The position numbers and the translations under genes are program-made. Under the pieces are notes generated by a model. That model saw only the letters and a list, made by a program, of their open reading frames with translations, was not told where the DNA came from and made no database searches. A stretch of 64,000 bases of DNA from contig NZ_KB894134.1 in NCBI RefSeq assembly GCF_000374365.1, positions 1-64,000 of the forward strand, read 5' to 3'. This document shows, piece by piece, positions 1 through 64,000 of the stretch (its first letter is position 1; each line of letters opens with the position of its first letter). The DNA comes from Bacteroides gallinarum DSM 18171 = JCM 13658. GTDB lineage: Bacteria > Bacteroidota > Bacteroidia > Bacteroidales > Bacteroidaceae.

Positions 1-40
1 GGGATTTGTTCAATCGCCGCCTTGTTCCTGAAAGCGGGTG

Positions 41-73
41 CAAAGGTAAGGACTTTACCGGATAACTTCCAAA
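41..73 (-). promoter_or_regulatory. Proximal promoter of a leftward operon (probably rRNA)
   Basis: On the minus strand TTTGG (73 to 69) is followed after 20 bp by TACCTTTG (48 to 41), an exact fit to the Bacteroidota vegetative promoter. Upstream lie A-tracts resembling an UP element. The region beyond the -7 box (minus-strand GCACCCGCTTTCAGGAAC) matches what I recall of Bacteroides rRNA leaders. The transcribed gene lies outside the window, so the rRNA assignment is an inference. Confidence 0.75.
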
Positions 74-218
74 TGTTTTTGGAAGTTTTTTCATTTTTCT
101 TTTTAAAGGAGGACGTTTCGGATGAAACTGCTCATTTATGGAAGAAAAATGAAAGGCTTCTTACACCGTTTCTGTCAGAATGTCAATTCAACGCTGCCTC
201 CGTTCCCGAAAGCGGATG

Positions 219-250
219 CAAAAGTAGGGCTTTTGGGAATATGAACCAAA
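219..250 (-). promoter_or_regulatory. Distal tandem promoter of the same leftward operon
   Basis: On the minus strand TTTGG (250 to 246), 19 bp, then TACTTTTG (226 to 219). The segment after the -7 box (GCATCCGCTTTCGGGAAC) closely resembles the corresponding segment of the proximal promoter, so the two look like a duplicated promoter unit about 178 bp apart. Tandem promoters are usual for rRNA operons. Confidence 0.7.
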
Positions 251-882
251 TATACGGGAAGGTTTTTTACTTTATTTCCTGAAGGTTTTCCGTAAAAGGT
301 TGATTGATAGGCATATCAGAGGGGATATTTTTTAAGGGGAAGGAAGGGCGGCGGTGGAGGGTACACATTATAGTATATAAAGGCGCACATGGAGGGCGCG
401 AGCACGCGTTTCCATGTGCGGACGGGTAAAGGTGGGCGTCCGTACAAATCCGAAGGCGGACGGTGGCGCGGAGGTGTATGCAGGTATAGGCAATGGAGAC
501 ACCCGGAGGGGAAAGGCAGGAGGGGAACAGGCGGAAAGAAGGAGGGGATGAGGAGGCATACGCTCTGCGGAAAAAAGGAATGACCGGAAAATAAGAAAGG
601 GATGACGCTACGACTGGGATGCAATTGGAAGGCTTATAATAGGGGATTAAAAGCCTTTTAATACCATATTAGAAGCCTTTTAAGTATAAGACGACGTAGG
701 AAAGAGGAGCGTTAAGAAAACAGGGAAAGGTACATGAAAAAGGAGGATTATCTGTCAAGGTACAAGCAACGCCGGGCAGGGCGAGGAAAGGATATGTCGG
801 TTAAAGCATAACGGAAATGATATCCGGATAAAACATACCATAAAATGGACAGAGAATTACCCCCAAAAACGGAGAAGGGAGC

Positions 883-928
883 AAAAAGGAGTGCCGGAAT
901 AAGATTTTACAATCATCCCGGCACTCCT
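883..928 (-). terminator. Rho-independent terminator after the GH3 gene
   Basis: A perfect 11-bp stem (887-897 with 918-928, AGGAGTGCCGG on the minus strand) is followed on the minus strand by TTTTT. It lies about 30 bp beyond the stop codon of the glycosidase gene. Confidence 0.85.
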
Positions 929-958
929 GAAATCAATTCCGAAGGCAAATTCAGAACT

Positions 959-3547
959 TTATTCTATTACAAAACTTCCATGCTGCAAGTCCTGTTCTTG
1001 CGAACTTCTTCCCACCATAACATCGTACTTGCCTGCACAGACACGCATGGTATTGCTTTGGGTATCCCACCATTCCAATTCTTTATCGTTCAGACTAAAT
1101 TCAACATCGACACTCTTTCCGGCAGGAATATAGACACGTTTAAAAGCACGCAGGGTCTTGACCGGTCCTTCGGCATCTTCCTGCTTTTTAAGATAAACCT
1201 GTACAACTTCTTCGCCGCCACGCTGACCGCTATTAGTAACGTTGACAGTCAGTTTCAGAGGTTCTCCCGACTTAATCCGGTCGTTGGCCAATACTAATTT
1301 TCCATACTCAAAGGTGGTATAGCTCAATCCGTAGCCGAAGGGGAAAAGTGGTTGCTGAGTCATATAACGGTACGTTCTGCCGGTCATATTATAATCTTCA
1401 AAATCCGGAAGCTGGGACATATTGCGATAAAAAGTTACAGGTAACCGTCCCGCCGGGTTATAATCGCCGAACAGCACCTCTGCCACGGCAGTTCCGCCTG
1501 CCTGGCCGGGATACCAAGCCTGCAAGATAGCTTCGCAGTTCTTCGTTTCGGGTTCCAGGGCAATGGGCGAACCGGAGCAATTCACCAGGATTATCTTCTT
1601 ACCGGCACGGTGTAGCGCATTAATCAATTCGCGCTGTACGGACGGCAATTCGATATCCGTCCTGTCTCCTCCCTTGAAACCGGGAAGATTGACACCCATT
1701 TCCTCTCCTTCCAGAACAGGAGATACGCCGCTGGCAAAAATCACGACATCGGCATCCTTCACACGAGCCACGGAAGCGTCGATATCTACTTTCTTCTTGA
1801 AGCCGATATCGAAATTCAATTGGGCATCGCTCCTGAAATATTCAAAGTCGAGCTCAATTTCATAAGGAGTACCCGCCTTTACCTGCAATGTATAATTCAA
1901 CGACCTGCCGCCGTGCGTATTGAAGAAACGCTTCACCTCTTCGCCATTAATGCGCAGGCGACCGGAACCGTATGTATAAATCTCGAACACCACCTCGCCC
2001 GACTGTTGGGGAGTGAGCACACTATTGTAGGTCGCGGAAAAGTCCGTCAGATTGACTCCCGGTGCAAAGACCGTGGCTCCCGATGTACAGAAGCGGAAAG
2101 GAGTGGTGACCTGCGTGGTGGTAACCGGGTCGCCCTCGCGCTTCACGTTGTTCCAGTAACGCGCAGTAAACCCTTGTCCGGCAGCGGACTTGCATTGGTT
2201 GAACACGCTTTGAATCAGCGTTCTTTCCACCCAACTGCAACCTTGCTCGTAAATCAGCTTATCGTCTGCACCCAGTGCGTTGCGTATTCCGTCCAGAATA
2301 GTGACTGTGTGCGAAGGCATTCCGTTATAATTGCCCCACTGCATTACGGAGTCGTTGGCGTTGGGACCCATAACGGCTACGGTGAGTCCACCACGTTTCA
2401 AGGGCAGGATGTCGTCTTTGTTCTGGAGCAATGTCATGGATTTACGGGCTATATCCAGCGCCAGCGAGTCGTGTGCGGCCGAGGCAACGACTGAGAAAGG
2501 TATCTTTGTCCAGGACACCTGTTCCGGGTCGTCCATTTCCCCCAAAGCGAAACGGGCTTCCAGCAGGCGTACTACTGCCTTATCAATGTCTTGCTCGTCA
2601 ATCTTACCCTCGCGGACTGCCTGCACCAGCGCCTTATAGCTGGAACCGCATTCCAAATCCGTTCCGCTCAGCACAGCGGCTGCCGAAGCAGACCCGGCAT
2701 CGGGAGATACCTTATGCCCATGCTCGTTATAGAAATCGGCAATAGCGCCGCAATCGGAAAGGACGATGCCGTCGAAGCCCCACTCACCACGCAAAATCTG
2801 CATCAGCAAACGGTCGCTTCCGCAGCAAGGCTTACCTTCGAAGCGGTTATAGGCGCACATCACCTCTTTTACCCCGGCTTCCTTCACCAATGCTTCGAAA
2901 GGCGGCAGATAGGTTTCATACAAATCGCGTGCGCTGAGGTCTTCCACATTGAAAGAGTGGCGGTTCCATTCCGGCCCGGAGTGCACGGCAAAGTGCTTGG
3001 CGCAAGCATGCAATTTGTCGTACTTGCCGTCATTGGTTCCTTGCAACCCCTTCACTACCATAACGCCCATGCGGCTGGTGAGATAGGGGTCTTCGCCATA
3101 AGTTTCGATGCCCCGTCCCCAGCGAGGGTCGCGGTAGATATTCACCGTAGGCGTCCACATGGTAAGTCCCTGGTAGCGCTCGTAGCTTCCCTGGGATGCG
3201 TAGTGTGCATTTTTTGCACGCGCCTCATCCGATACGGCATCGAATACTTCGTACACCGTTTCCGGCGAGAAAGATGCCGCCATGCCTATCGGCTGCGGAA
3301 AAACCGTAGCCAGTCCAGCACGTGCCACGCCGTGCAACGCTTCGTTCCACCAGTTATAGGGTTTGATGCCCAGGCGCTCCACCGGCTGGGAGGAGTCCAT
3401 CATCAATGCTACTTTTTCCTCTAAAGTAAGTTCTTTCAGCAGAAGTTCCGCCCGTTTTTCCGGAGCCAGAGAAGTAGTCCGGTAGGTAGGCTGGCTACAC
3501 CCTATCAGCAGTAAAAGAGGTAACCAATAGATAAGTTCCCGTTTCAT
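959..3547 (-). CDS. GH3 family glycoside hydrolase lipoprotein with PA14 domain (beta-xylosidase/beta-glucosidase type)
   Basis: The 862-residue product starts with a lipoprotein signal (LLLIGC, lipidated Cys17), so it should be anchored in the outer or inner membrane. The N-terminal GH3 barrel spans roughly residues 30-340. It holds the WNEALHGV signature common in beta-xylosidases, the AKHF motif near 183-186, and GIVLSDCGA with the probable nucleophile Asp265. The C-terminal alpha/beta domain is interrupted near 455-590 by a PA14-like sugar-binding domain, and a fibronectin-III-like domain closes the protein. It should release terminal xylose, glucose or arabinose residues from plant-derived oligosaccharides; the exact sugar cannot be read from sequence. 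It is a single-gene unit with its own promoter region and terminator, and no SusC/SusD pair lies in the window. Confidence 0.92.
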   Translation of the reverse strand: MKRELIYWLPLLLLIGCSQPTYRTTSLAPEKRAELLLKELTLEEKVALMMDSSQPVERLGIKPYNWWNEALHGVARAGLATVFPQPIGMAASFSPETVYEVFDAVSDEARAKNAHYASQGSYERYQGLTMWTPTVNIYRDPRWGRGIETYGEDPYLTSRMGVMVVKGLQGTNDGKYDKLHACAKHFAVHSGPEWNRHSFNVEDLSARDLYETYLPPFEALVKEAGVKEVMCAYNRFEGKPCCGSDRLLMQILRGEWGFDGIVLSDCGAIADFYNEHGHKVSPDAGSASAAAVLSGTDLECGSSYKALVQAVREGKIDEQDIDKAVVRLLEARFALGEMDDPEQVSWTKIPFSVVASAAHDSLALDIARKSMTLLQNKDDILPLKRGGLTVAVMGPNANDSVMQWGNYNGMPSHTVTILDGIRNALGADDKLIYEQGCSWVERTLIQSVFNQCKSAAGQGFTARYWNNVKREGDPVTTTQVTTPFRFCTSGATVFAPGVNLTDFSATYNSVLTPQQSGEVVFEIYTYGSGRLRINGEEVKRFFNTHGGRSLNYTLQVKAGTPYEIELDFEYFRSDAQLNFDIGFKKKVDIDASVARVKDADVVIFASGVSPVLEGEEMGVNLPGFKGGDRTDIELPSVQRELINALHRAGKKIILVNCSGSPIALEPETKNCEAILQAWYPGQAGGTAVAEVLFGDYNPAGRLPVTFYRNMSQLPDFEDYNMTGRTYRYMTQQPLFPFGYGLSYTTFEYGKLVLANDRIKSGEPLKLTVNVTNSGQRGGEEVVQVYLKKQEDAEGPVKTLRAFKRVYIPAGKSVDVEFSLNDKELEWWDTQSNTMRVCAGKYDVMVGRSSQEQDLQHGSFVIE

Positions 3548-3592
3548 GATTGTTGTTGTTTTTAATGATAGTAATCAGATTTATTTGTCCCA

Positions 3593-3659
3593 CAAAGATA
3601 CGGGGTTGCCCGGTATACTATTGTGCCGGATGTTTCATAAACTTTACCGGATGTTTCAT
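3593..3659 (-). promoter_or_regulatory. GH3 promoter with 21-bp-spaced direct repeat
   Basis: On the minus strand the -7 box TATCTTTG lies at 3600 to 3593. No -33 element is present at the right distance. Instead a 13-bp direct repeat (plus-strand CCGGATGTTTCAT) occurs at 3626-3638 and 3647-3659, start-to-start exactly 21 bp. This looks like a two-half-site activator operator of the kind bound by AraC-type domains. Confidence 0.6.
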
Positions 3660-3701
3660 TCTCTCCCTTATCCGCGGTTTCCATACCGCAACGGCAGGCC
3701 G

Positions 3702-5210
3702 TCAGAACTGGAAATAGATAAACGGCTGTATCTCCGAGCTCTTCATCTGCACCACAAGGTAAATTACGGCGATGAGCAGCAGCGCCTTCCCGATAAGCGG
3801 AAGGCGGATAACCGCCTTACAGCAGGCATGCTCCCAACTGTCCGGCACGAAATGGAGGAAGAATCCGAGCGACATCAAAGCGAACACCTCCCAATAGCCC
3901 GCTACCAGTTGCGGAAAGAGTTGGGGGCGGAAAGCGGTGAATAGCTGGTTCAGCATATCCAGCGAGGTAGAGAAATCGGCATTACGGAAGAATATCCAGC
4001 AGAAGCAAACGAAGTGGAACGTGATTACAATACCGAAGAAACGGCGGATGCCGTGACTCCGTTCTCCCTTCTTCCTACCGGTAATGCTCATCCAGAGTTT
4101 ATGGGCTGCCAGAGCCACTCCGTGCAGCACTCCCCAGAAAACGAAATTCCAGGACGCGCCATGCCACAAACCGCCCAGAAACATGGTGATAATGAGGTTG
4201 GCATACTGGCGTATCTTCCCTTTGCGGTTGCCACCCAGGGAGATATAGAGGTAATCGCGCAGCCAGGTGGAGAGCGAGATGTGCCAACGCCGCCAGAATT
4301 CCGTTATGGATGCCGACTTATAGGGGGAATCGAAATTCATATTGAAGTGGAAGCCCAGCAGCAAGGCGATACCGATAGCCATATCGCTATAACCGGAGAA
4401 GTCGCAATAGATTTGCAACGCATAGCCGTAAATGCCCATAAGGTTTTCCACTCCCGAATACAAGGTGGGGTTATCGAAGATGCGCTCTACAAAATTGATG
4501 CTGATATAGTCCGAGATAACCGCTTTCTTGAAAAGCCCGCTTACAATCAGGAAGATGCCTCTTCCGAACATCTCGCCGGAAACGAACAGCGGACGGCGGA
4601 TTTGCGGAATGAAGTCGCGTGCCCGCACGATAGGCCCCGCCACCAACTGCGGAAAGAAGGATACGTAGAACGCATAATCCAACAGATTGGTAAGGGGTGT
4701 TATCTCCTTACGGTACACATCGATTGTATAACTGAGCGACTGGAAGGTGAAAAACGATATGCCTACGGGGAGGAAGATATCTACTGCCGTGAACGTGCCG
4801 CCTGTAAGCGAAGCAAAGAAGCCGCCGAGGAAATTCGTATATTTAAAGTAGCACAGCATCCCCAGGTTTATCGCCAGGCTGGCTACGACCCACGCCTTAC
4901 GCCGCCAGCGCACAGCGGTACGCTCCATGAACCGGGCGATGAAGAAATCGCTTACCGTAACAGCGGCAAGCAGGAAGAAATAAGTGCCGCTGCTTTTATA
5001 ATAAAAATAGTAGGAGAACAGGGTGACGAACAACAGACGGGCGGTAGTGCGACGTTGCAGCAGCAGGTAGACCGCGATAAAAGCGGTGAACAGCCACAGG
5101 AAAATGCCGCTGCTGAATATCATCGGTGCGTGCGGGTCGTACACGAACAGTTCGTGCAGGCGGGTAAGGTCTATATTAAGTTTGTCCAGGAGTTCGTCAA
5201 TAGTCCACAT
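3702..5210 (-). CDS. MBOAT family membrane-bound O-acyltransferase
   Basis: This 502-residue polytopic membrane protein belongs to the MBOAT family (AlgI/DltB/PatA type). Visible signatures are EFWRRWHISLSTWLRDYLY and, further on, GGLWHGASWNFVFWGVLHG, which contains the catalytic histidine of the family. About ten hydrophobic segments are present. Such proteins pass acetyl (or other acyl) groups across the cytoplasmic membrane to an exported polymer or to a partner SGNH protein. Two SGNH-family genes lie directly upstream in the same direction, which fits an O-acetylation pathway. The acceptor polymer is unknown: no alginate or teichoic acid genes are nearby. It is the last gene of the apparent TetR-led operon, 81 bp after its neighbour. 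Confidence 0.9.
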   Translation of the reverse strand: MWTIDELLDKLNIDLTRLHELFVYDPHAPMIFSSGIFLWLFTAFIAVYLLLQRRTTARLLFVTLFSYYFYYKSSGTYFFLLAAVTVSDFFIARFMERTAVRWRRKAWVVASLAINLGMLCYFKYTNFLGGFFASLTGGTFTAVDIFLPVGISFFTFQSLSYTIDVYRKEITPLTNLLDYAFYVSFFPQLVAGPIVRARDFIPQIRRPLFVSGEMFGRGIFLIVSGLFKKAVISDYISINFVERIFDNPTLYSGVENLMGIYGYALQIYCDFSGYSDMAIGIALLLGFHFNMNFDSPYKSASITEFWRRWHISLSTWLRDYLYISLGGNRKGKIRQYANLIITMFLGGLWHGASWNFVFWGVLHGVALAAHKLWMSITGRKKGERSHGIRRFFGIVITFHFVCFCWIFFRNADFSTSLDMLNQLFTAFRPQLFPQLVAGYWEVFALMSLGFFLHFVPDSWEHACCKAVIRLPLIGKALLLIAVIYLVVQMKSSEIQPFIYFQF

Positions 5211-5291
5211 CGGTCGGTTTACGGTTTAATCGGATATGTGTATGTTCGGTTTATATCGCCAAGCAATCCGGAAGATATGCCGGCTGCTCAA

Positions 5292-6233
5292 TTACCGGCT
5301 GCAATAGTCATTGTATGCCTTCAGCAGGGCGCAGTAGAACATCTCTCCCTGCAACGCATAGCCTTCCGGAAGATAGTGTATATGGTCGGGGCGCATCAGC
5401 CCTGCCGCCTGCCAGTTGAGACAGGCACGGCGGACGCCGCCGAAAACCTCGTACATATCCCACACCGCCAGTCCGTTGGCATCGGCGAAACGGCGGATAG
5501 ACTGCACGGTGACGGAGGTATGGGGATTGACCTTATACGTGCGCCGGCGTCGCCGCTGGCGGAAGCTCTCGTACGAACCGGGCGGAGTGGTCATCAGTAC
5601 CGGAACGCCGGGCAGCTTGCTGCGGAGCATACGCAACAGCTCGTTCATCTGCCGGTAGTGCAACAAGGGGTTGTATCTTCTGTTATGGCTCTCGTTCGTT
5701 CCGAAAGACAGGATGACGAGGTCGGGATGCAGGGCGGCAATCGCCGCCACACGCTCCGGACGGGTAAAGGTGGAGCAGAAAGCACCGTTTATCCCCATAT
5801 CCGTATAAGACAGCGCACCGAAGGTCTGCCGGAGCAGCCCGCCCGTGGTTCTCGGAAAGACATGTCCGCGGATATGGCTGTCGCCCACATGCACGATACG
5901 TACCGTATCGGTGGCAGCGCCCAGGCGCAACATACGCATCTTTTCCCAAAAGGGATTCAGAATACCGACACTGTCTATCAGCTCGTTTTCTCCGATTTGC
6001 CGGAAGGCTTCCGGCAGGACGATGCAAGGAACGGGCAAGGTATCCGTACGCTGTCCGTAGACGATAAGGGTGTCGTAATCGGCCGATACTTCCTGAAGCC
6101 GGGGGCAACCGGGAAGCACGTCTTGGGCGCAGAGTCCCTGCACCGGATAGAATGAAAAGAAAAGCAGTACGGACAACGCGCAGCCAATCGTACACTGCAA
6201 GCCGTACGAGCCTGCCCTATGGTTCCGCCTCAT
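5292..6233 (-). CDS. SGNH/GDSL-family exported esterase or acetyltransferase
   Basis: I chose the start at 6233 (about 313 residues) because it places a basic n-region and hydrophobic segment at the N-terminus (MRRNHRAGS, then ALSVLLFFSFYPVQGLCAQ) and overlaps the upstream gene by only 17 bp. A longer frame reaches 6335. SGNH blocks are recognisable: VGDSHIRGH (block I, catalytic Ser), LSFGTNES (block III, Asn), and DHIHYLPEGY near the C-terminus with the catalytic Asp-His pair. It is probably periplasmic. Next to an MBOAT gene it most likely transfers to, or removes, acetyl groups from an envelope glycan, as AlgX/AlgJ or PatB do. A free-standing esterase is the alternative. Confidence 0.82.
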   Translation of the reverse strand: MRRNHRAGSYGLQCTIGCALSVLLFFSFYPVQGLCAQDVLPGCPRLQEVSADYDTLIVYGQRTDTLPVPCIVLPEAFRQIGENELIDSVGILNPFWEKMRMLRLGAATDTVRIVHVGDSHIRGHVFPRTTGGLLRQTFGALSYTDMGINGAFCSTFTRPERVAAIAALHPDLVILSFGTNESHNRRYNPLLHYRQMNELLRMLRSKLPGVPVLMTTPPGSYESFRQRRRRRTYKVNPHTSVTVQSIRRFADANGLAVWDMYEVFGGVRRACLNWQAAGLMRPDHIHYLPEGYALQGEMFYCALLKAYNDYCSR

Positions 6234-7593
6234 AAGCCCGCCTCCTGTCGTATTGTTCCTTGCCATAAACCAATGCCTCATAAAGTAATCCCGCCAGGTG
6301 TTTACCTCCGCGGAAGTTGATATGCGTATAATCATAATTGGCTAAAGAGGGTTTGGCATGTACCATATCGGCCATACTGCCCTCGCCGCCCATTGCTTCG
6401 AACATGTTCCAGAAAGCCACGCCGCTCTCGGCCGCCAGGTTCTGCTGGTAGCGGACGAGGTTCTTAATGCCGGGCATGGTCAGCAAGTCGCCGGTTTCGG
6501 TCTTGTACTCGCGGTCGCCTACACCGACTATGAGGATGCCTGCCTGCGGAAAGGCTTTTTTCAGGTGGGCAATGGTTTCCAACATCCCGTCACGGTAGCG
6601 GTCGTAGTTCCGTCCGCGCTCCGTGGCGACGTTCAGTCCGTACTGGAGGACTATCAAGTCGTAAGGTCGCTGTTCGTTGAACTCGCGCAGCATCCGGAGG
6701 GGAAGGGAACGCAACGAAAGGCCGGAGCTGCCGCGCAGCGAGAAGTTATCGAGGACGATACCCTGCGTACCGTCCATAGCCAGCCCGTAGAATAAGGTGG
6801 AATCGGCACTTTCCACATCCCAGCGTACGGAACCGATATGCCCCGTTACCGCCATTTCTTGCAGTCCGCCGGTAGGAGGGAAAGTTTCGGTGTGCGCCTC
6901 GCCTTTGTTTACGGATGCCGAGAGGGTGACTTCGCCTTTGTTATAAAAGAAAATGGATGCCTGCCCGCAGGTGTCGAGCCGGGATGCATAGTTTTTCTGC
7001 CCGCGAAGCTCTACGTAAGCCCCGGAATGCGGAACGAAATAGTGCCCCGAGATGCCCAGCTTGCTGCGGTCGAAGTACACGGTGTCCAGTAGGGAATGGC
7101 TTTGCCAGCCGTTGAAACGATGCCGTACCGTAGGGCGGTAGCCGCTGGTCATGGATGTTATGGTTACGAAGCCTACCCCGCAACCGCCATACCGGTTTTG
7201 CAACATCGCACGCAGGTCGGCCGTAAGAATATCCGCTTCGATGAAGGAATCGCCGAAATAGGCGATACGCACCAGGCGGGGCTTTGCTGCCAGCCGGTCC
7301 AGCGCACGGTAGAAAGGTGTCATGCCCCGCAGGGTGGAGTCGCTGTAATCTTCGATACAGGTCATCCCGCTACGGCAGGTATCTACAAAGGCCGGTTTCA
7401 CTTTTGGAGGGGGAAGCGGCAGGCTGTCCGGCTCGCTCACCACGTCCGGGGAGGGGCGCACATCGCCCAGTATGTCTACCTTCCTCAACACATAACCGCC
7501 TATCGTAACTCCCGGCAACAAACTCATCAGCAGAAGTACGGCCACTACGATAAGCATTAGCCAACCCGTATATTTCAAAACACTTTTTTCCAT
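6217..7593 (-). CDS. SGNH-family protein with N-terminal membrane anchor
   Basis: From the start at 7593 the product is about 458 residues; a longer frame begins at 7644 but adds a poor, hydrophobic-interrupted N-terminus. Residues 8-30 form one membrane anchor (YTGWLMLIVVAVLLLMSLLPG). The exported part has IAYFGDSFIEADI (block I Ser), IVLQYGLN (a modified block III) and DYTHINFRGG (Asp-His pair), so a catalytic SGNH fold is retained. It overlaps the next SGNH gene by 17 bp, and the two differ enough not to be a recent duplication. The arrangement recalls AlgJ/AlgX-type pairs in acetylation systems. Its substrate is unknown. Confidence 0.8.
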   Translation of the reverse strand: MEKSVLKYTGWLMLIVVAVLLLMSLLPGVTIGGYVLRKVDILGDVRPSPDVVSEPDSLPLPPPKVKPAFVDTCRSGMTCIEDYSDSTLRGMTPFYRALDRLAAKPRLVRIAYFGDSFIEADILTADLRAMLQNRYGGCGVGFVTITSMTSGYRPTVRHRFNGWQSHSLLDTVYFDRSKLGISGHYFVPHSGAYVELRGQKNYASRLDTCGQASIFFYNKGEVTLSASVNKGEAHTETFPPTGGLQEMAVTGHIGSVRWDVESADSTLFYGLAMDGTQGIVLDNFSLRGSSGLSLRSLPLRMLREFNEQRPYDLIVLQYGLNVATERGRNYDRYRDGMLETIAHLKKAFPQAGILIVGVGDREYKTETGDLLTMPGIKNLVRYQQNLAAESGVAFWNMFEAMGGEGSMADMVHAKPSLANYDYTHINFRGGKHLAGLLYEALVYGKEQYDRRRAYEAEP

Positions 7594-7655
7594 AATCAAT
7601 CCGGGCGCTAAGATAGAGACAATCTCTGTATCTTCATAAAACAACCGGCCGTTTT

Positions 7656-8324
7656 CTACCCGTTTTCTGCGATATTACTGTCGGGAATCGTCTTTTTGCG
7701 ATATTCGCGGATGAATGCTTCCAGCTCATGCGCCCCTTTCTCCGTAGAGATGCCCCGCAGAAAAGTAAACATGATAGATTCGTACACCTCGAGAAAAGAG
7801 TATTCCTTGCAGATGTCCGTATTCATCAGCAGGTCAATCTGCTCCCTTACCAGCAGATTGATTATGGCAAAGTTCACATCATCGCGGAAAATACCTTGCT
7901 TCACCCCTTCCTTAAAGAAGTTCACCGTTTCTTCCGAATCGCGGTTGTGCCGGCTCGTCATCAGCCCGTAGGCCTTGGGGTATTTCTTGAGGTCTTCGAA
8001 AAACTTCTTGTTGGTAGCATGGAATTTCTCGATACTGCGCTGGTAGCACTTCAGCAGGACTTCCAATACATTGCCGGAGGTGGCAAGTACGTTCTTCAGG
8101 AATTCGTCTCCCTCCCTCTGGCCTTTCAGGATGCACTCCTCCAGCAAGGTTTCCTTATCGGAAAAAACTTCATAAAGAGTACGCTTGGAAATACCCAATG
8201 AAGTGGCGATATCGTCCATTGTAATGCTCTTAATACCGTGCGTAGAAAATGCTTTTACGGCAGTCTCGATAATCCGTTCTCTAAGTTCCGGACGAGGAAC
8301 AAAGTGCCTGGTATATTCGCTCAT
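7656..8324 (-). CDS. TetR-family transcriptional regulator
   Basis: At 222 residues the length is typical of TetR repressors. The N-terminal helix-turn-helix lies at about residues 15-60 (AFSTHGIKSITMDDIATSLG followed by ISKRTLYEVFSDKETLL). The C-terminal ligand and dimer domain is not diagnostic. It heads a run of minus-strand genes: the first SGNH gene starts 62 bp after its stop, then the second SGNH gene and MBOAT. A perfect 15-bp inverted repeat covers its promoter, so it probably represses itself and the downstream cassette. The inducer is not predictable. Confidence 0.92.
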   Translation of the reverse strand: MSEYTRHFVPRPELRERIIETAVKAFSTHGIKSITMDDIATSLGISKRTLYEVFSDKETLLEECILKGQREGDEFLKNVLATSGNVLEVLLKCYQRSIEKFHATNKKFFEDLKKYPKAYGLMTSRHNRDSEETVNFFKEGVKQGIFRDDVNFAIINLLVREQIDLLMNTDICKEYSFLEVYESIMFTFLRGISTEKGAHELEAFIREYRKKTIPDSNIAENG

Positions 8325-8382
8325 TGCTTTTCCTTTTAAAATTCAAAACTCTTAATTATCCATTTTTCGGAATAAAACAAAG

Positions 8383-8426
8383 CAAATATAGAAAGAAAAC
8401 TTAATGAAATGATTAAGTTTTCTTTC
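8383..8426 (-). promoter_or_regulatory. TetR promoter and palindromic operator
   Basis: On the minus strand the -7 box TATATTTG lies at 8390 to 8383. Immediately upstream is a perfect inverted repeat, 8391-8405 (GAAAGAAAACTTAAT) with 8412-8426, spacer 6 bp. The 36-bp palindrome occupies the -10 to -45 interval, where a bound repressor would block polymerase. Confidence 0.8.
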
Positions 8427-8482
8427 TTTTATCGAACGGTTAATAAAAATTAGGGTTATGGTAGATTTTCCGGACAGTTTTC

Positions 8483-9979
8483 TTAATAATCGAACTTGGT
8501 ACGGCTAAGGAATGCCACGGTTTTATGAATTTCCTTGTACATCACGATGTCGTCTTTCACGAAAGGAACTTCTTTACGGTACTCGTGCAGGAAACGTTCC
8601 AGAATGGGCGAGGTTTTCTGCGGACGGCGGAAATCGATGCCCTGCGCAGCATTCATCAGCTCGATAGCCAGGATGTGTTCCAGGTTGTCCATGATGCGGT
8701 AGAGCTTCGTGGCGGCATTGGCGCCCATGCTTACGTGGTCTTCCTGCCCGTTGCTGGATACAATGGAATCACTGCTGGCGGCATAACAATACATCTTGTT
8801 CTGGCTTACCATAGAGGCGGCAGCGTATTGGGGAATCATGAATCCCGAGTTCAGGCCGGGATTGGCAACCAGGAACTCCGGCAACCCGCGCAACCCCATA
8901 ATGAGCTGGGCAACGCGGCGCTCGGAAATATTTCCCAACTCGGCAAGGGCGATGCCCAGGAAATCGTACGAAATGGCAAGCGGCTGCCCGTGGAAGTTTC
9001 CGCCGGAGATAATGAGGTCTTCGTCCGGAAAGATAGTGGGATTGTCCGTTACGGAATTGATTTCCGTCAGCAAGACCGAAGATACATAACGGATAGCATC
9101 CTTCGTTGCGCCATGCACCTGCGGCACACAGCGGAAAGAGTACGGGTCTTGCACATGCTTGCCGGGACGGGCGATGAGTTCGCTGCCTTCCAGCAGCTTG
9201 CGGAAGTTCTCTCCCGTCTCGATTTGTCCTTTGTGGGGACGGATTTGCTGGATGCAGTCCATGAAAGGGTCGATACGGCCGTCAAACGCTTCCAGGGAAA
9301 GGGCGGCTATCAAGTCGGCTTTCTTGGAGAGGCGGAATGCCTTGAGAATGGCAAAGACACCGTTGGCGCTCATAAACTGCGTACCGTTCAGCAAGGCAAG
9401 TCCTTCTTTACTCATCAGCTTAACGGGTTCCCAGCCAAACTCGTCGAGTACGCTGATTGCCTCGCGCTTCTGCCCTTTGTAATAGACATCGCCCACACCG
9501 ATAAGAGGCAGGAAAAGGTTGGCAAGCGGCGCAAGGTCGCCCGAAGCGCCCAACGAGCCGCGGTCGTAGACGATAGGCATCACGTCGTTATTGAAGAAGT
9601 CGAGGATACGCTGTACGGTAATGACCTGCACACCGCTATGTCCCAGGGAGAGCGCATGCGCCTTAAGCAACATCATCAGCTTGATGATGACGGGGCGGAT
9701 TTCTTCGCCCACACTGCAAGCATGGCTCTTGATGAGGTTCTCTTGTAGGGTTCCCAGCTCGTCCGGCGAGATGTTTTTGCTGCACAGGGAGCCGAAACCG
9801 GTGGTTATCCCGTATAGGGGCTCTGCGGACTCGGCCGTTTTCTTATCCAGGTAGTCGCGGCATTTCTGTATGCGTTCTTTGGCTTCAGGAGCCAACTCGA
9901 GTTTCAGATTCTCGTTGATGATGCGTTCGATAAGGTCGAAGGTCAACTCGCCCGAACCGACATAATAGACATTTTTCAT
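8483..9979 (-). CDS. hutH: Histidine ammonia-lyase
   Basis: This enzyme deaminates L-histidine to urocanate and ammonia, the first step of histidine degradation. The 498 residues match the family length. GSLGASGDLAPL places the self-forming MIO electrophile at Ala145-Ser146-Gly147. YGITTGFG near residue 57 and SGGNFHGQPLA are also family hallmarks. It is the last gene of the hut run, and its ATG overlaps the stop of the cyclodeaminase gene by 4 bp, suggesting translational coupling. Cytosolic homotetramer by family knowledge. Confidence 0.97.
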   Translation of the reverse strand: MKNVYYVGSGELTFDLIERIINENLKLELAPEAKERIQKCRDYLDKKTAESAEPLYGITTGFGSLCSKNISPDELGTLQENLIKSHACSVGEEIRPVIIKLMMLLKAHALSLGHSGVQVITVQRILDFFNNDVMPIVYDRGSLGASGDLAPLANLFLPLIGVGDVYYKGQKREAISVLDEFGWEPVKLMSKEGLALLNGTQFMSANGVFAILKAFRLSKKADLIAALSLEAFDGRIDPFMDCIQQIRPHKGQIETGENFRKLLEGSELIARPGKHVQDPYSFRCVPQVHGATKDAIRYVSSVLLTEINSVTDNPTIFPDEDLIISGGNFHGQPLAISYDFLGIALAELGNISERRVAQLIMGLRGLPEFLVANPGLNSGFMIPQYAAASMVSQNKMYCYAASSDSIVSSNGQEDHVSMGANAATKLYRIMDNLEHILAIELMNAAQGIDFRRPQKTSPILERFLHEYRKEVPFVKDDIVMYKEIHKTVAFLSRTKFDY

Positions 9980-10605
9980 ACGCTGAGCTCCCTATTGATT
10001 TCGTCCAACAATTCTTTCTCTTTGGCGCAGGCAAGGCGTTCCAACTCGTCGGCCTCAGCTCGAAGTCCGGCTACGAATTCCTTGTCTTTCAGTGAGCCGA
10101 GGTTGATACGCACATTCATTAACGCCCCCAACACGGCCGAACGGGCGGACATCATCGCTACGCAAGCATCGGTCACGGCATTACGGTTGCCCAGGCGGGC
10201 TACATCTGCAATGACGGTCATCAGCCCGTAAGCGTTGCGGGCTACCTGCATGGGTACAAGGGCGGCAAACTTGGTGGCCTCCTGAATGGCGGCGCTGCGG
10301 GCAGCCTTTTCTTCATCGGTAGCCTTCGGCATCTTGAAGCAGGCGAACACGCTGTCGTATGCTTCGGAGTCGCGGTCGATATCCGCGATAAAGGTCTTGC
10401 CCTCCTGCAAAGCCATTTCAGAGATACGCTGCATCAGCTCCTCATGGGCTTCATAGCCTTTCTTGCCGACTGTGAGATTGGCAACCATTGCTGCCAAAGC
10501 CGAAGCAATGGCTCCATTCAATGCGGCGATGCTTCCGCCGCCGGGGACGGGCTCGCTGCCCGCCACTTTATTCAAAAACTCTTTGACTGTTAAATCGACT
10601 AACAT
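9976..10605 (-). CDS. fchA: Methenyltetrahydrofolate cyclodeaminase (FTCD C-terminal domain type)
   Basis: The 209-residue product corresponds to the cyclodeaminase half of the mammalian bifunctional FTCD. It converts 5-formimino-THF to 5,10-methenyl-THF and ammonia. The N-terminal SEPVPGGGSIAALNGAIASA motif is the conserved folate-site glycine-rich loop. Together with ftcD upstream it supplies the two halves as separate genes and funnels the histidine-derived carbon into the folate pool. It sits 45 bp after hutI and overlaps hutH by 4 bp. Confidence 0.92.
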   Translation of the reverse strand: MLVDLTVKEFLNKVAGSEPVPGGGSIAALNGAIASALAAMVANLTVGKKGYEAHEELMQRISEMALQEGKTFIADIDRDSEAYDSVFACFKMPKATDEEKAARSAAIQEATKFAALVPMQVARNAYGLMTVIADVARLGNRNAVTDACVAMMSARSAVLGALMNVRINLGSLKDKEFVAGLRAEADELERLACAKEKELLDEINRELSV

Positions 10606-10650
10606 GGAATTAAAATATTAGGTATTAAATATCAGGTTATCTGTTCTCTG

Positions 10651-11904
10651 TTAAAGCACCGGATAGAGCACACCTTCCTTCACCGTGGTATGTACGCAGT
10701 TCATGCCTACGTAATAGGGCAGGAAATGATAATTGTCCGTATTCAGCACGACGAAATCTCCTTTTTTCCCCACTTCGATACTGCCGATACTGCCGGCACG
10801 GTTCAGGGCGGCAGCCCCATTCAGCGTAAGGGCGGTAATGGCTTCTTCGATGCTCATCTTCATATAGATACATGCCAATGCAAAGGTCAACGGGATAGAG
10901 CCGGAGAAACAACTGCCGGGATTGAGGTCGGTAGCCAATGCCACGGCACAACCCGCATCAATCATTTCGCGCCCACGGGCATAGGGTTCTTTCAGTGCAA
11001 AAGCCGTAAGAGGGAGCAAGGTGGCAACCACTCCCCTATCCGCCATAGCACGAATGCCGGCATCGGAAGCGTGCAGCAGGTGGTCGGCAGAGACGGCGGA
11101 GAGTTCCGCAGCCAGTTCCGCACCGCCCAACGGTACGATTTCGTCGGCATGGAGTTTCGGCGCCAGCCCCATTTCACGGGCAGCGGCGAGCAAGCGGCGG
11201 GACTGTTCGACAGAGAACACGCCCTGCTCGCAAAAAACATCGCAAAATTCCGCCAGGCGGTTCTGGACGACGGCAGGCATTACCTCGCGGATAAGAAAAT
11301 CGACATAATCGTCCGTACGCCCGTTGTACTCCGGCGGCACTGCATGCGCACCGAGAAAGGTGGAAACGATGTCCACCCGCTTGTGCTCGTCATGGTTCAG
11401 GCTGCGCATCACACGGAGTTGCAGCAGTTCGGTTTCTTTGTCCAGCCCGTAACCGCTTTTACCTTCGACGGTGGTGACGCCCATGATGCTCATTTGCCTC
11501 AAGAAGCCTTCCGCCTTGCCCCGCAACCGGATGAAATTGCAATCACGGGTAGCCTTCACCGTACTGGCGATACCACCGCCGCGCTCCATGATAGACATAT
11601 AGCTTTCGCCCTTCAGACGCCAGGAAAACTCTTCGGCACGCTCCCCGCCAAAGACGAAATGGGTGTGCGAATCGACAAAACCGGGCAAAAGGCATTTGCC
11701 GCGGGCATTGTAATGCCAGTAATGCTGGTAATAGCCGTCGCGCTCCTCTCCCCGGTTGGTTCCGACATAGGTAATGATGCCGTCGGTAACTTCCACCGTA
11801 GCATTGTCCATGATGCAAAGCTCCCCCATTTCCCTGCCGCGGCGGGCGGAAAAACCGACAGGGGTTACTACACGGGCATTGAAAATGATAAGATTCTCCG
11901 TCAT
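10651..11904 (-). CDS. hutI: Imidazolonepropionase
   Basis: This 417-residue amidohydrolase opens imidazolone propionate to N-formimino-L-glutamate, the third step of histidine breakdown. The metal-binding VDSHTHFVFGGERAEEF motif occurs near residue 77. It is followed by further ligands in LHADEIVPLGG and ALATDLNPGS, all standard for HutI. Length is normal. It lies 36 bp downstream of ftcD. Cytosolic. Confidence 0.96.
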   Translation of the reverse strand: MTENLIIFNARVVTPVGFSARRGREMGELCIMDNATVEVTDGIITYVGTNRGEERDGYYQHYWHYNARGKCLLPGFVDSHTHFVFGGERAEEFSWRLKGESYMSIMERGGGIASTVKATRDCNFIRLRGKAEGFLRQMSIMGVTTVEGKSGYGLDKETELLQLRVMRSLNHDEHKRVDIVSTFLGAHAVPPEYNGRTDDYVDFLIREVMPAVVQNRLAEFCDVFCEQGVFSVEQSRRLLAAAREMGLAPKLHADEIVPLGGAELAAELSAVSADHLLHASDAGIRAMADRGVVATLLPLTAFALKEPYARGREMIDAGCAVALATDLNPGSCFSGSIPLTFALACIYMKMSIEEAITALTLNGAAALNRAGSIGSIEVGKKGDFVVLNTDNYHFLPYYVGMNCVHTTVKEGVLYPVL

Positions 11905-11940
11905 ATTTATTGATTTCAGGATGAAAGGTCGGCTATAAAA

Positions 11941-12837
11941 TCACTCCATTATCCTGGCTTCCAATACCTGCTGCATCGAGAAGTTCTCCAGCCCGAGGTA
12001 GTAGGAAGCCGTATCAATCAGCGCTTCCATAGGTACAAGCCCGATAATCTCACTGCCTACGATGCTGACACCGTAACGGCGCGCCTCGATGCGTACCAGC
12101 TCGAAAGCACGGTAAAGCGCCGTGCGGGTATAATCGGTCATATTGATAGACACCTGGGTAATCCCCCGGTCTTTCAGCTCTACCCCCATAGCCTTGCAGT
12201 AACGCAGGCCGCCGCCGATAAAGCGTATCTTCTTGGCGATATCGTGTGCAATCTCCAGGCTCGGCGTATTCAGGTTGATATTGTAGGCAACCAGCGGCAT
12301 ACGTGCGCCAACAGCTACCGTTCCCGCAGTAGGATGACGTTCGGCAGGGCCGAAATCGGGCTGCCATTCGGGAAGTTTTATTTTCTCTGCCATACCCTCG
12401 AACTCACCTTTACGGACAGCAGCAAGGTTCTCCCGGTGAGGGGCGGAAGCGGACTTCTCGTAAAGGAATACAGGTACGTTATAACGCTTCGCCACTTCCT
12501 CGCCCACTTCTTTGGAGAGCGCAACGGCTTCTTCCATTGTTACATTCTTAATAGGTATGAAAGGCACAACGTCCACAGCCCCCATACGGGGATGCTGCCC
12601 CTGGTGTCCGTTCAGGTCGATAAGCTGTACTGCTATACCGACCGCTTCGAGAACGGCATCGCGAAGCGGTTCGGGTTCGCCCACCACAGTAACTACCAGG
12701 CGGTTATGGTCTTCGTCGTTACTGTAATCCAGTAACTTTACACCTTGTTTGCCCCGGAACGGAGCTACAATCTTATCTATTTTCTGCAAGTCGCGCCCCT
12801 CGCTGAAATTGGGAACGCATTCTACGATTCGGTTCAT
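11941..12837 (-). CDS. ftcD: Glutamate formimidoyltransferase
   Basis: The 298-residue enzyme moves the formimino group of N-formiminoglutamate to tetrahydrofolate, releasing glutamate. It starts with RIVECVPNFSEGRD, the N-terminal hallmark of the family. GHQGQHPRMGAVDVVPF holds the catalytic His region, and FLYEKSASAP follows. In vertebrates this domain is fused to the cyclodeaminase; here the two are separate genes flanking hutI. It starts after a 379-bp gap downstream of hutU, so it may have its own promoter, though I could not find a convincing one. Confidence 0.95.
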   Translation of the reverse strand: MNRIVECVPNFSEGRDLQKIDKIVAPFRGKQGVKLLDYSNDEDHNRLVVTVVGEPEPLRDAVLEAVGIAVQLIDLNGHQGQHPRMGAVDVVPFIPIKNVTMEEAVALSKEVGEEVAKRYNVPVFLYEKSASAPHRENLAAVRKGEFEGMAEKIKLPEWQPDFGPAERHPTAGTVAVGARMPLVAYNINLNTPSLEIAHDIAKKIRFIGGGLRYCKAMGVELKDRGITQVSINMTDYTRTALYRAFELVRIEARRYGVSIVGSEIIGLVPMEALIDTASYYLGLENFSMQQVLEARIME

Positions 12838-13216
12838 AATGGTTATGTTTTTTAGTTCACCACGGAGGACACAGAGTTTTTCTTTTATATTATTTGCGGA
12901 CGGATATATTATTCTTCGTGTTTTCAGGTATTCTTATGTTTTCAGCCAGAAGAACATAAAGACATAAACTATGCAGGCGGATGCCTACCGGACATTATGT
13001 GCAACTGTTAGATTAAGTCTTGACTAATTCGCATTATAAACGAATTTATTCTTTTAATATCAGACCTTTATGCCTTTTCGTCCTTATGCTCTTTTACCTT
13101 TTGTTCTTTTATCTTTATGGCTTTTCTGTTCTTTTGTTCTTATGTCTAAAAAACGAATTACATCCTATATCCAAACTCTTTACGCCTCTGTGTCTGCTGC
13201 GATGAGCCTGTTATTA
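12838..13216. other. Non-coding gap inside the hut cluster with purine-rich tract
   Basis: No supported gene. The minus strand from about 13150 to 13060 is almost entirely purine plus occasional C/T, with irregular iterations of AAAAGAACA and CATAAAG-like words. Related AACATAAAG/ACATAAA words recur at 12952-12968. The gap is edged by GACACAGAG (about 12868-12876) and its inverse CTCTGTGTC near 13191. This could be a decayed extragenic element. I see no clear promoter for ftcD. Confidence 0.4.
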
Positions 13217-15196
13217 CTATTTTATATATTTATCAACCAGTTCTTCATCCGCCACGTAAGGCATCGTAATATGATAGCCTTCCGAATGGGTGCGGTTAAA
13301 TTCTGCGCTGGTTTCCATGGCATGCTCGTTTCGTGCCCACGAACGGCGTGCCACACCGCCCATAACATCCCAAAGCATGGCGGAACGCAGGATTTCGTCT
13401 ACCCGCTCGGAGCCGTCGCACACCATGCCGAAACCGCCGTTAATGGCTTTGCCGATACCCACTCCGCCGCCGTTGTGCAATGCCACAAGGCTCATGCCCC
13501 GCGCACAGTTGCCGGCAAAACATTGTACCGCCATATCCGCCATTACGTTACTGCCGTCCTTGATATTGGACGTTTCGCGGAAAGGAGAGTCCGTACCGCT
13601 GACATCGTGGTGGTCGCGTCCCAGCATAATAGGGCCTACCTCGCCGCGGCGTACCATTTCATTGAAACGCAGCGCAATCTTCATCCGTCCTTCGGCATCC
13701 TGATAGAGGATACGCGCCTGCGTGCCTACCACTAAGTTATTCTTCTCGGCATCGCGTATCCAATTGTAATTGTCCAAATCCTGGCCGCGACGGGTAGGGT
13801 CGATACATTCCATGGCGGCGCGGTCTGTCTTTACCAAATCCTCGTGCTTGCCACTGAGACATACCCAGCGGAACGGCCCGTAACCGTAGTCGAAAAGCTC
13901 CGGCCCCATAATATCCTCTACGTAACTGGGGAAGATGAAACCGTTCTTATCACTGCCGTCGCGCGCGATTTCGGGGACCCCGGCATCGTAAACGGCTTTC
14001 ATAAAGGAATTGCCGTAGTCGAAGAAGTACGTACCCCCGCCTACGAGCTCTTTTATGGCAAGGAAATGGCGTTTCAGCGTAGCATCCACTTTACGGCGGA
14101 ATTCTGCCGGATTCTCATGCAGCATCCGGGTACGCTCCTCGAAAGTCAGCCCCACGGGGCAGTAACCACCGTCGTACGCTGCATGGCAGGAGGTCTGGTC
14201 GGACAGCAAATCGATATGTATCTGTTCCTTTACGGCATATTCCAAAAGGTCTACCACATTACCGTGATAGGCGACAGAAATCGGCGTGTGGCTGTTCATC
14301 GCCTCTTTTGCCAATGCGAAAGCCTGCGGCAGTGAGTCCGTTACGTGTCCCACCCAACCCTGGCGATGCCGGGTTTCGATACGTGAGGCGTCCACCTCGG
14401 CTATGATAGCGGCTGCTCCCGACATCTCGGCGGCTTTGGGCTGGGCACCGCTCATGCCTCCCAAACCGGAGGAAACAAAAAGCCGCCCGCGCAAATCGCC
14501 GTCCTGGGGAATGCCGAGTTTCAGCCGTCCGGCATTCAGGAGGGTATTGAAAGTACCGTGCACGATACCCTGCGGACCGATATACATCCAGCCGCCGGCA
14601 GTCATCTGGCCGTAATTGGCAACGCCCATTTGCATCGCCGTATGCCAGTCCTGCTGGTTATCGTAAAGCCCTACCATTATCGCGTTCGTAATGATGACGC
14701 GCGGCGCTTCGGGCTTCGACTTGAAAAACCCCAGCGGATGCCCGCTCTCGATAACGAGCGTCTGGTCGCGGGTAAGGACTTCGAGATATTGTTTTATCAA
14801 CCGGTATTGCATCCAGTTTTGGCATACCTGCCCCGTTTCGCCGTAAGTGACGAGCTCGTAGGGATAGAGGGCGATGTCGAAACATAGGTTATTGTCTATC
14901 ATCACCTGAAAGGCTTTGCCCTCGATGCAGCACCCTTTGTACTCGTCAATGGGTTTTGCCTTGAGGTCGCCTTGCGGACGATAACGGTAACCGTAAATGC
15001 GTCCGCGCGTGCGGAGCTCTTCCATAAACTCCGGAGCAAGCGTTTCGTGCAGTTCTTTAGGGATGTAGCGCAGGGCATTCTTCAATGCCGTGGCGGTTTG
15101 TGCCGGGTCGAGGGTGTAACCGCGGTCGGGTGCCCGCCGGATACCTTCTACGAAGGTAGGATAAGGGGGCAGTGTTTTGCTTAAAGTAATCTCCAT
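13217..15196 (-). CDS. hutU: Urocanate hydratase (long, eukaryote-like form)
   Basis: This NAD-dependent enzyme hydrates urocanate to imidazolone propionate. At 659 residues it is about 100 longer than the usual bacterial HutU and close to the animal urocanase length. Recognisable motifs are GRLFVSSGLGGMSGAQPKAA (dinucleotide site), the SDQTSCHAAYDGGYCPVG segment, and LHNGGGVGIGKAINGGFG near the C-terminus. It is the first gene of the hut run on the minus strand. The separation from ftcD by 379 bp makes a single transcript plausible but not certain. Confidence 0.96.
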   Translation of the reverse strand: MEITLSKTLPPYPTFVEGIRRAPDRGYTLDPAQTATALKNALRYIPKELHETLAPEFMEELRTRGRIYGYRYRPQGDLKAKPIDEYKGCCIEGKAFQVMIDNNLCFDIALYPYELVTYGETGQVCQNWMQYRLIKQYLEVLTRDQTLVIESGHPLGFFKSKPEAPRVIITNAIMVGLYDNQQDWHTAMQMGVANYGQMTAGGWMYIGPQGIVHGTFNTLLNAGRLKLGIPQDGDLRGRLFVSSGLGGMSGAQPKAAEMSGAAAIIAEVDASRIETRHRQGWVGHVTDSLPQAFALAKEAMNSHTPISVAYHGNVVDLLEYAVKEQIHIDLLSDQTSCHAAYDGGYCPVGLTFEERTRMLHENPAEFRRKVDATLKRHFLAIKELVGGGTYFFDYGNSFMKAVYDAGVPEIARDGSDKNGFIFPSYVEDIMGPELFDYGYGPFRWVCLSGKHEDLVKTDRAAMECIDPTRRGQDLDNYNWIRDAEKNNLVVGTQARILYQDAEGRMKIALRFNEMVRRGEVGPIMLGRDHHDVSGTDSPFRETSNIKDGSNVMADMAVQCFAGNCARGMSLVALHNGGGVGIGKAINGGFGMVCDGSERVDEILRSAMLWDVMGGVARRSWARNEHAMETSAEFNRTHSEGYHITMPYVADEELVDKYIK

Positions 15197-15253
15197 AGTA
15201 TATTAAGGTGAATAGTTACAAATTGTCAGGATACACAGGCTTATATCTGCCGC

Positions 15254-15300
15254 AATATAAAAATAAATCCCGATATTCGCAATAGGACACCGGGAATTTT
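15254..15300. repeat. Hairpin repeat, copy 1
   Basis: A 47-bp element shared with 15839-15885. Both copies have the layout AATATAA-AATAAA-CCCCGA-x-CACAATAGA-ACCGGGA-TT with a few substitutions. The AAATCCCG and CGGGAATTT arms can pair. This copy lies between the start of hutU and the end of the small membrane protein gene, so it could act as that gene's terminator. Confidence 0.6.
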
Positions 15301-15398
15301 ATCATTTAGTAAAGTTAGATAGTATATAGCTTATTCTCGATTACGGATTTTCATTTTAGTAACATCATTGCGATAATCCGGTATAACCCCGTACAAGA

Positions 15399-15683
15399 TT
15401 AATCTTTCCGCTTCTTTTTCCAAAAAATCTTCTCGAAAACGATAGAGAGCGCCAAAGCGATAAGAGCAGCCCACCACCAATCCAAGTATTGCCCCAGCAG
15501 AAAAAAAGGACAGGCACAATAAGCGCCACCCACCCAAAGCTCAACCTTCGGATGCTCATAAAAGTACTGACGTACTCTTTTATTGAAGATTCCGACAACA
15601 AGCAGCAATACGAGCAATGCCGAAACAGTCCACAGGAATACTATCCCGCCGGCCCCTATCACCAAATCCATATTTCCCGTCAT
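15399..15683 (-). CDS. Small hypothetical membrane protein
   Basis: I do not recognise this 94-residue protein. It has two or three hydrophobic segments (residues about 8-32 and 48-85: AGGIVFLWTVSALLVLLLVV and LDWWWAALIALALSIVFEKI) and a lysine-rich C-terminal tail (KKKRKD), predicting an inner-membrane protein with its tail in the cytoplasm. It is flanked on each side by a copy of a 47-bp hairpin repeat. No neighbouring gene suggests a function. Confidence 0.6.
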   Translation of the reverse strand: MTGNMDLVIGAGGIVFLWTVSALLVLLLVVGIFNKRVRQYFYEHPKVELWVGGAYCACPFFLLGQYLDWWWAALIALALSIVFEKIFWKKKRKD

Positions 15684-16132
15684 AAGCCTATATATTCAGA
15701 ATTAATTTTCCGGTAAAGGCAGAATACGCCCCTTGAAACTGAAATTCCCTGCCATGTAAACTTTACTTGCCTGCACAGCCCCCCTTTAACCAGAATATTC
15801 TTCATGGCATAAAATTGAAGGGCTAATAACATCGTTTACAATATAAGAATAAACCCCGACACTCACAATAGAATACCGGGATTTCTTCCTCAAAGCGGCA
15901 CTATCTTTCATAAAAAACCTATTATCGACATATTATCAGTAATATAATAGGTAGTATGGTACTATATAGTAGAAGCATAACATAAAACTTAACCGTCATA
16001 CCCCGAAACGGCTAACTCCTTTCGCAGAAAATGTCATCACCAAAATCTCCGTTCTTTTTCACTTTATCTGCTACCGGCAGTAAGAAAACAAAAATATATC
16101 ATTATTTTCGTAAAACAATCGACAAAGAACCT
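15684..16132. other. AT-rich intergenic region
   Basis: No supported gene. It contains the second copy of the 47-bp hairpin repeat at 15839-15885. The TATCTTTC at 15902-15909 differs by one base from a Bacteroidota -7 box on the plus strand but has no good partner element. Confidence 0.45.
15839..15885. repeat. Hairpin repeat, copy 2
   Basis: Second copy of the element at 15254-15300, in the same orientation. It lies upstream of the small membrane protein gene; arms ACCCCG / CCGGGATTT can pair. Confidence 0.6.
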
Positions 16133-16501
16133 ATGGAAACAAAATCATATAATTCATTCAGATTTTTTCGGGCATACTTCAATATTCCCCAAAGAATCAA
16201 GCTCGAATGGTGCATTATCAAAGAATGCCCAAGGAAAGAAAGGGCAGAGATACGCTTAGGCATAGCCCTGAACGAAAGACTGTACATCGATGTTGCAAAC
16301 CGCCGTTTTTTCACTTGCCTGGATGCACCCTATCTGCAACGCAGCATTTATCCTGCCGACCGGATAAATGAAAAAGACCGTTATCGCTACCAATCGCGCG
16401 AGAACGGTATTTGTCTAACCTTGCCTAAAACTTTCATAGAGGATATTTATCGTTCATCTTGGTTCGATTCTGCTTTCATGCAGAGAGAACGGCTATACTG
16501 A
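16133..16501 (+). CDS. Hypothetical protein, possibly frameshifted at the C-terminus
   Basis: I do not recognise this protein. The frame is open from 16031, but the start at 16133 (METKSYNSF, about 122 residues) gives a more natural N-terminus. Composition is protein-like, mixed charged and aromatic, with no signal or membrane segment. After the stop, another plus-strand frame runs open from 16429 to about 16627 and encodes four LKxxFS-type heptads, so the gene may have lost a repeat tail by frameshift. No convincing promoter is seen, and the gene may not be expressed. Confidence 0.4.
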   Translation: METKSYNSFRFFRAYFNIPQRIKLEWCIIKECPRKERAEIRLGIALNERLYIDVANRRFFTCLDAPYLQRSIYPADRINEKDRYRYQSRENGICLTLPKTFIEDIYRSSWFDSAFMQRERLY

Positions 16502-16521
16502 CAAAAGGCAACTCCAACAGT

Positions 16522-16605
16522 CTAAAGAGAAACTTTAGCCGTCTAAAGGGCAGCTTCAGCTCCCTAAAGAGCCACTTCAGCAAACTAAAGAGTTACTCTT
16601 CTTCA
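16522..16605 (+). repeat. Four 21-bp tandem repeats with heptad coding potential
   Basis: CTAAAG recurs at 16522, 16543, 16564 and 16585, exactly 21 bp apart. The consensus is CTAAAGAGNNACTTCAGCN, and the last unit is diverged. In one plus-strand frame the units read as heptads LKRNFSR, LKGSFSS, LKSHFSK, LKSYSSS. The frame is shifted relative to the ORF that ends at 16501. Confidence 0.7.
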
Positions 16606-16648
16606 TCGGCTTACCCTGGCTCGGGCTGATTCGGTGGAACAAGCCGGT

Positions 16649-17275
16649 TCAAGACCTTAGTTGCCTCAGATACTTTCCGATGACCTCCGCCGACTCGCTC
16701 GTTTCTTTTTCAAAAGCCTCTTTCAGTTCCGGATAGTCCGCCAGTAACTCCAGCATCTTATCCCTGCCCACAAACTCCGAGCGCCCCGTTTCCGGGTTCA
16801 GTTCATAATACACACGCGCAAAGACCAGTCCCGAAGCATTAATGGCATCCCCCACTTCACCACCCAGCTTCGCTGCATCGGGCGGAGTTGCAGTGCTCGC
16901 AGCAGCCTGCCCAACAGGTTGCGCGCAGAAGTAAATCTTTCCCTTCACCCACATGGCAGGTGCATACCAACCGCCGAAACGGTAACGTTTGTAACGCATC
17001 TTCTTGCAGTTGACGTAGAGCGATGTATCTATCTGTACGGCATAACAGCGGGATTTCAAATAACGGCACAGCCCGGGGTTATCTTCAGCCTCTATACGGT
17101 AATCCGCCCCGCCCATCAGATAAATCTGGTTCTTGGAACGCTTCTCCACTTTCAATATAGTAACCGTATCCCCGCGGTCTTCCACCAATTCTTTCAAGTT
17201 GGAATACATTATCTGCTGCGCCGGGCACGGCAAAGCCAATAATGCCAATATCCCTAACACCCAACTTCTTTTCAT
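16649..17275 (-). CDS. Hypothetical exported protein
   Basis: I do not recognise a function. From the start at 17275 (MKRSWVLGILALLALPCPAQ) the product of about 208 residues has a clean cleavable signal peptide ending at PAQ. A longer frame from 17335 would bury that signal. The mature part begins with MYSNLKELVEDRGDTVTILK, is rich in Tyr, Arg and Lys, and contains several Cys (GLCRYLKSRCY, VNCKKMRYKRYRFGGWY). It should be periplasmic or surface-associated. The Ala/Thr-rich stretch QAAASTATPPDAA separates two parts. It lies downstream of the AraC gene in the same direction with a 137-bp gap. Confidence 0.7.
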   Translation of the reverse strand: MKRSWVLGILALLALPCPAQQIMYSNLKELVEDRGDTVTILKVEKRSKNQIYLMGGADYRIEAEDNPGLCRYLKSRCYAVQIDTSLYVNCKKMRYKRYRFGGWYAPAMWVKGKIYFCAQPVGQAAASTATPPDAAKLGGEVGDAINASGLVFARVYYELNPETGRSEFVGRDKMLELLADYPELKEAFEKETSESAEVIGKYLRQLRS

Positions 17276-17412
17276 ATCGCTATCCTTTCTTTTTGGAACT
17301 TTGCTTTCTTGAGCTAAAGGTACATTTTTTATCATTATCCGACAAATAAAAGGAGAAAATAATAAAACCGGAAGGTAGGTATTCCCCTAAAAACGCACCG
17401 GCGGATTACATT

Positions 17413-18291
17413 TCATTTACCGTTGCTCCTTCTTCTGTATGCCATTGGAGGAATGCCCTTGTGCTTCTTGAAGAACTTGCAGAATGCCGCCTGGTCCGAA
17501 AAGCGCAGCTCCTCCGCAATTTGCGATACCGGAATGCTGTCATCCTCGAGCATAACCATAGCCTGGTGAATCAGCTCGTTGCAAATGACCGTATGCGGCG
17601 TTTTACCCGTCATCTCCTTAACAACGCGCGTAAGGTGCTTTGCCGAGATACACAGGGACTCCGCATAAAACTCGATAGCATGCTCCTCCATGAAATGCCT
17701 GGACACAAGCTTCATAAAATTCAACGTGATGAAATCCCTCTTACTTATATAAGGTAAAGCGTCGTCGATGTTCTCCTCGTGGATAAACATGATATTTCCC
17801 AGCTCAAGGCTGAAACTCCTGAAATAAGTTTCCAGAAGCTCCTGCCGGTAATAATGCTTCGGATTGCCGAGAGTCTCTTTCAGCAGAAGCAGTTGCCTTT
17901 CAAGTACATCGCTTTCCTCCTGCGCAAGGTTCCATACGGGAAGGTACAGCCGTTCCAGCAAATGGTTCAGAGGGCCGGGACGGAGATTTTTCAGGGACTC
18001 GCTGGCAAACTCGAACGTAGTGAACAAGCACCACGCCCGCACCTCCGGAGCAATCCTGCTTATCCGGAACGTAACGGTATCCATGGCATCGAGCAGGGAG
18101 GGACCTTTCATTTCGTACGGTTTCCCGTTCAGCTCCAGTTCCAGCGTACCGGTACATACGAGCATCTGAAAACGGCTTTTCTCAATAATATTCCCTTCCA
18201 GCTTGCCAAACCGGTCGGGGGAGACAAGCAAAATCGAGCCGTCTCTATAAAAATCAGGAGGGAACAAAAGGGATAATTCTTTCTGTGTCAT
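17413..18291 (-). CDS. AraC-family transcriptional regulator
   Basis: The 292-residue protein has a cupin-like sensor half (residues about 1-170) and a C-terminal AraC DNA-binding domain with two helix-turn-helices. The second is the usual signature: PVSQIAEELRFSDQAAFCKF followed by FKKHKGIPPMAYRR. It is transcribed away from the efflux operon across a 200-bp shared region containing its own promoter and two ACAAAT half-sites 21 bp apart on the efflux side. It is therefore the likely activator of the efflux genes. The inducer is unknown. Confidence 0.93.
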   Translation of the reverse strand: MTQKELSLLFPPDFYRDGSILLVSPDRFGKLEGNIIEKSRFQMLVCTGTLELELNGKPYEMKGPSLLDAMDTVTFRISRIAPEVRAWCLFTTFEFASESLKNLRPGPLNHLLERLYLPVWNLAQEESDVLERQLLLLKETLGNPKHYYRQELLETYFRSFSLELGNIMFIHEENIDDALPYISKRDFITLNFMKLVSRHFMEEHAIEFYAESLCISAKHLTRVVKEMTGKTPHTVICNELIHQAMVMLEDDSIPVSQIAEELRFSDQAAFCKFFKKHKGIPPMAYRRRSNGK

Positions 18292-18319
18292 TTCAAATCC
18301 GTCGGTTTACATGCCGGTA

Positions 18320-18351
18320 CAAAAGTATGGAAAAATGTCCCGGCCGAACAA
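18320..18351 (-). promoter_or_regulatory. Promoter of the AraC-type regulator
   Basis: On the minus strand TTG (18351 to 18349), 21 bp, TACTTTTG (18327 to 18320), about 30 bp upstream of the regulator start. Confidence 0.7.
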
Positions 18352-18409
18352 TTTCATGCGTCAAATAGACATACAATTTGCTAATGTTCTTTAATGCGGG
18401 GCAATCGGA

Positions 18410-18463
18410 ACAAATCTCTGCACCATTTGTACAAATAAGACCGGCAATACCTCGTTTACTTTG
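18410..18463 (+). promoter_or_regulatory. Efflux operon promoter region with direct repeats
   Basis: ACAAAT occurs at 18410-18415 and 18431-18436, exactly 21 bp apart with some shared flanking bases, as expected for an AraC-type dimer site. A near-consensus -7 box TTACTTTG lies at 18456-18463, 20 bp downstream of the second half-site and 29 bp before the adaptor ATG. There is no -33 box at the normal distance, which suggests activator dependence. Confidence 0.6.
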
Positions 18464-18491
18464 CGGCGTAAAATAACAAAATTAACTAAAA

Positions 18492-19610
18492 ATGAAGGTA
18501 AGAAGTCTTTTTGTATCGAGTTTATGCTGCATATCCCTGCTGTCCGGTTGCCGGCAGGATGCAAAGTTGCAGAATGAAGGAGAAAGTTATCCCCTTATGA
18601 CACTGAAACCGGAAGACCGGCAACTCTCCGTCAAGTACTCCGCAGTGATAGAGGGAAAGCAGGATGTGGAAATACGTCCGCAAGTTTCAGGAACAATCAC
18701 ACAAGTATGTGTGGAAGAAGGAGCCCATGTCCGCAAAGGACAAGTGCTGTTCATCATAGACCAGATACCCTACAAAGCCGCCGTACAAAAGGCGGAAGCT
18801 GCCGTGGCAACGGCAGAAGCCAACGAAGCGATTGCCAGGCAGACGTTGGAAGGCAAGCAGTCCTTGTTTAAAGACAAGGTAATCTCGGAGTTCGAACTGC
18901 GCACCGCCCGCAACAACTACAAAAGCGCCCAGGCCGCCCTGTTGCAGGCACAAGCCGAAATGACGGACGCACGGAACAACCTCTCCTACACAGAAGTGAA
19001 AAGCCCCGTAGACGGATATGCCGGCATGACGCCCTACCGTATCGGAGCCCTGGTTAGCCCGTCCATGACAGATGCCCTTATCGACGTCTCGGACAATTCC
19101 GAAATGTATGTCTACTTCTCCCTGACGGAGAAACAAGTACTCTCGCTGACAGCCCGGTACGGCTCGCTGGACAAGGCACTGCAATCCTTCCCGGAAGTAT
19201 CGCTGGAGCTGAACGACGGCACGGTGTACGAACAGAAAGGGAAAGTAGACGTTATCAGCGGTATTATCGACAAAACAACCGGAACGGTAAGCATGCGCGC
19301 CGTATTCGAAAACAAGGACAAACGCCTGATGAGCGGCGGGCAGGCCAACATCGTCATCCCCTACGACCGCCCGCACTGCATCGTCATCCCCCAGGAAGCC
19401 ACTTATGAAATCCAGAACCGCATCTTCGCCTACAAAGTGGTAGACGGCAAGGCAACCTCCACCCCTATCAAAGTATTCGAAATCAACGACGGGGCAGAAT
19501 ACATCGTAGAAGAAGGATTGCAGGAAGGCGACGTAATCGTGTCCGAGGGTGCCGGCCTGCTGAAAGACGGCACAACCATATCCGCCGAAACAGAAAAACA
19601 GGAGGAATAG
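18492..19610 (+). CDS. RND efflux periplasmic adaptor (membrane fusion) lipoprotein
   Basis: The 372-residue protein is of the AcrA/MexA family. It starts with a lipoprotein signal (LLSGC, Cys20). The barrel-sandwich (lipoyl-like) halves are visible as VEIRPQVSGTITQVCVEEGA and VKSPVDGYAGMTPYRIG, separated by an alpha-helical hairpin rich in Ala and Gln (residues about 95-160). Beta-barrel and membrane-proximal domains follow. It bridges the RND pump in the inner membrane to the outer-membrane channel. It is the first gene of the operon; the pump gene starts 3 bp after its stop. Confidence 0.96.
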   Translation: MKVRSLFVSSLCCISLLSGCRQDAKLQNEGESYPLMTLKPEDRQLSVKYSAVIEGKQDVEIRPQVSGTITQVCVEEGAHVRKGQVLFIIDQIPYKAAVQKAEAAVATAEANEAIARQTLEGKQSLFKDKVISEFELRTARNNYKSAQAALLQAQAEMTDARNNLSYTEVKSPVDGYAGMTPYRIGALVSPSMTDALIDVSDNSEMYVYFSLTEKQVLSLTARYGSLDKALQSFPEVSLELNDGTVYEQKGKVDVISGIIDKTTGTVSMRAVFENKDKRLMSGGQANIVIPYDRPHCIVIPQEATYEIQNRIFAYKVVDGKATSTPIKVFEINDGAEYIVEEGLQEGDVIVSEGAGLLKDGTTISAETEKQEE

Positions 19611-19613
19611 CGT

Positions 19614-22600
19614 ATGAAACTGCAAAGATTTATAGACAGACCCATTCTTTCAATCGTTATCTCGGTCGTTATCCTGGTAGCCGGATTAATCGGGCTATAC
19701 GCATTGTCCGTAGAGCAATATCCGGACATCGCCCCTCCTACTATCCGCGTTTCGACCACTTACAGCGGAGCCAATGCGGAAGCCGTGCAGAAAAGCGTTA
19801 TCGTGCCGCTGGAAGAAGCTATCAACGGAGTAGAGAACATGACCTACATGACATCCACCGCCAGCAACACCGGCAGCGCCGAAATCACGGTTTACTTCAA
19901 GCAAGGCAGCGACCCGGACATGGCGGCGGTAAACGTCCAGAACAAAGTATCGACTGCCACCTCCCTGCTGCCGGCGGAAGTAACCAAAGTAGGCGTTACC
20001 ACCATGAAGCGCCAGAGCAGCATGCTGAAGATTTTCGGCCTTTACAGTCCGAACGGTACATACGACGAAACGTTCCTCACCAACTACCTGACTATCAACG
20101 TAAAGCCACAGATACAACGCATCTCCGGCGTGGGTGAGGTTAACGTCATGGGAGGAGATTATGCGATGCGTATCTGGCTGAAACCGGATGTAATGGCACA
20201 ATACGAACTGGAACCGGGCGATGTGGAGGCGGCATTGTCGAGCCAGAACATAGAAGCCTCCACCGGCTCTATCGGCGAAGATTCCGAGAACGTGTACCAA
20301 TACACCCTGAAATACCGCGGGCGCCTGGAAACGGAACAGGAATTCGAGGAAATCGTTATCAAAGCTTATAGCGACGGCCGTGTCCTGAAACTGAAAGATA
20401 TCGCCACCGTAGAGTTGGGAGCGCAAAGCTACTCCTACACCGGTACGGTAAACGGCGCTCCGGGAAGCACCTGCATGATTAACCAGACGGCCGGAACGAA
20501 CGCCAACGAAATCATCACGAACATAGACGCATACCTGGACGAGCTGAAGGAAAACCTGCCGGAAGATATGGAAATCGTGGAGCTGATGAGCACCAAGAAC
20601 TTCCTCGACGCCTCTATCGACGAGGTTATCAAGACACTGTTCGAGGCTATCGTACTGGTAATACTGGTGGTGTACGTATTCCTCCAGAACCCGCGCTCCA
20701 CGCTGATTCCCACTATCAGCATCTTCGTATCCCTGATAGGCACGTTCGCCGCCCTCTACCTCGCAGGGTTCAGCATCAACCTGCTAACGCTTTTCGCCCT
20801 GGTACTCGCTATCGGCACGATAGTAGACGATGCCATTATCGTGGTCGAAGCAGTACAGACCCGCTTCGACGAGGGCTACCGTTCGCCCTACAAAGCATCC
20901 GTCGATGCCACGAACGGCATTTCATCAGCCATTGTCACATCCACGCTGGTCTTTATGGCGGTGTTCGTACCCGTATCCTTCATGGGCGGTACATCGGGCA
21001 TCTTCTATACCCAGTTCGGCGTTACAATGGCGGTAGCCGTAGGCATATCGGCAGTTAACGCACTGACCCTCTCGCCCGCCTTGTGCGCCCTGATACTGCG
21101 TCCCAACGAGCTGTTGGTGGAAGGAAAGAAGCCGGAATTCTCCACCCGTTTCCGCATGGCATTCGACTCGGCATTCAGGCGCATCGTGCTGAAATACAAG
21201 ACAGGAGCCAAGTTCTTCATCAAGCGCAAATGGCTGGCATGGGCATCGCTGGGACTGGCTACCGTGCTGCTGTGCTACCTGATGACTACTACCAAGACCG
21301 GCCTCGTGCCCTCGGAGGACACCGGCTCCATATTCGTCAGCCTAGATGCCCCCGCCGGAAGCACGTTAGCGGAGACGGCAAGCATCATGGACAAAGTGGA
21401 GAAAGAGCTGAAAGAGATTCCGCAAATAGACAACTTCAACAAGGTAGCCGGGTTCGGCATGAGCTCCGGCAGCGGTTCCTCGCACGGCATGTTCATCATC
21501 AAGCTGAAACATTGGGACGAACGGCAGGAAAAGGAAAGCAGCGTAGACGCCATTTCCGAGGAAATCTACCGGCGCACGGCACACATCAAGGATGCCAGCA
21601 TCTTCGTTTTCTCGCCGCCCATGATTTCGGGATACGGCACGGGAAACAGTTTCGAGCTTTACATCCAAGACCGCGGCGGCAGGGGTGTCGAAGCCTTGAG
21701 CAAAGTAACCGGCGACTTTCTTGCAGAGCTGAACAAACGCCCGGAAATACAAATGGCCTATACATCGTTCAGCGCCGACTTCCCGCAGTACCGCGTGGAT
21801 GTGGACGAGGCGCAATGCCAGCGCGCCGGCACTACCACCGATGAAGTGCTCAACGTGCTGTCCGGGTATTTCGGGAGCATCTACGCCTCCAACTTCAACC
21901 GCTTCACAAAGCTCTACCGCGTCATCATCCAGGCGCCGTCGGACAGCCGCAAAAGCATGCAGTCGCTGGACAATATCTTCGTGAAAACCAGCGGGGGAAT
22001 GGCGCCAGTCAGCCAGTTCGTGAAGCTGACCAAGACCTACGGTGCGGAATCGCTGACACGCTTCAATATGTTCTCCTCTATCAACGTGCAGGGTATGCCT
22101 GCCGACGGTTACAGCTCGGGAGACGTCATCGCCGCCGTAACGGAAGTCGCCGCACAGACCCTCCCTACCGGCTACGGCTACGAATACTCCGGCATGACAC
22201 GTGAAGAAGAGCAAATGGCGGGCTCGCACGACACCGTCATCATCTACGGCGTCTGCATCCTGTTCATCTACCTGATACTCTGCGCACTCTACGAGAGCGT
22301 GTTTATCCCCATGGCGGTTATCCTCTCCGTACCTTTCGGCCTAATGGGAAGCTTCCTTTTCGCCCGTATGTGGGGTATCGAGAACAATATCTACCTGCAA
22401 ACAGGACTCATCATGCTGATAGGGCTGCTCTCGAAAACCGCTATCCTGATGACGGAATATGCAACCGAGCGCCGCCAAGCAGGTATGTCGCTAACGCAGG
22501 CCGCCATGAGCGCAGCCGCCGTCCGCTTCCGCCCTATCCTGATGACGGCGCTCACCATGATTTTCGGTATGCTTCCGCTGATGTTCGCCTCCGGGGTAGG

Positions 22601-22754
22601 AGCCAACGGCAACCGCTCCCTGGGCGTAGGCACAGTGGGCGGGCTGATTATCGGAACCATAGCTTTATTATTTGTAACACCCGCTTTCTTCATCGTATTC
22701 CAGTACATCGAAGAACGGGTAATGGGTAAACGAAAACAAGACAGACAATTATGA
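19614..22754 (+). CDS. RND multidrug efflux pump, HAE1 (AcrB/MexB) family
   Basis: The 1046-residue proton-driven inner-membrane transporter has the usual length. YPDIAPPTIRVSTTYSGANA near residue 36 is the HAE1 signature. TM4 carries the proton-relay pair Asp405-Asp406 in GTIVDDAIIVVEA, and the partner Lys lies in GLLSKTAILMTEYA near residue 942. Two large periplasmic loops provide porter and docking domains. With its adaptor and channel it should export hydrophobic drugs, bile acids or similar compounds; substrate specificity cannot be read. Its stop overlaps the start of the channel gene (ATGA). Confidence 0.97.
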   Translation: MKLQRFIDRPILSIVISVVILVAGLIGLYALSVEQYPDIAPPTIRVSTTYSGANAEAVQKSVIVPLEEAINGVENMTYMTSTASNTGSAEITVYFKQGSDPDMAAVNVQNKVSTATSLLPAEVTKVGVTTMKRQSSMLKIFGLYSPNGTYDETFLTNYLTINVKPQIQRISGVGEVNVMGGDYAMRIWLKPDVMAQYELEPGDVEAALSSQNIEASTGSIGEDSENVYQYTLKYRGRLETEQEFEEIVIKAYSDGRVLKLKDIATVELGAQSYSYTGTVNGAPGSTCMINQTAGTNANEIITNIDAYLDELKENLPEDMEIVELMSTKNFLDASIDEVIKTLFEAIVLVILVVYVFLQNPRSTLIPTISIFVSLIGTFAALYLAGFSINLLTLFALVLAIGTIVDDAIIVVEAVQTRFDEGYRSPYKASVDATNGISSAIVTSTLVFMAVFVPVSFMGGTSGIFYTQFGVTMAVAVGISAVNALTLSPALCALILRPNELLVEGKKPEFSTRFRMAFDSAFRRIVLKYKTGAKFFIKRKWLAWASLGLATVLLCYLMTTTKTGLVPSEDTGSIFVSLDAPAGSTLAETASIMDKVEKELKEIPQIDNFNKVAGFGMSSGSGSSHGMFIIKLKHWDERQEKESSVDAISEEIYRRTAHIKDASIFVFSPPMISGYGTGNSFELYIQDRGGRGVEALSKVTGDFLAELNKRPEIQMAYTSFSADFPQYRVDVDEAQCQRAGTTTDEVLNVLSGYFGSIYASNFNRFTKLYRVIIQAPSDSRKSMQSLDNIFVKTSGGMAPVSQFVKLTKTYGAESLTRFNMFSSINVQGMPADGYSSGDVIAAVTEVAAQTLPTGYGYEYSGMTREEEQMAGSHDTVIIYGVCILFIYLILCALYESVFIPMAVILSVPFGLMGSFLFARMWGIENNIYLQTGLIMLIGLLSKTAILMTEYATERRQAGMSLTQAAMSAAAVRFRPILMTALTMIFGMLPLMFASGVGANGNRSLGVGTVGGLIIGTIALLFVTPAFFIVFQYIEERVMGKRKQDRQL

Positions 22755-24121
22755 GAAAGATAATATACTTGCTGATGTCCGCCATTGCCCTGTGCAGTTG
22801 CCACATCTACACCGATTACCGGCGCCCCGCCGGACTGCCGGCAGACAGCCTTTACCGGGAAACGGGCGGCAACCGCACGGACGACTCCCTGACACTGGGC
22901 GACCTTCCCTGGCAGGAGATATTCCGGGACACCTTGCTACAAGAGCTCATCCGCTACGGGCTGGAGCACAATACCGACATGCAGACAGCCCTGCTGCGCG
23001 TAGACCAGGCAAAAGCGCAACTGAAAGCCGCCCGCCTGTCGTTCCTGCCGTCGCTCACCCTGTCTCCGCAGGGCGCGTTAACCGGTACGGACGGAAGCAA
23101 AACGGTAAAGACCTACGAGCTGCCCGTGCAGGCAAGCTGGGAGATAGACCTTTTCGGCAATCTGCGCAACGCCAAGAAAGGCGTCCAAAGCACCTTATTG
23201 CAGCAGAAAGCCTACCAGCAAGCCGTGCGCTCGGAGCTGATAGCGACCATTGCCAACGATTACTACTCGCTCCTGATGCTGGATGAGCAACTGGAAATCA
23301 GCCGGGCTACTCTGGAAGTATGGAGCGAGCAGATACGGACTATCGAATCGAAATTCAAGGTGGGTGAGGAAACGGAGAATGCCGTAACCCAGGCGCGTGC
23401 CAGCCTGTACGAGCTGGAAGCCTCGCACAACGACCTACTGCGGCAACAGCGCGAAGCGGAGAATGCGCTCTGCACCCTGCTGGGAATGACCTCGCGTACT
23501 ATTCCCCGCGGCTCGCTGGCAGCGCAATACCTGCCGGAAAAGATAAATGCCGGCGTTCCCCTGCGGCTGCTGTCCAGGCGTCCGGACGTGGTGCAAGCTG
23601 AAATGGCACTTGCCAATGCCTATTATACAACGAACCAGGCGCGTTCCGCCTTCTACCCTAACCTTACGCTGGCCGGAAGCGCCGGCTGGACGAACTCCCT
23701 GGGGCAGGCGGTAACCAATCCCGGCGGCTGGATACTTTCGGCTGTCGCATCTCTGACGCAACCCATTTTCAACAGAGGGAAGCTCATATCCAACCTGCGC
23801 GTATCCAAAGACGACGAACAGATAGCGCTGCTCAACTACAAACAAGCCTTGCTGGATGCCGGGCAGGAGGTGAACGATGCCTTGTATGCCACGGAGTCGG
23901 TGCAGAGGAGCCTCGACAGCCACCAGCAACAGTGCAGGGAGCTGGAACGTACCGTACAGACTTCGGAAGCTCTGTACCGCACGGGCAATGCCACTTACCT
24001 GGAACTGCTCACGGCACGGCAGTCGCTACTGAACGCCCGGCTGAACGTGGTTTCTGACCGGTTTGCCCGCTGCCAGGCTGTTATCAACTTATATAATGCG
24101 TTGGGAGGAGGGTGCGAATGA
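22751..24121 (+). CDS. Outer-membrane efflux channel, NodT/OprM (TolC) family lipoprotein
   Basis: The 456-residue product begins with a lipoprotein-type signal (ALCSC, Cys17). It carries two repeats of the outer-membrane-factor fold with long coiled helices (for example ALLRVDQAKAQLKAARLSFL and, later, ALLNYKQALLDAGQEVNDAL). RLLSRRPDVVQAEMALANAY is the highly conserved OMF motif. It should form the trimeric exit duct for the upstream RND pump. ATGA overlaps occur with both the pump gene before it and the MFS gene after it, which indicates tight coupling. Confidence 0.96.
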   Translation: MRKIIYLLMSAIALCSCHIYTDYRRPAGLPADSLYRETGGNRTDDSLTLGDLPWQEIFRDTLLQELIRYGLEHNTDMQTALLRVDQAKAQLKAARLSFLPSLTLSPQGALTGTDGSKTVKTYELPVQASWEIDLFGNLRNAKKGVQSTLLQQKAYQQAVRSELIATIANDYYSLLMLDEQLEISRATLEVWSEQIRTIESKFKVGEETENAVTQARASLYELEASHNDLLRQQREAENALCTLLGMTSRTIPRGSLAAQYLPEKINAGVPLRLLSRRPDVVQAEMALANAYYTTNQARSAFYPNLTLAGSAGWTNSLGQAVTNPGGWILSAVASLTQPIFNRGKLISNLRVSKDDEQIALLNYKQALLDAGQEVNDALYATESVQRSLDSHQQQCRELERTVQTSEALYRTGNATYLELLTARQSLLNARLNVVSDRFARCQAVINLYNALGGGCE

Positions 24122-25353
24122 AAACACTGGAACTGAAAGCAAGCTCTTATAGAATATTCCTATTGGTTTTCCTGGGGTTGCTCACGGCATTCGGCCCGTT
24201 TGCCACCGACATATACCTGCCGGCACTGCCGTCTATGGCAGAGCAGTTCGGCACTACCGCCTCAATGGTGCAGTTCAGCTTGACTTCCTGCATGGTCGGT
24301 CTGGCTGTGGGGCAGTTGCTATTCGGCCCCATGAGCGACCGGTATGGCAGAAAGCCGGTGCTGCTGTGGACTCTGTTGTTGTTTATCCTTTCCACCCTGC
24401 TCTGTCTGTTCTCCGCCGGCATCTGCCAGTTCGTCGTATTCCGCCTGTTCCAGGGGATTGCTGCGGCCGGCAGCATTGTCATCGCCCGTTCCGTATCGAC
24501 GGATATGTTTTCCGGGCGGGAGCTTGCCGGAATCCTTGCCATTGTAGGCTCGATTAACGGTATAGCCCCGGTGCTGGCTCCCGTAATAGGAGGAAGCATG
24601 ACCGAGGCGGGCGGCTGGGAAGGTATCTTCGCCGTCCTGTTGTTCATCGGCATGCTGTTGTCGGCAGCCAGCCTGTTCTTTCGTGAATCCTTACCCGTGG
24701 AAAGACGTGTTCCGTCCAGTCTCTTACGTTTACCGTCATACTTCATACCTTTATTGAGGAACCGTCCTTACACGGGTTATATGTTGCAGCTTGGGTTCGC
24801 CCAGGCTGCACTTTTCGCCAATATCGCGTCCGCACCGTTCATCATGCAGCAGCATTACGGCTTCACCCCGTTCCAGTTCAGCATGTGTTTCGGCATGAAC
24901 GCGCTCGCCGTAGTGGTGTCGGCAGCCCTTGCCGCCAAGTTCAGGCGCATAGAGAACGGGACGTTGCTGGGAAGCGCCGGTCTGCTCGTTTTCTCGGTAT
25001 GCGAGGCGGTGGCATTGTTTGCCGGTTGCGGCTTTCTTCTCTACGAGGGCTTTATGCTCGGCATCCTTTTCTCGCTGGGGCTTTGCTTCACCTCTTCCAC
25101 GACGCTTGCCATGGACAAGGGAAGGGAGTCGTCCGGAAGCGCTTCCGCCTTGTTGGGAGCCGTTTCATTTGCGTTCGGAGGAGCCGTTTCGCCGCTGGTA
25201 GGTATCGGAAATACGCTGCAAGCCACGGGAATCGTGTTCGTGGTGTGCGCCGTATGCTCTCTCGCCTGTGTGTACATGGCGGGGGAAGGCGGTTTCCGCC
25301 GCAAGAGCCGCCGGCTCGTAAAGGCAGACCAATCAAGCGAAAGCCTCGACTGA
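24118..25353 (+). CDS. MFS drug transporter, Bcr/CflA family
   Basis: Start chosen at ATG 24118, which forms an ATGA overlap with the channel gene; a GTG lies two codons earlier. The roughly 411-residue protein has twelve hydrophobic segments. FATDIYLPALPSMAEQFGTT and GPMSDRYGRKPVLL (the MFS A-loop motif) mark the Bcr/CflA subfamily. These proton antiporters extrude drugs such as bicyclomycin or chloramphenicol into the periplasm, from where the tripartite pump could take over. This may be why it is co-operonic. Arg/Lys-rich C-terminal tail. Confidence 0.94.
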   Translation: MKTLELKASSYRIFLLVFLGLLTAFGPFATDIYLPALPSMAEQFGTTASMVQFSLTSCMVGLAVGQLLFGPMSDRYGRKPVLLWTLLLFILSTLLCLFSAGICQFVVFRLFQGIAAAGSIVIARSVSTDMFSGRELAGILAIVGSINGIAPVLAPVIGGSMTEAGGWEGIFAVLLFIGMLLSAASLFFRESLPVERRVPSSLLRLPSYFIPLLRNRPYTGYMLQLGFAQAALFANIASAPFIMQQHYGFTPFQFSMCFGMNALAVVVSAALAAKFRRIENGTLLGSAGLLVFSVCEAVALFAGCGFLLYEGFMLGILFSLGLCFTSSTTLAMDKGRESSGSASALLGAVSFAFGGAVSPLVGIGNTLQATGIVFVVCAVCSLACVYMAGEGGFRRKSRRLVKADQSSESLD

Positions 25354-25380
25354 TATTATAGGAAAGGGGGATATTTATAG

Positions 25381-25419
25381 TTCCACCCTATCGGAACAAA
25401 GTGTTTCCATAGGGTGGAA
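25381..25419 (+). terminator. Hairpin at the end of the efflux operon
   Basis: Perfect 11-bp arms TTCCACCCTAT (25381-25391) and ATAGGGTGGAA (25409-25419), with an inner GGAACA/TGTTTCC pairing, followed by CAGTTTGTTTT. It lies 28 bp after the MFS stop, so it is probably the operon terminator, and its right arm merges into the first unit of the 23-bp repeat array. Confidence 0.65.
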
Positions 25420-25921
25420 CAGTTTGTTTTACCTTAATGAAACAGTTTGTTCTCCCTTAACAAAACAGATTGTTTTTCCCTAGCGAAACAGTTTGTTTTC
25501 TCTTAACTAAACAGTTTGTTTTCCCTTAACTAAACAGTTTGTTTTTCCTTAGCGAAACAGTTTGTTCTTCCTTAGCGAAACAGTTTGTTTTTCCTTAACG
25601 AAACAGTTTGTTTTTCCTTAGCGAAACAGTTTGTTTTCCCTTAACTAAACAGTTTGTTTTCCCTTAACTAAACAGTTTGTTTTTCCCTAACGAAACAGTT
25701 TGTTTTTCCCTTAACAAAACAGTTTGTTCTCCCTTAGCAAAACAGTTTGTTCTCCCTTAGCAAAACAGTTTGTTCTCCCTTAGCAAAACAGTTTGTTCTC
25801 CCTTAGCAAAACAGTTTGTTCTCCCTTAGCGAAACAGTTTGTTCTCCGCGGTGAAACAGTTTGTTCTGCTCGTCGGAACAGTTTGTTTAACCCGGTAAAA
25901 CAGTTTGTTTCGATGCACGGA
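25418..25921. repeat. Tandem array of 22 units of about 23 bp
   Basis: Units start with AACAGTTTGTT at 25418, 25441, 25464, then every 23 bp to 25694, then 25718, 25741, 25764, 25787, 25810, 25833, and finally 25855, 25877 and 25899. Spacing is 23 bp except one 24 and three terminal 22s. The second half varies among subtypes TTCCCTTAACTA, TTTCCTTAGCGA and CTCCCTTAGCAA. The four units from 25718 to 25809 are identical in sequence apart from context. Since 23 is not a multiple of three and the frames close, the array is non-coding. It fills the gap between the efflux operon and the MutS-like gene. Confidence 0.95.
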
Positions 25922-26010
25922 ACTGAAAGTTCCTAAGGGGAAACGGGTATTTGGTTATCTTTTTTGTTATCTTTGCAACAAAAGCGAAGATAAGCTGCAC
26001 CTCGGCATAA

Positions 26011-26058
26011 AAAATGAACAAGTTCATTTTATTCCGCTCTCGGTTTGCATTATCTTTG
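26011..26058 (+). promoter_or_regulatory. Promoter and palindrome before the MutS-like gene
   Basis: The -7 box TATCTTTG lies at 26051-26058, 26 bp before the ATG at 26085. Where the -33 box should be there is a perfect 20-bp palindrome (26011-26030, arms AAAATGAAC / GTTCATTTT), a possible operator. A second TATCTTTG at 25968-25975 could give an upstream start. Confidence 0.55.
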
Positions 26059-26084
26059 CCCCCGACATAAAAACGTGGAGACAA

Positions 26085-27938
26085 ATGGAGAATATCGAGC
26101 ACATAAGCCAGACCTACCGGGATATTGCGGACGGGGCGCAGCAAGAGTTGAATAAAGTACAGAAACAGATTTACCGCATCGGCACGTTGCGGCTGGCGCT
26201 GTTCGTTGCCGGGGTAGCGGGAATTATTTATTTCTATACGGAAGGCTGGGCGGTACTGGCAGGAATTGCATTCGTTACCCTTCTGCCGTTCATTCTCCTG
26301 ATAAAGTATCATAACCGTTTGTTCTACCGTAAGGATTACCTGGAAAAAAAGATAGAAATCAACCGGCAGGAACTGGCGGCGTTGGATTATGATTTTTCCT
26401 GCTTCGACGGCGGGGAGGAATTTACCGACCCGGCGCATCTGTATGCTTACGACTTGGATGTATTCGGCGCCCGCTCCTTATTCCAATATATCAACCGGAC
26501 TTGTACCGAGCCGGGAAAGCGCCTGCTGGCCAGCTGGTTGGGGAAGCATCTCGAAAAGAAGGAGGATATACTGGAACGCCAGGAGGCTGTACGCTGCCTG
26601 GCGCCCGAACTGCACTTCCGTCAGCGCTTCCGCATCCTCGGCTTGTTGCACAAGGGAAAGGCGGCCGATGAAGCGGAACTGAAAGCGTGGGCGGCAAGCC
26701 CTTCCGTATTCCGTTGCAACCGGTTGCTGCGTGCTTTGCCGGCAATCATCACGGGTGTCAATATCTTATGCCTGCTCTCGGTTGCGGCAGGTTACTTGTC
26801 CGCGACTGCCTGGGGAGTACTATGGACGTGTTTCGTAACTGCCGGCTTTGCCTTTACCGGAAAGATTAGCAAGATACAAACCGTATATGGAAAGAAGCTG
26901 CAAATTCTGGGTACATATGCCGGTATGCTCGAGCTTATGGAAGCCCAGCCCATGCAATGCGGCTTACTGGAGGGTATCAAGAAAGAAATCGGCGGCGAGC
27001 ACCGGAAGGCTTCTCTTTCTATCAGCCGGCTGAGTAAGCTGATGAATGAGCTCGACCAGCGTAATAATGTGTTTATGTATATAATCCTCAACGGTTTGTT
27101 CTTCTGGGAACTGCGGCAAATCATGCGTATCGAAGCATGGAAGGAGCAGTATGCCGGCGAACTGCCTCGCTGGCTCAACGCTCTCGGGCAAATGGATGCT
27201 CTCAACTCATTGGCAACCTTTGCTTATAATCATCCCGGATATGCTTATCCGGTTTTGCTCGATAAGGCGGATATGCTTTCCGGTATGGAGAATACCGGCG
27301 GCGGCTCCCGTTTCGTGCTCCGCGCAAAGGCGTTAGGGCATCCGCTGATGCACCGCGACCGTTGTGTCCGCAACGATATCGACATGCAGAAGCGTCCTTT
27401 CTTCATCATTATCACCGGCGCCAACATGGCGGGGAAAAGTACGTACCTGCGCACGATAGGCGTCAATTACCTGCTTGCCTGTACCGGTATGCCTGTCTGT
27501 GCGGACGAAATGGAAATATATCCGGCACGTCTCATCACCAGCCTGCGTACCAGCGACTCCCTGAGCGACAACGAGTCTTATTTCTTTGCCGAGCTCAAGC
27601 GTCTGAAGCTTATCATCGACAAGTTGCAAGCGGGCGAGGAGTTGTTCATCATCCTCGACGAGATTTTGAAGGGTACGAATTCCATGGACAAGCAGAAGGG
27701 GTCTTTCTCGCTTATCAAGCAGTTTATGGCTTTGCAGGCAAACGGTATCATCGCCACTCATGACTTATTACTGGGCACGCTTATCGACCTCTTTCCCGAA
27801 AATATCCGTAACTTCCGTTTCGAGGCGGATATTACCGGCGACGAGCTGACGTTTTCTTACCGCCTCCGCCCGGGGGTGGCGCAGAATATGAATGCTTGCT
27901 TCCTGATGAAGAAAATGGGGATTGCCGTTACCGACTAA
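26085..27938 (+). CDS. Membrane-anchored MutS-family ATPase
   Basis: Start chosen at 26085 (MENIEHISQ, about 617 residues) because it follows the promoter; a longer frame opens at 25905 inside the repeat array. The C-terminal third is a MutS domain V ATPase: Walker A GANMAGKSTYLRT near residue 444, FFAELKRLKLI, Walker B LFIILDEILKGTNS near 522, and THDLLLG. The N-terminus has two transmembrane segments (residues about 32-75: LRLALFVAGVAGIIYFY and LAGIAFVTLLPFILLI) and lacks the mismatch-recognition domain, so it is not the repair MutS. MutS-core helical domains fill the middle. Its role is unknown; binding of branched DNA at the membrane is possible. Confidence 0.85.
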   Translation: MENIEHISQTYRDIADGAQQELNKVQKQIYRIGTLRLALFVAGVAGIIYFYTEGWAVLAGIAFVTLLPFILLIKYHNRLFYRKDYLEKKIEINRQELAALDYDFSCFDGGEEFTDPAHLYAYDLDVFGARSLFQYINRTCTEPGKRLLASWLGKHLEKKEDILERQEAVRCLAPELHFRQRFRILGLLHKGKAADEAELKAWAASPSVFRCNRLLRALPAIITGVNILCLLSVAAGYLSATAWGVLWTCFVTAGFAFTGKISKIQTVYGKKLQILGTYAGMLELMEAQPMQCGLLEGIKKEIGGEHRKASLSISRLSKLMNELDQRNNVFMYIILNGLFFWELRQIMRIEAWKEQYAGELPRWLNALGQMDALNSLATFAYNHPGYAYPVLLDKADMLSGMENTGGGSRFVLRAKALGHPLMHRDRCVRNDIDMQKRPFFIIITGANMAGKSTYLRTIGVNYLLACTGMPVCADEMEIYPARLITSLRTSDSLSDNESYFFAELKRLKLIIDKLQAGEELFIILDEILKGTNSMDKQKGSFSLIKQFMALQANGIIATHDLLLGTLIDLFPENIRNFRFEADITGDELTFSYRLRPGVAQNMNACFLMKKMGIAVTD

Positions 27939-27979
27939 TCCCCTCTGAAAAGCTAAATTGATTGTATGTTTACGTAGGC

Positions 27980-28519
27980 TTATACTGCCTTGCATTTAGA
28001 CAGGAAGGCCGAGACTGCCGCAGCCTGGCTGCCGGTAAAATAGTGTACGGAGGTTACTGGCGTATAGGTATAGGGCACGAACTGGAACAGTTGCAATGCG
28101 GCAAACTGATTGTCTTGCGAAATCAGGATGTCCATACGTACGTTACCGCTCGATTCGCTCTTTATCCCGGCTTCGCCGCCCAGCTTACCGTTTTCAATCA
28201 TTTCGGTCAGCGTACCGATATGTTTCAAATCGAAGAACAGGCTGCGTTCTTTCGCCACGCTTCCCGTAGGAAGGTAGACTATTTCCCGCGATTTCCAGAA
28301 CAAACGGAACACGCCCAGTAAAGCCAACGCCGTACCCAGCACCATTAGGAACATGCTGAGCGTGGAGGATTTGTCGTTCATCTCAAAGACAGAGAAAAAC
28401 ACAAGAATGCCTGCCGCCAGCATCACTGCCGAGATTATGAGTCCGGAAACACTGGTGCGTTTTGCTATATCGGGATGTGAAGACGCAAAAAGTGTTGCGC
28501 CGATAGTTTGAGTTGCCAT
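27980..28519 (-). CDS. Hypothetical membrane protein
   Basis: I do not recognise this 179-residue protein. It has two hydrophobic segments at residues about 26-46 (GLIISAVMLAAGILVFFSVF) and 55-73 (MFLMVLGTALALLGVFRLFW), and a soluble C-terminal part of about 105 residues containing FFDLKHIGTLTEMIENG. The last 30 residues (HYFTGSQAAAVSAFLSK) look like a small helical end. It is convergent with the MutS-like gene, ending 42 bp away. Confidence 0.7.
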   Translation of the reverse strand: MATQTIGATLFASSHPDIAKRTSVSGLIISAVMLAAGILVFFSVFEMNDKSSTLSMFLMVLGTALALLGVFRLFWKSREIVYLPTGSVAKERSLFFDLKHIGTLTEMIENGKLGGEAGIKSESSGNVRMDILISQDNQFAALQLFQFVPYTYTPVTSVHYFTGSQAAAVSAFLSKCKAV

Positions 28520-28632
28520 AATATATATCGTTTTATGAATTAATAAAGTGTGAAATAGTGCATAGCGTATCTCCTCGTATATAAACGCACAGGTTCATAT
28601 GCAAGGGAATAAGTCAGGAAAACGACAGGACA

Positions 28633-29652
28633 CTAAATCAGAATTCGCCTTAGTGTGAAAATGTAGTACTCACACGCAGGCCGGCAACGACAGTAAGCGG
28701 TAACGTCGAAAAGTTTTTCTTTATGCAGGGACAGAACCGCTTCGCGCTGGGCAAGCTTTGCCACCCAGTCTTTTAATGAAAAGATATATTCAGTAATGTA
28801 AGAGCGTTGGACACGGGACATTACCAACGACTGTATGTGTCCGGTATTACTTGTCAGCTCTGCAACCGGCAGATAGGGCAATCGGGGGGAAGTGAAGCAT
28901 GCCTCGTCCTGATGATGAACGGCGGTAGTCTGAATATCCGCAGCATCTCCTGTGCTTACCGAATTGCTGACGGTTGTATCATCCGAGGCTGGATTGCTTG
29001 ACGGCGGGGTGGTTGACGTTGCATTTGGGTTGGTTAATGCTGCATCGCTTAATACCAGGGTGGTTGATGTTGCATTGGTTAACGACGGAGTACTTAGCGC
29101 AGCATTACTTAATACCGGGGTATTCAATACTGCATTGCTTAACGACGGAACACTCAGCGCAACATCACTTAATACCGGGGTATTCAATGCTACATTGCTT
29201 AATGACGAAGTGCTCAGCGCAGCATTACTTAATACTGGGGTATTCAATGCTGCATTGCTTAATGACGAACCGCTCAGCACAGCATTACTTAATACCGGGG
29301 TATTCAATGCTACATTGCTTAATGACGGAGTGCCCAGCACAGCATTACTTAATACCGGGGTATTCAATGCTGCATTGCTTAACGACGGAGTGCTCAGCAC
29401 AGCATTACTTAATACCGGGGTATTCAATGCTACATTGCCTAATGACGGAGTGCTCAGCACAGCATTACTTAATACTGGGGTATTCAATGCTGCATTGCTT
29501 AATGACGAACTGCTCAGCGCAGCATTGCTTAACGTCATATCGCTTAACGCTGTGTTGCGCGATGCCGCATTACCTAACGCTGCACCATCCGGCGTTTGCC
29601 ACAAGAACAACGCAAGTACCAGAAATCCTATAAGTTTTAGATATTTCCCCAT
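28633..29652 (-). CDS. Exported protein of 20-residue pentapeptide-like repeats
   Basis: I do not recognise this gene. Start chosen at 29652 (about 339 residues) because it opens a signal peptide, MGKYLKLIGFLVLALFLW; the frame extends to 29700. Residues about 24-50 are degenerate repeats. Seven full copies of the unit SNAALNTPVLSNAVLSTPSL follow, then decayed copies and a Ser/Thr/Asn/Pro-rich linker. Each unit divides into four pentads with Leu at the same place (AALNT, PVLSN, AVLST, PSLSN), close to the A(D/N)LXX pentapeptide rule, so four pentads could make one turn of a quadrilateral beta helix. The last 95 residues form a separate domain with an amphipathic stretch and CRCRPACEYY. The location is probably periplasmic or surface. 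Confidence 0.8.
   Translation of the reverse strand: MGKYLKLIGFLVLALFLWQTPDGAALGNAASRNTALSDMTLSNAALSSSSLSNAALNTPVLSNAVLSTPSLGNVALNTPVLSNAVLSTPSLSNAALNTPVLSNAVLGTPSLSNVALNTPVLSNAVLSGSSLSNAALNTPVLSNAALSTSSLSNVALNTPVLSDVALSVPSLSNAVLNTPVLSNAALSTPSLTNATSTTLVLSDAALTNPNATSTTPPSSNPASDDTTVSNSVSTGDAADIQTTAVHHQDEACFTSPRLPYLPVAELTSNTGHIQSLVMSRVQRSYITEYIFSLKDWVAKLAQREAVLSLHKEKLFDVTAYCRCRPACEYYIFTLRRILI
29101..29520. repeat. Seven 60-bp tandem repeats inside the exported protein gene
   Basis: Seven consecutive 60-bp units, each beginning AGCATTACTT-AATAC at 29101 + 60n and differing at only a few positions. A diverged copy precedes (29041-29100) and a half copy follows (29521-29550). The period is exactly 20 codons, so unit gain or loss keeps the reading frame. 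The DNA-level identity is higher than amino-acid selection alone would require, which points to recent expansion. Confidence 0.95.
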
Positions 29653-29661
29653 AACTGTCTG

Positions 29662-29669
29662 CAAATATA
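29662..29669 (-). promoter_or_regulatory. Possible -7 box near the repeat-protein start
   Basis: Minus-strand TATATTTG fits the -7 consensus, but no -33 partner is seen. The transcript would begin only a few bases before the ATG at 29652. It may be fortuitous, or the message may be nearly leaderless. Confidence 0.3.
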
Positions 29670-29740
29670 ACGGTTTATCCCATTGATTTGTTTTATACAT
29701 ACATCTTTTAATGTTTGTTCATGTAAATAAAAACATAAAC

Positions 29741-29771
29741 AAAAAAGCCGCCCCAATCGCTGGGACGGCTT
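29741..29771 (-). terminator. Terminator of the ribosomal protein cluster
   Basis: On the minus strand AAGCCGTCCCA, a short loop, TGGGGCGGCTT (one mismatch) and then TTTTTT. It lies about 25 bp after the rplQ stop. Confidence 0.9.
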
Positions 29772-29796
29772 CCTATATATAAAAAGAATAGTTGAA

Positions 29797-30300
29797 TTAT
29801 TCAGCTTTTGCTTCTTCAGCAGCAGGAGTTTCGGCAACCGGTGCTGTTTCAGCAGCGGGAGCAGCTTCAGTAGTGGCAGCAGCCTTCTTTGAACGGCGGG
29901 TACGGGTAGCTTTCTTAGCAACTTTTTCCTTAGCCATGTTCTCGTTGTAGTCAACGAGTTCGATGAAACACATTTCTGCGTTGTCACCCAAACGGTTACC
30001 GGTCTTGATGATACGGGTATAACCGCCCGGACGGTCTGCAATCTTCACAGAGATTTCCTTGAACAACTCGGTTACAGCATACTTGTCTTGCAGATTGCTA
30101 AATACAACACGACGAGAGTTAGTCGTATCGTCTTTAGCTTTTGTAATCAAAGGCTCAACGAATTTCTTCAAAGCTTTAGCCTTTGCAACGGTCGTAGTGA
30201 TTCTTTTGTGCTTAATCAAAGAACACGCCATATTAGCCAACATAGCGTTTCTATGAGAGGCAGTACGACCCAAATGGTTGAATTTCTTATTATGTCTCAT
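29797..30300 (-). CDS. rplQ: 50S ribosomal protein L17 with Ala/Glu-rich tail
   Basis: L17 binds 23S rRNA near the exit tunnel. The core ([20 protein letters not shown] to about residue 118) is standard. After it comes a basic patch ([16 protein letters not shown]) and a roughly 35-residue tail of Ala, Glu, Pro and Thr with repeated [16 protein letters not shown]-like words, giving 167 residues against about 125 in E. coli. It is the last gene of the alpha operon part, 3 bp after rpoA. Confidence 0.97.
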
Positions 30301-30303
30301 TTT

Positions 30304-31296
30304 TTATTCTTTATCTAATTTATATTTAGAAATATCAGTTCCAAACGACAGATTCAGACTTTCCAGCAAATCATCAAGCTCGGTAAGCGATTTCTTTCCG
30401 AAATTTCTGAATTTCAGCAAATCCGTCTTGTTGAACTGTACCAAGTCGCCCAAAGTCTCTACATCGGCGGCCTTCAAACAGTTGAGGGCACGAACCGAGA
30501 GATCCATATCGACAAGCTTGGTCTTCAGCAACTGACGCATGTGCAATACTTCTTCATCAAACTCTTCATTGCCGTCTACATCGTTGCTTTCCAACGTAAT
30601 CTTCTCGTCGGAGAAGAGCATGAAGTGATAAATCAGTATTTTTGCAGCTTCTTTCAGAGCTTCTTTCGGGTGAATGGAACCATCCGTAGTAATTTCAAGC
30701 ACCAGTTTCTCGTAGTCTGTCTTCTGCTCAACACGGAAGTTCTCTACCTGGTACTTAACATTACGTATCGGAGTATAAATAGAATCGATAGGAATTACGT
30801 TCACGTCGGTGCAATATTCGCGGTTTTCGTCAGCAGGAACATAACCACGACCTTTGTTGATCGTAATATCTATCTGCATAGTTGATTTTGAATCTAAATG
30901 ACAAATAACTAATTCAGGATTTAACACTTCAAATCCAGTCAAATACTTACCTATGTCACCTGCTTTAAATTCACTTGAGTTCTCGACCGTGATGCTTACT
31001 TTCTCGCTCTCGAATTCTTCAACTACTTGCTTGAACCTCACTTGTTTCAGATTCAAGATAATGTTAGTAACATCCTCTTTTACTCCCGGAACACTGGAAA
31101 ATTCATGCTCAACACCTTCTATCTTGATAGTGGTGATAGCAAAACCTTCCAATGAAGAAAGCAGGATGCGGCGCAGTGCATTACCCACGGTAATACCGAA
31201 ACCGGGCTCCAACGGACGAAATTCGAACTTTCCGAATTTAGAGTCCGCTTCCAACATTAATACTTTATCAGGTTTTTGAAATGCTAATATCGCCAT
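30304..31296 (-). CDS. rpoA: RNA polymerase alpha subunit
   Basis: At 330 residues the length is normal. The N-terminal assembly domain is seen in [20 protein letters not shown], with the C-terminal domain (about residues 250-318, [20 protein letters not shown] then [20 protein letters not shown]) that contacts UP elements and activators. It lies between rpsD and rplQ as in most bacteria. Confidence 0.98.
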
Positions 31297-31307
31297 GAAA
31301 TTAATTA

Positions 31308-31913
31308 TTATTTAGAATACAATTCTACAATCAAATGCTCTTTAATGTTTTCAGGAATGTCTGCTCTTTCAGGTACGTGCAACAACTTACCTACTTTAGC
31401 ATTGTCATCCCATTCCAACCAAGGATATTTGCTGTGGTTAAAGCCTGCCAATGAGTTAGCGATAACTTCCAAAGATTTGGATTTTTCACGAACGCCAATT
31501 ACCTGACCCGGTTTTACTGCATATGAAGGTATATTCACTACCTCGCCGTCTACAGTAATATGCTTGTGACTAACCAACTGACGGGCAGCGGCACGAGTCG
31601 GAGCAATACCCAGACGGAATACTACATTGTCGAGGCGGCCTTCCAGTAATTGGAGAAGTACCTCACCCGTAATACCTTTAGCTGTAGCTGCTTTCTCAAA
31701 CAGATTGCGGAATTGTTTTTCCAAAACTCCATAGGTGTATTTGGCTTTCTGTTTCTCACGAAGTTGAACACCATATTCAGAAGTTTTTCTCTTTCTTGAA
31801 TTACCGTGCTGTCCGGGAGGATAGTTCTTCTTTGACAATACTTTATCTGCTCCAAAGATACCTTCACCGAATTTACGGGCTATTCTTGATTTTGGTCCAG
31901 TATATCTAGCCAT
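31308..31913 (-). CDS. rpsD: 30S ribosomal protein S4
   Basis: S4 nucleates 30S body assembly and, in other bacteria, represses the alpha operon translationally. The 201-residue product carries the S4 RNA-binding domain ([20 protein letters not shown]). The N-terminal region has no zinc cysteines. A 115-bp leader separates it from rpsK and could hold an autoregulatory site; a TGCA-based dyad (TTGCAGCCGCGATTGCAG, about 31953-31970) is present there. Confidence 0.98.
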
Positions 31914-32028
31914 TTCTTTTTAAATATTTAATTGTTATTCATGAACTTAATTTGTTGCAGCCGCGATTGCAGAGAAGAATTTACAATCCAATAACAATAT
32001 CAAGTTTCATTTTTATTAAAGGTAAATC

Positions 32029-32418
32029 TTAAACTCTACGTCTTTTCGGAGGACGACAACCATTATGTGGAAGCGGAGTCACATCGATAATTTCAGTGAC
32101 TTCGATACCTGCACCGTGGATAGTTCTAATAGCAGACTCACGTCCGTTACCTGGACCTTTCACATATGCTTTTACCTTTCTCAAGCCAAGGTCGTATGCT
32201 ACCTTAGCGCAGTCTTGAGCAGCCATTTGCGCTGCATAAGGAGTGTTCTTCTTAGAACCTCTAAATCCCATCTTTCCGGCAGAAGACCAAGAAATAATCT
32301 GACCTTCACTATTAGCCAGAGAAACAATAATGTTGTTGAAAGATGAATGAACATGCAACTGTCCATTAGCATCTACCTTTACATTTCTCTTTTTTGCTGC
32401 AACTGTTTTTTTTGCCAT
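32029..32418 (-). CDS. rpsK: 30S ribosomal protein S11
   Basis: S11 sits on the 30S platform near the Shine-Dalgarno helix site. The 129 residues include the conserved [20 protein letters not shown] stretch and the C-terminal [13 protein letters not shown]. It starts 11 bp after the rpsM stop. Confidence 0.98.
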
Positions 32419-32429
32419 ATCAACAATTA

Positions 32430-32810
32430 TTATTTAGTAGCTTTTTTCTTATTAGCAACGGTTTTCTTTCTTCCCTTACGAGTACGGGCGTTGTTCTTTG
32501 TACTCTGGCCTCTAACAGGAAGACCGATACGGTGACGTACACCACGGTAGCAACCGATATCCATTAAACGCTTGATGTTCAATTGAACTTCAGAACGAAG
32601 ATCACCTTCTACTTTATACTCTGCACCAATGATCTCACGAATCTTGGCAGCCTGTTCATCCGTCCAGTCTTTTACTTTCAGGTCTTTATCTACACCTGCT
32701 TTATCCAAAATCTTTGCTGAACTACTACGACCTATTCCATATACATAGGTCAACGCAACTTCACCTCTCTTGTTTTGAGGTAAATCGACACCAACTATTC
32801 TTATAGCCAT
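32430..32810 (-). CDS. rpsM: 30S ribosomal protein S13
   Basis: S13 lies in the 30S head and contacts the P-site tRNA and the 50S bridge. The 126 residues begin [20 protein letters not shown] and end in the lysine-rich tRNA-contacting tail. [20 protein letters not shown] is diagnostic. Confidence 0.98.
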
Positions 32811-32844
32811 ATACTAAATTATTTTTTTTGCAAAAATAATAATA

Positions 32845-32961
32845 TTATCCTTGACGTTGTTTATACTTAGGATTTTTCTTGTTAATAACATACAAACGGC
32901 CATTACGTCTAACGATTTTACACTCTGGCGTACGTTTCTTTAAGGATGCTCTTACTTTCAT
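32845..32961 (-). CDS. rpmJ: 50S ribosomal protein L36, zinc-free form
   Basis: This 38-residue gene begins [20 protein letters not shown] and ends PKYKQRQG. Only one of the cysteines of the classical zinc ribbon remains, so this is a C-minus form that needs no zinc. It lies between infA and rpsM, 9 bp after the infA stop, as is usual. Confidence 0.95.
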
Positions 32962-32970
32962 ATCTTAATT

Positions 32971-33189
32971 TTATTTATATCTGAATACAATTCTTCCTTT
33001 CGATAAATCGTAAGGAGACATTTCAACTCTTACCTTATCACCCGGCAGGATTTTGATGTAGTGCATCCGCATCTTACCGGAAATATGTGCAGTAATCTCA
33101 TGTCCGTTTTCTAATTCAACACGAAACATTGCATTAGACAATGCTTCAACTATAACTCCATCTTGTTCTATTGCAGATTGCTTTGCCAT
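32971..33189 (-). CDS. infA: Translation initiation factor IF-1
   Basis: A 72-residue single S1-like OB-fold protein ([40 protein letters not shown]). It occupies the ribosomal A site during initiation with IF-2 and IF-3. It is located between map and rpmJ. Confidence 0.98.
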
Positions 33190-33198
33190 ATTAACTTC

Positions 33199-33999
33199 TT
33201 AAATTGCTTTATCTCCTAATACTTCTTCAATGAATTCGAATGACGACAATATATCGGCTTCACCGTTTCTAACCGCTATGGTATGTTCAAAATGAGCAGC
33301 GCATTTACGGTCTTTGGTTCTAACCGTCCAGCCGTCGCGTTCCATTACTATCTGTCGGTTGCCTAAAGTAATCATCGGCTCGATTGCAATGCACACCCCC
33401 TGCTTCAACATCGTTCCGTAACCACGTTTACCGTAATTGGGAACCTGCGGGTCTTCATGCATCTCCTTACCGATACCATGACCGACAAACTCGCGCACTA
33501 CTCCATAAGAATTAGACTCACAATGTTGTTGTATAGCATATCCTATATCACCCAACCGTTTGCCTTGGACTGCATTCTGTATTCCTATGTATAATGCTTC
33601 TTTAGTAACTTTCAGTAATTTGCGAACTTCCTCGTCAACTTCACCTACACAAAACGTATAAGCCGAATCGCCACAAAAGCCGTTCATGTATGTACCGCAA
33701 TCAACCGAAACGATATCTCCTTCTTTCAGTACTACATCATCACCCGGGATACCGTGTACAACCTGTTCGTTTACAGAGGTACAGATCGAAGCCGGAAACG
33801 GATTACCGTATTGGTTGGGAAATCCCTTAAAAGTAGGAACAGCGCCATTATCTCTAATAAACTCTTCGGCTACTCTATCCAACTCCTTTGTAGTAACTCC
33901 CGGCTTTATAATCTTAGCTATCTCAGCCAACGTTTTTCCTACAAGCAAATTACTCTTACGGAGCAGTTCTATCTCATCTTCAGTCTTAAGAAATATCAT
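33199..33999 (-). CDS. map: Methionine aminopeptidase, type I
   Basis: It removes the initiator methionine from nascent proteins. The 266 residues hold the pita-bread fold metal ligands: two Asp in SVDCGTYMNGFCGDSAYTF, the His of EFVGHGIGKEMHEDP, and Glu in IEPMITLG and FEHTIAV. There is no N-terminal extension, so type Ia. It sits between secY and infA, linking translation initiation and export genes. Confidence 0.97.
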   Translation of the reverse strand: MIFLKTEDEIELLRKSNLLVGKTLAEIAKIIKPGVTTKELDRVAEEFIRDNGAVPTFKGFPNQYGNPFPASICTSVNEQVVHGIPGDDVVLKEGDIVSVDCGTYMNGFCGDSAYTFCVGEVDEEVRKLLKVTKEALYIGIQNAVQGKRLGDIGYAIQQHCESNSYGVVREFVGHGIGKEMHEDPQVPNYGKRGYGTMLKQGVCIAIEPMITLGNRQIVMERDGWTVRTKDRKCAAHFEHTIAVRNGEADILSSFEFIEEVLGDKAI

Positions 34000-34012
34000 T
34001 CTTCAAATAAGA

Positions 34013-35356
34013 TTAATACGCAGCTACTGTACCGCTACGGCCTTTAATACGCCCGGATTTCAGCAAACCGTCATAGTGTCTCATCAACAAATGACTTTCA
34101 ACCTGCTGGAGAGTATCGAGGACCACACCTACAAGAATTAACAAAGACGTACCACCGAAGAATTGAGCAAACTCGGCCTTTACACCGAATATACCGGCAA
34201 ATGCCGGCATAATAGCCACCAAAGCCAAGAAGAAAGAACCCGGCAGAGTAATACGTGACATAATCACGTCAATGTACTCAGCGGTTTGCTTTCCCGGTTT
34301 GATACCCGGAATGAAGCCGTTATTTCTCTTCATATCTTCAGCCATCTGAGTCGGGTTAATGGTAATCGCAGTATAGAAATACGTAAACAGTATAATCAAT
34401 ACCGCAAAAATCAAATTATACCAAAAGCTTGTATGATCAGTTAACGCATGTATGAAACCGCTCGCATTATTTACATTCGAAAATCCTACGAGAGTAATAG
34501 GAATAAACATGATTGCCTGAGCAAAGATGATAGGCATCACGTTAGCTGCATTTACTTTCAAAGGAATGTACTGTCTTGCACCGCCGTACTGCTTGTTACC
34601 AACAATTTTCTTTGCATATTGAACAGGAATTTTTCTTGTACCCTGCACCAGAAGAATGGCAAATGCAATCACAAGCAACAAAACTACGAGTTCAATCAGG
34701 AACATTACCAAACCACCGGTCTTATCGGTCATACGGGAAATCAATTCCTGGAATAAGGACTGCGGCAAACGGGCAATAATACCCACCATAATAATCAAGG
34801 AGATACCATTACCGATTCCTTTGTCTGTAATTCTCTCACCAAGCCACAAAATAAACATACTTCCAGCCGCCAATATAATGGTAGAAGTAAGCATAAACAG
34901 AGTCCAATCTAATGAAGCATTTAAGGAAGGACCAGCCTGCATTTTAAGATTGAGCAAATAAGAAGGAGCCTGAACCAAAAGAATAATAATCGTTAAGTAA
35001 CGAGTATACTGATTCATTTTTCTTCTGCCACTCTCACCTTCGCGCTGCAATTTCTGGAAATACGGTACCGCAATACCCAGCAACTGAATTACAATGGAAG
35101 CGGAGATATAAGGCATGATACCCAATGCAAAAATGGATGCATTAGAGAATGCTCCTCCAGAAAACATGTTTAACAAGGCTAAAAGACCCTCGCTTGTTTG
35201 TTGATGCAATTGTGTCAGCATCGACGGATTGATACCCGGCAATACAACATACGAACCGAAACGGTAAATTGCCACAAACAATATGGTAATGAGGATCCGT
35301 TGTCTCAGATCCTCAATTTTCCATATATTCTTTAATGTTTCAATAGCTTTTCTCAT
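34013..35356 (-). CDS. secY: Preprotein translocase subunit SecY
   Basis: The central channel of the Sec translocon has 447 residues and ten transmembrane segments. ILITILFVAIYRFGSYVVLPGI and GGTSLLILVGVVLDTLQQVE match the first and last helices of the family. It pairs with SecE, encoded at 59693-59881 in this window. It is located after rplO, as is general. Confidence 0.97.
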   Translation of the reverse strand: MRKAIETLKNIWKIEDLRQRILITILFVAIYRFGSYVVLPGINPSMLTQLHQQTSEGLLALLNMFSGGAFSNASIFALGIMPYISASIVIQLLGIAVPYFQKLQREGESGRRKMNQYTRYLTIIILLVQAPSYLLNLKMQAGPSLNASLDWTLFMLTSTIILAAGSMFILWLGERITDKGIGNGISLIIMVGIIARLPQSLFQELISRMTDKTGGLVMFLIELVVLLLVIAFAILLVQGTRKIPVQYAKKIVGNKQYGGARQYIPLKVNAANVMPIIFAQAIMFIPITLVGFSNVNNASGFIHALTDHTSFWYNLIFAVLIILFTYFYTAITINPTQMAEDMKRNNGFIPGIKPGKQTAEYIDVIMSRITLPGSFFLALVAIMPAFAGIFGVKAEFAQFFGGTSLLILVGVVLDTLQQVESHLLMRHYDGLLKSGRIKGRSGTVAAY

Positions 35357-35360
35357 CGAA

Positions 35361-35807
35361 TTAGAGTTTTACTACTTGTCCACCAGCAGCTTCGATGGCA
35401 GCAACAGCAGTCTTGGAGAATGCATGTGCTTGTACATCCAACTTAGCAGTCAAAGTTCCGTTACCTAATACTTTTACCAACTGGCTTGAAGAGATGAAAC
35501 CAGCAGCGATAAAGTCATTGATACCTACAGTCTGCAGATTCTTAGCTTCAGCCAGTTTCTGAATCGTATCCAAGTTGATGGCCTTATACTCTACACGGTT
35601 GATATTTTTAAAGCCAAACTTAGGAACACGACGTTGAAGAGGCATCTGACCACCTTCAAAACCGATTTTCTTAGAGTATCCAGACCTTGATTTAGCTCCT
35701 TTATGACCTCTGGTAGAAGTACCTCCCAAGCCCGAACCCGGACCGCGTCCGATTCTCTTTCTTGTTTTAGTAGCCCCCTCTGCAGGTTTTAAATTACTTA
35801 AGTTCAT
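35361..35807 (-). CDS. rplO: 50S ribosomal protein L15
   Basis: A 148-residue late-assembly 50S protein. The Gly/Arg-rich N-terminus (RKRIGRGPGSGLGGTSTRGH then KGAKSRSGYSKK) is diagnostic. It ends 4 bp before secY. Confidence 0.97.
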   Translation of the reverse strand: MNLSNLKPAEGATKTRKRIGRGPGSGLGGTSTRGHKGAKSRSGYSKKIGFEGGQMPLQRRVPKFGFKNINRVEYKAINLDTIQKLAEAKNLQTVGINDFIAAGFISSSQLVKVLGNGTLTAKLDVQAHAFSKTAVAAIEAAGGQVVKL

Positions 35808-35837
35808 ATTGTAATTCGTTTTATATTCAACAAATAA

Positions 35838-36014
35838 TTACTTAACAATGGTAACCAAGTGTTTAACCTTATCCACCATTCCAAGAATTGAAGGAGTGCA
35901 TTCGTGTTCAACCACACGATTCAGCTTATGAAGTCCCAGTGCATCGAGAGTTCTTTTCTGATCAGCCGGAGCACCAATTCTACTTTTAACTTGTTTAATC
36001 TTTATAGTCGACAT
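35838..36014 (-). CDS. rpmD: 50S ribosomal protein L30
   Basis: A 58-residue gene read directly from the sequence: it begins MSTIKIKQVKSRIGAPADQK and ends VDKVKHLVTIVK. The position between rpsE and rplO and the ferredoxin-like core LGLHKLNRVVEHECTPSILG identify it. Confidence 0.96.
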   Translation of the reverse strand: MSTIKIKQVKSRIGAPADQKRTLDALGLHKLNRVVEHECTPSILGMVDKVKHLVTIVK

Positions 36015-36025
36015 ATTCTTCCTCC

Positions 36026-36544
36026 TTATCCTCTAAATACTTTTTCCATACTAACTCCTCTGTTCTGGGCAACCATACGGGCATCACGCATTTCGCTCAA
36101 TGCCAAGATAGTAGCTTTCACCAGGTTGTGCGGGTTGGAAGAACCTTTTGACTTAGCCAAAACGTCCGTTACACCGACACTTTCAAGCACTGCACGCATT
36201 GCACCACCTGCCACAACACCAGTACCGTGAGAAGCCGGCTTGATGAATACTTCAGCACCGCCAAACTTAGCAGACTGTTCGTGAGGAACCGTGCCTTTCA
36301 AAACAGGCACTCTCGTCAGGTTTTTCTTTGCAGCTTCAACACCTTTAGCAATAGCTGCAGTTACTTCACCGGCTTTACCAAGTCCCCAGCCGATGATACC
36401 TTCTTCATTTCCTACTACCACAATAGCAGAGAAACTAAAAGTTCTACCACCTATGGTTACCTTAGTCACACGATTAATAGCAACCAGTCTGTCTTTCAGT
36501 TCTATATCGTTTGTAATTTTAACTCTATTATTAAGTCCTGCCAT
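36026..36544 (-). CDS. rpsE: 30S ribosomal protein S5
   Basis: S5 is involved in decoding accuracy and mRNA unwinding. The 172 residues have the N-terminal double-stranded RNA-binding domain and [20 protein letters not shown], then VIAG-equivalent [20 protein letters not shown]. Confidence 0.98.
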
Positions 36545-36549
36545 AATGA

Positions 36550-36894
36550 TTAAAATTTAAGTCCACCGTTACGAGCAGCATCAGCCACCTCTTTTACTCT
36601 CCCATGATACAAGTAACCATTACGGTCGAAAACAACAGTAGTTATACCTGCTTCCTGAGCTTTCTTAGCAATCAGTTCACCTACCTTAGCAGCTTGCTCT
36701 TTCTTAGGCATCTTTTCAGTCATGCCCAAAGAAGAAGCGGCAGCTAAAGTCTTACCGGACAAATCGTCGATAATCTGAACATAAATCTGCTTGTTACTTC
36801 TAAACACACTCATACGCGGACATTCAGCTGTACCTGAAATCTTATTGCGTACTCTATATTTAATCTTAATACGTCTTTCTATTTTTGTTGTCAT
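36550..36894 (-). CDS. rplR: 50S ribosomal protein L18
   Basis: A 114-residue 5S rRNA-binding protein. [20 protein letters not shown]-like sequence near residue 25 (here [19 protein letters not shown]) and [20 protein letters not shown] near the C-terminus are family hallmarks. Confidence 0.98.
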
Positions 36895-36914
36895 AATACT
36901 ATCAATTTAAATGA

Positions 36915-37484
36915 TTATTTAGCACCGGCCGATTTACCAGACTTTCTACGAATTTCTTCGCCAACAAACTTAATACCTTTACCTTTATACGGTTCAGGCT
37001 TACGGAAAGAACGTATTTTAGAGCAAACTTGACCGAGCAACTGCTTGTCGCAAGACTCCAAAATGATAAGAGGATTCTTATTTCTCTCAGACTTGGTTTC
37101 CACCTTGATTTCAGCAGGCAACTGAATAAAGATGCTGTGTGTATAACCCAAGTTCAATTCAATAATATTACCTTGATTGGAGGCACGGTAACCTACGCCG
37201 ACAAGCTCCAATTCTTTCTTATATCCTTCTGATACACCAACAACCATGTTGTGAACCAATGAACGGTACAGGCCGTGAAACGCATGTTTCTGCTTCGGAT
37301 TATCGAGCATTGCACTTTCATTCTCTGCCAAAACGACATGACCTTCTTCGATGGCAACATTGATAGCAGGATTTACATATTGGCTCATTTCGCCTTTGGG
37401 CCCCTTTACGGTAACCACATTATCCTTAAGAGTAACCGTTACTCCAGCGGGAATACTAATGGGTAATTTTCCTATTCTTGACAT
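36915..37484 (-). CDS. rplF: 50S ribosomal protein L6
   Basis: L6 lies near the factor-binding site. The 189 residues contain two related domains; the C-terminal KPEPYKGKGIKFVGEEIRRK is the family signature. Confidence 0.98.
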   Translation of the reverse strand: MSRIGKLPISIPAGVTVTLKDNVVTVKGPKGEMSQYVNPAINVAIEEGHVVLAENESAMLDNPKQKHAFHGLYRSLVHNMVVGVSEGYKKELELVGVGYRASNQGNIIELNLGYTHSIFIQLPAEIKVETKSERNKNPLIILESCDKQLLGQVCSKIRSFRKPEPYKGKGIKFVGEEIRRKSGKSAGAK

Positions 37485-37499
37485 TGCTTATTCCTCCTA

Positions 37500-37895
37500 T
37501 TAATATACATAACACAAAACTTCACCACCGATTTTCAAATCAGCGGCTTCTTTGTTGGTCATTACACCTTTGGAAGTAGATATTATAGCAATACCCAAAC
37601 CATTAATAACTCGCGGCATATCTTTGTAACCGGTATATTTACGCATACCCGGAGAAGAAATTCTTTCCAGTTTCTTGATAGCGTTAACTTTGTTTACCGG
37701 GTCATACTTCAAGGCAACCTTAATAGTACCTTGAGGACCATCTTCTACAAACTTGTAATTAAGGATGTAGCCTTTCTCAAAAAGAATCTTAGTGATTTCT
37801 TTTTTCAAGTTTGAAGCGGGAACTTCAACCACTCTGTGCTTTGCTTGAATAGCGTTCCGCAACCTCGTCAAATAATCTGCTATTGGATCAGTCAT
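37500..37895 (-). CDS. rpsH: 30S ribosomal protein S8
   Basis: S8 binds the central domain of 16S rRNA and in E. coli represses the spc operon. The 131 residues start MTDPIADYLTRLRNAIQAKH and end with GIAIISTSKGVMTNKEAADL then KIGGEVLCYVY, all typical. Confidence 0.98.
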   Translation of the reverse strand: MTDPIADYLTRLRNAIQAKHRVVEVPASNLKKEITKILFEKGYILNYKFVEDGPQGTIKVALKYDPVNKVNAIKKLERISSPGMRKYTGYKDMPRVINGLGIAIISTSKGVMTNKEAADLKIGGEVLCYVY

Positions 37896-37950
37896 ATAAA
37901 AATAAATTAAATTAATCAGGACTGCCCTGACAATATTTAAAAAACAAAAA

Positions 37951-38250
37951 TTACCAGCTTGCTTTCTTTACACCTGGAATAAGACCGTTGGATGCCATCT
38001 CACGGAACTGGATTCTGGAGATACCGAATTGACGGATATATCCTTTAGGACGACCTGTCAACTTACAACGATTATGCATACGAATCGGATTAGAATTCTT
38101 AGGCAACTCCTGCAATTTCTGTGCAGCTTCAAAAGCTTCGGCAGGGTCGCCTGTTCTAACGATTTGCTTCAATGCAGCTCTTTTCTCGGCATACTTGGCT
38201 ACTAATTTGGCACGTCTTACTTCACGTGCTTTCATTGATTCCTTTGCCAT
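37951..38250 (-). CDS. rpsN: 30S ribosomal protein S14, long zinc-free form
   Basis: At 99 residues this is the longer S14 type. The region that carries CxxC pairs in the short zinc form reads [20 protein letters not shown] with a single Cys, so no zinc site. Together with the zinc-free L36 this lowers the zinc demand of the ribosome. Confidence 0.97.
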
Positions 38251-38254
38251 ATTA

Positions 38255-38812
38255 TCAATCTTTTTTAGCGTTCTTAAACGGTAAACCGAATTCTTTCAAC
38301 AAGGCATAACCTTCCTCATCTGTTTTCGCAGAGGTTACAAAGGTAATATTCATTCCGAGAATTCTGGTAATACTATCGATATTAATTTCAGGGAAAATGA
38401 TTTGCTCCTGAATACCAAGGGTATAATTTCCTTTACCATCGAATTTACTTTCGATACCTTTGAAGTCGCGAATACGCGGCAGAGCTACACGAACCAACTT
38501 TTCAAGGAATTCGTACATTCTCTCGCGGCGTAAAGTTACCATAACACCAATCGGCATTTTCTTACGCAACTTAAAGTTAGCGATATCTTTACGAGAAATG
38601 GTTGCAACGGCTTTCTGGCCGGTAATAGCAGTCATCTCATTAATTGCCACTTCGATAATCTTCTTATCAGCAACGGCCATACCTAACCCCTGATTGATAA
38701 CAATCTTCTTAAGTACGGGTACCTGCATTGAAGAAGAATACTGGAACTGTGATTTCAATGCAGGCGCAATACGCTCTGCATATTCTTTCTTAAGGCTAGC
38801 AGTATTACTCAT
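38255..38812 (-). CDS. rplE: 50S ribosomal protein L5
   Basis: L5 binds 5S rRNA and contacts the P-site tRNA. The 185 residues include [20 protein letters not shown] and [20 protein letters not shown]. It shares one base with the stop of rplX (TAATG), suggesting translational coupling. Confidence 0.98.
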
Positions 38813-39132
38813 TACTTAATCTCCTCTCCTGATTTTTTAGAATAACGCACTAAAGTGCCGTCAGCACTTAATTTTCTACCAACACGCGTTGCTTTGCCAG
38901 TTTTTGGGTCAACCGGGTTCAAGTTTGAAATGTGGATAGAAGCTTCCTGCTTCACGATACCACCTTGCGGGTTCTTTGCATTCGGTTTTGTGCTCTTAGA
39001 CACCATGTTGATACCCTCAACGATTGCACGTTTTTTATCAACAAGAACCTTCAATACACGACCAGTCTTACCTTTGTCTTCACCAGAATTTACGTAAACT
39101 GTATCGCCTTTTTTAATATGTAATTTACTCAT
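38812..39132 (-). CDS. rplX: 50S ribosomal protein L24
   Basis: L24 initiates 50S assembly. The 106 residues have the KOW motif near the N-terminus ([20 protein letters not shown]). It overlaps rplE by one base. Confidence 0.98.
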
Positions 39133-39152
39133 TACTTAAATCTTTTACAAAA

Positions 39153-39518
39153 TTAAAGTACTTCAGGAGCGAGTGACACGACTTTCATGTTAGCAGCACG
39201 AAGTTCACGAGCTACCGGACCGAAAATACGACTACCTCTAATTTCACCTGCATTGTTCAGCAACACGCAAGCATTATCATCAAAACGTATATAAGAGCCG
39301 TCAGCACGACGGATTTCTTTCTTAGTACGTACAATCAAAGCCTTAGACACTGCACCTTTTTTAATATCACTTGAAGGGATAACGCTCTTTACAGAAACGA
39401 CAATCACGTCCCCTACTGAAGCATAGCGACGACCTGTACCCCCTAAAACGCGGATACAAAGAGCCTCTTTTGCCCCACTATTATCACATACTGTAAGTCT
39501 GGATTCTACTTGTATCAT
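39153..39518 (-). CDS. rplN: 50S ribosomal protein L14
   Basis: L14 forms an intersubunit bridge with 16S rRNA. The 121 residues begin [20 protein letters not shown], a strict family signature. Its ATG overlaps the stop of rpsQ by 4 bp. Confidence 0.98.
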
Positions 39519-39790
39519 AATTTCTTAGCTCTTTCAATTATTTCTACCAATCTCCATCTCTTAGTCTTGCTCAAAGGACGAGTTTCCATGATGTGTACAG
39601 TATCGCCGATATTGCACTCATTCTTTTCATCATGAGCATGGTATTTCTTCGTCTTACTAACGAACTTACCATATATGGGGTGTTTCTCCTTAAATTTAGC
39701 TGCAACGGTAATGGTCTTATCCATCTTATTGCTCAGCACAACCCCGGTTCTTTCTTTTCTTAAATTTCTTGCTTCCATCAAGCTCATCAT
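39515..39790 (-). CDS. rpsQ: 30S ribosomal protein S17
   Basis: S17 is a primary 16S rRNA binder with an OB fold. The frame of 91 residues can start at the ATG overlapping the rpmC stop (ATGA, 39790) or at later in-frame Mets (39787 or 39778); [20 protein letters not shown] is the conserved beginning. [20 protein letters not shown] is typical. Confidence 0.96.
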
Positions 39791-39984
39791 TTATTGTTAA
39801 GTTCTCTTTGGCGTAATTCCGTTTTCATACGCGCAATAGTCCTGCGTAATTGTTTGATTTGAGCAGGATTATCCAAAGGAGAAATAGAATGATTTAAAAC
39901 CATTTGGCTATAATTAGCCATTTCTGCTTCTACTCTCTCTACCAAGTCATTGGTAGTCATTTCTTTAATTTCTGCAATTTTCAT
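39787..39984 (-). CDS. rpmC: 50S ribosomal protein L29
   Basis: A 65-residue helical protein at the tunnel exit, where trigger factor and SRP dock with L23. The C-terminal half ([20 protein letters not shown]) is diagnostic. Confidence 0.97.
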
Positions 39985-39989
39985 ACTTC

Positions 39990-40424
39990 TTACGCATTTT
40001 GATTTTGGATATCATAATCACGTCTAACCACAAACTTAGTTGTGATAGGAAGCTTCTGTGCAGCTAAGCGCAAAGCCTCTTTTGCGATTTCATAAGATAC
40101 TCCTTCTGCTTCGATAATAATTCTACCCGGTGTAACAGGAGCAACGAATCCTTCCGGCGCACCCTTACCTTTACCCATACGTACATCAGCAGGTTTTCTT
40201 GTAATAGGTTTATCCGGAAAAATGCGAATCCAAATCTGTCCTTGACGTTGCATATATCTTGTCACTGCAATACGCGCAGCTTCAATCTGACGGCCTGTAA
40301 TCCACTTCGTCTCCAAGGCCTTAATACCAAAAGAACCGAAAGCCAACTGGTTTCCTCTTTGGGCATTACCTTTTTGACGGCCTTTTTGTTGTCTTCTGAA
40401 TTTTGTCTTTTTCGGTTGTAACAT
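39990..40424 (-). CDS. rplP: 50S ribosomal protein L16
   Basis: L16 helps shape the A-site tRNA path. The 144 residues start [40 protein letters not shown] and [17 protein letters not shown] are conserved signatures. Confidence 0.98.
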
Positions 40425-40445
40425 AATTCCTAAAAATCAAATTCG

Positions 40446-41177
40446 TTAGCGATTATTTTTCTTTCTTTTGAAGTTCTTTCCGCCATTGTTTCCGCTATTG
40501 CTTCCACGACCACTTTCTTTGCTTTGTGTAAAGTTCGGAGCCAACTCTCTCTTACCATAAACTTCACCTCTACAAATCCAAACTTTAATACCGAGAAGAC
40601 CGACTTTAGTCAATGCTTCCGCATGACAATAGTCAATGTCTGCCCTGAAAGTGTGCAACGGAGTTCTTCCTTCCTTATACATTTCAGAACGGGCCATTTC
40701 CGCACCATTCAAACGTCCTGAAATTTGAATCTTAATTCCTTCCGCACCCATACGCATAGTATTGGCGATAGCCATTTTGATAGCGCGGCGGTAGGCGATT
40801 TTACCTTCTACCTGGCGAGCGATGTTATTAGCCACGATAACAGCATCCAACTCAGGTCTTTTCACTTCGAAGATATTAATCTGGATATCTTTATCGGTAA
40901 CCTTCTTCAACTCTTCCTTCAACTTATCAACTTCCTGGCCACCCTTACCGATAATAATACCCGGACGTGCTGTACAAACGGTAATAGTCACGAGTTTCAG
41001 TGTACGTTCGATTACAATTCTTGAAACACTTGCTTTAGCAAGACGAGCGTTCAGATATTTACGAATCTTGCTATCTTCCAGCAAAGAGTCGCCGTAATTC
41101 TTTCCACCATACCAATTGGAATCCCATCCTCTGATAATTCCTAAACGGTTGCTTATTGGATTAACTTTTTGTCCCAT
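40446..41177 (-). CDS. rpsC: 30S ribosomal protein S3
   Basis: S3 lines the mRNA entry tunnel. The 243 residues include the KH domain ([20 protein letters not shown]) and the C-terminal [20 protein letters not shown]. The final 25 residues are a basic Gly/Asn-rich tail. Confidence 0.98.
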
Positions 41178-41182
41178 TTACC

Positions 41183-41593
41183 TTAATTTTGATCTTCGTT
41201 ATTACTTTTAGAACCAACGAACAACGTTACGTGGTTTGAACGTTTGCGGATTCTGTAACCTCTACCCTGCGGAGCCGGTCTCATTCTCTTGAGCGTAGCA
41301 CCCCCATCAACAAAAATCTTGGTTACGAATAACTCGCCGCTTTCAGCTTTACGTTCGTTTTTCTGTTCCCAGTTAGCAATTGCAGAGCGCAGCAATTTTT
41401 CCACTCTGGCGGCAGCCTCCTTTGAGGAGAACTTCAAAACACCGAGTGCTCTGTTCACCTCCATCCCACGAATCATGTCAGCCACGAGACGCATTTTACG
41501 GGGGGAAGTAGGAACATTTTGCAATTTCGCAAAATACATGGTCTTAAGGGCTTCTTTTCTTTTTTCAGCCGATATTTTTTTTCTTGCTCCCAT
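41183..41593 (-). CDS. rplV: 50S ribosomal protein L22
   Basis: L22 has a globular body and a loop lining the exit tunnel, where macrolide resistance changes occur. The 136 residues contain [20 protein letters not shown] and the tunnel loop [20 protein letters not shown]. Confidence 0.98.
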
Positions 41594-41629
41594 TATATTA
41601 TTACTTTATTATTTCAGATAAATCCTGTT

Positions 41630-41899
41630 TTATTTCTTCTTGTTACCAGCGTGTCCTCTGAATGTACGAGTTGGGGCGAATTCGCCCAACTTGTGTCCTA
41701 CCATATTTTCGGTAACATAAACAGGAATAAATTTATTTCCATTGTGAACTGCAACAGTATGGCCTACGAAATCAGGCGAAATCATTGAAGCTCTGGCCCA
41801 AGTCTTAACTACCACTTTCTTGCCCGATTCATTCATGGCAAGCACTTTTTTCTCAAGCTTAACGTTAATATACGGACCTTTTTTTAATGAACGACTCAT
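41630..41899 (-). CDS. rpsS: 30S ribosomal protein S19
   Basis: S19 lies in the 30S head with S13. The 89 residues start [40 protein letters not shown] is the family signature. Confidence 0.98.
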
Positions 41900-41919
41900 A
41901 ATTTACTCAATTAATCAGA

Positions 41920-42744
41920 TTACTTCTTTCTTCTCTCAATAATATACTTAGACGATTGTTTCTTCGGAGCTCTTGTCTTAAGACCCTTAGCATACAATCC
42001 CTTACGAGATCTCGGGTGTCCTCCTGAAGCACGTCCTTCACCACCACCCATCGGATGGTCAACCGGGTTCATAACAACACCACGGTTACGCGGACGACGT
42101 CCTAACCAACGAGAACGTCCAGCCTTACCTGAACTTTCCAATCCATGATCTGAGTTACCAACGCTACCGATAGTAGCCTTACATGTACTGAGAATCTGAC
42201 GAACCTCACCAGAAGGCAACTTGATAACGCAGTATTTACCTTCTCTTGAAGTCAACTGAGCGAAATTACCGGCCGAACGAACCAAAGCAGCACCCTGGCC
42301 CGGACGTAATTCGATATTATGAATTACAGTACCGACCGGAATATTCTGAAGCGGAAGTGCATTACCGATTTCCGGAGCAGCATTTTCACCAGACATTAAA
42401 GTCGCACCAACTTGCAATCCATTGGGAGCAATAATATATCTTTTTTCACCATCTGCATAAAACAACAGAGCGATACGTGCCGAACGGTTCGGGTCGTATT
42501 CAATTGTTTTAACCACTGCAGGTACACCGTCTTTATTTCTCTTGAAGTCTACGATACGAATAACCTTCTTACTACCGCCACCGATGTAGCGCATGGTCAT
42601 TTTACCGGTATTGTTACGACCACCGGTAGATTTCTTACCAAATACAAGAGACTTTTCTGGTACTCGTGCAGTAATCTCTTCGAAAGTACCAATAATTTTA
42701 TGTCTTTGCCCCGGTGTTGTGGGCTTAAATTTACGTACTGCCAT
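41920..42744 (-). CDS. rplB: 50S ribosomal protein L2
   Basis: L2 is essential near the peptidyl transferase centre. The 274 residues include the conserved [20 protein letters not shown] motif with the functionally important His. Confidence 0.98.
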
Positions 42745-42749
42745 TTCTT

Positions 42750-43043
42750 TTAAATATTACTATAAAAATCAATAGTATCTCCTTCTTTCAACGTAACAAC
42801 AGCTTTCTTATATGCATTTGTACGTCCATTGATGATACCTGCACGTGTATAACGGCTTTTGTTCTTGCCGGCATAACGAATTGTGTTCACATCAACTACG
42901 GTAACGTTGTAAAGGGCTTCAACTTCGTTCTTAATTTCCAGTTTATTAGCTTCAGGACGCACGATAAAGCCGAAACGATTGTTCGCCTTATCAGTAATTG
43001 CAGTCATTTTCTCTGTCACTAACGGTTTAATAATAATTCCCAT
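42750..43043 (-). CDS. rplW: 50S ribosomal protein L23
   Basis: L23 is the docking site for trigger factor and SRP at the tunnel exit. The 97 residues start [20 protein letters not shown], typical of the family. It lies between rplD and rplB. Confidence 0.97.
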
Positions 43044-43059
43044 TATTTAAGCCTCCTTT

Positions 43060-43686
43060 TTACATTAAGATATTGTCGATAGCAGGAAGTGCGCTTTCAG
43101 TAAACACAACAACTCCGGCGTCCAATACTCTGTAAGTATTTAACCCTGAGATAGTCTGCACATTAGCACCTTTCACGTTACGAGCCGACAAATATACGTT
43201 TTTATTTGCTTCCGGTAAAATCATAAGCAGCTTTTTATCAGAAACTTTAAGATTTTTTGTCATAGCAACAAAATCTTTCGTCTTAGGAGCTTCAAAATTG
43301 AAGTCCTCCACTACAACGATAGCATTATTCTGAGCCTTATATGCCAAAGCCGACTTACGTGCCAAAGCCTTTACTTTCTTATTCAGCTTGAAGTAATAAT
43401 CTCTCGGTTTCGGACCGAATACGCGTCCACCACCTACAAGTACCGGTGAGTTCATGTCACCACGACGTGCACCGCCGCCGCCTTTCTGACGACCGATTTT
43501 ACGAGTAGAACCGCTGATTTCACTTCTTTCCTTTGATTTATGTGTACCCTGACGCTGGTTAGCCATAAACTGTTTAACGTCCAAGTAGATAGCGTGGTCG
43601 TTGGGCTCAATTCCGAAGATAGACTCGTTTAACGTAATCTTTCTCCCAGTGTCTTCACCTTTAATGTTATATACGTTAACTTCCAT
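43060..43686 (-). CDS. rplD: 50S ribosomal protein L4
   Basis: L4 contacts the exit tunnel and in E. coli represses the S10 operon. The 208 residues include [20 protein letters not shown] and the Gly-rich tunnel loop [20 protein letters not shown]. It overlaps the rplC stop by one base. Confidence 0.98.
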
Positions 43687-44303
43687 TATTTCTCAATTAT
43701 TACGATTGAACCTTTGCAACCAGGAACAGAACCTTTAATTAAAAGAAGATTGTGCTCCGCGATTACTTTTAATACTTGCAGGTTTTGAACAGTTACCCTG
43801 TCTCCGCCAAGCTGTCCACCCATACGCATACCTTTAAATACCTTTGCAGGGTAAGAACAAGCACCGATAGAACCCGGCTTACGAGCACGGTTGTGCTGAC
43901 CGTGAGTAGTCTGACCTACACCACCGAAACCATGGCGTTTCACAACACCCTGGAAACCCTTACCTTTAGAAGTACCTACAACGTCGACAAAATCAACGCC
44001 TTCGAACAACTCTACGGTAACAGTATCACCCAGATTCAACTCTTTCTCAAATTCTTTGAACTCAGCCAAGTGTTTCTTGGGAGTTACTCCAGCTTTCTTG
44101 AAGTGCCCCATGAGAGGCTTTGTAGTGTGTTTTTCCTTTTTGTCCTGGAAACCCAACTGAACAGCTTCATAGCCGTCCTTTTCTACAGTTTTCACTTGAG
44201 TAACAACACAAGGACCTGCTTCGATAACAGTGCATGGTACATTCTTACCCTCGGCACTGAAAACGGATGTCATTCCGATTTTTTTTCCTAATAATCCTGG
44301 CAT
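43686..44303 (-). CDS. rplC: 50S ribosomal protein L3
   Basis: L3 is an early 50S assembly protein reaching the peptidyl transferase centre. The 205 residues contain [20 protein letters not shown] and [20 protein letters not shown], including the finger loop. Confidence 0.98.
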
Positions 44304-44322
44304 TTCACTTAATTTTTAATAC

Positions 44323-44628
44323 TTACACTTTGATTTCTACTTCCACACCACTCGGTAACTCCAACTTCATCAGAGCGTCTACAGTCTTAGCTGTTGAGCT
44401 ATAGATGTCAATCAGTCTCTTATAAGAAGAGAGCTCGAATTGTTCACGCGACTTCTTGTTAACGAAAGTCGAACGGTTTACGGTAAAGATACGCTTATGC
44501 GTAGGAAGAGGAATCGGACCGCTAACGATAGCGCCCGTTGTCTTCACCGTTCTTACAATCTTCTCAGCCGATTTGTCAACCAAGTTGTGGTCGTAAGATT
44601 TCAGTTTGATTCTAATTTTTTGACTCAT
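44323..44628 (-). CDS. rpsJ: 30S ribosomal protein S10
   Basis: S10 is a 30S head protein and an antitermination factor (NusE). The 101 residues include [20 protein letters not shown] and [20 protein letters not shown]. It follows fusA after 90 bp holding a strong hairpin. Confidence 0.98.
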
Positions 44629-44670
44629 TACTGTCTTAATTATTAATAGTGTTATTATATAAGATAAAGT

Positions 44671-44704
44671 TCCGTAGGTTAAGAGTCATTCGCTAACCTA
44701 CGGA
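44671..44704 (-). promoter_or_regulatory. Hairpin between fusA and rpsJ, no U-tract
   Basis: Perfect 11-bp arms TCCGTAGGTTA (44671-44681) and TAACCTACGGA (44694-44704). They lie 15 bp downstream of the fusA stop. On the minus strand the following bases are ACTTTATCTTATA, too weak a U-tract for full termination. It is probably a partial terminator, an RNase-protecting end or a regulatory leader of the S10 genes. Confidence 0.7.
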
Positions 44705-44718
44705 CTTCAGTTATTTTA

Positions 44719-46836
44719 TCAGATTAAGTCTGTACGACCTTTCACTTCTTCCAATACTGCCTTAGCAATAGAATTGGAAACCTGGGCATGGTGAGAGTAC
44801 ACCATTGAAGAAGTTGCACGACCGGAAGTGATAGTACGCAACGCCGTTACGTAGCCGAACATTTCTGCCAGCGGAACCATTGCCTTCACGATACGGGCAC
44901 CGGAGCGGCTCGATTCCATACCTTCCACCTGACCGCGACGCTTATTCAAGTCACCGATAACATCACCCATGTTTTCCTCCGGAGTAACAACCTCCAGCTT
45001 CATGATAGGCTCCATAAGTACCGGACCTGCCTTAGCACAAGCATTCTTATATGCCTGGATAGCACAGATTTCGAATGACAACTGGTCAGAGTCAACCGGG
45101 TGGAAAGAACCGTCAATCAGAGTCACTTTCAGTGAATCCAGCGGATATCCTGCCAATACACCGTTCTTCATTGCAGTCGTAAAGCCTTTCTGCACAGACG
45201 GGATGAATTCCTTAGGGATGTTACCACCCTTCACTTCATCGACAAACTGCAAGCCGCCCTGAGTAAAGTCCTCATCGACCGGACCGATGTTCACGATAAT
45301 ATCTGCAAACTTACCACGACCACCAGACTGTTTCTTGTAAACTTCGCGCAAGTTAACAGTCTTCGTAATAGCCTCCTTATAGTTAACCTGCGGCTTACCC
45401 TGGTTACATTCAACCTTGAACTCACGTTTCAGACGGTCGATGATGATATCCAAATGAAGCTCACCCATACCGGAGATAACCGTCTGACCTGTCTGTTCGT
45501 CAGTCTTAACCGTAAACGTCGGGTCTTCTTCAGCCAATTTAGCCAAACCGTTGGACAGCTTATCCATATCCTTCTGAGTCTTAGGCTCAACTGCGATACC
45601 GATTACCGGTTCGGGGAAGTCCATAGATTCCAATACAATCGGTGCAGTCTCGTCACACAGCGTATCGCCCGTATGGATATCTTTGAAACCTACCCCTGCA
45701 CCAATATCACCGGCTCCAATCACCTCAACAGGATTCTGCTTGTTCGAGTGCATCTGGAACAGACGGGAAACACGCTCTTTCTTACCGGAACGAGAGTTGT
45801 AAATATAAGAACCTGCTTCAATCTTACCGGAATAAACGCGGAAGAAAGTCAAACGGCCTACATACGGGTCGGTTGCAATCTTGAACGCCAAGGCAGCAGT
45901 TTTCTCATCATCATCCGGTCTGCGGTCCTCTTCAGCACCCGTCTCAGGATTAGTACCTATGATATTCGGAGTATCCAGCGGAGAAGGCAAGAATGCACAA
46001 ACATAGTCGAGCAATGTCTGTACACCCTTATTCTTGAATGAAGAACCGCACAGCATCGGAACGACTGCCATTTGCACGGTAGCATTACGGAGAGCTCTCA
46101 AGATTTCCTCCTCTGTGATAGTAGAAGGGTCTTCGAAATATTTCTCCATTAAAGCGTCGTCGAACTCAGCAACTTTTTCGAGCATCTTATCTCTCCATTC
46201 ATTTGCTTCGTCTACCAGATTAGCCGGGATTTCTTCCACAGAATAATCAGCACCCATAGTCTCATCATGCCAGTAGATAGCTTTCATTTTGATAAGGTCA
46301 ACCAAACCCTTGAAAGTTTCTTCTGCGCCGATAGGTATAACGATAGGGCACGGATTAGCTCCCAAAACATCCTTCATCTGACGAACAACCTCGAAGAAGT
46401 CAGCACCCGAACGGTCCATTTTATTCACGTAACCGATACGCGGCACATTATATTTGTCAGCCTGACGCCAAACAGTTTCAGATTGCGGTTCAACACCACC
46501 TACTGCACAGTAGGTAGCCACAGCTCCGTCGAGGATACGCAGAGAACGTTCCACCTCGGCAGTAAAGTCAACGTGTCCCGGAGTGTCAATCAAGTTGATT
46601 TTATAAGTATTACCGGCATATTGCCAACGAGTGGTAGTAGCAGCAGAAGTAATAGTAATACCACGCTCCTGTTCCTGCTCCATCCAGTCCATTGTAGCGG
46701 CACCGTCGTGAACTTCACCGATTTTGTGGGTCAAACCCGTATAAAACAAAATACGTTCAGAGGTTGTCGTTTTTCCGGCATCGATATGAGCCATGATACC
46801 GATATTACGTGTTAAATGTAAATCATGCTTTGCCAT
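44719..46836 (-). CDS. fusA: Translation elongation factor EF-G
   Basis: This GTPase drives translocation and, with RRF, ribosome recycling. At 705 residues it has normal length. GTP-binding motifs are [10 protein letters not shown] (G1), DTPGH (G3) and NKMD (G4); domains IV and V end with [20 protein letters not shown]. It sits in the canonical str order rpsL-rpsG-fusA, but rpsJ follows instead of tuf, because the EF-Tu gene lies in the rpo cluster. Confidence 0.98.
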
Positions 46837-46893
46837 TTTCTAATTCCTTTTACTTTAAGTTTTTAATCTTTGATTAGTCAGTCTCTTATAGTA

Positions 46894-47370
46894 TTAGAAT
46901 CTGAAATGAGCAAATGCGCGGTTGGCCTCTGCCATTCTGTGCATATCTTCTTTACGTTTGAAAGCACCGCCTTGTTCATTGAAAGCATCCATGATTTCAG
47001 CAGCCAGCTTATCAGCCATTGACTTACCACCACGTTTACGGGCAAAGATAATCAAGTTCTTCATAGAAATTGATTCCTTGCGGTCAGGACGGATTTCAGT
47101 AGGAACTTGGAAAGTAGCACCACCTACACGGCGAGACTTTACTTCCACTTGAGGAGTCACATTGTCCAAAGCTTTTTTCCAGATTTCAAGAGCTGATTTC
47201 TCTTCATTCTGCATTTTGTTCTTCACTGTTTCCAAAGCAGCATAGAAGATTTCATAAGAGGTATTCTTCTTTCCGTCGTACATCAAGTGGTTCACGAACT
47301 TGGAAACTTTCACATCGTTAAAAACGGGATCCGGAAGGATAATACGTTTTTTAGGTTTTGCTTTTCTCAT
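46894..47370 (-). CDS. rpsG: 30S ribosomal protein S7
   Basis: S7 nucleates assembly of the 30S head and contacts mRNA in the E site. The 158 residues contain [20 protein letters not shown] and the C-terminal [15 protein letters not shown]. Confidence 0.98.
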
Positions 47371-47523
47371 TTGTCTGAAAGAATAATGTTTTTCGTTTTT
47401 GGCTGTTTACTTCTGTTTTCTTCAACTCCCCCTCCGGAGAATTTACTCAACCTTTAGCATTTCCAACAAACTAAAACGTAAGTTATTACTTTTAATTTTA
47501 CAGTTTTCAGTTTAGCCGCTTAA

Positions 47524-47925
47524 TTATTTCTTCTTAGCGGGAGCAGCTTGTCCCGGTTTCGGACGCTTAGCACCGTATTTAGAACGTCTTTGAGTACGGT
47601 TAGCAACACCGGCGGTATCCAAAGTACCACGAACGATGTGATAACGTACACCCGGAAGGTCTTTCACACGACCGCCGCGTACCAATACGATTGAGTGCTC
47701 CTGCAAGTTATGGCCTTCCCCCGGTATATAAGAGTTCACCTCTTTACCGTTAGTCAAACGTACACGAGCTACTTTACGCATAGCTGAATTCGGTTTGTTC
47801 GGAGTGGTAGTGTACACTCTCACGCAAACGCCACGTCTTTGAGGACAAGAATCCAAGGCGGGAGACTTACTTTTCTCTACCAAAACCTCGCGTCCTTTTC
47901 TTACTAATTGCTGAATTGTAGGCAT
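47524..47925 (-). CDS. rpsL: 30S ribosomal protein S12
   Basis: S12 is at the decoding centre and is the streptomycin target. The 133 residues keep [20 protein letters not shown], with Lys at the classical resistance position, and [11 protein letters not shown]. The C-terminus is a basic tail. It is the first gene of the str-S10-spc-alpha run, with its own consensus promoter 64-93 bp upstream. A 153-bp gap to rpsG shows nothing but a weak CTCC/GGAG pairing. Confidence 0.98.
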
Positions 47926-47988
47926 TTTAATTGTTTTTAATTATATATTATTGTTTATATTAATTCAAAACTATACACTTTTGGGCTG

Positions 47989-48018
47989 CAAAGATACTAA
48001 TAAGTTTTGAATAATCAA
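47989..48018 (-). promoter_or_regulatory. Promoter of the str/S10 ribosomal cluster
   Basis: On the minus strand TTG (48018 to 48016), 19 bp, TATCTTTG (47996 to 47989), preceded upstream by an A-tract (the plus-strand T8 run at about 48030). The transcript would start near 47982 with a leader of about 55 nt before rpsL. Confidence 0.8.
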
Positions 48019-48042
48019 TGCACTACAAGTTTTTTTTTGATT

Positions 48043-48354
48043 TTATGCTTCACCCTTAATGTTGGGCAACGGCGGAAGCGGTTGTTCGTCCGGCATGCGG
48101 ATGGGCCCGAAAGCACGCTCATATTTAACGATATTCTCTTCGAGTGCACGCAGCAGACGTTTGGCATGTTCGGGCGCCAATACAATGCGCGACTGTACTC
48201 CGGCTTTGGGCATACCCGGCATTACCCTTACAAAATCCACGATAAACTCCGCACTGGAATGAGTGATAATGGCAAGATTGGCATACGTACCCTGCGCCAC
48301 TTCTTCTTTCAGTTCTATTTGCAACTGTCCGTTATTATTTTCCTGATTTTCCAT
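48043..48354 (-). CDS. DUF3467 family protein
   Basis: This 103-residue protein matches the DUF3467 family as I know it: the core reads YANLAIITHSSAEFIVDFVR followed by VMPGMPKAGVQSRIVLAPEH. There is a Gln/Asn-rich N-terminus and a Pro-rich C-terminus; no signal peptide. Function is unknown. It sits between rpoC and rpsL with its own consensus promoter and is apparently expressed as a single gene, or reads through into rpsL. Confidence 0.85.
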   Translation of the reverse strand: MENQENNNGQLQIELKEEVAQGTYANLAIITHSSAEFIVDFVRVMPGMPKAGVQSRIVLAPEHAKRLLRALEENIVKYERAFGPIRMPDEQPLPPLPNIKGEA

Positions 48355-48381
48355 ATATGCATCATATTATAATGTAGGAAG

Positions 48382-48413
48382 CAAATATACGCCTTTCATG
48401 CAGAACACGCAAA
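48382..48413 (-). promoter_or_regulatory. Promoter of the DUF3467 gene
   Basis: On the minus strand TTTG (48413 to 48410), 20 bp, TATATTTG (48389 to 48382): an exact consensus match, about 30 bp before the ATG. Confidence 0.8.
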
Positions 48414-48540
48414 ATACTCCCGGACAAAAACAAACGCATAAGACGAAGAAAAAGAACCGGAGCCTGCAAAACAAACCTCTGCATCGAATTGCAACATCCA
48501 AATCCCATACCTTCACCCTAATGAAACTTAGATATACAAG

Positions 48541-48582
48541 AAACAAAAAAAAGAAGAGAACCTTTAACAAAGTCCTCTTCTT
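48541..48582 (-). terminator. Terminator after rpoC
   Basis: On the minus strand AAGAAGAGGAC pairs with GTTCTCTTCTT (48551-48582, one mismatch), followed by TTTTTTTTG. It lies 40 bp past the rpoC stop. Confidence 0.88.
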
Positions 48583-48622
48583 CCATTATAAAATTCACTG
48601 ATTGTATTAACGCAGCATAATA

Positions 48623-51600
48623 TTATTCCTCTACTTTATCATCAACAGCATAGTCGAGCACCGTTTTCTTGTTGGCTAGCATACGGTCGTACTCCTCTTT
48701 CGAACCGACAATAATCTTATCAAATTCACGCTGTCCCGTACCGGCAGGAATCAGGTGACCGCAAATAACGTTCTCCTTCATACCTTCCAGACGGTCTACC
48801 TTACCGTTGATAGCAGCCTCGTTAAGCACCTTCGTCGTTTCCTGGAAGGAAGCGGCAGACATGAAGCTCGAAGTCTGCAAAGCAGCACGGGTAATACCCT
48901 GAAGAATCTGTGTAGAAGTAGCAGGAACCGCATCGCGTACCGTAACAGGCTTCAAGTCGCGGCGCTTCAACATAGAATTCTCGTCGCGCAACTTACGGGC
49001 GGTAACAATCTGCCCCGGTTGCAGGTTCTGAGAATCTCCGGCATCCACTACCACCTTCTTGCCCCAGATACGGTCATTCTCTTCCATGAACTCGAGCTTG
49101 TCCACTACCTGTTGTTCCAGGAAGCGGGTATCGCCCGGCTCGTCGATTTCGACCTTACGCATCATCTGGCGGACGATGATTTCGAAATGCTTATCGTTAA
49201 TCTTCACACCCTGCAAGCGGTAAACATCCTGTACTTCGTTCACGATATATTCCTGTACGGCAGTAGGACCTTTAATGGCAAGGATGTCGGCAGGCGTAAT
49301 AGCACCGTCGGACAAAGGCGTACCGGCGCGTACATAATCGTTCTCCTGTACCAGAATCTGCTTGGACAGCGGTACGAGATATTTCTTAACCTCACCGCCC
49401 TTGGAAGTTACGATGATTTCACGGTTACCGCGTTTCACCTTACCCATTGTAACCTCACCGTCGATTTCGGAAACCACAGCAGGGTTAGACGGATTACGTG
49501 CCTCGAACAACTCAGTAACACGAGGAAGACCACCCGTGATATCACCCGCCTTACCGACGGCACGCGGAATCTTCACGATTACTTCACCGGCTTTTACTTT
49601 CTGCCCGTCCTCTACCACCACGTGGCCACCCACAGGGAGGTTATAAGTACGGATAAGCTCGCCGTCTTCGGTCATAATGTGTGCGGTAGGCACTTTCGTC
49701 TTGTCCTTGGACTCGATGATGATAATTTCACGCAAACCAGTAGACTCATCGGACTCTACCTTATAAGTAACGTTCTCGATAACACCCTCAAACTCAATCT
49801 TACCGGTAGCTTCGGTAATGATAACCGCGTTGAACGGGTCCCAACGGGCAATGAGCTTGCCTTTCTCTACCACTTCGCCGTCGGCCGCATAAAGCGTAGA
49901 ACCGTAAGGAACATTGTGCGTAGAAAGTACGATACCCGTATTGACGTCTACGAAACGTACTTCAGCCAAACGGCCTACCACTACTTTTGCAGGTTCGCCT
50001 GCTTCGTCGATAACATCTACCGTACGGAGTTCTTCGAATTCCAGGCGGGAAGGATTCTTGGCAACGATACTTGCATTGGCAGCGATGTTGGCTGCCGTAC
50101 CACCGGCGTGGAATGTACGCAACGTCAACTGCGTACCCGGCTCACCGATAGACTGTGCAGCGATTACGCCGACAGCTTCGCCCTTCTGAACCATGCGGCT
50201 GGTAGCCAGGTTACGTCCGTAACACTTGGCACAGACACCTTTCTTGGATTCGCAAGTCAATACAGAACGGATTTCGACGCTCTCAATCGGAGAGTCTTCA
50301 ATCTTCTGTGCAATGGCCTCGGTGATTTCCTCACCACCTGCAACAAGTAACTCGCCGGTTGTAGGATGAACTATATCATGCACGGACACACGTCCCAGAA
50401 TACGTTCGTACAGGGTGGCGATTGTCTCATCGTTATTCTTCAAAGCCGTACAAACCAATCCGCGAAGCGTACCGCAGTCTTCTTCATTAATAATCACATC
50501 GTGGGAAACATCGACCAGACGACGGGTCAGGTATCCGGCATCGGCCGTCTTCAAAGCCGTATCGGCAAGACCCTTACGAGCACCGTGGGTAGAGATAAAG
50601 TACTCCAACACGGAAAGACCTTCCTTAAAGTTAGAAAGAATCGGGTTCTCGATAATCTGGCCGCCTTCGGCACCTGCTTTCTGAGGCTTCGCCATCAAAC
50701 CGCGCATACCGGAAAGCTGACGAATCTGCTCCTTAGAACCACGGGCTCCGGAATCCAACATCATGTATACGGAATTGAATCCCTGGTCATCGCTCGAAAT
50801 GGTCTTCATCAGGATGTTCGACAACTCCGAGTTTACATGTGTCCAAATATCGATTACCTGGTTGTAACGCTCATTGTTGGTGATGAAACCCATGTTATAA
50901 TTGTTGATTACCTGCTCTACCTCCTCGTAACCTTTCTGTACAAGCGCCTCTTTCTCCTCGGGGATGATAATATCGCCCAAGTTGAACGAAAGACCGCCCT
51001 TGAAAGCCATGTAGTAACCGAGGTTCTTGATTCCGTCGAGGAATTCGGCAGCCTCTGCCACACCACAAACTTTGATTACGTGGCTGATAATGTCACGGAG
51101 CGACTTCTTGGAGATAATCGTATTGATATAACCAGCCTTGGCAGGAACGATTTCGTTTACGATAACACGGCCTACCGAAGTATCGTGCATCATCTTGTCT
51201 ACCACATTGCCGTTTTCATCGACATCTTTCACGATTACGCTGATAGGTGCATGGATGTCGCATTTGCCTTCGTTATAAGCAATCAGTGCTTCTTCGGGAC
51301 CGTAGAAAGTAAGCCCTTCGCCCTTAGCTCCCTTACGCAACTTGGTGATGTAGTACAAGCCGAGTACCATATCCTGTGCAGGCACTGTAATAGGCGCACC
51401 GTTGGCAGGATTCAAGATGTTATGAGACTGGAGCATCAACATTTGCGCTTCCAAAATAGCTTCGTTGCTCAAAGGCAAGTGAACAGCCATCTGGTCACCG
51501 TCGAAGTCGGCATTGAATGCCGTACATGCCAACGGGTGCAACTGGATTGCCTTACCTTCAATCATCTTCGGCTGGAATGCCTGGATACCCAGACGGTGAA

Positions 51601-52918
51601 GCGTCGGAGCACGGTTCAACAACACCGGATGTCCTTTCATTACATGCTCCAGGATGTCCCAGATAACAGGTTCCTTGCGGTCCACAATCTTCTTGGCACT
51701 TTTCACCGTCTTTACGATACCGCGCTCGATGAGCTTACGGATAATAAACGGTTTGTAAAGCTCTGCCGCCATAAGTTTAGGAATACCGCACTCACCCATT
51801 TTCAGTTCCGGACCGACAACGATTACCGAACGCGCAGAATAATCGACGCGCTTACCCAGCAAGTTCTGGCGGAAACGTCCCTGCTTACCCTTCAAACTGT
51901 CGGAAAGCGACTTCAAAGGACGGTTGGCATCGGTCTTTACCGCACTCGACTTACGGGAGTTGTCGAACAATGAATCGACAGCTTCCTGCAACATACGCTT
52001 TTCATTACGCAAAATCACTTCGGGAGCCTTGATTTCAATCAATCTCTTCAAGCGGTTGTTGCGGATGATAACGCGACGGTAAAGGTCGTTCAAGTCGGAA
52101 GTAGCGAAACGCCCTCCGTCCAACGGAACCAACGGGCGCAGTTCGGGCGGGATAACCGGCACGATACGTACAATCATCCACTCGGGCTTGTTGCGTCCGC
52201 GCGATGCACGGAAAGATTCGACTACCTGAAGACGCTTCAAAGCCTCGCTCTTGCGTTGTTGCGAAGCATCGCTGCCTGCACGGTTACGCAGTTCGTAAGA
52301 CAAAGAATCGAGGTCAATGCGCGACAGCAAATCGTAAATGGCCTCGGCGCCCATTTTAGCAATGAACTTATTGGGGTCTGAATCTTCGAGGTACTGATTG
52401 TCGTTCGGCAACTTTTCCAACAAATCCAGGTATTCTCCTTCTTCGAGCAAGTCGAACTGTGCCACCTCGTCGGACAACACGCCCGGCTGGATAACCACAT
52501 AACGCTCGTAATAGATAATGGCATCGAGTTTCTTGGTAGGCAACCCCAGCAAGTAACCGATTTTATTGGGAAGCGAACGGAAATACCAGATGTGAGCTAC
52601 CGGCACAACCAGTTGGATATGCCCCATACGCTCACGGCGTACCTTCTTTTCTGTCACTTCCACACCGCAACGGTCGCAGACAATACCTTTGTAACGGATG
52701 CGCTTGTACTTACCGCAATGGCACTCATAATCCTTGATAGGGCCGAAGATGCGCTCGCAGAACAAACCGTCACGTTCTGGCTTATACGTACGATAGTTGA
52801 TGGTTTCAGGCTTTAAAACTTCACCACTCGAATTCTCAAGGATTTCTTCGGGAGAAGCCAAACCGATAGAGATTTTCGAGAAATTACTCTTTATCTTGTT
52901 ATCTTTTCTAAAAGCCAT
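48623..52918 (-). CDS. rpoC: RNA polymerase beta' subunit
   Basis: The 1431-residue subunit holds the catalytic Mg-binding loop [14 protein letters not shown]. It has an N-terminal zinc ribbon ([20 protein letters not shown]) and the second zinc site ([15 protein letters not shown]). The trigger-loop region [20 protein letters not shown] follows. Length is near the E. coli one. It is 112 bp downstream of rpoB. Confidence 0.99.
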
Positions 52919-53030
52919 ACTTTTATATATATTGATAATTGAGAATTAAAAATTGAAAAATAAATGTTGATAAGTCGAGAACCGGGAGCCGAGAAACAAT
53001 ATGTTCCGACCCCGATTCTCAAATTTCAAT

Positions 53031-56000
53031 TTATTCTAAGTTGATGCTCAAGCCCAAACCTCTCAACTCATGCAGCAATACGTTCAGCGACTCAGGAATA
53101 CCCGGAGCAGGCATCGGCTCACCTTTGACAATTGCCTCGTAAGCCTTGGAACGTCCCACAACATCATCAGACTTGATAGTCAGAATCTCCTGCAGAATGT
53201 GTGCAGCGCCGAATGCTTCCAGCGCCCAAACCTCCATTTCTCCGAAACGCTGGCCACCGAACTGCGCCTTACCGCCCAACGGCTGCTGCGTAATAAGCGA
53301 GTACGGGCCGATAGAACGTGCGTGCATCTTATCCTCAACCATGTGGCCGAGTTTCAACATATATGTCACACCTACCGTAGCCTGCTGCTCGAACGCCTCG
53401 CCAGTACCGCCGTCGTACAAAGTAGTCTTGCCATAACGGGGCAGACCGGCTTTATCAGTCCATTCGTTCAAATCGTCCAGTGTAGCGCCGTCGAAGATAG
53501 GAGTGGCGAATTTGACACCCAGTTTCTTTCCGGCACGTCCCAAAACCGCCTCGAATATCTGGCCGATGTTCATACGCGAAGGCACACCCAACGGATTCAA
53601 TACGATATCTACCGGAGTACCGTCTGCAAGGAACGGCATATCCTCCTGGCGTACCACGCGGGAAACGATACCTTTGTTACCGTGACGGCCGGCCATTTTA
53701 TCACCGACACCGATTTTACGTTTCTTGGCGATGTAAACCTTAGCCATTTGAATGATACCTGCAGGCAGCTCGTCACCGATAGTGATAGCGAACTTCTTGC
53801 GCTTCAACTCCGCATCGAGTTCTTTATATTTCTTGATAAAGTTCATCACCAACGCACGAATCAGCCCGTTGGTATGTTCATCTTTCGTCCAGTTGCTCAA
53901 CTGAATGGCGGTAAAGTCCATATCGCTAAAATCCGAAGCGGAGAACTTGGCGCCCTTACTGATAACCTCGGCTCCCATATAATCCTTCACACCCTCGGAT
54001 GTGTAGCTCTCTGTGAGCTTCAAAAGCTTGTTCACCAGTATTTTCTTCAAATCGGCTACCTTACCGTCGAATTCATCATCAATTTTCGGCAGCAATGCTT
54101 TGTCTGCCAACTTGGAACTGCGTGTCTTGATAACGCGCGAGAACAAACGCTTGCCGATAATCACACCTTTCAAGGAAGGCGACGCTTTCAAAGAAGCATC
54201 CTTCACATCGCCGGCCTTGTCGCCGAAGATAGCACGAAGCAATTTCTCTTCCGGAGAAGGGTCGGACTCCCCTTTCGGAGTAATCTTACCGATTAGGATA
54301 TCGCCCGGTTCGATACGGGCACCCACACGAACGATACCGTTCTCATCCAAGTCTTTGGTAGCCTCCTCGCTTACGTTAGGAATATCGGAAGTCAACTCCT
54401 CCATACCGCGTTTCGTTTCACGGACCTCCAAAGAATATTCTTCCACATGGACGGAAGTCAGAAGGTCTTCGCGAACCACACGTTCATTCAATACGATAGC
54501 GTCCTCATAGTTATATCCCTTCCAAGGCATATAAGCCACCAGCAAGTTCTTACCCAAGGCAAGCTCGCCCTGCTCGGTAGAATAACCCTCGGTAAGAATC
54601 TGTCCTTTCGTTACACGTTGGCCTTTTTCGCAAATAGGACGAAGGTCGATTGTCATGTTCTGGTTGGTACGACGCCACTTAGGAATAGTATATTCTTTCA
54701 GTGCAGGCTCGAAACTTACGAACTCCTCCTCCTCCGTACGGTCGTACAGAATACGGATAGTCGTAGCATCCACGAAATCGACTACACCTTCACCCTCCGC
54801 AGTAATCTGCGTACGGGAATCGCGTGCAAGCTGGCGTTCGATACCTGTACCTACAATCGGAGCTTCGCTCTTCAGCAAAGGAACCGCCTGGCGCATCATG
54901 TTCGACCCCATCAATGCACGGTTGGCATCATCATGCTCCAGGAACGGAATCAAAGATGCCGCAATAGAAGCAATCTGCTGGGGAGACACGTCCATTAATT
55001 CAACCTCGTCGGGAGCTACGACCGGATAGTCAGCATCCTGGCGGGATTTTACCCTGTCGCGGACGAAAGTACCGTCATCGTTCAGAGGCGCATTACCCTG
55101 GGCGATAATCTTTCCTTCTTCCTCCTCGGCGGTAAGGTAAACCAGCCCCTCGTCCGAAAGGTCCACCTTGCCGTTAGCCACCTTGCGGTACGGAGTCTCG
55201 ATGAAACCGAGCTCGTTAATCTTGGCGAATACGCAAAGCGAAGAAATCAAACCGATATTCGGACCTTCCGGAGTCTCGATAGGACAAAGACGGCCGTAGT
55301 GAGTATAGTGTACGTCACGCACCTCGAAACCGGCACGTTCACGCGACAGACCGCCGGGACCCAGAGCAGACATACGGCGCTTGTGGGTAATCTCGGCAAG
55401 CGGGTTGGTCTGGTCCATGAACTGGGACAAGGCATTCGTTCCGAAGAATGAATTGATTACGGAAGAAATAGTCTTGGCATTAATCAAGTCAATCGGCGTA
55501 AACACCTCATTGTCACGGACATTCATACGCTCGCGAATAGTACGCGACATACGAGCCAAACCGATAGCGAACTGATTGGACAACTGCTCGCCTACCGTAC
55601 GTACGCGGCGGTTGCTCAAGTGGTCGATATCATCGACATCCGCTTTCGAGTTAATCAGCTCAATCAGATATTTGATAATCTCGATAATATCCTCTTTAGT
55701 AAGAACCCGGATATCCATGTCCGTCGTCAGGTTCAACTTCTTGTTGATACGGTAACGGCCTACATCGCCCAGGTCATATCTCTTTTCCGAGAAGAACAGA
55801 TTGTTGATAACCTCGCGTGCACTGGCATCATCGGCCGGGTCTGCATTACGCAACTGACGGTAGATGTAAAGCACCGCTTCTTTTTCCGAGTTACTCGGGT
55901 CCTTCTGCAGCGTGTTATATATGATAGAGTAGTCAGACTGGTTCGGTTCTTCCTTGTGTACGAGGATGTTCTGAACGCCCGACTCTAATATGATATCCAC

Positions 56001-56843
56001 ATGTTCCGGCTCGATTATGGTTTCGCGGTCGATAACGACTTCGTTACGCTCGATAGAAACCACCTCACCGGTATCTTCGTCTACAAAATCCTCAATCCAT
56101 GTTTTCAATACACGTGCCGCCAACTTACGTCCCACAATCTTCTTGAGGTTCGTCTTGTTCACCTTCACGTCTTCCGCCAAGTTGAAGATTTCGAGGATGT
56201 CCTTGTCATTCTCAAAACCGATAGCCCTCAACAAAGTGGTAACCGGCAATTTCTTCTTACGGTCGATATAAGCGTACATGACATTGTTGATGTCGGTAGC
56301 AAACTCAATCCAAGACCCCTTGAACGGGATGATACGGGCAGAGTACAACTTAGTACCGTTGGCATGCACGCTTTGACCGAAGAATACACCCGGTGAACGG
56401 TGAAGCTGTGATACGACAACACGTTCCGCACCGTTAATGACGAACGTAGCTTTATCCGTCATATAAGGAATCGGACCCAGGAATACATCCTGGATAACCG
56501 TATCAAAATCTTCGTGGTCGGGGTCGGTACAATATAATTTTAATTTTGCCTTTAAGGGAACACTATAAGTAAGCCCTCGCTCTATACATTCGTCTATGGT
56601 ATAACGCGGCGGATCAATATAGTAGTCCAAAAACTCAAGAACAAAATTATTTCTTGTATCGGCAATGGGGAAGTTTTCAGCAAATACTTTATACAGTCCC
56701 TCGTTCTTACGTTTCTCGGGCGGGGTATCCAGTTGTAAAAAGTCTTTGAATGACTTCAATTGTACTTCCAGGAAATCCGGATATTCCAGCGGATTCTTAG
56801 TCGAAGCAAAATTAACTCTTTGATTTACAGTATTTGAAGACAT
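53031..56843 (-). CDS. rpoB: RNA polymerase beta subunit
   Basis: The 1270-residue subunit forms the active-site cleft with beta'. The rifampicin-binding region reads [20 protein letters not shown] then [20 protein letters not shown]. Other hallmarks are [20 protein letters not shown]-like C-terminal sequence and [20 protein letters not shown]. It follows rplL after a 105-bp gap containing a terminator-like hairpin, so its expression probably depends on readthrough. Confidence 0.99.
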
Positions 56844-56884
56844 CTGTTAATGGATTTGTAGAACTTAATTTTAAATATATACAC

Positions 56885-56923
56885 AAAAAGGTAAAGAACC
56901 CTTTTCACGAAGGGTTCCTTACC
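56885..56923 (-). terminator. Terminator/attenuator between rplL and rpoB
   Basis: On the minus strand GGTAAGGAACCCTT, loop, AAAAGGGTTCTTTACC (890-905 with 910-923 of the 56000 block) followed by TTTTTGTG. It is a strong stem with a U-tract, yet no consensus promoter is seen between it and rpoB. It therefore probably attenuates rather than fully stops, lowering rpoBC relative to rplL. Confidence 0.8.
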
Positions 56924-56948
56924 GAATTACCTGATTTACAGGCTAATG

Positions 56949-57326
56949 TTATTTAAGTTCAACTTCAGCTCCAGCTTCTTCCAATGTTTTCTTCAATGAT
57001 TCTGCTTCGTCTTTAGCCAAACCTTCTTTTACTACGCTAGGAGCACCGTCTACCATGTCTTTAGCTTCCTTCAAACCAAGACCGCAAGCTTCCTTAACGG
57101 CTTTAACCACTTGAAGTTTAGCTGAGCCAGCGCTCTTCAATACTACATCGAAAGAAGTTTTTTCTTCAGCGGCAGCAGCACCACCAGCTGCGGGACCGGC
57201 AGCAACAGCAACAGCTGCAGCAGCAGGTTCAATACCGTATTCTTCTTTCAGGATAGTTGCAAGTTCATTAACTTCTTTTACTGTCAAGTTAACTAATTGT
57301 TCTGCAAAAGCTTTCAAATCTGCCAT
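56949..57326 (-). CDS. rplL: 50S ribosomal protein L7/L12
   Basis: This stalk protein, present in several copies per ribosome, recruits elongation factors. The 125 residues have an N-terminal dimer domain, an Ala/Gly-rich hinge near residues 35-52 and the globular C-terminal domain ([40 protein letters not shown]). Confidence 0.98.
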
Positions 57327-57385
57327 TTTTGTATGAATTTAATTGTTTAATTACTAAATAAATTGATGTTTTTTTGTTTCCGAAG

Positions 57386-57907
57386 TTACGCTTCGGGACG
57401 TTCACCGAGAGTCTTGAGAACTCCGTGAATGGTGTTACCACCTGATTGCAGAGCAGAAATAACGTTCTTGGCCGGCGATTGCAGCAAGGCAACGATTTCA
57501 GCAATAACTTCATTTTTACTCTTGATACTTACGAGAGCATCCAACTGGTCAGCACCAACATAGAAGCTTTCTTCCGCATATGCAGCCTTCAATCCGGGAA
57601 TACCGTTCTTAGCTTTATCTTTCAGCAGTTTAGCAGGTGCGTTCGCCGTGTTGCAAAACATTACAGCCGTCGTACCTTTCAAGCAACCATAAAGCGGAGA
57701 ATAATCCTCTTCCAGGCTTTCCAATGCCTTATGAAGCAATGTATTCTTAACCACCATCAATTTGATGTCGGCCTTGTAACACAAAGCTCTCAACGCGCTC
57801 GTATCGGCAGCGTTCATAGCAGTAGTATCAACCAGGTAGAAGTGACCGTATTCCTTAACTGTAGCAGCAATCTGCTCAATAATCGTACTTTTATCTTCCT
57901 TTCTCAT
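57386..57907 (-). CDS. rplJ: 50S ribosomal protein L10
   Basis: L10 anchors L7/L12 dimers at the stalk base. The 173 residues include the N-terminal rRNA-binding part (ALCYKADIKLMVVKNTLLHK) and a C-terminal helix that binds L12. It starts 15 bp after rplA, so there is no long autoregulatory leader as in E. coli. Confidence 0.97.
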   Translation of the reverse strand: MRKEDKSTIIEQIAATVKEYGHFYLVDTTAMNAADTSALRALCYKADIKLMVVKNTLLHKALESLEEDYSPLYGCLKGTTAVMFCNTANAPAKLLKDKAKNGIPGLKAAYAEESFYVGADQLDALVSIKSKNEVIAEIVALLQSPAKNVISALQSGGNTIHGVLKTLGERPEA

Positions 57908-57922
57908 TATTACTCCGTTTTA

Positions 57923-58621
57923 TTAGATTTCTTCTACAGATTTCGGGTCAATCTTGATACCCGCACTCATCGTGCTAGAAAGATAAATACTCTTGATATA
58001 TGTACCCTTGGCTGCGGTCGGTTTCAATTTATTCAAAGTAGAGATGAATTCTTTCGCATTGTCGCGAATTTGGTCAGCACTAAATGAAACTTTACCGATA
58101 GAAGTATGAACGATACCGCTCTTATCGACCTTGAAGTCGATTTTACCTTGTTTTACTTCTTTTACAGCTTTAGCAACATCCATAGTTACAGTGCCACTCT
58201 TGGGGTTCGGCATCAATCCACGAGGACCGAGTACACGACCGAGTGCACCAATCTTACCCATGATAGACGGCATAGTGATGATTACATCAATATCAGTCCA
58301 TCCACCTTTGATCTTTTCAATATATTCGTCAAGACCAACATAGTCAGCTCCGGCTTCTTTTGCAGCAGCTTCAGCATCCGGTGTACAAAGCACCAAAACG
58401 CGTGTTACCTTACCAGTACCGTGAGGAAGTGATACGACACCTCTCACCATCTGGTTGGCTTTACGCGGGTCAACGCCCAAACGTACGTCAATATCCAGAG
58501 AAGCATCGAACTTGGTAAAAGTAATTTCCTTTACCAGCTGAGCAGCTTCTTTGAGAGAGTATGCTTTCCCTGCTTCAATTTTTTCTGCAGCCAACTTTTG
58601 ATTTTTTGTCAGTTTACTCAT
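57923..58621 (-). CDS. rplA: 50S ribosomal protein L1
   Basis: L1 forms the mobile stalk at the E site. The 232 residues contain [20 protein letters not shown] followed by [13 protein letters not shown], the strict signature. It lies 15 bp after rplK. Confidence 0.98.
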
Positions 58622-58636
58622 TCTAATTGAAGTTTA

Positions 58637-59080
58637 TTAGTTATTAACCGGGAACTCCCCTTTTACAGCGATACCCATACTACGAGCCGTACCGGCAACC
58701 ATTTTCATGGCAGCTTCCACAGTGAAACAGTTCAAGTCAACCATCTTGTCCTGAGCAATCGTACGAACCTGTTCCCAAGTAATCTCGGCAACTTTCTTAC
58801 GGTTAGGCTCAGCAGAACCACTCTTTACCTTAGCTATTTCAAGCAATTGAATAGCAACGGGAGGAGTCTTGATTACAAAATCGAAAGACTTATCTGCGTA
58901 GTAAGTGATAATCACAGGAAGAATTTTTCCTGCTTTGTCTTGGGTTCTGGCGTTGAATTGCTTGCAAAACTCCATGATGTTGATTCCCTTGGAACCCAAA
59001 GCAGGTCCAACGGGAGGTGATGGATTTGCCGCGCCTCCTTTAATCTGTAATTTGATTAGTCCAGCAACTTCTTTAGCCAT
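58637..59080 (-). CDS. rplK: 50S ribosomal protein L11
   Basis: L11 lies in the GTPase-associated centre and is needed for the RelA response. The 147 residues include [20 protein letters not shown] and [12 protein letters not shown] near the C-terminus. Confidence 0.98.
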
Positions 59081-59137
59081 TTTTTAATTGATTTATATAT
59101 AAACATTAATAAAGAATACCACAGCGTAACACCTGCA

Positions 59138-59680
59138 CTATTCTTTTTCTACTTGCATAAAGCCCAACTCGAGCGGAGTTTTCCGTCCGAATATCTTTAC
59201 CATGACCTTCAGTTTCTTCTTCTCGGTGTTCACCTCTTCGATGATTCCACTGAATCCGCTGAACGGACCGTAATTCACTTTCACAGTTTCACCGACTACA
59301 TACGGGATGTTCAGTTCTTCACCGGCATCCTGCAATTCGTCCACTGTACCAAGTATGCGATTCACTTCCGACTGTCTCAGAGGAACAGGCTTTTCCGACC
59401 CACCCAAGAATCCTATCACATTAGGAGTATTTCTCAGATGATGAGCAACCTCACCCACCAGAGCAGCCTCCACCAAAACGTAACCAGGGAGATAACTTCT
59501 CTCTTTCACAATCTTTTTACCATTGCGAACCTGATATACCTTTTCGGTAGGAATCAATACCTGAGATACATAATCACCAAGGTCGCTGTTTTTAATATCA
59601 GCTTCAAGGTACTCCTTTACCTTAGCTTCTTTTCCGCTAATAGCACGCAGAACGTACCATTTCTTTTCAATCTCAGACAT
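59138..59680 (-). CDS. nusG: Transcription elongation/antitermination factor NusG
   Basis: NusG bridges RNA polymerase and the ribosome. The 180 residues have the NGN domain (KKWYVLRAISGKEAKVKEYL, RSYLPGYVLVEAAL, TPNVIGFLGG) and a C-terminal KOW domain (GETVKVNYGPFSGFSGIIEE). It follows secE by 12 bp. Confidence 0.97.
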   Translation of the reverse strand: MSEIEKKWYVLRAISGKEAKVKEYLEADIKNSDLGDYVSQVLIPTEKVYQVRNGKKIVKERSYLPGYVLVEAALVGEVAHHLRNTPNVIGFLGGSEKPVPLRQSEVNRILGTVDELQDAGEELNIPYVVGETVKVNYGPFSGFSGIIEEVNTEKKKLKVMVKIFGRKTPLELGFMQVEKE

Positions 59681-59692
59681 TTCTCCTTCTTT

Positions 59693-59881
59693 TTAATGTG
59701 GATAAACAAATTCCATTAAATGTTGGAAACAGAAGTCCATCGCAAATACTACCAGCGCAATAAGCAGGGAAGCATATAAAACAACTACTGCACTGCTAGT
59801 AAGTTCAGAATACGTAGGCCACGACACTTTATGAACAAGTTCGTCGTAAGTTTCTTTAAAATAAGCTACTATCTTCTTCAT
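59693..59881 (-). CDS. secE: Preprotein translocase subunit SecE
   Basis: Start chosen at 59881 (MKKIVAYFKETYDELVHKVS, 62 residues); the longer frame would run into the tRNA-Trp gene. The short amphipathic helix and VSWPTYSEL motif are followed by one transmembrane segment (AVVVLYASLLIALVVFAMDF), the single-span form of SecE. It clamps SecY. Confidence 0.96.
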   Translation of the reverse strand: MKKIVAYFKETYDELVHKVSWPTYSELTSSAVVVLYASLLIALVVFAMDFCFQHLMEFVYPH

Positions 59882-59895
59882 TTTAAAAATATTAG

Positions 59896-59968
59896 CACGG
59901 GAGGAGAGGCTCGAACTCCCGACACCCGGTTTTGGAGACCGGTGCTCTACCAACTGAGCTACTCCCGT
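59896..59968 (-). tRNA. trnW: tRNA-Trp (anticodon CCA)
   Basis: A 73-nt cloverleaf: acceptor ACGGGAG/CTCCCGT, D-stem GCTC/GAGC, anticodon loop CTCCAAA with CCA, T-loop TTCGAGC, discriminator G. The 3' CCA is not encoded. It lies between tufA and secE and must be cut from the operon transcript. Confidence 0.96.
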
Positions 59969-59976
59969 GTGAACAT

Positions 59977-60011
59977 AATCAGTTCCCGGTAATAACTACT
60001 GGGAACTGATT
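59977..60011 (-). promoter_or_regulatory. Hairpin between tufA and tRNA-Trp, no U-tract
   Basis: Arms AATCAGTTCCC (59977-59987) and GGGAACTGATT (60001-60011) pair perfectly; GTA/TAC inside can extend the stem. It lies 12 bp past the tufA stop. No U-tract follows on the minus strand, so it is likely an mRNA 3' end protector or a partial terminator. Confidence 0.7.
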
Positions 60012-60023
60012 AAGATATGGTTA

Positions 60024-61208
<1,185 letters not shown>

Positions 61209-61258
61209 AGCTTTACTTGTTATTTATTTGATTAATAATCAGCTTTTACATCTTTATG

Positions 61259-61330
<72 letters not shown>

Positions 61331-61347
61331 AGGGAAAAATCGGAATG

Positions 61348-61430
61348 TGGGCAAAGATGGATTCGAACCACCGAAGGCGTAAGCCAGCAGATTTACAGTC
61401 TGCCCCATTTGGCCACTCTGGTATTTGCCC
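61348..61430 (-). tRNA. trnY: tRNA-Tyr (anticodon GTA)
   Basis: An 83-nt class II tRNA: acceptor GGGCAAA/TTTGCCC, anticodon stem CAGA/TCTG around CTGTAAA, long variable arm, T-loop TTCGAAT, discriminator A. It lies 17 bp upstream of tRNA-Thr(GGT). Confidence 0.96.
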
Positions 61431-61507
61431 GATATAATAAAATTCTTTCCCTCCCTCGTTGAAATTCCTGCGAAAACTTATTTTCCGAGGCATTTCGCTT
61501 TCTTTCG

Positions 61508-61581
61508 AGCCTCTTGTCGGATTCGAACCAACGACCCCGAGATTACAAATCACGTGCTCTGGCCAACTGAGCTAAAGAGGC
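61508..61581 (-). tRNA. trnT: tRNA-Thr (anticodon TGT)
   Basis: A 74-nt cloverleaf: acceptor GCCTCTT/AAGAGGC, D-stem GCTC/GAGC, anticodon loop TTTGTAA with TGT, T-loop TTCGAAT, discriminator T. The anticodon stem CGTGA/TCTCG contains one T-T mismatch at its middle pair. It is the first gene of the tRNA-tufA-secE-nusG-rpl-rpo run. Confidence 0.94.
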
Positions 61582-61629
61582 AAGCTTAAAAAATGCAACC
61601 GTAACGTTCTATCGCGAGCGAAACGGCTG

Positions 61630-61660
61630 CAAATTTAGGCATTTATTTTTTACCCGCAAA
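61630..61660 (-). promoter_or_regulatory. Promoter of the tRNA-tufA-rpl-rpo operon
   Basis: On the minus strand TTTG (61660 to 61657), 19 bp, TAAATTTG (61637 to 61630): exact consensus spacing. The transcript would start near 61623, about 40 nt before the first tRNA-Thr. Confidence 0.8.
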
Positions 61661-61674
61661 ATTTTAGCGGAAAT

Positions 61675-61974
61675 TTATTTGCTCCGTTGTTTTTCCTTGT
61701 ACTTAACCAGCTGTTTTTCCAACGCCTCCAAACAAAGGTCTACCGCCTCTTCAAAGGTATCGCAAACTTTGTTTGCATAAAACTCGTTGTTGGGAACGAG
61801 CACCTTCACTCCGGCTTCTTTATTTTCGGCTGTCTCCGGTTTAACTACCTTTAATGACACCTCTACTTTCTCTATATCGTCGTAAAATTTCTCCAACTTG
61901 GCAGCTTTTTTCTGAATAAAAGCCTGCAACTGCTCTGACGCATCAAAGTGAATCGATTGAATTCTAACTATCAT
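61675..61974 (-). CDS. hpf: Ribosome hibernation promoting factor (short HPF/RaiA family)
   Basis: Start chosen at 61974 (MIVRIQSIHFDASEQLQAFI, 99 residues), because the upstream part of the longer frame overlaps the recombinase gene. The fold is the S30AE domain: IQKKAAKLEKFYDDIEKVEV then VLVPNNEFYANKVCDTFEEA. It lacks the C-terminal dimerisation domain of long HPF. Such proteins bind the 30S decoding channel and silence ribosomes in stationary phase. It lies 16 bp after xerC and next to the EF-Tu promoter. Confidence 0.93.
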   Translation of the reverse strand: MIVRIQSIHFDASEQLQAFIQKKAAKLEKFYDDIEKVEVSLKVVKPETAENKEAGVKVLVPNNEFYANKVCDTFEEAVDLCLEALEKQLVKYKEKQRSK

Positions 61975-61990
61975 ACTGACCTCCTTTTCT

Positions 61991-62875
61991 TTAGGCCCGA
62001 GGGTGAGCCTGATTATACACTTTTTTAAGCTCCTCAAAAGTAGTATGCGTATAAACTTCCGTAGTCGCCAGGCTTTCGTGTCCGAGCAGCTCTTTTATCG
62101 AGCCCAAATCCGCACCGTTATTCAGCATAGCCGTTGCAAAGGTATGCCTCAAGACATGGGGACTCCTTTTTTTTACAGTTACTACCTTCGAAAGGTTTCG
62201 TTTCACAATATATGCTACGATACCGCGGTTAAGCCTCTCTCCGTTCTTTCGGATGAAAAATGCATCCGACCGTACCGGAAACGCCTCGTTCCGCACCTTG
62301 ACATACTCTTGTATGGAACACCTTAACTCCTCGTCGAAAGGTATCAGACGTTGTTTGTTCCGCTTTCCTGTCACTTTAATGAGGGAAGCCGAAAAATCAA
62401 TATCCTCATCATCCAACCCTATCAATTCCGAAAGCCGCATGCCGGTCGCATAGAACATTTCGATAATCATACGGTCGCGACACCCTTCGAACCCCTCTCC
62501 GAAGTCTATATCATCCAGCAGCCTATTCACCTCACCTTCCCTGAGAAAAACCGGAAGCGGTTTCTTTTTCTTCGGTCCCGTTACCTTCTGCAACGGGTCT
62601 GTAGCCACCTCTCCTCTCCGTAAAAGGTACTTATAATAAGTCCGGATAGAACTCAACTTTCGATTTATCGTACTGGAGGCACACCCCCTGTCCATTAAGG
62701 AAGCTATCCATTCACGGACAAGTTCCGCATCCACATCCGACGGAGTCAAATCTCCCAACAGCTCCTCACCGAATTCCTGCAACTCGAGAATATCCGCCCG
62801 GTAGTATTTCACAGTACCTTCGGAATAATTCCGCTCATACAAGAGATAGTCGAGAAAAGAATCTGTCAACAGCAT
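61991..62875 (-). CDS. Tyrosine recombinase, XerC/XerD type
   Basis: The 294-residue product has the SAM-like N-terminal core-binding domain (about residues 1-90) and the catalytic domain. Active residues are Arg in ATGMRLSELIGLDDEDID, Lys within KVTGKRNKQR, His-x-x-Arg in SPHVLRHTFATAMLNNGADL, His in LLGHESLATT and Tyr in EVYTHTTFEEL. Length and sequence fit chromosome dimer resolution (XerC or XerD) rather than an integrase of a mobile element. It lies between two housekeeping genes (rpsU, hpf), and no attachment sites were seen. Whether it is XerC or XerD cannot be settled from the window. Confidence 0.92.
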   Translation of the reverse strand: MLLTDSFLDYLLYERNYSEGTVKYYRADILELQEFGEELLGDLTPSDVDAELVREWIASLMDRGCASSTINRKLSSIRTYYKYLLRRGEVATDPLQKVTGPKKKKPLPVFLREGEVNRLLDDIDFGEGFEGCRDRMIIEMFYATGMRLSELIGLDDEDIDFSASLIKVTGKRNKQRLIPFDEELRCSIQEYVKVRNEAFPVRSDAFFIRKNGERLNRGIVAYIVKRNLSKVVTVKKRSPHVLRHTFATAMLNNGADLGSIKELLGHESLATTEVYTHTTFEELKKVYNQAHPRA

Positions 62876-62945
62876 ATCGTCGCATCTAAATCATGCAACG
62901 AATGTATGAAAAAGAATCCAATAATTCAAAGGAATTTACGAATTA

Positions 62946-63137
62946 TTAATCTTCTACTTGCTGAAGTTGCTGAACGTAAACTGCACGCTCTTTCTTAAGT
63001 CTTTTAATCACAGACGGTTTGTCGAACTGCTGTCTGCTTCTCAACTCTTTAACGATACCAGTCTTTTCGAATTTTCTTTTAAATTTCTTCAGCGCTTTCT
63101 CAATGTTTTCGCCTTCTTTTACAGGTACTACAATCAT
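62946..63137 (-). CDS. rpsU: 30S ribosomal protein S21
   Basis: S21 is a small basic protein near the anti-Shine-Dalgarno end of 16S rRNA. The 63 residues begin MIVVPVKEGENIEKALKKFK and contain RSRQQFDKPSVIKRLKKER. In Bacteroidota S21 is one of the proteins that hide the anti-SD tail, in line with weak SD use. It is first of the rpsU-xer-hpf run. Confidence 0.96.
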   Translation of the reverse strand: MIVVPVKEGENIEKALKKFKRKFEKTGIVKELRSRQQFDKPSVIKRLKKERAVYVQQLQQVED

Positions 63138-63192
63138 TTTTTTGTTTTTAGAATTTTAATGGTTTATAAAATCTCACGTTCAAATTGAGCGG

Positions 63193-63223
63193 CAAAATTA
63201 CACATACTTTCTTTATTCACAAA
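63193..63223 (-). promoter_or_regulatory. Promoter of rpsU
   Basis: On the minus strand TTTG (63223 to 63220), 19 bp, TAATTTTG (63200 to 63193), about 55 bp upstream of the rpsU ATG. Confidence 0.78.
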
Positions 63224-63370
63224 ACTTTCGGCAAAAAAATCTATTATTCAGGCACAAAACTCCCGTTCTTCCTGCCGGCAGTTATAGAAACCGTCCGTAC
63301 GAAGCAAAAGTTTTGCCATACCCGTACGGATAAAACAGCAAAATTTACTCCATAATCGAAGTAAAGTAAG

Positions 63371-63378
63371 TATCTTTG
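63371..63378 (+). promoter_or_regulatory. -7 box before the aminopeptidase P gene
   Basis: TATCTTTG matches the -7 consensus and lies 27 bp before the ATG at 63406. The -33 partner is not convincing. Confidence 0.5.
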
Positions 63379-63405
63379 AAAGCGCTTACCAATACCTTAT
63401 ACAGT

Positions 63406-64000
63406 ATGAACCCTACAATAAACGAACGTATTGCCGCCCTACGGGCGTACATCGCCTCAAAGGACATACAGGCATTCATCATCCCCAGTACCGACCCGCA
63501 CCTGAGCGAATATGTGGCCTCCCACTGGCAGTCGCGGGAATGGATTTCAGGCTTCACCGGTTCAGCCGGCACGGTAGTCGTTACGGCCGGAGAAGCCGGT
63601 TTATGGACAGACTCCCGCTACTTCCTGCAGGCAGCCCGGCAGATAGAAGGTACAGACATCGTATTATACAAGGAAATGTTACCCGGAACGCCGGACATCC
63701 CGGCCTTCCTGAACTCGCGTTTGCAGGAAGGCGACACCGTGGGCATAGACGGCAAAATGTTCTCTGCCGCAGCAGTGGAACACCTGCAGAAAGAGCTGGA
63801 CAAAAGCCGCATTCATGTTAAAAGTATTGCCGACCCCATGCAACTGCTATGGAGCGACCGCCCTGCAATGCCGTCGGAACCGGCATACGTTTACGACACG
63901 AAGTATGCCGGCAAGAGTTTCGCAGAAAAGCTGGCTGCCGTCCGGAAAGAAATGAAAGCGGCAGGTGCGGAAGCCCTATTGCTGCCGGCGCTGGACGAGA
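63406..64000 (+). CDS. Xaa-Pro aminopeptidase (M24B, aminopeptidase P family), 3' end cut by window
   Basis: The visible 198 codons encode the N-terminal creatinase-like domain: MNPTINERIAALRAYIASKD, IIPSTDPHLSEYVASHWQSR, and WISGFTGSAGTVVVTAGEAG then LWTDSRYFLQA. These are the classical start of the roughly 590-residue metallopeptidases that remove an N-terminal residue preceding proline. The catalytic metal-binding domain lies beyond position 64000, so activity cannot be checked. No signal peptide, so probably cytosolic. Confidence 0.92.
   Translation, partial: MNPTINERIAALRAYIASKDIQAFIIPSTDPHLSEYVASHWQSREWISGFTGSAGTVVVTAGEAGLWTDSRYFLQAARQIEGTDIVLYKEMLPGTPDIPAFLNSRLQEGDTVGIDGKMFSAAAVEHLQKELDKSRIHVKSIADPMQLLWSDRPAMPSEPAYVYDTKYAGKSFAEKLAAVRKEMKAAGAEALLLPALDE

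Follow-up and report, generated by a model that had tools for sequence, protein, structure and literature searches.

A candidate translational leader ORF of the Bacteroidaceae with a pentapeptide-like repeat array inserted in its Bacteroides gallinarum version

Introduction

Arrest peptides are the closest described counterparts of the gene considered here. SecM, to go by the part of its description available to us, unites a signal or transmembrane segment, a free spacer, a C-terminal arrest-type sequence and an RNA structure by which the next gene's start is hidden. MifM and VemP show a similar layout. To our knowledge, no monitoring substrate of the SecM/MifM/VemP type carries a repeat domain, and a literature search joining SecM with 'pentapeptide repeat' found no paper. 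In the Bacteroidota, arrest peptides that stall at the stop codon have been described upstream of secA and secDF (available part of PMC10987492): these '-stop' peptides are small ORFs ahead of another gene, with an N-terminal signal and a conserved C-terminus at the stop, ending in N-S/A-P-stop, and the ribosome stalls on them with the stop codon in its A site. RAPP-type arrest peptides, as far as the accessible text of PMC12992588 goes, occur before genes of diverse function. Comparable in another respect are the pentapeptide repeat proteins (e.g. HetL, NP275/276, AlbG, Qnr and MfpA) and the designed beta1 solenoids, which form four-sided beta helices with leucine at position i of the pentad.

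The gene described here shares features with both groups. It lies in a 64,000-nucleotide stretch of B. gallinarum DNA, the whole of which is called the window below. We lean slightly towards reading its ORF as a signal-bearing leader of the Bacteroidaceae that would control translation of the next gene, the repeat array being an insertion into its spacer.

Organization of the ORF

The ORF reads on the minus strand from an ATG at 29652 to a stop at 28633-28635 and encodes 339 amino acids; the initial annotation had placed the gene correctly at 28633-29652. An alternative ORF of 355 amino acids, starting at 29700, is open as well; relatives conserve the start at 29652, and between the two ATGs sits a promoter-like box. 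From its N-terminus the product comprises a signal-like segment, a pentapeptide array, a linker and a conserved C-terminal part that ends at the stop. The N-terminal segment (residues 1-21; 29590-29652, minus strand) is hydrophobic and resembles an export signal, both by inspection and by alignment with relatives, with AlphaFold2 placing a helix at residues 2-18; this agrees with the earlier suggestion that the protein may be exported. The array spans 37 pentads (residues 22-206; 29035-29589, minus strand), for which a pentapeptide-type beta helix is predicted, and includes seven near-identical units of 60 bp or 20 residues (residues 52-191; 29080-29499, same strand). The linker between the array and the C-terminal part has low AlphaFold2 confidence. 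The C-terminal part (residues 254-339; 28636-28893, minus strand) is mostly helical in the AlphaFold2 model; the distinct C-terminal domain claimed at the outset is present as a distinct part, which is more plausibly the working end of a putative leader ORF. It closes with a conserved tail, CEYYIFTLRRILI (28636-28674, minus strand), which runs up to the stop codon. The downstream gene (27980-28519, minus strand) encodes a protein of 179 amino acids with two hydrophobic stretches, by inspection a two-transmembrane (two-TM) protein.

Relatives of the protein

With one genome per species in the comparison set, the protein was matched at an E-value of 0.001 or better in 59 of the 158 genomes of the genus; the match in one genome (G178) comprises the repeats only and was left out of the family count. 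Profile searches gave matches in 51 of 399 genomes of the family and in 32 of 100 relatives, and the named genomes provide 36 loci, mostly from Bacteroides (among them B. clarus, at 79% identity, B. propionicigenes, B. fluxus, B. rodentium and B. fragilis). A genome may encode up to four family members, and B. gallinarum encodes three. Neither a relative nor a strain variant turned up in a single scan of viral contigs. Searches of Pfam with the C-terminal part (18 members) and the downstream gene, and of NCBIfam with the C-terminal part of the window copy, four or five paralogs and the downstream gene, yielded nothing above the cut-offs.

A homologue search with the C-terminal part, which the initial annotation had proposed, did recover relatives. 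They are 130-170 amino acids long, as against 339 for the window copy: all 32 aligned relatives share both ends with it, and all 32 show a gap in place of the array. No array was seen in the other family ORFs inspected, and among the genus matches (158 genomes) the other open frames have at most 189 residues, except for one of 260 (in G138, locus L079 by its coordinates), which is likewise without the array. Thus, the repeat appears to be a lineage-specific insert between the signal and the C-terminus, found in B. gallinarum alone among the genomes searched. The idea that a rod is the point of the gene is not borne out: the 32 relatives have the same ends without it, and the units lack a synonymous excess, as detailed below.

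One locus (L004/L053, G055), excluded from the alignments as L004 for its internal stop, has a TAG in frame behind the signal region and a further stop close to where the downstream gene begins; these reflect either decay or a consensus error of metagenome assembly.

The conserved tail and the downstream genes

The bodies of the family members differ, and it is their last residues that agree (C/S, Y-Y, V/I, F/Y, L, R-R, I, L/I, I, stop), giving the consensus CEYY[VI][FY]xLRRI[LI]I, which is conserved right up to the stop. In 30 family members, mean conservation is 3.3 bits at the last 11 positions, versus 1.5 elsewhere. The tail was part of the profiles or motif by which the members were collected; hence, its conservation at the amino-acid level is partly a matter of selection of the rows, which does not apply to the codon pattern or to the pairing described below. 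In 68 tails, the third positions of most codons vary synonymously (0.05 bits at codon -9), which argues that the peptide is kept and not the RNA. The final isoleucine codon is more uniform than the other third positions, being ATT in 63 of the 68 copies, and the stop codon is TAG in 46 of the 68. A nucleic-acid element at the tail was considered and rejected, given the free third positions in these 68 tails. A literature search on the tail or the family gave no paper on either among the matches listed.

The two-TM gene lies directly downstream, on the same strand, in 35 of the 36 named loci, and rplQ is found within the stretch in 27 of the 36. Taken from the other side, the two-TM gene has 22 matches in 61 genomes: 18 of the 21 that were checked are preceded by an ORF with the tail motif (two of these with a variant ending), and the remaining three have no recognizable leader upstream. 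Other tail-bearing ORFs precede, again on the same strand, genes for ExbB-ExbD-ExbD-TonB, for DedA/PhoU-like/Pit, or from nuoA onward, the names of these neighbors being our reading of their translations. The two-TM and DedA genes co-occur in one locus (L126). Among 13 stretches scanned, an rRNA operon or its 5S end directly precedes three members (L117, L122 and L123), all with the same tail, directly after the 5S rRNA and ahead of an ExbB-TonB operon. In another species (L145, G027) no leader ORF was seen; the stretch between rplQ and the two-TM gene instead holds short tandem repeats, a case of repeat growth at the corresponding place, and this two-TM gene contains one stop.

These associations bear on a serious rival to the leader reading, which we regard as possible though distinctly less probable: the product might be a small secreted protein with a function in trans, e.g. 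binding a partner by its C-terminal helix, with the beta helix serving as a stalk in this copy and the RNA stem merely coupling translation. Such a protein would account for the signal-like N-terminus, for the about 80 residues conserved in orthologs and for the two helices that AlphaFold2 predicts, at low to middling confidence, in the C-terminal part; conservation in the two-TM group reaches about 60 residues upstream of the tail, which gives a secreted helical protein with a job of its own some probability. Conserved pairing alone also fits simple translational coupling. Against this, one and the same tail is found on poorly alignable bodies before four kinds of genes (two-TM, ExbB, DedA and nuoA), which a shared partner in trans explains less simply than does a role in cis, and conservation peaks at the last residues, in rows partly selected through the tail.

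Promoter-like box and pairing between the ORF stop and the next start

A box, TATATTTG (29662-29669, minus strand), lies 17 nt before the ATG and conforms to TAnnTTTG, which we take to be the -7-type promoter motif of Bacteroides. Starts of leaders were assigned for 45 of the 55 loci used in counting this box: it occurs in the last 45 nt in 29 of the 45, versus a mean of 1.3 in mononucleotide shuffles. In the two-TM leaders with an assigned start it falls within -40 to -10 in 26 of 32 (exactly at -17 in 21), as against 1 of 32 in the intergenic region; the corresponding count for ExbB leaders is 1 of 12.

At the other end, the stop of the leader and the next ATG are about 100-125 nt apart in most of the group, and the 30 nt that follow the stop pair with the 35 nt that precede the next ATG by way of compensating changes across species. 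In the window, the core of the 5' arm (28619-28624, minus strand) lies 9-14 nt past the leader stop; its pairing partner, the core of the 3' arm (28529-28534, minus strand), lies 10-15 nt ahead of the downstream ATG. When arms were swapped between loci (55 loci, with L076 excluded from the pairing tests), the mean energy was -8.17 kcal/mol with their own partners versus -5.12 kcal/mol with swapped ones, a difference reached in 0 of 20,000 permutations. Redundancy filters of 80, 65 and 55% identity were used in these partner-swap tests, and under the stricter limits, with 45 and 32 loci (the latter at 55%), the count was still 0 of 20,000. The signal is found in the two-TM group (37 loci, 0 of 20,000). 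For the ExbB group (14 loci, 1 of 20,000) it is carried by seven loci of one other genus, the seven loci from the genus Bacteroides giving no signal at the tested place, and the three DedA loci show no pairing there either (16,690 of 20,000).

Two of three controls with neighboring regions had no effect (lowest count 1,879 of 20,000), and the third, the end of the ORF against the 3' arm, had a slight one (641, 502 and 220 of 20,000 in the three sets). The intergenic region between rplQ and the leader had no effect either (15,302 of 20,000, 21 loci), versus 0 of 20,000 for the true arms on those same 21 loci. Locus by locus the pairing is less marked: dinucleotide shuffles (95% identity filter, L003 excluded as well) gave p<0.05 in 23 of 64 loci and p<0.01 in 13 of 64, so many single loci are weak. 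The pair of the window itself, CGTTTT with AAAACG, ranks at 0.02 among partners and has a shuffle p of 0.077; the outer stem is absent from the window's own minimum-energy fold and is present in those of two (L011 and L105) of the 14 chosen loci that were folded. RNAalifold returned no pairs from a MAFFT alignment of 23 intergenic regions, in which the arms look out of register, and an RNA-family search of window positions 25000-31000 gave two sub-threshold matches only.

Comparison with arrest-peptide leaders

The signal-like N-terminus, the free spacer, the tail at the stop, the promoter-like box and the pairing of the post-stop arm with the next start together lead to the proposal of a leader. 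Transcription would start just before the leader, as the box suggests. With its stop free of a ribosome, the bases after the stop would pair with those before the next ATG and, going by the compensated pairing in the two-TM group, may thereby hide the downstream start. By analogy with SecM/MifM and the '-stop' arrest peptides, the C-terminal tail might slow or stall ribosomes at the stop codon; a ribosome held there would cover the 5' arm and thereby open the membrane gene downstream. Through the signal sequence, the stall could respond to how export or membrane insertion is proceeding.

Set against the features of the '-stop' arrest peptides in the available part of PMC10987492, the ORF is likewise a small upstream ORF, without annotated function and on the strand of the next gene, with a conserved C-terminal sequence at the stop, in rows partly selected via this C-terminal part; as a putative counterpart of their N-terminal signal, its N-terminus is hydrophobic by inspection and alignment. 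The spacer, for which more than 30 residues are asked there, is about 100 residues long in the relatives and about 300 in the window copy. The genes that follow are different, being two-TM, ExbB/TonB, DedA/Pit or nuo genes (from nuoA) instead of secA, secDF or yidC, and the tail is LRRI(L/I)I-stop instead of N-S/A-P-stop. Stalling with the stop codon in the A site is described for those peptides, and would be predicted for the present family. As in SecM, to the extent covered by the description available to us, a signal-like segment, a free spacer, a C-terminal sequence of the arrest type and an RNA structure at the downstream start follow one another; for the last of these we have the compensated pairing of the two-TM group, from which masking of the start is inferred. 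The tail has no SecM or RAPP-like motif, and no sequence kinship to SecM, MifM or VemP was seen; the downstream genes also differ from theirs.

If the leader reading is true, a tail of about 12 residues would be the mark of a class of switches in gut Bacteroidaceae that sense export or insertion and that precede the operons for ExbB/TonB, complex I and phosphate transport, and the window copy would be a natural experiment on how much folded protein fits between a signal and an arrest tail. A bolder combination seems improbable to us when taken as a whole: that these are new Bacteroidaceae arrest peptides which stall at the stop with the LRRI(L/I)I tail and control inner-membrane operons, including those for TonB energizing and complex I, and that in addition the exported beta helix pulls on the stalled chain or times its release. 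The beta helix would in that case fold turn by turn after export, acting as a folded repeat ruler in a force sensor.

The repeat array and its predicted fold

The seven near-identical 20-residue repeats first noticed in this gene are real: the full units have 85-97% pairwise DNA identity, and Tandem Repeats Finder reports a 60-bp period with 8.1 copies, 89% matches and no indels. Leucine occupies position i in 35 of the 37 pentads, the more diverged ones at the edges included, a count in one phase that 0 of 10,000 shuffles of the array reached. Of the composition given in the initial annotation, the richness in Ser, Thr and Asn holds (S+T+N make up 43% of the array residues), and the Ala or Pro two residues before the Leu holds in 27 of the 37 pentads (A in 15, P in 12) and fails in the other 10. 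The supposed approach to the A(D/N)LXX rule does not hold: D or N precedes the Leu in 0 of the 37 pentads, the residue at i-1 being A, V, S or T.

The 60-bp unit can be divided into four 15-bp pieces that resemble one another, and divergence is greater in the edge pentads than in the central ones; together these fit short duplications having come first. The spacer after the signal may accordingly have grown, apparently by duplication of 15-bp and then of 60-bp units, into the array of 185 residues, which keeps the frame and leaves the signal, the tail and the downstream arms in place. Unit-to-unit changes are transitions in 14 of 15 cases, and in the sense frame 4 of the 15 are synonymous, versus 5.8 expected; lacking a synonymous excess, the units give no evidence yet of selection on a rod. 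Selection on the array at the amino-acid level, considered as a candidate from the same changes, gave no signal.

Structure prediction, suggested earlier as a check on the pentapeptide beta helix, came out in its favor. With an input alignment covering only the two ends of the protein, AlphaFold2 predicts for the sense frame a regular four-sided helix of the pentapeptide type, with short strands every five residues, at residues 45-197. Block means of pLDDT are 74-90 over residues 41-190 (84-90 in the core); the overall pTM is 0.48, and the mean pLDDT is below 50 in two of the five models. A plain Foldseek search with this model gave no match with E<0.001. In a second structural aligner the top 21 PDB rows are all pentapeptide proteins or designed pentapeptide solenoids (Z 12.9-16.2, to be read with the caution that for repeats a Z under about 13 may arise by chance), and other solenoids score below them, at Z 12.0 and lower. 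The sense-frame model thus points to a pentapeptide fold. Over 174 aligned residues the array has 27% identity to HetL and 29% to designed beta1. It is unlike the pentapeptide repeat proteins in that D/N never occurs at i-1 and P stands at i-2 in 12 of 37 pentads, as well as in its signal-like N-terminus, its insertion within another family and its score under the Pfam gathering threshold.

The predicted fold has to be weighed against a simpler account, compatible with either reading of the gene and to which we give not quite an even chance, namely that the array is nothing more than a coding minisatellite which the spacer tolerates, without any part in structure. Leu codons recurring with a 15-bp period will look pentapeptide-like automatically on either strand: the sense frame misses the cut-off of PF13599 (Pentapeptide_4; 31.3 versus 38 bits), whereas an antisense ORF overlapping the array (28952-29686, plus strand, open for 244 codons) exceeds that of Pentapeptide_2 (29.8 versus 26.4 bits). 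The lack of a synonymous excess and of an array in the other family matches of the genus (158 genomes) suits this account as well. It accords less well with the Leu kept even in the diverged edge pentads, with a phmmer match to NP275-NP276 (E 1.9e-9) and with the four-sided helix, which appears in the sense frame only. The antisense model, folded as a single sequence unlike the sense frame with its alignment of the ends, has strands of 9-13 residues, about one per 20 residues, with repeat block means of 70-86 and a pTM of 0.67, exceeding that of the sense model. Its PDB rows are left-handed helix proteins (many at an rmsd near 12) and other solenoids; none of the 50 is a pentapeptide protein, an absence that is no proof that none fits. 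Since the antisense frame passes Pentapeptide_2 and yet models differently, profile matches alone prove little. That this frame is itself a real gene, as its length and Pfam score might suggest, we consider very improbable: the signal, C-terminus, promoter-like box and synteny of the sense frame are conserved, and nothing comparable was seen for the antisense frame.

We regard the repeat as a recent expansion within the spacer that can probably adopt a beta-helix fold. Even on a modest reading, it would be a case of a beta-helix-like domain arising by short-repeat duplication within an unrelated gene.

As a separate observation, the window also holds 19.5 copies of a 23-bp minisatellite (25418-25865), followed by a 44-bp period (25833-25923); the minisatellite is unrelated to the coding array and lies just before an ORF that by our reading is mutS-like.
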